Shown piece after piece: positions 1 through 25,526 of a stretch of 25,526 bases of DNA. Within the stretch, counting starts at the first letter, position 1. Every line of letters begins with the position of its first letter. Under the pieces are notes generated by a model that was given only the letters and a program-made list of their open reading frames with translations, did not search any database and was not told the DNA's origin. The stretch spans positions 1-25,526 of the IMG/VR virus record IMGVR_UViG_3300031878_000006. One strand, 5' to 3'. Both the position numbers and the translations under genes were made by a program. This stretch comes from a virus.

Positions 1-6
1 CCCCCC

Positions 7-33
7 TTTCCCCTCCCCCCAGGGGAGGGGGAA
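7..33. repeat. Perfect 12-bp inverted repeat at left edge
   Basis: Positions 7-18 pair with 22-33 (one G-T pair) around a 3-nt loop, in a C-run/G-run context followed by five A on the + strand. It has no U-tract on either strand, so it is not a canonical terminator. It lies about 70 nt upstream of the first gene, before the terminase locus. It could be the end of an upstream transcription unit, a packaging or recognition element, or a simple low-complexity hairpin; the sequence alone does not decide. Confidence 0.45.
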
Positions 34-102
34 AAACGTGGGCCGGCTGGCCGCGAGGCTATCTCATCCCTCTGATTTCCTCCCAACCTTCGGGGTGCGC
101 TG

Positions 103-690
103 ATGCAACGTGAGTGGCGGTGGGATGACTTGCGTGCCATGGTGGAGCGGTTGGGGCATCGTCGTGTGTTGGCGATGTGTGATCCGCGTGTGGTTCCGTT
201 GTTGTGTGATCAGTTGCAGCGCATTTTGGAGTTGGCGGAGCGTGGTGTGCGTGTGGTGCCTGTGGGCAGTCGGCTGTTTGGTCCTGGTGTTCCGCCTGGG
301 AGTCGCCCTGGGATGAGGATGGGGTGGCGTCCGAGTGGTGATGTGGAGGTGCGAGAGGGTGAGCCGCGTGTGCGGCGTTCCAAGGGGAGGAAGAGTGATG
401 GGCGTGGTGCGTATGCGTTCGAGGTGATCGTGCGTCGTGCTAAGACGCGTCGTGAGCGTGAGAGGTTGAAGAGGGAGGCGAGGCGTGCACAGGCTGCCGG
501 TGGATGTGGTGGAGTTGGCGAGGCTGAGGGTGGCGGTGAGGCGGAGGTTGGGGTCGCGGTCGAGTGTGACGTCGGATGCGGCGGTGGATCGGATCATCGA
601 GGGTCTGGGTCCGGAGGCGCGGGAGGCGATGTTGAGGGAGGAGGTGGACGGGGTTCGGCTGGTGATGAGGAACGGGGTGTTGGTTCCTGA
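103..690 (+). CDS. Unknown protein, possible N-terminal part of small terminase
   Basis: The frame opens with ATG at 103, with a weak GGGG-rich upstream signal and no clear Shine-Dalgarno. The first ~128 residues look coding: they are rich in basic and hydrophobic residues and the codons end mostly in G or T, like the next genes. They end in a strongly charged helical stretch (TRRERERLKREARRAQ). After that, the remaining ~65 residues are Gly/Glu/Val-rich low-complexity sequence typical of an out-of-frame read, and a different frame (485-703) carries the plausible coding signal. The gene sits directly before the large terminase, where small terminase subunits normally lie, but no helix-turn-helix can be pointed to with confidence. 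Either the protein really ends in this tail, or it is joined to the next frame by a +1 shift. Function is assigned by position only. Confidence 0.5.
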   Translation: MQREWRWDDLRAMVERLGHRRVLAMCDPRVVPLLCDQLQRILELAERGVRVVPVGSRLFGPGVPPGSRPGMRMGWRPSGDVEVREGEPRVRRSKGRKSDGRGAYAFEVIVRRAKTRRERERLKREARRAQAAGGCGGVGEAEGGGEAEVGVAVECDVGCGGGSDHRGSGSGGAGGDVEGGGGRGSAGDEERGVGS

Positions 691-703
691 CTGGGTGCTG
701 TGA
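485..703 (+). CDS. Small protein before TerL, possible small-terminase C-terminal part
   Basis: This 72-residue frame starts with GTG at 485, six nt after a good GGAGG motif (474-478). It ends in TGA at 701-703, overlapping the large-terminase start, which is typical of translational coupling. Composition is natural: a basic helical start (VELARLRVAVRRRL), then AAVDRIIEGLGPEAREAML and a hydrophobic end (VRLVMRNGVLVPDWVL). Its first 206 nt lie inside the upstream frame. Frame 2 is open upstream only to about 470 (stop TGA at 467), so the gene cannot extend much further without a frameshift. Two readings fit: a separate gene initiated from GGAGG/GTG, or the C-terminal part of one ~200-aa protein made by +1 frameshifting. 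A role as terminase small subunit or its C-terminal segment is inferred from position only. Confidence 0.6.
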   Translation: MHRLPVDVVELARLRVAVRRRLGSRSSVTSDAAVDRIIEGLGPEAREAMLREEVDGVRLVMRNGVLVPDWVL

Positions 704-2247
704 TGTTCGGTGCGCCGCGTCGTCAGGGTGTGGTGCGGGAGTATCGGCCTGACGGGGCGGTGTTGCGTGCGTTTTTCAAGTCGGATGCGTTGTTTCGTGT
801 GATTCGTGGTCCGGTGGGCAGTGGGAAGAGTGCGGCGTGTTGCATTGAGCTCTTCCGGTTAGCGGTGTCGTATCCGCCGAGTGATGATGGGATTCGGCGG
901 AGTCGGTGGTTGGTGACGAGGAACACGGGTCCGCAGTTGCGGACGACGACGATTGAGACGTTCTTGCAGTGGTTTCCGGACAACAGTCCGTTTGGGCGGA
1001 TGCGGTGGTCTCCGCCGCTGACCTACGAGTTTCGGTTCAAGGATGTTGAGGCGGACGTGCTGTTCATGCCGCTCGATCGGCCGGATCAGGTCCGGGACCT
1101 GCGCTCGCTTGACCTGTCTGGGGCTTGGGCGAATGAGATCAAGGAGCAGTCCAAGGAGATCATTGATGTGATTGACGAGCGGTTGGGGCGGTATCGCCCT
1201 CCTGGGGCGCCGATTCCTCCGCGCAAGTGGTTCATAGCGGACAGCAATGCGTGGGATGCGGATTGCTGGCTGGCGTGGGTGTTTGGTGAGGCGCCGGTGC
1301 CGATGTGGTTGGCGGAGGAGATTCGGTCGGAGTTCCCGGTGCGTCCTCCTGGGTGGGAGCTGTTCCTGCAACCGCCGGCGTTGATTGAGAAGTTCGGGCC
1401 CGATGGGCGGACGGTGGTGGGGTATGAGCTGAACCCGTTGGCGGAGAATATCCGTAATCTGCGGCCCAACTACTACCTGGACCTGATTGTAGGGAAATCG
1501 AAGGCGTACATCGACCAGTACTTGATGAACCGCTTGGTGAGCACTGCGGATGGGATGCGGGTGTATCCGGAGTATGTGGACGACATTCACCTTGTGCGGG
1601 AGCGTCTTGTTCCTGTCCCGAATGTGAAGCTTGTGCTTGGGTTCGACTTCGGTCTGACGCCTGCGTGTGTGGTGCTTCAGGTGGTGAATGGGCAGCGCCG
1701 TGTGTTGCGGGAGTTTGTGTCGTGGAACATGGGGTTGCAGCAGTTTGTGCGGGATGTGGTCCTGCCTGGGCTGCATGAGGCGTTTCCCCAGCACATGGCG
1801 GAGGGGCGGTATGTGGCGTGGGGTGATCCTGCTGGGTCGCAGCGTGCGCAGACGGATGCGCGGACGCCCTTTGCAATTGCTGCCGCTGAGGGGCTGACGA
1901 TCTATCCGGCTGAAACGAACGATCCGGAGGTGCGGCAGGGTGCGGTGCGCAGTCTTCTCATGCAGCGTGTCAACGAGGGCCCTGCGTTGGTGGTGTCGGA
2001 GGATTGTCCGATCCTTCGGTCCGGGTTCTTGGGTGGCTATCGGATGCGTCGGCTGCGGGTCTCTGGGGAGGCTCGGTATGAGATGGAGCCGGTGAAGGAT
2101 CAGTTTTCGCATGTGCATGATGCGTTGCAGTATGCCGTGTTGGGGACTGGTGCGGGGCGGCAGCTGTTGCGTGGTCGGCGCCCTGTGGTGCGTGTGAAGG
2201 CGCCGTCGTCTTATTCCCCTCTTGGTCAGTTTGCGAGTCGCCGGTGA
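700..2247 (+). CDS. Terminase large subunit (packaging ATPase-nuclease)
   Basis: The 515-aa protein is the DNA-packaging motor that docks on the portal, translocates DNA into the procapsid by ATP hydrolysis and cuts the concatemer. The Walker A loop GPVGSGKS is at residues 37-44. A Walker B-like strand with candidate catalytic Glu is in LDLSGAWANE at about 137-146. The C-terminal RNase H-like nuclease shows Asp316 (LGFDFG), Asp376 (AWGDPAG) and Asp474 in HVHDALQYA. Length is normal for the family. Two adjacent starts are possible, GTG 700 and ATG 703; either overlaps the previous stop, and no strong ribosome-binding site is seen, so coupling is likely. Codons favour G or T at the third position (CGT, GTG, TTG), unlike the capsid gene. 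Family is secure; whether packaging is by cos, pac or terminal repeats is not visible. Confidence 0.97.
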   Translation: MMFGAPRRQGVVREYRPDGAVLRAFFKSDALFRVIRGPVGSGKSAACCIELFRLAVSYPPSDDGIRRSRWLVTRNTGPQLRTTTIETFLQWFPDNSPFGRMRWSPPLTYEFRFKDVEADVLFMPLDRPDQVRDLRSLDLSGAWANEIKEQSKEIIDVIDERLGRYRPPGAPIPPRKWFIADSNAWDADCWLAWVFGEAPVPMWLAEEIRSEFPVRPPGWELFLQPPALIEKFGPDGRTVVGYELNPLAENIRNLRPNYYLDLIVGKSKAYIDQYLMNRLVSTADGMRVYPEYVDDIHLVRERLVPVPNVKLVLGFDFGLTPACVVLQVVNGQRRVLREFVSWNMGLQQFVRDVVLPGLHEAFPQHMAEGRYVAWGDPAGSQRAQTDARTPFAIAAAEGLTIYPAETNDPEVRQGAVRSLLMQRVNEGPALVVSEDCPILRSGFLGGYRMRRLRVSGEARYEMEPVKDQFSHVHDALQYAVLGTGAGRQLLRGRRPVVRVKAPSSYSPLGQFASRR

Positions 2248-2813
2248 TCGAGGTTCGCCGGGCGCGGGTGTCGGACATTCCTGCCGGGCTTCGGCTCTAT
2301 GGCGAGGGGCTTGCGGAGGATGGGCGTGGGGTTCGGCTTTCTCCGGCGGCGGCTGGGTTTCTTCGTGTGGTGGTGGAGTGTGACTATGCGGCGGCGTGGC
2401 TGGCGTGGGAGGGTTCCGAGGTTGTGGGGGGTGTGATTGCCCAGGTGGACCCGATGTTTGAGCCCACGTTTGGGGAGGTGGTGAAGCTCTATGTGCGGCC
2501 TCGGTGGCGTGGTGGGCCCGCGGCGACGATGCTTCTGGCGGTGGCTGAGGGATGGGCGTTGCGGAACGGGGCCGTGGCGGTGCATGTTCATGGGCACTTT
2601 GGTGGGCCGGCGCGCGTGGGGTATCAGGCGTTGGTGCGTCGGTGTGGGTATCGGCCTGTGATGTCGGTGTGGGGCAAGGAGGTCGAGCATGGGCAAAATC
2701 TTCAGTCCGAAGCCGCCGGCGCCGCCGCCTCCCGATCCGGAGTTGATCCGGCAGCGGCAGGAGGCGGAGAAGCGGGCTGCGGAGGAGAAGGCGGCGGCGG
2801 AGCGGTGGGCTGA
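2244..2813 (+). CDS. GNAT-family N-acetyltransferase-like protein
   Basis: A 189-aa protein starting at GTG 2244 in a GTGA overlap with TerL. The N-terminus (IEVRRARVSDIPAGLRLYGE) and the central strand-loop-helix VKLYVRPRWRGGPAATMLL (about residues 82-100) match the GNAT fold, where the R-x-R/G-x-G/A region binds the acetyl-CoA pyrophosphate. A later VGYQALVRRCGYRPVMS resembles the usual C-terminal GNAT strand. The family transfers acetyl groups from acetyl-CoA to amines; the substrate here is unknown and could be a virion or host protein. The last ~40 residues are Gly/Ala-rich and overlap the next gene in another frame, so they may be non-functional overhang. Acetyltransferase-like genes near packaging or virion genes are known in several podophages. 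Confidence 0.75.
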   Translation: MIEVRRARVSDIPAGLRLYGEGLAEDGRGVRLSPAAAGFLRVVVECDYAAAWLAWEGSEVVGGVIAQVDPMFEPTFGEVVKLYVRPRWRGGPAATMLLAVAEGWALRNGAVAVHVHGHFGGPARVGYQALVRRCGYRPVMSVWGKEVEHGQNLQSEAAGAAASRSGVDPAAAGGGEAGCGGEGGGGAVG

Positions 2814-2904
2814 GCAGGAGCGCCGCGCTTGGTTGCTTGCCAAGCGTGGCAAGTGGAGCTTGCTTGGCAGCGCTGACCAGTTTGGGTCGATGGCGGCGCG
2901 CTGA
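2689..2904 (+). CDS. Small proline/coiled-coil virion-region protein
   Basis: A 71-aa protein with a strong AAGGAGG motif six nt before ATG 2689. The start is MGKIFSPKPPAPPPPDPEL, a proline-rich head, followed by a charged Ala/Glu/Lys/Arg helix (about residues 20-48) likely to form a coiled coil, and a short tail LLGSADQFGS. Small proteins with this plan (MG-x-F-x-P-K-P-P start, then a basic/Gly end) commonly sit between terminase and portal genes in podophages and may be minor virion or assembly proteins comparable in position to T7 gp7.3. It overlaps the acetyltransferase frame by 125 nt and the portal start by one nt. No enzymatic function is suggested. Confidence 0.75.
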   Translation: MGKIFSPKPPAPPPPDPELIRQRQEAEKRAAEEKAAAERWAEQERRAWLLAKRGKWSLLGSADQFGSMAAR

Positions 2905-4490
2905 TGGCAATGCGCTTTGACGCCGACGCGATCCATGGCCGCTATCGCGAGGCGCGGCAGCATCGCACCTCGTATGAGGGCCTGTGGTCGGACGTGCTGG
3001 CGTTGATGATGCCTGGGCGGCGTGACGTCTACAACACGCTGCCTCCGCGGCTGGGCACGACCGAGATCTACGACGACACGGCCGTGATGGCCGTGGAGGA
3101 GTGTGCGGCTCGCTTGCAGTCGGGCATCATGCCCCCTGGGGTCGAGTGGGCCCGGCTGGAGATGCAGGGCGCGGACGAGGAGACGAAGCGGCGTCTTGCT
3201 GCGGTGCAGCGTTACATCTTCGAGCGGCTGTCGTATTCGCGGTTTCAGGCGGCGGTGAACGAGACGCTGCTTGATGCGACGGGCTTTGGCAACTGGCTGA
3301 TGCGTGTGGGGTATCAGCCTGACTTGCCGGGCGGGTTGTTGTTCGAGCCCATTCCGATGACGGCGGTGTGGTTTGCGTCTTGGCACCGGCCGCGTCCGGA
3401 CGCGTTCTACATCCTTGAGAGGCATCGCCCTGGCCAGCTACGGCTCAAGTATCCCCGGATTGCGTTGCCGTCTGACCTTGACGAGACGCAGCCGGTCGAG
3501 GTGATCGAGTTCTGCGAGTTGGAGCCGGACGGCGTGCAGGAGGTGTGGCATCACGGCCTTCTCTTGGTGCGTGGTGTGCCGACCGGCAAGGCGGGCGACA
3601 TACTGTGGAAGCGCGAGTATCGTGGTGAGGGCTCGTGCCCGTTCGTGTGCGGCCGCTGGTCTGTCGCCGCTGGTGACATCTATGGGATCGGGCCGGCCAT
3701 CAAGGCGTTGCCGAGTGTGCGGACGCTCAATGCGGTGGTCGAGAAGCTGCTGCGTGGTGCTGACATCCAGATCAGCGGCTTGTGGCAGGCTGAGGACGAC
3801 GGCGTGATCAACTTTGACACGGTGTCGTTGGTGCCTGGGACGATCTTGCCGGTGGCGCCTGGGTCGAAGGGCTTGCAGCCGATCGGGCATCATGTGCCGG
3901 TTGACCTGACGCAGCTCGTGATCAGTGACCTGAAGGACAGCATCCGGCGTGCGCTCTACAACGACTCTCTGGGGCCGCGTCAGGGCACGCCGCCGACGGC
4001 GTTCGAGGTCGAGGAACGGATGTTGGACCTGGCGCGGCAGATCGGGCCGGCGTATGAGCGTGTGTGGTCGGAGTTCTGTGTGCCGCTCATGTCGCGGCTT
4101 CGGTACCTGCTGGTGAAGGCGGGCATGATCCAGATGCCTGTCATTGATGGGAGGAAGACGCGCGTGGAGCCGACGTCGGCGCTGGCGCGTTCTGGCGCGA
4201 TGGCGCTTGGGAAGCGGCAGGTGCAGCTCGCGCAGACGATTGGGTCGCTGTTCGGGCCGCAGGTGCTGGCGACGGAGATTGATCCGTCGCGGATGACGCG
4301 TGAGCTGGCGCGGCTGTTCGACACTGGCACGTCGATCTTGGTGTCGCCGGAAGAGCAGCGCGCTCGTGGTGCGATGATGGGTCAGATGGCGGCGCAGCTG
4401 GGTGGCGTGCAGGGTGGCGGGGCAGTGGCCCAGGCCATCATGTCGGCTGCGGGCGGCGGTCTTGGTGGCGGGCAGCCGAGGACGTTCTGA
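2904..4490 (+). CDS. Portal (head-to-tail connector) protein
   Basis: The 528-aa protein forms the dodecameric portal at the unique capsid vertex, through which DNA enters and leaves; terminase and tail tubular proteins dock on it. It matches the T7 gp8-like head-tail connector family: an early IYDDTAVMAVEECAARLQSG (about 53-72), YGIGPAIKALPSVRTLN near residue 260 (the family Y-G-x-G-P-A motif) and TAFEVEERM near 365 in the long helix region. A Gly/Gln-rich C-terminus (LGGVQGGGAVAQ, GGGLGGGQ) is usual for the family. ATG 2904 overlaps the previous stop (TGATG). Length is typical. Confidence 0.95.
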   Translation: MAMRFDADAIHGRYREARQHRTSYEGLWSDVLALMMPGRRDVYNTLPPRLGTTEIYDDTAVMAVEECAARLQSGIMPPGVEWARLEMQGADEETKRRLAAVQRYIFERLSYSRFQAAVNETLLDATGFGNWLMRVGYQPDLPGGLLFEPIPMTAVWFASWHRPRPDAFYILERHRPGQLRLKYPRIALPSDLDETQPVEVIEFCELEPDGVQEVWHHGLLLVRGVPTGKAGDILWKREYRGEGSCPFVCGRWSVAAGDIYGIGPAIKALPSVRTLNAVVEKLLRGADIQISGLWQAEDDGVINFDTVSLVPGTILPVAPGSKGLQPIGHHVPVDLTQLVISDLKDSIRRALYNDSLGPRQGTPPTAFEVEERMLDLARQIGPAYERVWSEFCVPLMSRLRYLLVKAGMIQMPVIDGRKTRVEPTSALARSGAMALGKRQVQLAQTIGSLFGPQVLATEIDPSRMTRELARLFDTGTSILVSPEEQRARGAMMGQMAAQLGGVQGGGAVAQAIMSAAGGGLGGGQPRTF

Positions 4491-4696
4491 TGACCGATGA
4501 CGAGGTCAATCGGGCGGTGAACCGCGCACTGGTGGCAGGCGGCGCCGTGTTGCGTTCTTACCTCTTGCGTCGGTGGTGTGCCGTGCATGGCCCGCCGCTT
4601 GATGCGTTGACGCTGGCTTACAACGAGGGGGCGCGGTCGGTGGTGGTGGACCTGTTCGACCGGGCTCGTCCAAAGGAGGAGAAGGGTGATGGCTGA
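4490..4696 (+). CDS. Bbp19-like small phage protein
   Basis: A 68-aa protein starting in an ATGA overlap with the portal stop. The segment DALTLAYNEGARSVVVDLFD resembles the small Bbp19-type phage domain, which carries an F/Y-N-E-G-x-R-x-V-x-x-x-L motif and is usually found between portal and scaffold/capsid genes; position agrees. Molecular role is unknown, presumably in head assembly. It overlaps the scaffold gene by a few nt, and its 3' end contains the AGGAGG used by that gene. Family assignment is from motif memory. Confidence 0.7.
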   Translation: MTDDEVNRAVNRALVAGGAVLRSYLLRRWCAVHGPPLDALTLAYNEGARSVVVDLFDRARPKEEKGDG

Positions 4697-5474
4697 GGAA
4701 GCGGCGGTGGCGGCTGCGGCGGGTGAGGCGAGGCAGGGGGCAGGGCCTGTTGCGCCTTCCAGCGGCGTGCCCGTGCGGCCGGACTACCTGCCGGAGAAGT
4801 TCTGGCGGGACACGGGGCCGGACGTGGAGGCGCTGGCGAAGTCGTATTCAGAGCTCGAGCGCCGGCTTGCAACGAAGCGCGAGCAGGTAATCGCCGAGTA
4901 CGAAGCGGAGCGGCAGAGGGCGCTGCCGCAGAGGCCGGAGGAGTACGAGATCAAGCTGCCTGAGGGCTTTGCGCCGCCCGAGGGCTACGAGATGACGATC
5001 GATCCCAATGACCCGATGGCCGAGGAGGCGCGGCGGTGGGCTTACAAGCATCGGTTGCCGAAGGAGGTGTTTCAGGAGGGGGTGGCGCTGTTCACGAAGG
5101 CGCTGGCCGCGAGCTTGCCCGACCTGAAGGCCGAGCGGCAGAAGCTTGGGGAGAAGGCGGACGAGCGGCTGGCGGTGCTTGATGGGTGGCTTGCGGCGAA
5201 CCTCAAGGAGCCGCACTACAAGGCGCTGGTGAGCGTGGCGCAGCGGGCGGAGGTGGTGGAGGCCATTGAGGCCTTGATGCGGATGGCGGGTGCGGAGGGC
5301 GTGCCGGGCACTGGGTCGCGGCAGCCCGACCTGAGCGGCGACCGGCCGTTCCAGACGCTGGCGGAGGTCGAGGAAGCGATGATGGACCGCCGCTACTTTG
5401 AGGACCCCAACTACCGCGCCAAGGTGTTCGAGAAGGCGCTGGCGTTCTACGAGAAGAACCCCAAGAAAGGCTGA
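4689..5474 (+). CDS. Capsid scaffolding/assembly protein
   Basis: This acidic, helix-rich protein of about 261 aa precedes the major capsid gene, the standard place for a scaffold that guides procapsid assembly and then leaves. Features are an Ala-rich N-terminus, DYLPEKFWRDTGPDVEALAK (a common start of podophage scaffolds: protein ready to unfold with a W-x-D patch), a central helix with many Glu/Lys/Arg residues, and a basic C-terminal end (RAKVFEKALAFYEKNPKKG), typically the capsid-binding part. AGGAGG at 4674-4679 gives 9-nt spacing to ATG 4689; GTG 4686 immediately before it, with 6-nt spacing, is an equally possible start. Confidence 0.85.
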   Translation: MAEEAAVAAAAGEARQGAGPVAPSSGVPVRPDYLPEKFWRDTGPDVEALAKSYSELERRLATKREQVIAEYEAERQRALPQRPEEYEIKLPEGFAPPEGYEMTIDPNDPMAEEARRWAYKHRLPKEVFQEGVALFTKALAASLPDLKAERQKLGEKADERLAVLDGWLAANLKEPHYKALVSVAQRAEVVEAIEALMRMAGAEGVPGTGSRQPDLSGDRPFQTLAEVEEAMMDRRYFEDPNYRAKVFEKALAFYEKNPKKG

Positions 5475-5625
5475 CGGGGTTGGAACGGGCTTGCGCGACG
5501 CGACCCGAGTGTGCGAATAGAAAGCGACGGCCCGGAGGACTGGCAGAAGGGGCGGCCGCGCCACAACCCCGGTTCCTGCGTCCGAGGACAACCGCAGCGG
5601 CTATGCGGCAACCTGGGAGTAGGAC
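5475..5625 (+). promoter_or_regulatory. Structured leader of the major capsid gene
   Basis: This 151-nt gap is the longest on the + strand module and holds no plausible gene. It contains nested complementary segments: CGGGGTTG at 5475-5482 with CAACCCCG at 5564-5571; CGGCC 5528-5532 with GGCCG 5554-5558 inside that; then CCGCA 5592-5596 with TGCGG 5604-5608 as a small hairpin ending about ten nt before the GGGAGTAGGA ribosome-binding region of the capsid gene. It may be a 5' leader that stabilises or regulates capsid mRNA, or a promoter/processing region. No convincing -10/-35 pair is seen. Pairings are seen directly; function is inferred. Confidence 0.4.
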
Positions 5626-6444
5626 ATGGCGCAGAATATCGACGTTTCGTTCGTACAGGGCTTCCAGACGGAGGTCTTCACGGCCTTCCAGCGCATGGGG
5701 TCGCAGCTGCGGCCGATGGTGCGCTTGAAGACCCGAGTCCGGGAGGCCACGACCACGATGCAGAAGCTCGGCCGAGGCACGGCAACCGAGAAGCCTCGGA
5801 ACGGCGAAGTGCCTCTGATGAACGCCGATCGCGGCACGGTCACGATCACGCTTCGTGACCGCTATGCGCGCGAGATGGTGGACAAGCTCGACGAGCTGAA
5901 GATCAACCACGACGAGCGTGGTGTGCTGGTCAACACCATCGTGTGGGCGCTGGGCCGCGCGATGGACCAGGACATTGTCAATGCGCTCGATACCGCCACC
6001 CAGTTCATCGACAACGGTCAGCCGTCGGTGTGGACGACGGTGGCGGGCCCGCTGGCGGCCATGGAGATCATGGGCGCCAACGACGTGCCGCTCGACAACG
6101 ATGCGTTCGCCGTCGTCCCGTGGGAGGCCTGGGGCGATCTGATGAGCTTCCAGCAGTTCTCGTCGGCGGAGTACGTGACGGACAACATCTACCAGACGAT
6201 GGCGCCCAAGAAGCGGTGGGCCGGGTTCACCTGGATGCCCTTCTCGGGGACAACCGTCACGGGCGGCGACAAGTGGTGTTACTTCTTCCACCGGTCGGCG
6301 GTGGGTGCGGCGATTGGGGCCGACATCACGACCGATATCACCTGGAACGGCGAAAAGCAGGCGCACAACATCGTCGGGTCCATGTCGATGGGTGCGGCGC
6401 TGATCGATCAGGTCGGCGTCCGGAAGAAGCTGTACGACCTCTGA
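5626..6444 (+). CDS. Major capsid protein
   Basis: The 272-aa protein builds the icosahedral head. It matches the podophage capsid type in which an N-terminal segment (IDVSFVQGFQTEVFTAFQRM) is followed by LRPMVRLKTRVREATTTMQKLGRGTATEK and a central DRYAREMVDKLDELKINHDERGVLVNT, then a helix with an early AMDQDIVNAL and a C-terminal TDITWNGEKQAHNIVGSMSMGAALID. Position after the scaffold and before the tail tubular genes agrees. It has a clear ribosome-binding site and codons that favour C/G endings (GAC, ATC, AAC, CTC), unlike the T/G-ending codons of TerL, which fits very high expression. It ends close to a small accessory gene and a terminator. Confidence 0.93.
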   Translation: MAQNIDVSFVQGFQTEVFTAFQRMGSQLRPMVRLKTRVREATTTMQKLGRGTATEKPRNGEVPLMNADRGTVTITLRDRYAREMVDKLDELKINHDERGVLVNTIVWALGRAMDQDIVNALDTATQFIDNGQPSVWTTVAGPLAAMEIMGANDVPLDNDAFAVVPWEAWGDLMSFQQFSSAEYVTDNIYQTMAPKKRWAGFTWMPFSGTTVTGGDKWCYFFHRSAVGAAIGADITTDITWNGEKQAHNIVGSMSMGAALIDQVGVRKKLYDL

Positions 6445-6462
6445 GGCGAAGGAGAGACGACG

Positions 6463-6747
6463 ATGGCGTTCGTTGCACGTGCACTTCTGCCGGGCCCGGT
6501 GTTCTCGGGGTCGTTCCTCGCCGCCCCGAACGCGCGCAGCCCGCGCATCTGGTTCTACTCGACGCCCGACACGCGGACGACGGTGCTGGGTGCCAACTAC
6601 TTCAACGATGCGACCCGTTTGCTGAACCAGGGCGATATCATCTTCGCCGTGGTGAACACGGGCGGCACGATGCAAGTGACGCTACTTGCGGTGACGTCAC
6701 AGTCGCAGGCGTCGCAGGTTGTGGTAACGCAGCTGTCGCTCCAGTGA
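6463..6747 (+). CDS. Small capsid-accessory (decoration-like) protein
   Basis: A 94-aa, beta-strand-rich protein with GAAGGAGA upstream of ATG 6463. The order is an aromatic start (RIWFYSTPDTRTTVLG), then ANYFNDATRLLNQGDIIFAV and a strand-rich end (VTLLAVTSQSQASQVVV). The Y-F-N-D-A-x-x-L-L-x-x-G-D-I-I pattern recurs in small proteins placed just after the capsid gene in many phages and is likely a capsid stabilising or decoration module, or the knob of a head fibre. It has no enzymatic motif. It is followed by the intrinsic terminator at 6785. Confidence 0.65.
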   Translation: MAFVARALLPGPVFSGSFLAAPNARSPRIWFYSTPDTRTTVLGANYFNDATRLLNQGDIIFAVVNTGGTMQVTLLAVTSQSQASQVVVTQLSLQ

Positions 6748-6784
6748 TGACGTAGTAGCTTCTGACGGCTGCGGCGTGTGGGGA

Positions 6785-6816
6785 GGGGTCGGTCGGAAGG
6801 TCGGCCCCTTCTTGCT
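6785..6816 (+). terminator. Intrinsic terminator after the capsid genes
   Basis: A 10-bp stem, GGGGTCGGTC at 6785-6794 and GGTCGGCCCC at 6799-6808, closes on a GGAA loop (GNRA type). It has three G-T pairs and can extend outward by A-T and G-T/G-C pairs. TTCTTGCT follows, a modest U-tract on the + strand. It lies between the capsid-accessory gene and the tail tubular A gene, the same relative place as the T7 late terminator after gene 10. It probably lowers, not abolishes, transcription of the downstream genes. Confidence 0.7.
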
Positions 6817-6827
6817 AAGGGGAGGCG

Positions 6828-7409
6828 ATGAGCAACCAGTTGACCATCATCAATGCGGCCCTGGCGCGGTTGGGCGAAGCGCCGGTTGTCCACCTCAACG
6901 AGGGTACGGCGGCGGCAGAGGTGATGGGCCGCATCTACGCGGTCGAGCGCGACGCTGCGCTCACCATCCATCCGTGGTGGTGGGCATCGCGCAGCCAGCA
7001 GGTCCTTGTGGCCCCGGGCACTCCGCCGCCGGGGTGGACGACGCAGCGCGCGCTTCCGGAGGACCTGCTGCGGCTCGAGAGTGTGCGGCTCGATGGGGGC
7101 GTGCTGGTGCACGACTTCGAGCTCGCAAGCGGTGGCCGGCTGTTGCTGCGTTTCTCGGACGACGTGCCGGTCTATGTGTTCTACATCGCGCGCGTTCCGG
7201 AGGCCGACTGGCCTCCGTGGTTCCGGGTCTACTTCGAGCTTCAGCTTGCCGTGGCGGCGTGCATGGGGCTCACCGAGAGTGAGAGCAAGACGGAGGCAAT
7301 GAAGGCGCAAGCCGAGCGTGCGTTGCGGTTGGCGCGCAACTTCAATGCGCAGATGCGGCCGGCGCGGCGGATGCGCGCGACTGCGCTTACGGGTGCGCGG
7401 AGGTTCTGA
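6828..7409 (+). CDS. Tail tubular protein A (gp11-like)
   Basis: This 193-aa protein forms the adaptor ring between portal and tail nozzle. The N-terminus NQLTIINAALARLGEAPV and a following N-E-G-T-A-A-A-E-V-M-x-R-I-Y helix are hallmarks of T7 gp11-type tubular proteins, as is PWWWASRSQ (about 49-57) and the later FELQLAVAACMGLTES near 140-155. A good AAGGGGAGG site precedes ATG 6828, immediately after the terminator. The stop overlaps the next start (TGATG). Confidence 0.93.
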   Translation: MSNQLTIINAALARLGEAPVVHLNEGTAAAEVMGRIYAVERDAALTIHPWWWASRSQQVLVAPGTPPPGWTTQRALPEDLLRLESVRLDGGVLVHDFELASGGRLLLRFSDDVPVYVFYIARVPEADWPPWFRVYFELQLAVAACMGLTESESKTEAMKAQAERALRLARNFNAQMRPARRMRATALTGARRF

Positions 7410-9568
7410 TGGAGTTCCGCACGATCCAAACGTCGTTTGTTTCGGGCGAGCTCGGCGAACACGTGCAGGGGCGGCGGGAGACGCCCCAGCTTCGCAATGC
7501 CGCGCGGGTCATGATGAACTGCTGGCCGCGCGCGCACGGTGGCGCGCAGTCGCGCCCTGGGTTCTGGGTGTCGGGCTTTCTCCCGGGGCGGATTGGTTAC
7601 GATCAAGCCAACACGTGGACGCCTGACGTTATCGATTGGTCGAAAGGCGTGCGGCTGACGGCAATGGTGCCGGACACGCCAAACTTCGGCTACCTGATTG
7701 CGGTGTATGCGAACAGGCCGGGCTATGAAGGCGGTCGGGTCTATGTGCAGCCGTATCGCATTTCCGCGTCCGCCTCTCCAACGCGCGTTTTGACCCCGTG
7801 CAACCTAAGCGAAGCGATGATCGAACTGCCATTGGCTATCAAAGACAGTCTGGAAAAGCTACGGTTCTGCACGGCTTACGACACGCTGTTCATTGCGCAT
7901 CCGGACATGCCTCTGAAGGTGCTGCGGCGCACGGCCGACCTGACGTTCCAGCTTTCAGACTTCAACATCGAGGCCGGCACGGCGGCGAACGTCCCGATGT
8001 ATCGGTTCGCGCCGCCAAATGTGCTGATCAGGACCACAAGCCCAAAGGCGCCGGGCAATCAGAATATGGTTCTGACGCAGCCGTACTTTGTTCCCAATCA
8101 CACTGCCATGCGGTTTCGCATCTTCGACAGCGCCACAAAGAAGTGGGTGTATGGGACTTGCGCAGCGGTAACGTCGGACACGACGGCGGTCTTCAACATG
8201 GAGCCGCCGGGGCTGACGCAGAACGTCGACATGCCGCGCTGGGAGGAAGAGGCGTGGCACCCGCTGCATGGGTATCCGACTTCGGTGTGTCTTTTTGAGC
8301 AGCGCCTTGTGGTGGGCGGCTCTCGAGATTGCCCGGACGCCATCTGGATGAGCCGCTCGAACGCTTACTTCAGCTTCAATCAGGGTGAGGGGGAGGACGA
8401 CGCTGCTATTGCGCTGACGCTCGCGGCTTCTGGCGATGGCGCGATCAAACACGTGGTTGGTGCGCGCTACTTAATGGTACTGCACGAGAACGCCGCGCGC
8501 TACTTCGAGGGTGCGCCGGGTAAGGCGCTGACGCCGACCAACATCGTCTCGCGCCATATAGGGCCCTATGGGGCACATGACGCCGATCCGGTGGTGATTG
8601 ACGACGCGCTCGTGTACTGGCAGCGCGATCGTCGCACGTTGCGCCGCCTCGTGTTCGACCTTGTTGAGAACCGCATCCGCGTTGAGGCCGCCAACCTTGT
8701 CGCGCCTGACATGGAAATCGGTCAAAAGCACGCGTCTGTTTGCACGCTGAACGGTTCCGCCTACGGACCTGAAGAGATTATGGTGTCTCCTGTCGTGCGG
8801 GATGCGACGCGGTCCGCTATCTTGTTCCACTCGGGCGAGGGTGGGCGAATCAGCCAGATCATGCGAGTGCAGGTCGGCGGCCCGGACTCGACGATAGAAG
8901 CGGCGTGTTCGGTCAAAGGCGAGCTTTGGACAATCACACGGCGCGGTAACGCGGGCAGCCTCGATTACCTCAATCCGTCCGTGCCCAACGTATCGCTGGA
9001 CGGGGCGATGCATCTCAATCTGTCGGGCCCTGGGATATACGGCCCCCAGTTTTGGCACTTGCGTCCGAGTGCGGTTGTGATGCGGCCTGATGGCGAGCTG
9101 CTGTCGGCAAACGCGCCCATCGACGATGACGGCAACTGGTACAACTTCTCGTATAGGGGCCCGGTTGTCTTGGGCCAGCCGTTCGAGTGGCGCGTTCGGA
9201 CGTTCCCTGTGAAGTTCGATGCGGGCTTGGGGGAAATCGACACGGCGCGCTTGCGGGTGACGCGTGTCGGCGTGCTTGCGGGCCCAAGTGACCCGGTGCA
9301 GTTGAACGGCACCGAGAACTTTACGGGCTATCGCCGCACGTCTCCCGTGCCTGAGGTCATTTTGGACGACCTCCTGGAGCCCATCTTGGACGACGAGGGG
9401 CGCCCACTCATTGGCAGCCAGTGGGTCAGCCGTCCGCCGGAGCATATCTGGCGGTACGCGGTCTCACTTGGCTGGCAGCTTGATGGCTCGGTGACGCTGA
9501 CGCGCGATCCAGAGCGCTCGTTTGTGCCGGTCTCTGTGCTTTCTCTAGCGCGGAGGGTGCGCGTATGA
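7409..9568 (+). CDS. Tail tubular protein B (gp12-like nozzle)
   Basis: The 719-aa protein is the nozzle of the short tail, attached below tail tubular protein A. The N-terminus FRTIQTSFVSGELGEHVQGR, with a following R-N-A-A-R-V-M-M-N-C-W-P-R-A-H-G-G segment, is the typical start of this family. Later HPLHGYPTSVCLFEQRLVVG, then FSFNQGEGEDDAAI, SGDGAIKHVVGARYLMVLHE and VVIDDALVYWQRDRRTLRRL belong to its beta-propeller-like body. Length is usual. Some stretches (about 7600-8200) use more A/T-ending codons than the neighbours. The stop overlaps the next gene in ATGA. Confidence 0.93.
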   Translation: MEFRTIQTSFVSGELGEHVQGRRETPQLRNAARVMMNCWPRAHGGAQSRPGFWVSGFLPGRIGYDQANTWTPDVIDWSKGVRLTAMVPDTPNFGYLIAVYANRPGYEGGRVYVQPYRISASASPTRVLTPCNLSEAMIELPLAIKDSLEKLRFCTAYDTLFIAHPDMPLKVLRRTADLTFQLSDFNIEAGTAANVPMYRFAPPNVLIRTTSPKAPGNQNMVLTQPYFVPNHTAMRFRIFDSATKKWVYGTCAAVTSDTTAVFNMEPPGLTQNVDMPRWEEEAWHPLHGYPTSVCLFEQRLVVGGSRDCPDAIWMSRSNAYFSFNQGEGEDDAAIALTLAASGDGAIKHVVGARYLMVLHENAARYFEGAPGKALTPTNIVSRHIGPYGAHDADPVVIDDALVYWQRDRRTLRRLVFDLVENRIRVEAANLVAPDMEIGQKHASVCTLNGSAYGPEEIMVSPVVRDATRSAILFHSGEGGRISQIMRVQVGGPDSTIEAACSVKGELWTITRRGNAGSLDYLNPSVPNVSLDGAMHLNLSGPGIYGPQFWHLRPSAVVMRPDGELLSANAPIDDDGNWYNFSYRGPVVLGQPFEWRVRTFPVKFDAGLGEIDTARLRVTRVGVLAGPSDPVQLNGTENFTGYRRTSPVPEVILDDLLEPILDDEGRPLIGSQWVSRPPEHIWRYAVSLGWQLDGSVTLTRDPERSFVPVSVLSLARRVRV

Positions 9569-10032
9569 GCTGGCAGTTCATGCTTGCCGCTGCGACGGTT
9601 GCGTCGGCTGCCATCCAGTACTCGGCGGCGCGGACGCAGGCTGCGTTCGGTCAGGCTGCGGCTGCGGCGCAGCGGATGCAGGCGGACGAGCAGCGCGAGA
9701 TGAACCGCATCCAGGCGGCGCAGGAGGAGGTGGAGCGCCTGCGTCGGGCGCGGCTCGTGTCTGGCGCGAACCGCGCGGCGGCGGGGGCGAGTGGCTACGA
9801 TCCGTTCACGTCTGGGTCCTGGCTGACGGTCGAGGGTGAGAACGAGCGTATGGCGGCCCAGGACGTGGCGAACCTGCGGTTGATGGGTGCCGCGCGAGAT
9901 CGGCAGCTGGAGCTTGCTGGCTACGGTGCGCAGGTGCAGGGGGCGAGCTACCGAGCGATTGGCTCCACCGCATGGCTGCGTCCGGTTGGCACGCTCCTTG
10001 CCGGCGGCGCGGCGATAGCAAGGAACTGGTGA
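9565..10032 (+). CDS. Internal virion protein (gp14-like)
   Basis: A 155-aa, Ala/Gln-rich helical protein starting in an ATGA overlap with tail tubular protein B. The N-terminal AAATVASAAIQYSAAR is moderately hydrophobic, the middle is a long charged helix (ADEQREMNRIQAAQEEVERLRRAR), and ASGYDPFTSGSW precedes another helix. It ends in a hydrophobic stretch (PVGTLLAGGAAIA). Short proteins of this composition between the nozzle gene and the large ejection proteins correspond in position to T7 gp14, an ejected internal virion protein that inserts in the outer membrane. Assigned by position plus composition. Confidence 0.75.
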   Translation: MSWQFMLAAATVASAAIQYSAARTQAAFGQAAAAAQRMQADEQREMNRIQAAQEEVERLRRARLVSGANRAAAGASGYDPFTSGSWLTVEGENERMAAQDVANLRLMGAARDRQLELAGYGAQVQGASYRAIGSTAWLRPVGTLLAGGAAIARNW

Positions 10033-10033
10033 C

Positions 10034-13033
10034 GTGGTCGACCTGACGCGCGATCAGCGGACGACGGGGGTCGAGCCGATCGGCGTTGTCGACATGCGCG
10101 GGATATCGCGCGCCGGCGCTGTTCTATCGCAGGCGCGGCAGGCGGCAGTTGGCGTCATCGATCCGCTGTACCGGATGGCGGAAGAGGGCGCGACCATCGA
10201 TGCGCGTGAGCGCGGCGTGGCGCGAGCTGGGGCGCACACCTTCGAGACGGGTCCGGATGGGCAGCCAAAGCTTCCTGAGAACCTGCCGTCCGCATCGGCG
10301 TTCTTCACTGCGGATCGTGCGTACCGGCAGGCGCTGATAGGGCGTTATCTGGCCGAGAGCCGCGTGGCTGCCACCAAGATGATGGCTGACCTTGCGCGGC
10401 AGCACGCGCTTGACCCGGATGCGTTCCGAGAAGCGGCGACGGAGCGCGTGCGCGGGTGGCTCGAGGCAGCGCCGGAGCCAATGCGCGTCGAGCTGGCGCC
10501 GATGTTTGGCCAGATGGCGGCGAGCACCTATGCGCAGCTCAGTGCGCAGCGCACGGCGCGGGAGGTGGCCGCGACGGCGCGGCTGGCGGTGCAGGCGCAT
10601 AGCCTGAATGTTGGCGAGGCCCAGACGGCGTCGGAGTTGGGACGCGATCCCGAGCCCGAGCGGCGGCGTGCCTTTGCGTTCATCGACCGGCAGGTCGCGC
10701 TTGGGGTGTTCACGCCTGCGGAGGCTGAAAGCCGGCGCCGCGAGGTGGATGTGGCTGTAGCTGCGGGCGCGGCGCTGCGTCGTGCGACCGCGCTTGGCTA
10801 CCAGGCGGGCAACGTGTGGTTGCAGCGGTTCGAGGAGGGGCGTGAGCAGGTTCCTGGGGCGGCGCTGACGCCTGACGAGAGGCGCAGCATTGCGGAGATT
10901 GCGCGGGCGCGCCTCAACGTGATGGAGACGTTGCGGACGCGCGGGCGTGCGGAGGCGGAGCGCGCGGCGCGGGCTGAGGCGCAGGCGATGATCTTGACCA
11001 ACCGCGTCGATGTGGCGCGGTTGGCTGAGCTGGAACGCATCATTCCCGGTGTGACGCGGCAGGTCGAGACGGCCATCCGCGTGCAGGGCTCGGTGATGGC
11101 CGAGGAGTGGGGGCAGCGCCGGACGGTTGAGCAGGTGACGGCGCTGGCTGAGCGTCAGGGTGTGGAGACTGGCATAGATCGCAATGCGCCGTTGCAGGTG
11201 CAGGCGGCGCAGGCGCGTGCGGCGTTGCAGGAGATGGAGCGCGCGGCGCGCGCCGAGGCTGAGCGCATGATCCGGACCGTGCAGATTGATCCGCAGCGGC
11301 TTGAGCGGATCGAGGAGGTGATACCGGGCATTGCGCGGCAGGTCGAGAACGCGGTGCGGGTGCGGGCGTCGTCGGCAGCAGAGGACGTGCGGAGCTCGCA
11401 GATCGTCGAAGAAGGCCGCGCGGCGCACGCAAGGCGCGAGCGCCTGGGGCTTCCGCCAGGGCCGGGCATTGATGCGTCTGCCCCTCTTGCCGTGCAGGCG
11501 GAGCAGGCAAGGCAGCTGTTGCGTGACGAGGATCGTGCGGTGCGGGTGATGTCGGAGCGCATGATTGCCTCGGGGCGCATTGACCCTGAGCAGATTGCGT
11601 TTCTCGAAAGCATCTCGCCGGGCATCACGCGGCAGGTGCAATCGGCGCTCCGGACGCAGGGCAACGCGGCGGCGGAGGAGTGGCTCAACGAGCAGGCCGT
11701 AGCGGCGGGCATGGCGCTTGAGAGGGGGCGGTTTCAGGCGCTTGGTGCAGAGGCTCCGGTCGAAGCCTTCGTGTCTCGCATTGACCCGACGGCGCCTCTT
11801 GCGGTTCAGGCCGAGCAGGCCAAGGCGATCCTTCGGGAGGAGGAGAAGCGGCTGCGTGATGAGCGCGCGGCCACCGAGGCGATCGAGCGCGTCATGGGCG
11901 CGATGATGGGTGAGGGGGCGCTGCCGGTCGACAACAACCAGACGAACGCGGTGGCGGCGCAGAAGATTGCGACGATGGCGAATCAGGGCCAGCCGCCGGA
12001 CTATCGCACGCCGGTTGGCATGGCGATTGGGATGCGCGTGGCGGCGTCGGGCATCTTGCCGGGCCCGATGCGGGCGGAGCTTGAGCAGGCGGCGATAGGG
12101 AACGACCCGGAGCGCTTTGTGGCGGCGGCGCGGGTCTTTCATGAGGGCGTGACGAACGAGAAGCGCAATGTGCGCGTGGCGTTCGAGCGCCTTGATACAA
12201 AGACGAAGATGGTGCTCGAGGGGGCGTGGCGGGAGATCAGTGAGGCCGGGGCGGCGCCGCTTGCAGTCATGACGGAACGACAGGCGCGGTTCCGGGGCGA
12301 GGTGTCGCCGATCGAGGACGTGCTGAACCGGATCAATCGTGTGCCGAACCAGCGCGAAGCGGCGATCTTGAAGGCCATCATGGACAACCTGCCGTCGGCC
12401 GGATGGTTTGAGCCGACGGCGGCGATCAGCGGCCAGGTGATTGCGCTGGCTCGCTCGGCGATCTTGCACGACATGATGATGACGGGCCGGACGCTGGAGG
12501 ACAGCGCGGCGGCAGTCATGGCGCGGATGGGTCGGACGGGCGTCGAGGTGAGGGATGCCCAGGGCAACATCGTGACGAGCCAGCCCTTCGCCGTGTTCGG
12601 GCCCTCGAAGATCGGGATCAACAGCCCGGCTGACTTGCCAAACCGGGTGACGATTGTGCGCGATCCGCCCGAGCTGGTGTTGGCTGCTCCCTACAACAAT
12701 CGCGAGCGCTCGTTGCAGTGGGTCTTGCCGGAGCTGAAGCGGCAGGCGGAAGAGAAGGGCGTGGAGCTGCCGAAGGACATTGGGTTGCCGGACCTGCGCT
12801 TGCAGCCGGTCTACGAGAACGGCGTGCGGCGGTGGCGGGTGTGGTACATGGTCAATGGGGTGATGACGTACGTGTCGGAGCGCGGCACGGCGGTGCCGGC
12901 GCTGTTTGATCTCGACACGCCGCGTGCTCGGCTGTTGCACGAAGACTTGGTGCGGCGCGTGGAGCGCGAGCGCGAGCGACTGGAGCGTCGTATGCGGTCG
13001 CTTGCCGAGGAAGACGCGGTCGGGGCGCCATGA
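10034..13033 (+). CDS. Internal virion protein (gp15-like) with tandem repeats
   Basis: A 999-aa, mostly helical protein between the gp14-like protein and the giant virion protein, the place of T7 gp15, an ejection-channel component. The start is GTG 10034, with AAGGA about nine nt upstream. The N-terminal third has helix-rich sequence. Residues ~311-607 carry three tandem ~95-aa repeats (see separate entry). The last ~100 residues include LQPVYENGVRRWRVWYMVNG, a beta-like module, before a basic helical end. No catalytic motif was recognised. The stop overlaps the next start in ATGA. Ejection role is inferred from position and composition. Confidence 0.8.
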   Translation: MVDLTRDQRTTGVEPIGVVDMRGISRAGAVLSQARQAAVGVIDPLYRMAEEGATIDARERGVARAGAHTFETGPDGQPKLPENLPSASAFFTADRAYRQALIGRYLAESRVAATKMMADLARQHALDPDAFREAATERVRGWLEAAPEPMRVELAPMFGQMAASTYAQLSAQRTAREVAATARLAVQAHSLNVGEAQTASELGRDPEPERRRAFAFIDRQVALGVFTPAEAESRRREVDVAVAAGAALRRATALGYQAGNVWLQRFEEGREQVPGAALTPDERRSIAEIARARLNVMETLRTRGRAEAERAARAEAQAMILTNRVDVARLAELERIIPGVTRQVETAIRVQGSVMAEEWGQRRTVEQVTALAERQGVETGIDRNAPLQVQAAQARAALQEMERAARAEAERMIRTVQIDPQRLERIEEVIPGIARQVENAVRVRASSAAEDVRSSQIVEEGRAAHARRERLGLPPGPGIDASAPLAVQAEQARQLLRDEDRAVRVMSERMIASGRIDPEQIAFLESISPGITRQVQSALRTQGNAAAEEWLNEQAVAAGMALERGRFQALGAEAPVEAFVSRIDPTAPLAVQAEQAKAILREEEKRLRDERAATEAIERVMGAMMGEGALPVDNNQTNAVAAQKIATMANQGQPPDYRTPVGMAIGMRVAASGILPGPMRAELEQAAIGNDPERFVAAARVFHEGVTNEKRNVRVAFERLDTKTKMVLEGAWREISEAGAAPLAVMTERQARFRGEVSPIEDVLNRINRVPNQREAAILKAIMDNLPSAGWFEPTAAISGQVIALARSAILHDMMMTGRTLEDSAAAVMARMGRTGVEVRDAQGNIVTSQPFAVFGPSKIGINSPADLPNRVTIVRDPPELVLAAPYNNRERSLQWVLPELKRQAEEKGVELPKDIGLPDLRLQPVYENGVRRWRVWYMVNGVMTYVSERGTAVPALFDLDTPRARLLHEDLVRRVERERERLERRMRSLAEEDAVGAP
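10964..11854 (+). repeat. Three in-frame ~95-aa repeats
   Basis: Within the 999-aa virion protein three units begin near 10964, 11240 and 11534, each with the order: basic helix with a conserved ERMI/QAMI, then I-D (or V-D), then I-I-P-G-V-T-R-Q-V-E (variants IPGIARQVE, ISPGITRQVQ), then A-A-E-E-W or equivalent, and finally APLQVQAAQARAAL (variants APLAVQAEQAR, APLAVQAEQAK). DNA similarity is clear at the GCGGCAGGT core but the copies are diverged, so these are old duplications. They likely form a rod of repeated helices. Confidence 0.85.
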
Positions 13034-16000
13034 GCGAGGCGCTGCGGTTCTCGATCGGGCGCGGCACGCCGCCGGCTGCCGAGGCCAGTTTCATCGAGAA
13101 CTTCGTCACGCAGTGGTATCACTATTCGGGGCTGGCGGACACGATTGCGGCTGCTCGCATCAGAAGCGAGGTGAGCTTTCAGGGCCGCTACCCGCCGGTT
13201 GAGGGCTACAATCCGTTTGCCGATCCGGCCGCGCTGGCTGGCTATGAGCGCAACCTTTGGATGTTCCGGGAAAGCCAAAGCCCGGAGCAGACGGAGGCGA
13301 TCAAGCGCATGATCGATGCCTCGCGGATGCGTGCTGCCGAGATCGAAGCAATGACGGGCAGCAGCATCAACGTGTCGGGCTTCCTTGCGGGCGTGCTGAC
13401 GCCGGGAAACTTGCTCACGCTGCCGTTTGGCATTGCGCCAGGGCTGTTGCGCGGGGCGGCCACGGGCGCTTTGGCGGCATTGGTGGGTGAGGGCATCGAT
13501 GCGGCAATACGACATTCGGTCATGCCGGCGGAGACAGCGGGTGATGCGGGCGTGTCGTTGGCGTTGGCGGCGCTGTTCGGCGCAGCGGTGGGCGCTGGGT
13601 TCGGGCGACTGCTGGACATGCAGACGCTACGTGCGGCAGCGGCTCGGCACGAAGCGATGGAAGCGGTTGAAGCGGCGCGGGCCGGGCGCACTGCGGCGCG
13701 CGCTGAGCCGTTGGACGGCGCGGTGCGCGCGGCGGCGCGAGAGGTTCCCGAGCCGCGTGGCGCTGCCAGCGCTGCCGATGAGGTGGCCTCGCCCCCGCCT
13801 GAGCGCCCGGTCTCGCGTGTCGATGGTGAAAGCGCGGCGGCGCGCGGGCCGCTTGAGGAGGTTGCGTCGGTTGACGATCCGCGCCTGATAGCGCGGCGCG
13901 AGGAGGTGAGCGCGCTATCGCGGCACGTGGAAGACGTGGAGGTGCGCCTGCGGGCTGCCGAGCGCGAGCTTGAGTCGGCAGTGACGGAGAACGCCGCGCC
14001 GGAGGTGATCCAGCAGCTGGAGCGCAAGGTGGGCGAGGCCCGAGAGGCCTACGGGATTGCGCAGAAGCAGCTGGACGACGCTCGGGTCGAGCTGGGGCGG
14101 CTTGAAGCGGAGGTTGCTGAGCGCGTCGGGATAGCGCCGGACGAGGCGCGGATGAAGCAGGCAACGCAGGCGCGGCTTGCGGAGCTTGATGCGCGGATGG
14201 CGGAGAGGGCGGAGGAGCTGCGGCAGACGACTGATGCAAGCCGCGCGCGTGCGCTGAGCGATGCGCTGGCCAAGATGATGGACGAGCGCAACGAGATCAA
14301 GCGGCAGGCGCTGGAGGCCGAGCGTCCGGGCACGACGCTCCGTCGTGATGAGATGATGACGGACCCGCTTGCCGAGGCCGTGTTGAAGCGGGCGGACGAG
14401 TCGGCGGAGGCCCCGAGTGCGGAGGCGGGCGCGGCGCGTGCGAGCGAGCCTGCCCCTCCGCGTGATGAGCCCGGTGCTCCTTCCTCCCCGTCTGCTCCCG
14501 AGGGCTCGGCTGTTGCGGACGATGTTGCGGGCGGAGGTGCTGCTGCGCCTTCCGGCGGCGGTGTGCCTCCGATTCCGCCGGTGCCGCCTTTGCCCGAGCG
14601 GTTGCCGGGAGTGCCGAAGGTGGACGGCGTGCCGGCGGATCGCATCGCGCCCGGGAGTGGCATGGAGTTGCTGCGCACGCGGCAGATGCCGTGGCACTAC
14701 CTGAAGAACCTGCCGGACGGGAAGGTGCCAGAGGACATTCGTGCCGAGGTGTCGGAGATTGCTGACCTGTTGGCAGAGAGTCCGGGGTTGCATTACGTAG
14801 GCGAGAAGATTGGGTGGCGCCCGCCGCAGTCCGTTGAAAACGCCGCGAAGGTGTTGGCGGCGCGGCTGACGCGGGTGATCGTCGAGACAGAGAAGGCGTG
14901 GTATCGCCATCGCGGCTGGGACGAAAGCAAGCTTGGTGGCACGGTCGGTGCGTTGCGACACCGCGCGGCCGTGGCGGCTGAGCGCGTGCAGGGGCGTGAG
15001 CCCGGCAAGCTGACGTGGGAGGAGTTCGAGCGCGAGGTGGCGATTGCGGCCTCGACGAGGAAGCACGCGGACCCGGATGTGATGGCTGCGGCGCGTGCGC
15101 ACCGCGAGTTCTACGACTGGTATCGCGATGAGATGGAGCGGCTGGGCATGTTGATCAGCCCGGCCAAGTTGGATGCGGAGCTGAACTGGTACGAAGAGCT
15201 TCTGAACAAACTGCGTGGGCGGCGCGAGGAGCTCGAGGCGCAGATGGCCGGCGCTCCGCCCGACATTAAGGTGCGCATTGAGCGTCAGTGGGACATGGTG
15301 CGCGAGGAGATTGGCCGGGTGCGGGGCAAGATTGGCGCGTTGGCCGACCTTCGTATTCGACTCGCCGACCTGCCCGAGTTCCACGGCCCTCGTGATCCGG
15401 GATACATTCCGCATGTGTGGCGGCGCGATGTGGTGAAGGAGCGCCAGCACGAGCTTGGCGAGATTATCGCGAAGGATTGGCTGAGTCGCGCGACGCCGGG
15501 GCAGGCAAAGTATCCGCATCACATTGCGGCGCGTGCCCATGCGCTTGCGGCGCACATTGCGGGCGAGGGCCCGGTGGGCGCGCTGCGCGCCGTTCTGAGG
15601 GTCCTCTATGAGCACCGTGGTCTTCCTCCTGGAAGGGCGGCGGAGCTAGCGGCGACCGAGGTGGCGGAGTTCGCGGCGGCCATGCGCGAGAGTGCGTTGT
15701 CTCGTGCGATGCGCGAGCTGAAGGCGCTGCGCGGAGCGGACGAGCCGCTGATGGTGACGGAGGAGCAGGCGAAGATCGCCGAGGCGATCCTGCTGCGCGC
15801 TGAGGTTGATCCGGTCAACAGCGGGATTCTGTCGGCCGTGCTGGACACGTATGGGGATGCCAATGCGTTCGCTGGCGCGGTGGCGGGCCGAGCTGGGTTC
15901 CTGAACGAGCGGCGGGTGACGGCGCCGATTGAGCAGATTGCGCCGTTTCTGCACCTATCGGCGCGTGACTTGGCGACGCACTACCATCGGGTGATGGCGC

Positions 16001-17391
16001 CGCTGGTCGAGACGGCGCGGCGGTTTGGCTCGCCGAGCATGGACCGCACGCTGGAAAGCCTGAACCTGCGGATGATTCAGGCGAATGTGCCGAAGGACAC
16101 GCGGGAGAACATCTTGGGAGCAATCCGCGACCTTCGGGACGTGGTGCATGATCGGTACGGGCTGCCGCAAGACCCGACGTTGTGGACGCCGCGCGCGCTG
16201 CGGGTGTTGTCGCAGTGGGCGGTGATGACGCAGATGGGCAAGGCTGCGCTTGCGGCGGTGGCGGATATCGGCCGGGCGGGGTGGTCCGTTGGGTTCCGCG
16301 AGATGTTCGGCGCGTTGCTCGAGAAGGTGGCGGACGACGGGCGCGGCTTGAAGCTCGCAATGGCCGAGGTGGACGAGATGGGCGCGGCGGCGGAGCTGGC
16401 GCTTCTGGGGCGCGGCCATGAGATGAGCGGCGTGCATCCTGGGGACTTTGGTCGAACGCTCATCGAGCGGTTCGGGGACCGTGGCACGGCCACGATGATG
16501 CTGCTCAACGGTCTGGCGCCGTGGACGGACCTGATGAAGCGGTTCACGGGTGCGTTGTTGATGTCGCAGATCGTGCGGGACAGCGTGGCGTTGGTGAGCG
16601 GCACGATCAGCCGAGAGCGGCTCAAGATATTGCGTGAGCGCGTGTCTGACGAGATGGCGGAGCGCATCGCGGCTGCGTGGGAGGGCGCTGGGCGGCCGAA
16701 GCATGGGCGGCTTTACCTGGCAGCTGCGAGCGAGTGGATGGACCAGGAGGCGGCCAACGCGCTGCGTGAGGCGGTCATCCGGGGCATCAACATCGCGGTG
16801 CCGACGCCTGGTGCGGCGGACCGGCCGCTGTTCATGCGCGAGCCCTGGGGGCGGGCGGCGTTCCTCTATCGCGGCTTTGCTCTCGGAGCGACGCAGCGCA
16901 TCTTGGCGGCGGCGCTTCAGGAGCGCGACATGCGCGCGCTGAGCGGCATTGTGGCGATGTTCGCCCTGTCGTGGCTTGTCGAGGGCCTACGCATCTCGCC
17001 TTATGAGAGGCGCCCGCTGACGAGCAAGGATCGGTTGTTCGGGGCGTTGGAGCGCAGCGGCGTGCTGGGCATCTTGACCGACGTCAACACGATGATCGAG
17101 GTCTACAGCAAGAACACGCTTGGGTTGCGGCCGTTGTTGGGGATAGACCCGGAGCCCTGGAACAAAGACCCGACGTGGGTGCGGCTTGCGGGCACTGCGA
17201 CGCTTGGCGGCGCGCCGGCGGTTGAGCCGTGGCTTCAGGCCATTTGGGCGTTCACGTCGTCGGAGGCGAAGGGGTCCGACAAGGCGAAGGCGTTGCGTCG
17301 GCTGGTGGTCTTCAACAACCTGATTTGGTGGGATGGGCTGATCAGCAGTATGACGCGTGAGGCTGGCACGGCGCTGGAAGGAGAAAACTGA
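13030..17391 (+). CDS. Giant internal virion/ejection protein (gp16-like)
   Basis: A 1453-aa protein, the largest in the window, in the position of T7 gp16, which spans the inner membrane during DNA ejection. Layout: N-terminal ~110 residues; a hydrophobic double segment ~111-200 (FLAGVLTPGNLLTLPFGIA ... LALAALFGAAVGAGFG); charged coiled coil ~277-434; Pro/Ser/Gly-rich linker ~472-537; then a long helical body with KHADPDVMAAARAHREFYDW, a segment often seen in large podophage virion proteins. Near residue 1266-1322, LFMREPWGRAAFLYRGFALG then TQRILAAALQERDMRALSG resemble the conserved C-terminal part of such proteins. No lytic transglycosylase motif is recognisable at the N-terminus, where T7 gp16 has one. 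ATGA overlap with the previous gene. Confidence 0.85.
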   Translation: MSEALRFSIGRGTPPAAEASFIENFVTQWYHYSGLADTIAAARIRSEVSFQGRYPPVEGYNPFADPAALAGYERNLWMFRESQSPEQTEAIKRMIDASRMRAAEIEAMTGSSINVSGFLAGVLTPGNLLTLPFGIAPGLLRGAATGALAALVGEGIDAAIRHSVMPAETAGDAGVSLALAALFGAAVGAGFGRLLDMQTLRAAAARHEAMEAVEAARAGRTAARAEPLDGAVRAAAREVPEPRGAASAADEVASPPPERPVSRVDGESAAARGPLEEVASVDDPRLIARREEVSALSRHVEDVEVRLRAAERELESAVTENAAPEVIQQLERKVGEAREAYGIAQKQLDDARVELGRLEAEVAERVGIAPDEARMKQATQARLAELDARMAERAEELRQTTDASRARALSDALAKMMDERNEIKRQALEAERPGTTLRRDEMMTDPLAEAVLKRADESAEAPSAEAGAARASEPAPPRDEPGAPSSPSAPEGSAVADDVAGGGAAAPSGGGVPPIPPVPPLPERLPGVPKVDGVPADRIAPGSGMELLRTRQMPWHYLKNLPDGKVPEDIRAEVSEIADLLAESPGLHYVGEKIGWRPPQSVENAAKVLAARLTRVIVETEKAWYRHRGWDESKLGGTVGALRHRAAVAAERVQGREPGKLTWEEFEREVAIAASTRKHADPDVMAAARAHREFYDWYRDEMERLGMLISPAKLDAELNWYEELLNKLRGRREELEAQMAGAPPDIKVRIERQWDMVREEIGRVRGKIGALADLRIRLADLPEFHGPRDPGYIPHVWRRDVVKERQHELGEIIAKDWLSRATPGQAKYPHHIAARAHALAAHIAGEGPVGALRAVLRVLYEHRGLPPGRAAELAATEVAEFAAAMRESALSRAMRELKALRGADEPLMVTEEQAKIAEAILLRAEVDPVNSGILSAVLDTYGDANAFAGAVAGRAGFLNERRVTAPIEQIAPFLHLSARDLATHYHRVMAPLVETARRFGSPSMDRTLESLNLRMIQANVPKDTRENILGAIRDLRDVVHDRYGLPQDPTLWTPRALRVLSQWAVMTQMGKAALAAVADIGRAGWSVGFREMFGALLEKVADDGRGLKLAMAEVDEMGAAAELALLGRGHEMSGVHPGDFGRTLIERFGDRGTATMMLLNGLAPWTDLMKRFTGALLMSQIVRDSVALVSGTISRERLKILRERVSDEMAERIAAAWEGAGRPKHGRLYLAAASEWMDQEAANALREAVIRGINIAVPTPGAADRPLFMREPWGRAAFLYRGFALGATQRILAAALQERDMRALSGIVAMFALSWLVEGLRISPYERRPLTSKDRLFGALERSGVLGILTDVNTMIEVYSKNTLGLRPLLGIDPEPWNKDPTWVRLAGTATLGGAPAVEPWLQAIWAFTSSEAKGSDKAKALRRLVVFNNLIWWDGLISSMTREAGTALEGEN

Positions 17392-18158
17392 TGCCTGAGA
17401 TCGGGACGTACCCGCTGTTCCCAAGCTTGGTGGACGACGACAGCTTCTTGGGTGTGTCGAGCGTCAACGGTAAGACGTATCGCGGCAGCGTGCGGCAGCT
17501 CACCGAGACGGTGGTGGGCAACAATATCGCGCAGGAAAGTGATTTACCATCAAACCAGAACCAGCAGCGCATTATGTCGGTGGAGCGCAGCAAGCAGCTC
17601 TTGGACCAGGTCTATCGATTGCCACGGCGGTTATATACGCAGGAGATTTTTTCTCCTGTGGCGAATGTGACGGTGCCGCTCGCAGGGACAGGATACGAGA
17701 CGGATATGTGGGTCCACTTCCGCAATATGCGTTTCAACTATTCGACTGCGGCCTCGGCGACAATCCGGCTCGAGCTGTCGTATGATAATGGCTCGTCATA
17801 TCCGACGACTGGCTACGTGTATCAGGCGACTGTGATCGCTGGAAGCGCGCTAGCGCATGGTCATGGCGCGAACCAGCCTATTGTGTTGATCCCGGGGCAG
17901 ACAATAGGGAACCCGGTGAGGATGAATATGGTCGTGCGCGTGTCGGGTGGGATGCCGGGAACAGACCTACGAATGATCGAGTGGCGAGGCGTGCTGCGAT
18001 ACGTGAACAACAACACGCATATTGTTGCGCCGTTTTGGGGCGCGTACGCAACGACCGCGAACGAGTACCTGGCGACACATTTGCGGCTTCGGTCGGCTGG
18101 CGGAGAGCAGATCGAACGCGGTTTTGTCGCAGGGTATAGGTCGCCGGTGTTCCTCTGA
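17391..18158 (+). CDS. Short tail fibre / receptor-binding candidate
   Basis: A 255-aa protein that starts in TGATG with AAGGAG upstream. The N-terminal ~90 residues (PEIGTYPLFPSLVDDDSFLG, NGKTYRGSVRQLTE) look like an attachment and linker region. The rest is beta-rich with many Gly, Asn, Thr and aromatic residues (IRLELSYDNGSSYPTTGYVY). It has more A/T-ending codons than its neighbours, a usual sign of frequent exchange in adhesin genes. Position after the ejection proteins fits a tail fibre or spike that meets the host surface. It is short for a fibre and has no recognised hydrolase motif, so the receptor-binding role is inferred. Confidence 0.65.
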   Translation: MPEIGTYPLFPSLVDDDSFLGVSSVNGKTYRGSVRQLTETVVGNNIAQESDLPSNQNQQRIMSVERSKQLLDQVYRLPRRLYTQEIFSPVANVTVPLAGTGYETDMWVHFRNMRFNYSTAASATIRLELSYDNGSSYPTTGYVYQATVIAGSALAHGHGANQPIVLIPGQTIGNPVRMNMVVRVSGGMPGTDLRMIEWRGVLRYVNNNTHIVAPFWGAYATTANEYLATHLRLRSAGGEQIERGFVAGYRSPVFL

Positions 18159-18457
18159 TGACCGCCGACCTCAACGACAGGCTGACAGCGATCGAGAAGC
18201 AGCTCGCCGTGCTGATTGCGCAGCAGACGCACATGGCGGAGATGGCGGAGCACGCGCGGAAGCAGCGCGAGCGTCAGGACGACGACTTGCGGAAGCTGTT
18301 CGTGGCCCAAAGCGACATGGCGGCGTCGATTGCGATGCTGACGGCGCGGAACGCGCAAGGGTCAGGTGCTGGCCCGGCGAGCACGCTGGCAGCGGCGTTC
18401 GGCGTGATTGGCACCACCATTGGCTTCACGGTAGCAAAGATACTGGGGCTTCACTGA
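18158..18457 (+). CDS. XhlA-like coiled-coil membrane protein, holin candidate
   Basis: A 99-aa protein with an N-terminal coiled coil (NDRLTAIEKQLAVLIAQQ and then many Gln/Arg/Asp residues to ~55), a Gly/Ser linker and one C-terminal hydrophobic helix (STLAAAFGVIGTTIGFTVAK, about residues 74-93). This plan matches XhlA-type proteins, accessory holins that act with endolysins at the membrane. TGATG overlap with the fibre gene. The only holin candidate in the window; alternatively a membrane-anchored virion or inhibitor protein. Endolysin and spanins are on the other strand. Confidence 0.6.
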   Translation: MTADLNDRLTAIEKQLAVLIAQQTHMAEMAEHARKQRERQDDDLRKLFVAQSDMAASIAMLTARNAQGSGAGPASTLAAAFGVIGTTIGFTVAKILGLH

Positions 18458-18660
18458 TGAAGCTCACAAGCCGGATGACGGTCGGGGGTGCGGAGCGCTT
18501 GGTGGAGCTCGAACGCGCGAAGGGCGTCTATTGGATTGCGCGCCTGCCGGGGCGGCCCGAGACGGAGGTAAGCGGCCGGACTGCTCAGGACGCAGTGGCG
18601 GCGCTGGAGAAGCGACTGAAGTCGCTGACGATCATGGGCGACGAGGAGGCTGCTCTGTAG
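18457..18660 (+). CDS. Small unknown protein at the end of the + module
   Basis: A 67-aa protein with ATG 18457 overlapping the previous stop (TGATG). Sequence has a beta-strand start (MKLTSRMTVGGAERLVELER) then a helix with GRTAQDAVAALEKRLKSLTI, resembling small one-domain phage proteins of a strand-strand-helix plan, like HicB-type or dsRNA-binding-like folds but with no clear family. The last ~29 nt overlap the 3' end of the convergent HTH gene on the other strand. Not recognised further. Confidence 0.6.
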   Translation: MKLTSRMTVGGAERLVELERAKGVYWIARLPGRPETEVSGRTAQDAVAALEKRLKSLTIMGDEEAAL

Positions 18661-18937
18661 CCGCGCCCGCATTGGCGGCGGCCTGACGTGCCTCTCGCTC
18701 TCTGATGCGGCGCAGCGCGATGCCAAACAGCTTGCCGCGCATGTGGTTCTTGACGAGCTTCGCCTCGGACTGTGTGCGGCGGGGGATGTTGTGCCACCGC
18801 ATGAAGTGCAGCACGGAGCCGTGCGTGACGCCGCAATAGCGGGCGATGTCGTGCATCGACCACTCGGCTTCCCAATACATGGTCCTCAGCCACTCCGGAT
18901 CGCGCAGCAGGCGCTTGCGGTCGGTTGTGTCGGTCAT
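18632..18937 (-). CDS. Small helix-turn-helix DNA-binding protein
   Basis: A 101-aa protein with ATG at 18937 in an ATGA overlap with the stop of the upstream spanin gene (an upstream in-frame GTG at 18949 is less likely). The sequence EWSMHDIARYCGVTHGSVLH followed by FMRWHNIPRRTQSEA is a typical HTH: helix, turn after Y-C-G-V, recognition helix T-H-G-S-V-L-H-F-M, then a basic arm. A basic C-terminal helix (FGIALRRIREREARQ) follows. It may be a regulator or a DNA-binding accessory protein. It is the last gene of the - strand module and its 3' end overlaps the + strand module, a good spot for a switch, but its target is unknown. Confidence 0.75.
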   Translation of the reverse strand: MTDTTDRKRLLRDPEWLRTMYWEAEWSMHDIARYCGVTHGSVLHFMRWHNIPRRTQSEAKLVKNHMRGKLFGIALRRIREREARQAAANAGAATEQPPRRP

Positions 18938-19161
18938 CGGCGCTGGCACGCAGCGCGGATGCGCGCCCGCAGGTCGCCGTAGTCGTCAATCATGCGGCGC
19001 AGCATGGCGTTGGGAGGCAGGGCGTCAAGCTCGGCAGCGGCCGCGCGCTGGGCCGCGTGCGAGTACGGCACAAGCTCGGGGCAGAAGGGCCCGCTAGAAG
19101 GTGCCGTCGCGCAGCCGGCGAGCAGCGCCGCCGTCGCCGCGATACCGAGCAGCCGCTTCAT
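18934..19161 (-). CDS. Outer-membrane spanin (Rz1-like lipoprotein)
   Basis: The 75-aa protein starts MKRLLGIAATAALLAGC, a signal peptide ending in a lipobox (LLAGC, lipidated Cys17). A short Pro-containing mature part follows (FCPELVPYSHAAQRAAAAEL), with an Arg-rich end. The o-spanin is anchored in the outer membrane and reaches through the periplasm to the i-spanin to fuse the two membranes at lysis. It lies in another frame overlapping the end of the i-spanin gene, the classic Rz/Rz1 arrangement. ATG 19179 is an alternative start six codons upstream; I prefer 19161 because of the typical MKRLL signal start. Confidence 0.82.
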   Translation of the reverse strand: MKRLLGIAATAALLAGCATAPSSGPFCPELVPYSHAAQRAAAAELDALPPNAMLRRMIDDYGDLRARIRAACQRR

Positions 19162-19321
19162 CAGCTCGCCTTTGTGCATCTCGTTCCAGCTCGGCGTGAC
19201 GCAGCCGAAGACGGCGCGCCGCGTCCTGCCGGCCCTTAGTGTAGATGGCGAACACGGTGCCGATCAATGCCCCAGCGGCGGCAAGCCAGCGGCCGATGGG
19301 GCTAAGAAGCCATGTGAGCAC
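19094..19321 (-). CDS. Inner-membrane spanin (Rz-like)
   Basis: A 75-aa protein, short for the family, with an N-terminal membrane segment (LSPIGRWLAAAGALIGTVFA, about residues 6-25, then IYTK) and a charged Ala/Arg/Glu helix in the periplasmic part (RLRLRHAELERDAQRRADEA). This is the usual plan of an i-spanin that pairs with the lipoprotein encoded in the overlapping frame. The start is GTG 19321, just after the endolysin stop, with AAGGA about eight nt upstream inside the endolysin end. No enzymatic motif. Confidence rests on the plan and the position rather than on sequence identity. Confidence 0.78.
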   Translation of the reverse strand: MLTWLLSPIGRWLAAAGALIGTVFAIYTKGRQDAARRLRLRHAELERDAQRRADEAAARYRGDGGAARRLRDGTF

Positions 19322-19323
19322 GG

Positions 19324-20091
19324 TCAGTCCTTCCGCTTACGCCACCAGAACACGGCGGCAAACACGACGATGGCGCCGATGACAACGAGCGCGGTAACGC
19401 CGCCGCGTTCCAGGATCGGCGCAAGACCCGAGATGGTGGGCGCGACGTGCTCGGCAATGGCGGCGATGGTGGCCACGCCGGCCGTGGCAGCGCCGGTCGC
19501 ACGCACGCTGTCGGTGCGGAGGGCCTCGGCGGCGGGCATCCGCTCGGAAGCCATGCGCAGCGCCTCGGCGCGCACGCGGTCGATGCGCTTTTCCCAGCCG
19601 GGGAAGCTGCCAGCATGGGGCCTAGAGCGCAGGAAGTGCCGGCGCGCTAGGCAGAGGGCCTCGATGACGGCGGTGCGGTCAGCCTCGCGGGCAGCGGCGA
19701 TGGTGACCCTGCCAATGACACCGTCGGCCTTGACGCCAAGGACGCCCTGAAGCCGCTTGGCGGCGGCCCCAGGCCCGCTGTGGACGGCATCATCGAAGAC
19801 GGCGTAGTCGATGCCGAAGGGCAGATCGTCGCCTCGGATGACGTTCCAGTAGCGGGCAAGGTAGATGGCCTTGGCTTCGGCAACCGAGAGGTCGCGGAGG
19901 TCCTCGACGGTGGGCTCGGGGGCGCCGGACTGGCGACGCCAGTCTCGCAGCGTGGCGAGTGTAATGCCGCGGTTGGTGGGCCCGCCAGGATCGTCGGGAT
20001 GATCAACGAAGCCACCCTCTGAACGGAGGACCAAAGCGACGCATCGTTCGAACTTGGGGTTGCTGGGGCCGGAGGACTGAGACTTCTGCAT
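19324..20091 (-). CDS. GH108-type endolysin (muramidase) with C-terminal membrane anchor
   Basis: A 255-aa protein that cleaves peptidoglycan at lysis. The N-terminal domain has SEGGFVDHPDDPGGPTNRGI with candidate catalytic Glu25 in the E-G-G motif and the DPGGPTN-x-GIT loop typical of glycoside hydrolase 108; a second domain around AVHSGPGAAAKRLQGVLGV and KADGVIGRVT resembles the peptidoglycan-binding-type domain usual in this family. There is no N-terminal signal peptide. The C-terminus carries a strong membrane helix (ALVVIGAIVVFAAVFWW, about 234-250) followed by RKRKD, and a weaker hydrophobic stretch at 199-227 that could make a hairpin with it. AAGGAG precedes ATG 20091. The anchor suggests membrane-held enzyme controlled by topology or by the holin. 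Confidence 0.9.
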   Translation of the reverse strand: MQKSQSSGPSNPKFERCVALVLRSEGGFVDHPDDPGGPTNRGITLATLRDWRRQSGAPEPTVEDLRDLSVAEAKAIYLARYWNVIRGDDLPFGIDYAVFDDAVHSGPGAAAKRLQGVLGVKADGVIGRVTIAAAREADRTAVIEALCLARRHFLRSRPHAGSFPGWEKRIDRVRAEALRMASERMPAAEALRTDSVRATGAATAGVATIAAIAEHVAPTISGLAPILERGGVTALVVIGAIVVFAAVFWWRKRKD

Positions 20092-20278
20092 CGGCGTCTC
20101 CTTCGTCGCAGTTGGTGAGCAGCACGTCGTGCGGCCCGACGCTGATGATCACCACGCGCTGGTGCTCGGGGACGCCGAAGCACGGCGGTATGGCGACGAT
20201 GGGGGGCAGCGTGGCGCGCTGCGCACATGCACCACATAGCACAAGGGCGATGGCAAGGGCTACAGGTGTGCGGGTCAT
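20003..20278 (-). CDS. Small exported or lipoprotein-like protein of the lysis region
   Basis: A 91-aa protein with ATG 20278 and a GGAG about nine nt upstream. The N-terminus TRTPVALAIALVLCGACAQR is a signal peptide; the Cys in C-G-A-C could be lipidated, though the -3 residue is not the usual Leu/Val. The mature part has a short beta-like core (RVVIISVGPHDVLLTNCDEG). The last ~29 residues lie in another frame over the start of the endolysin and are Arg/Pro-rich, so they may be overhang. It could be a lysis regulator or an envelope protein; no family was recognised. In-frame read-through further upstream is not likely to be coding. Confidence 0.55.
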   Translation of the reverse strand: MTRTPVALAIALVLCGACAQRATLPPIVAIPPCFGVPEHQRVVIISVGPHDVLLTNCDEGDADAEVSVLRPQQPQVRTMRRFGPPFRGWLR

Positions 20279-20293
20279 GATGAGGGCTCCGGT

Positions 20294-20325
20294 GGGCGGA
20301 GCGGGTGCGGTGACTCGCTCCGCCC
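20294..20325 (-). promoter_or_regulatory. 13-bp hairpin between DUF932 and the lysis genes
   Basis: GGGCGGAGCGGGT at 20294-20306 pairs with ACTCGCTCCGCCC at 20313-20325 (one G-T pair) around a 6-nt loop. It fills most of the 55-nt gap after the DUF932 stop. The leftward side lacks a U-tract, so it is either a weak terminator, an RNA-processing/stability element, or an attenuator separating the recombination genes from the lysis genes. Confidence 0.6.
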
Positions 20326-20333
20326 GTTGAGGG

Positions 20334-21206
20334 TCAGTGGGTGAGGGCCGCCCAGGCGTCGGACTCGATCGCCTTGGCGACGCGGAGCTCGCGGTCAAAG
20401 CGCGTGGACTGCCCGCCCTTGGCAGGCACCGCGTGGGTGGCCCAGGCGGTCAGGACGTTGTAGAGGGCCCACAAGGTCTCGCCGTTGTTGGGGCCGTCAG
20501 ACGTTGCCGCGCGCAGCCACTGCGTCGTGAGGTGCTCGACGAGCGCCGTGGTGGACTGGGGAATGGCACGGAACACGCGCTCGACCTGCTCGGCGTGGTG
20601 GATGGGCGAGATGCGGATGTTGTGCCAGTGTCGGAACCGCTGCGCCTCGACCTCAAACTGCTCGGCAGCGTGGACGAGCGTGGTCGCGACCTTGTGAAGG
20701 TCGAGCGCCACGCTGCCGTTGATGTGCTTCATCTTGAAGGACGCGAACTCCTTGCCAACGACGCAGGTGTTGGCGCAGACGAAGTTGAAGGCGCCGCTCA
20801 TGCCTTTGAAGGCAACGGTTCCGTCGTAGGAGTTGAACATCAGGAGCCGCAGCGCAACGCGCACGCGCGGTGCCACCTCCACCATGTGGGCGGGGAGCAG
20901 GTATTGGCGGAACACGCGCGCACCGCCGTTGGCGTAGTCGGTGGCGATGCGCATCCCGTTGAGATCGAGGGACGAGTTGCGGAGGGCGTCCTCGAAGGCG
21001 CCGAACGCCTCCTCGTTGGTGATGAGCTTGTAGCTGTCGGTGTGCACGGCGAGGACGGTGCCGGTGTCGTCGCGCTGCACGCGCTTCCAGCCGGGGAGCT
21101 CCATGCCGCGCTCGTCGTAGACGGGGCGGACGGACACGGGGAAGAACTGCGGCTTGGTGTGGTTGGCGGGCACGAAGCCGTAGCGGTCAAGAACGTCGTC
21201 GGACAT
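20334..21206 (-). CDS. DUF932 family protein
   Basis: A 290-aa protein with ATG 21206 and AAGGAGAC upstream. The sequence matches the phage/plasmid DUF932 family: an N-terminal YGFVPANHTKPQFFPVSVRP, then TDSYKLITNEEAFGAFEDAL, later FNSYDGTVAFKGMSGAFNFV and CANTCVVG, and a C-terminal NNGETLWALYNVLTAWATHA with the last R-F-D-R-E-L-R. The family is widespread on plasmids and phages, and its function is not established in general; it often lies near DNA-metabolism or anti-restriction genes. It is the last gene of the recombination half of the operon, followed by a strong hairpin and then lysis genes. No catalytic residue can be named. Confidence 0.88.
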   Translation of the reverse strand: MSDDVLDRYGFVPANHTKPQFFPVSVRPVYDERGMELPGWKRVQRDDTGTVLAVHTDSYKLITNEEAFGAFEDALRNSSLDLNGMRIATDYANGGARVFRQYLLPAHMVEVAPRVRVALRLLMFNSYDGTVAFKGMSGAFNFVCANTCVVGKEFASFKMKHINGSVALDLHKVATTLVHAAEQFEVEAQRFRHWHNIRISPIHHAEQVERVFRAIPQSTTALVEHLTTQWLRAATSDGPNNGETLWALYNVLTAWATHAVPAKGGQSTRFDRELRVAKAIESDAWAALTH

Positions 21207-21232
21207 GACAGTCTCCTTGGTGGGTTGGTGGT

Positions 21233-21328
21233 GCACGGATCGCCGTGCGGGGCGGAAGCAGTGCGGGTCCCCCTGCTTCTGGGGATTGGGTCACCTCGCG
21301 CGCTGCGCGGACAGAGCGCGCACGCGAG
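21233..21328 (-). promoter_or_regulatory. Structured leader upstream of the DUF932 gene
   Basis: The 131-nt gap 21207-21337 has three stem candidates: GCACGG 21233-21238 with CCGTGC 21243-21248 (4-nt loop); GAAGCAG 21255-21261 with CTGCTTC 21273-21279; and GCGCGCT 21298-21304 with AGCGCGC 21315-21321, with outer CTCGCG 21295-21300 and CGCGAG 21323-21328 as an alternative. No U-tract follows, so these are not standard terminators. They may control DUF932 expression or protect processed mRNA. Pairings are seen; function is inferred. Confidence 0.4.
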
Positions 21329-21337
21329 CGTTGCGTG

Positions 21338-21712
21338 TTATGGCGGGCTCGCGTCGGAATCGTACGCGAGTGAGTCGAGGGCGTCTTGAATGGCGGCCAC
21401 GATCTCGTCGTCGGTCTCTGCCCGCATCAGGTTGTGGGCGATGCGGTAGACGAGCCGCGGCTTCCAGCTGTTGCCGAACATGATGGTGATGAAGCACGGA
21501 GGCGTGGTCTCGGCAATGTCGGGGTCTTGTGGCTCAAGCCAGGCGGACGTCAGGTAGGAATAGGGCTCGCGGGATGCGTGAAGCGCCTCGATTTCTTGGC
21601 GACGCTCGGTAAGGAGGTCAGTGAGCTTGTCCTTGAGGGCGTCGAGGACCGCCTCCGACATGGTCTGATTGGAGATGATCGTGACGGTGCCGCGGTTGTT
21701 GTGGGGCTTCAT
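21338..21712 (-). CDS. Unknown acidic 124-aa protein after SSB
   Basis: The likely start is ATG 21712 (MKPHNNRGTVTIISNQ), 13 nt after the SSB stop; upstream sequence in the same frame is shadow of the SSB gene. A helical N-terminal half (LDALKDKLTDLLTERRQEIE) is followed by a mixed part with W/F/Y residues (SREPYSYLTSAWLEPQDPD, PCFITIMFGNSWKPR) and an acidic helical end (AETDDEIVAAIQDALDSLAY). No family was recognised. Position in the recombination operon suggests a DNA-metabolism accessory, perhaps acting with SSB, but nothing in the sequence proves it. Confidence 0.7.
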   Translation of the reverse strand: MKPHNNRGTVTIISNQTMSEAVLDALKDKLTDLLTERRQEIEALHASREPYSYLTSAWLEPQDPDIAETTPPCFITIMFGNSWKPRLVYRIAHNLMRAETDDEIVAAIQDALDSLAYDSDASPP

Positions 21713-21725
21713 GGCGGGCTCTGGG

Positions 21726-22169
21726 TCAGAACGGGATTTCGTCGTCCAGGTCAATGATGCGGTGGCCTGCCTTGGGTGGCGGTTCGAGGACGGCGGTCGC
21801 GGGCGCGCTAGCGCCGTTCTTGCTCGAAAGCAGAAGGAGTTGGCTGCTTCCAAAGGGGCGGACGACGATTTCGGTGATGGTCCGCTCGTTGCCATCGCGG
21901 CCAGTGTACTTGCGGGTTTCGATGGTGCCGCGCACGAGCACGCGGCTTCCCTTCTTAAGGTATTGCATGGCGAGCTTTTGCGCGAGTTCGTCAAGAACGA
22001 CCACGTTATGCCACTGAGTGACTGACTTGGGCTCGCCGGTGGTCTTGTCCTTCCAGTTGCGATTGGTCGCAAGTGAGAAGCTGACGATAGTGCCGCCGTT
22101 CTGGAAGCTGCGCTGTTCGGGGTCGCGGCCGAGGTGGCCGATGAGCAGCGCTTCGTTGAGGTCTGCCAT
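21726..22169 (-). CDS. ssb: Single-stranded DNA-binding protein
   Basis: A 147-aa protein that covers single-stranded DNA during replication and recombination. The OB-fold signature is clear: NEALLIGHLGRDPEQRSFQN at the start, SFSLATNRNWKDKTTGEPKS, QWHNVVV, then KKGSRVLVRGTIETRKYTG. The C-terminal tail ends DLDDEIPF, the acidic tip that bacterial SSBs use to recruit partner proteins. ATG 22169 has GGAGC upstream; further upstream sequence is not coding-like. The 128-nt gap 22170-22297 to the annealing-protein stop holds no gene and only weak hairpins. Part of a recombination set with the annealing protein and the exonuclease. Confidence 0.95.
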   Translation of the reverse strand: MADLNEALLIGHLGRDPEQRSFQNGGTIVSFSLATNRNWKDKTTGEPKSVTQWHNVVVLDELAQKLAMQYLKKGSRVLVRGTIETRKYTGRDGNERTITEIVVRPFGSSQLLLLSSKNGASAPATAVLEPPPKAGHRIIDLDDEIPF

Positions 22170-22297
22170 GGGGTGCTCCATTTGTGTGCGTGGGTGCGGT
22201 CTCTCCCTGCCGTCACGCCTGCTTTGGTGGGCGTTCACCTTCCGCGCCGTCCGCTCGGGGGACCTGGAACAAGCGGCGGGCGGATTGGTGCGACGGA

Positions 22298-23095
22298 TCA
22301 CTCCGCCGTCTGTGTCGTGGTGGCCTGGGCGGCGAGCTGCGCGGCTGCGGTGGCGCGGGCAAGCGCCTCATTGGCGGTGGCCTTGATACTCTCGATGAGG
22401 TGCTCGTGGCCATAGCGTCGTGCTTTGTCCGCAAGCGCCGCGATTTCGGGCCGCAGCGCCCGAAGAGTTGGAAGATCCGCGCCTTCGATGCGCTGCTTGA
22501 GGGCGGCCCAGGCATTGTTGAGCTCGGCGGCGGTGGGCGGTGGGACGGCGCCGTGTGGCGCGTCGGCGATGCGATTGTCCTCCCACGTTGCCTCGGCTTG
22601 GGAGACGTACTTGTTGTCGTCGAACAGGCCGAGGTGGACGTCTGCGGCAACGCCGATGAGCGACGCTGCCTTGGTGAACCCGTCCGTCAGGGACTTCTTG
22701 GGCGCCTCCTCGTCGGTGAACAGCCCGTGCTGGTTCTTGCCGACGAAGGTGGTCTGGCCGAAGTGCCGCACGACGCACTTGGTGGTCGTCTTGGGCGGGA
22801 TGTACCACACGGCGACTCGCAGGACGTGCACGATGGCCTTTGTGCCCGTCTGTGGGTCGAGCACATGGCCTTCGACGTAGCGCTCGTCCTCGATCTCGAT
22901 GCCCCAGCCTAGGCCGCAGGGGCCGAAGGCGGCGGTCATGCGTGCGGCAATCCATGTTGGGTTGATGGCGGTGCCGCTGAAGCCGCCGCTGCGCTTGAAC
23001 TGCTTGGTGTAGGCGGGGTCGGGCGTGCGGAGGTATTCGAACAGGGCGAGGTTGCGCTTCTGGCGCTCGGGATCGACGAGGAAGTCTTCAGCCAT
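22298..23095 (-). CDS. Rad52/Sak-like single-strand annealing protein
   Basis: A 265-aa protein with ATG 23095 and AAGGAGAC upstream. The core has NPTWIAARMTAAFGPCGLGW then GIEIEDERY, a beta segment with VHVLRVAVWYIPP, and TDEEAPKKSLTDGFTKAASL followed by IGVAADVHLGLFDDNKYVSQ (about 127-166). This order, with a G-x-x-W pair near the start and the A-x-K-K-x-L-T-D-x-x-T-K-A-A helix, is that of phage Rad52/Sak-like annealing proteins, which pair complementary single strands. The C-terminal ~90 residues are helical and Ala-rich. Together with the PD-(D/E)XK exonuclease and SSB it makes a complete two-component recombinase set. An ERF-family assignment is a less likely alternative. Confidence 0.78.
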   Translation of the reverse strand: MAEDFLVDPERQKRNLALFEYLRTPDPAYTKQFKRSGGFSGTAINPTWIAARMTAAFGPCGLGWGIEIEDERYVEGHVLDPQTGTKAIVHVLRVAVWYIPPKTTTKCVVRHFGQTTFVGKNQHGLFTDEEAPKKSLTDGFTKAASLIGVAADVHLGLFDDNKYVSQAEATWEDNRIADAPHGAVPPPTAAELNNAWAALKQRIEGADLPTLRALRPEIAALADKARRYGHEHLIESIKATANEALARATAAAQLAAQATTTQTAE

Positions 23096-23396
23096 TGGGT
23101 GTCTCCTTCCTGAACCGTGTGGCGATGAAGACCTGCTCCATGCGCCCACGCGGGTTGGGGCGCTGGCCGGCGACGACGACGGCGCCCATCTGGGACAGTT
23201 CGGTGAGGCGCGGCTTCACCGAGTAGACCCACGCGCCGATGGCGTCGGCGATCTCGCTGCCGGTGGCGCCATGTGGGCCGCTGTTGACGATGACGCGGTG
23301 CACCTGGTCGATGAGGCGCTCGACGTGCGGTTGGATGTCAGCGGCGGCGCGCGCCTCCGTCTCGGTCGGGTTGGCGTGTAGGTAGACCTTGGGCAT
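23088..23396 (-). CDS. Winged-helix-like protein of the recombination operon
   Basis: A 102-aa protein with ATG 23396 and AAGGAG upstream; longer in-frame sequence is shadow of the neighbour. The middle reads VERLIDQVHRVIVNSGPHGA then TGSEIADAIGAWVYSVKPRL then TELSQMGAVVVAGQRPNPRG, the order helix, helix-turn-helix, wing of a winged HTH, resembling the small regulators or accessory DNA-binding proteins of phages. The stop overlaps the annealing-protein start by 8 nt, so translation is probably coupled. Function beyond possible DNA binding is unknown. Confidence 0.72.
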   Translation of the reverse strand: MPKVYLHANPTETEARAAADIQPHVERLIDQVHRVIVNSGPHGATGSEIADAIGAWVYSVKPRLTELSQMGAVVVAGQRPNPRGRMEQVFIATRFRKETPNG

Positions 23397-23430
23397 GTGG
23401 GGGGCTCCTTGGTGTTGTGGGCGGCGTGGT

Positions 23431-24033
23431 TCATGAGGCCGCTTGGGGTGTGAGGCGCTCTGCGAGCGTGCGCACCAGCAGGTCAAAGGCGTCGCGCCAC
23501 TGGCGATAGCTGGCGCTTGTGCGATCGCGCGGCTGCTCCTGGGCCCAGTCGCAGATGAGCTCGCGGAGCGCGCTGTCGTCGAGCGAGCGGGGGTCGATCT
23601 CGTACTCGACGCTGGCGTGAGGGTCGTCGACGGCGTCGTGCGTGGTCGGCAGGTGGATGGGGATGCGCTTGCGTACGGGCCAATGCACCTCGCCTTTGGC
23701 GTGCGCCACGTCGTCGATGCGCTCGATGCACTTCTGGGCGCCCTCGATGATCTCCTCGAAGACGCGGCGCTGCCAGGTGCACACGGTCATCGAGGCCATG
23801 GCAAATGCCATGCCGCGATAGTTGTTCCTGGCGTTTTGCCAGCGCGCGCGCTCCTCAGGCGGCGCGTTGTCGGGCGGCTCGAGCTGGGCTGCGTCGTGGC
23901 TGGACTGCGGGCAGGCGAGGCAAATGCGCAGCTCGGGCGCGGGATGGTGACGGACGTTGTCGTTGTCCCCAAGAGGCATGGGCCGGGAGGGGGCGATTGT
24001 GGTCGTGACGATGTAGTTACCCTGCGTGGTCAT
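23431..24033 (-). CDS. Unknown 200-aa early protein
   Basis: ATG 24033 with GGAGGAC upstream is the best start (MTTQGNYIVTTTIAPSRPMP). The N-terminal ~55 residues are extended and include a CLAC pair; the middle has NARNNYRGMAFAMASMTVCT then WQRRVFEEIIEGAQKCIERI, helical; the C-terminal part is acidic then helical (SLDDSALRELICDWAQEQPR and RQWRDAFDLLVRTLAERLTP). No family was recognised. It lies between the exonuclease side and the annealing-protein side of the operon, so a replication or recombination accessory is a guess only. The stop is followed by a short 34-nt gap. Confidence 0.68.
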   Translation of the reverse strand: MTTQGNYIVTTTIAPSRPMPLGDNDNVRHHPAPELRICLACPQSSHDAAQLEPPDNAPPEERARWQNARNNYRGMAFAMASMTVCTWQRRVFEEIIEGAQKCIERIDDVAHAKGEVHWPVRKRIPIHLPTTHDAVDDPHASVEYEIDPRSLDDSALRELICDWAQEQPRDRTSASYRQWRDAFDLLVRTLAERLTPQAAS

Positions 24034-24298
24034 TGATCGTGTCCTCCGTGGTGACGATGTGGCGGCACGCATCGTCGAGGGCGTCGGCCTCTGCCGCGAG
24101 GCAATCGAGAAGGATGGCGTCGTCGCACTGGTGCGCGAGCCATTGGAGGGCGTACCGTGCGCCCTGGGCGTAGGCGAGCAGGAGGTCATCGCGGCCAAGG
24201 CGGCGGTCGCGGTCGGACGCGAAGACGCCGCGCGCCATGGCGCGGGCGAGGCTGCGGACGCGCTGTGCTGGTCCGGTGTAGCATGGGTCGTCGGTCAT
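24017..24298 (-). CDS. Small unknown 93-aa protein after the exonuclease
   Basis: ATG 24298 overlaps the exonuclease stop in ATGA, with AGGAGA upstream. The sequence is helical: QRVRSLARAMARGVFASDRD then DDLLLAYAQGARYALQWLAH and an acidic end (LDCLAAEADALDDACRHIVT). The last residues overlap the next gene by 17 nt. No family was recognised. Coupling to the exonuclease suggests a partner or modulator, but there is no direct evidence. Confidence 0.7.
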   Translation of the reverse strand: MTDDPCYTGPAQRVRSLARAMARGVFASDRDRRLGRDDLLLAYAQGARYALQWLAHQCDDAILLDCLAAEADALDDACRHIVTTEDTINDHAG

Positions 24299-25143
24299 TG
24301 GTCGATCTCCTGGAGGATGGTGGCGGGCGTCTCCTCACGCGGGAACACCTGAATGGCATTGCTTGCGGTGCGCCGCATGACGACGAGCGGTGAGTGGAGG
24401 ATGCGGGCCTCAGGCGGCATCAGCTTGGCGAGCAGCGCCTGCACCTCGTTGTGGCGCTTGGCCGTTGCGCGCGTGGCGCGCCACTCGCGCGCCAAGCCCT
24501 CGAACGGCGTGTTGTGCAGCACTGTGGCGGGGAACACGCCGAACTGGCTCAGGTCGATGCGCAGTCGTTTGCGCTGTTGCGTCGTCTCCGGCGTCTCGGG
24601 CATGTCCCACGGTGGGATGTCGGCCTCGAGCATCCGCCGGAAGGTGGCGACACGCTCGACGAGAGCGTCGATGTCAGACTGCTGGACAGTCAGCGCCTTC
24701 CAATGCCACGTCGCCTCGGCGCGGCCGATGACAGAGAAGGCGATGTTCCGGATTCCGCTGAGGATCGAGTAGCCGACCATTTGCGGCCAGTAATGTTGAG
24801 CGGAGACGGAAAGCGGTGCGTTGCCGTGAAGGATTTTGCCCTCGAAGACAAAGGGTGTGCCATCCTCGAAGGAGCCGAAGCCGTCGAAGCCGCTTGTGGT
24901 GATGCCGACGCGTTCGTCGGACAGGCGAATCGTGCCGGCACCGGGGTCGTCGAGGACCGTATAGCCCGTCTGCTTTGCAAACCACTCGCGGTGAAACGGC
25001 TCGAGCGCGAGCCCGATTGCGACGGCGAGCGGATTGGAGGGTGGCTCTTCAATCCCCAGCTTGTAGATGTTCCAGAGTTTGGCCTCGCCTTCAGGTGTGG
25101 CGAGCAGGGGCAGATGCGAGCAGCGGATCAGGGGCGCGGCCAT
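24295..25143 (-). CDS. YqaJ/lambda-exo-like PD-(D/E)XK exonuclease
   Basis: A 282-aa nuclease likely to resect double-stranded DNA ends so that the annealing protein can load. The active-site pattern is visible: Glu48 in LALEPFHREW, Asp87 in TTSGFDGFG, then FVFEGKI with Glu101 and Lys103 (the E-x-K of PD-(D/E)XK), and QHYWPQMVGYSIL with Gln121, the motif found in YqaJ and lambda exonuclease-type enzymes. The C-terminal half is a long Arg/Ala-rich helical part. ATG 25143 has AAGGAGCT upstream and overlaps the previous stop (TGATG). Assignment to YqaJ versus other lambda-exo-like branches is uncertain, the nuclease fold is not. Confidence 0.88.
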   Translation of the reverse strand: MAAPLIRCSHLPLLATPEGEAKLWNIYKLGIEEPPSNPLAVAIGLALEPFHREWFAKQTGYTVLDDPGAGTIRLSDERVGITTSGFDGFGSFEDGTPFVFEGKILHGNAPLSVSAQHYWPQMVGYSILSGIRNIAFSVIGRAEATWHWKALTVQQSDIDALVERVATFRRMLEADIPPWDMPETPETTQQRKRLRIDLSQFGVFPATVLHNTPFEGLAREWRATRATAKRHNEVQALLAKLMPPEARILHSPLVVMRRTASNAIQVFPREETPATILQEIDQ

Positions 25144-25463
25144 CAGAATAGCTCCTTGCGGATGGTGCGGATTGTGGCGGCGATGCGGTCCGCCACGGTC
25201 TCTGCATCGAGCGCCGCGCGACGGATGATGGCGGGGTCGACACCGCGCTCGGCAAGACTGGCGATGAGGCTGAAGACGGCGTCCCGGACCTCGTCGACGA
25301 GCTCCTGGGTGCGCTGCGCGTAGTCCTCGCGCTGCTGCGCGAGGAGCGCTTCGTATTCATCGGCAGCAATCGGGTCAGTGATAGGGTCGCGCACAAGGTC
25401 CTCTATGGGACGGTCGAGGTGATGCAGGTATGCATCATTGTTGGGCGTGTTGCAAGTGTTCAT
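25143..25463 (-). CDS. Small helical protein upstream of the exonuclease
   Basis: A 106-aa protein; ATG 25463 is preferred because GGAG lies about seven nt upstream, with ATG 25475 as an alternative without such a site. The sequence is acidic and helical (EDLVRDPITDPIAADEYEAL then REDYAQRTQELVDEVRDAVF, and PAIIRRAALDAETVADRIAA), with no enzymatic motif and no recognised family. It is the first gene of the visible - strand operon; its promoter would lie at or beyond the right edge. Positions 25476-25526 show no gene. Confidence 0.68.
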   Translation of the reverse strand: MNTCNTPNNDAYLHHLDRPIEDLVRDPITDPIAADEYEALLAQQREDYAQRTQELVDEVRDAVFSLIASLAERGVDPAIIRRAALDAETVADRIAATIRTIRKELF

Positions 25464-25526
25464 CTTGTTCTCCATGGTTGGGTGGCGGACGGCGTCCCGG
25501 CGAGCGCCGCCCTCACCCGAGGAGGG

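What the first reader, a model, noticed from the sequence alone, without database searches (positions are those of the whole stretch)
103..703. Two-frame locus before the large terminase: overlap or +1 frameshift
Frame 103-690 looks coding only to about 480, then becomes Gly/Val/Glu-rich low complexity, while frame 485-703 starts to look coding at the same point and ends in a perfect overlap with TerL. GGAGG lies at 474-478, six nt before GTG 485. Such an internal Shine-Dalgarno can either start a new gene or stimulate frameshifting. The two parts together would be about 200 aa, a reasonable small-terminase size. A sequencing or assembly error is a third option.
Basis: partly seen in the sequence, partly recalled or inferred. 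Interest (0 to 1): 0.6.

Follow-up and report, generated by a model that had tools for sequence, protein, structure and literature searches.

The report
Two overlapping phage genes, no frameshift
The two reading frames in front of this phage's DNA-packaging motor gene are two separate overlapping genes, the second being a small protein found in the same place in dozens of related marine phages, so no ribosome slip or sequencing error is needed to explain them.

Summary
In detail: coding signal moves from frame 1 to frame 2 near 480-500, GGAGG lies 6 nt before GTG 485, and the second frame ends in the TerL start (GTGATG, 700-705). The interpretation resolves to two genes. The second frame (485-703, 72 aa) belongs to a family of about 64 aa found, as its own gene before TerL, in 76 of 77 TerL relatives with enough upstream sequence and in Pelagibacter phage Hodr. 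Its start is conserved (64 of 84 relatives at one position, the window one codon away). Genes upstream of it belong to many unrelated families, in all three phases. The two nearest relatives (TerL 75% identical) show the same two overlapping frames, so an error is very unlikely. Selection in the overlap acts on the second frame (dN/dS 0.21), not visibly on the first (2.1; small counts). Tail identity in the first frame (26%) is what the second gene alone would produce. Neither part is the small terminase: canonical TerS genes lie elsewhere in most relatives, including about 6 kb upstream of TerL in the nearest. The Gly/Val/Glu-rich tail is an out-of-frame overrun read from gene 2's G-rich third positions. 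Ordinary, apart from an unnamed small TerL-neighbour family.

The parts
103..690 (+). Gene 1: clade-specific protein of unknown function. The conserved part is about 103-480; the rest (about 485-690) is an out-of-frame overrun across gene 2.
   Evidence: Homologue only in L002/L003 (38% identity before the overlap). L002/L003 dN/dS 0.39 before the overlap and 2.1 in it. Low-confidence model with a tail pLDDT of about 33-54.
474..478 (+). Shine-Dalgarno GGAGG for gene 2
   Evidence: 6 nt before GTG 485; AGGAGG 9 nt before the aligned ATG in L002 and L003.
485..703 (+). Gene 2: stand-alone small helical protein (72 aa), member of a conserved family next to TerL
   Evidence: Family in 76 of 77 TerL relatives with more than 250 nt upstream; Hodr WDQ27535.1; dN/dS 0.21; helices 8-28, 31-39, 43-53, pLDDT 80.
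485..690 (+). 206-nt region where both frames are open
   Evidence: Gene-1-frame identity to L002 0.26, equal to the 0.27 expected from gene 2 alone.
700..2247 (+). Large terminase subunit (GTG 700 or ATG 703; overlaps the gene 2 stop codon)
   Evidence: phrog_2 E=8.5e-21; tblastn to Hodr 41% and BcepC6B 38%.

Best explanation
Two independently translated, overlapping genes. Gene 1 is translated from ATG 103 to TGA 688. Ribosomes start again inside it at GTG 485, using the internal Shine-Dalgarno GGAGG, and make the 72-aa gene 2 protein, whose stop overlaps the TerL start so that TerL translation can be coupled to it. In many relatives the upstream gene stops at or within a few nt of the gene 2 start (the 4-nt ATGA-type overlap is commonest). 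In this GC-rich clade the upstream frame has no stop there and overruns gene 2 without apparent constraint. Shown: gene 2 is a conserved, separate gene under purifying selection with a conserved start. Inferred: use of the internal SD, the coupling, and a role of the gene 2 protein near TerL, most likely an accessory of packaging that is not the TerS.
For: (1) The gene 2 family lies as its own ORF before TerL in 76 of 77 viral TerL relatives with enough upstream sequence, in 8 genome-contig loci and in Hodr. (2) Its start is at one conserved position in 64 of 84 relatives; the window's start lies one codon from it. (3) The upstream gene belongs to many unrelated families, in all three phases, most often with a 4-nt overlap; no relative outside the clade has more than 54 aa of open frame before the match; in six, 129-1021 nt separate gene 2 from the TerL match. 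(4) L002 and L003, from other assemblies, repeat the layout with AGGAGG before an ATG. (5) dN/dS in the overlap is 0.21 in the gene 2 frame and 2.1 in the gene 1 frame. (6) Gene-1-frame identity in the overlap is 0.26 observed and 0.27 expected from gene 2 alone.
Against: The dN/dS in the overlap rests on 13 substitutions. Gene 1 has only three sequences, two of them close. The gene 1 frame stays open in both sub-lineages, which has a chance of about 12-14% per lineage; shared ancestry makes them non-independent. No expression data.
Confidence: 0.94

Rival explanations
1. A programmed +1 frameshift near 470-500 fuses the two parts into one protein of about 200 aa, with GGAGG as stimulator.
For: The relative phase (+1) and the upstream GGAGG are the same in the window and in L002/L003.
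Against: Gene 2 is a complete separate gene in the other relatives, with many unrelated upstream genes in all three phases. Its own start codon is conserved. No slippery motif was seen by eye at the junction, and frame 1 has no stop there to favour a shift. The same phase in three related phages follows from descent.
Confidence: 0.03
2. A sequencing or assembly indel near 480 splits one gene into two frames.
For: The abrupt change of coding frame is what an indel would give.
Against: Two relatives from other assemblies (TerL 75% identical) have the same two frames. In the other homologues gene 2 is a separate gene.
Confidence: 0.01
3. Both frames are selected in the overlap: the Gly-rich tail of gene 1 is a functional domain encoded on top of gene 2.
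For: The frame stays open to near the TerL start in both sub-lineages (206 and 221 nt).
Against: dN/dS 2.1 in the gene 1 frame; dS of gene 2 (0.147) is little reduced against TerL (0.188); tail identity equals the expectation from gene 2 alone; the tail is predicted with low confidence.
Confidence: 0.05
4. Gene 2 (or gene 1) is the small terminase subunit of this phage.
For: Position directly before TerL; a small helical protein.
Against: No TerS family match. TerS (phrog_2538) is found elsewhere in 26 of 30 records, and Terminase_2 over its cut-off in 17 of 30. L020 and L102 carry both a Terminase_2 protein and gene 2. A TerS-like gene lies about 6 kb upstream of TerL in the L002 contig.
Confidence: 0.06

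Closest known systems
Pelagibacter phage EXVC031P Hodr gene WDQ27535.1 (64 aa, hypothetical protein; OQ414635)
   Same: Homologous to gene 2 (35% over 48 aa, E=2e-8 pairwise), directly before TerL and overlapping its start.
   Different: In Hodr the upstream gene is unrelated and overlaps by only 4 nt; gene 2 here has a clade-specific C-terminal extension.
Out-of-frame overlapping phage genes with an internal Shine-Dalgarno
   Same: A downstream gene starts from an internal SD inside the upstream frame.
   Different: The upstream frame shows no sign of selection in the overlap, so this is an overrun rather than dual coding.
Phage small terminase subunits (PF03592 Terminase_2; phrog_51, phrog_2538)
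   Same: Neighbourhood of TerL.
   Different: No sequence match; canonical TerS coexists with gene 2 in relatives.

Membership tests
Programmed +1 frameshift gene | The two parts are encoded as one product, in two frames or one, in homologues | tested here: not met
   Gene 2 is separate in homologues, with varied upstream genes and phases.
Programmed +1 frameshift gene | Conserved slippery site at the junction | tested here: inconclusive
   No such motif seen by eye in window 470-512 or L002 2236-2300; 6 against 9 nt from SD to start. No systematic scan made.
Programmed +1 frameshift gene | Fusion protein detected | not testable with these tools
   Needs mass spectrometry or ribosome profiling.
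Overlapping gene pair | Downstream frame has its own conserved start with a ribosome-binding site | tested here: met
Overlapping gene pair | Downstream frame under purifying selection | tested here: met
   dN/dS 0.21 (13 substitutions) and 50% protein identity to L002.
Small terminase subunit (TerS) | Match to a TerS profile | tested here: not met
Small terminase subunit (TerS) | It is the only TerS candidate of the genome | tested here: not met
   TerS elsewhere in 26 of 30 relative records and in Hodr. The window's own TerS is not in the 25.5 kb held, which begins 700 nt before TerL.
Gene 2 family (small TerL-neighbour protein) | Profile match, position before TerL, length of about 60-78 aa | tested here: met
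   Profile E=3.9e-11 in the final round, the window sequence being in the seed; 72 aa, overlapping the TerL start.

The most novel reading that the evidence does not exclude
The gene 2 family is an unrecognised, nearly universal third component of DNA packaging in a large clade of marine podophages, made with TerL and distinct from TerS.
Probability: 0.3. Interest if true: 0.45.

Novelty: new member of a known kind. Interest (0 to 1): 0.2.

Why it matters
It removes a false frameshift or small-terminase candidate. It shows how G-rich, GC-rich phage genomes produce long out-of-frame gene tails that look like Gly/Val/Glu-rich domains. It also points to a small protein family next to TerL, present in 76 of 77 TerL relatives checked, that Pfam and PHROGs did not name and that only one isolate in the 50,697-record phage set was found to carry.

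Tried and rejected
PHROGs and Pfam scans of both frames found nothing. tblastn of gene 1, gene 2 and two of three relatives of gene 2 against 50,697 phage records found nothing; the Hodr gene found only itself and L016's homologue found Hodr. Profile search of PDB sequences gave only chance hits. Foldseek against PDB found nothing; against viral models only weak matches to unnamed 60-63-aa proteins (E about 0.6, probability 0.77-0.87), probably the same family but not checked. The gene 1 model was too poor to search. A literature search for programmed frameshifts with the small terminase gave one paper, which was not read. Sequencing error was rejected through L002/L003.

Full report
What is in the sequence. 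Frame 1 runs from ATG 103 to TGA 688-690; frame 2 is open from 470 to TGA 701-703, with GTG 485 as its first start, 6 nt after GGAGG 474-478. TerL starts at GTG 700 or ATG 703, on top of the frame 2 stop. A codon score trained on other genes of the window changes sign between the two frames near 480-500.

Why the tail of frame 1 looks odd. In gene 2 78% of third codon positions are G. Read in frame 1 these become first positions (77% G), which forces Gly, Val, Glu, Ala and Asp codons. The tail needs no function of its own: 26% identity to L002 in that frame, 26.6% expected if only the gene 2 proteins are kept and synonymous codons are redrawn. Between L002 and L003 the overlap has dN/dS 2.1 in the gene 1 frame and 0.21 in the gene 2 frame; gene 1 before the overlap has 0.39 and TerL 0.04 (the overlap has only 13 substitutions). 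That frame would stay open by chance in 12-14% of comparable stretches.

Relatives. A scan with the window TerL gave two loci at 75% identity, L002 and L003, from two other IMG/VR assemblies. Both repeat the arrangement: an upstream frame open to near the TerL start, and gene 2 in the +1 frame with AGGAGG 9 nt before ATG. The nearest isolate by TerL is Pelagibacter phage Hodr (41%). Its 64-aa gene directly before TerL, with its own ATG and a 4-nt overlap with an unrelated upstream gene, is homologous to gene 2.

A family. A TerL alignment gave 80 more viral and 79 genome-contig loci. An iterated profile found gene 2 in 76 of the 77 viral loci with more than 250 nt before TerL, and in 8 genome-contig loci. 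In 64 of 84 the start lies at one position; the window's start is one codon away. The upstream genes fall into many unrelated families, in phases 0, 1 and 2, most often with a 4-nt overlap (34 loci). Upstream genes were taken as the longest nearby ORF, so a few assignments may be wrong. In six loci 129-1021 nt lie between gene 2 and the TerL match. Outside the window's clade the longest open stretch before the match is 54 aa, so none is fused to a long upstream domain. This pattern fits an independent gene and not the second half of a frameshifted one.

Not the small terminase. No TerS profile matches either part. L020 and L102 have a Terminase_2 protein as well as gene 2 upstream of TerL; L103 has an HTH protein matching phrog_2538 there. 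Among 30 records, 26 match phrog_2538 and 17 pass the Terminase_2 cut-off; Hodr is in both sets. phrog_2538 also rings in 10 of 14 control genomes at this threshold, so its weak hits count for little. In the L002 contig the match lies about 6 kb upstream of TerL and has a TerS-like C-terminus. The window begins 700 nt before TerL, so its TerS is probably off the contig (inference).

What gene 2 may do. The model (pLDDT 80) has three helices and, in this clade, a C-terminal hairpin. No solved fold matches. Its constant company with TerL suggests a packaging accessory; this is inference.

An internal parallel. The acetyltransferase gene 2244-2813 shows the same thing: its profile match ends at residue 151 (about 2696), where the next gene starts at ATG 2689 behind AGGAGG, and the remaining tail is Gly/Ala-rich. 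In L002 the same pair overlaps by only 4 nt (4454-4457). Long out-of-frame tails arise easily in this genome.

Verdict. Two overlapping genes; no frameshift, no error, not a small terminase.

Noticed in passing
window 2244-2813 and 2689-2904: Second case of the same kind: the acetyltransferase frame overruns the next gene by 125 nt with a Gly/Ala-rich tail, while in L002 the two genes overlap by only 4 nt.
   Followed up: partly
window about 20-100; L002 about 1575-1660: The leader before gene 1 looks alike in the window and L002 (AGGGGAGGGG-AAAAA, then TGATTT-CCTCCCAAC or ATGATTTTTCCCCCCAAC): a possible promoter or regulatory region. Seen by eye only.
   Followed up: no
L002 about 1300-1560: GC-rich, repeat-like stretch (CGCGGCGGCC and similar) upstream of gene 1.
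   Followed up: no
L002 contig (G001) 23774-23986, minus strand: TerS-like gene about 6 kb upstream of TerL, so the two terminase genes are far apart in this clade.
   Followed up: partly
window 19324-25475, minus strand: Convergent block: endolysin, SSB, an exonuclease-family protein (phrog_7838) and a RecE-like exonuclease.
   Followed up: no
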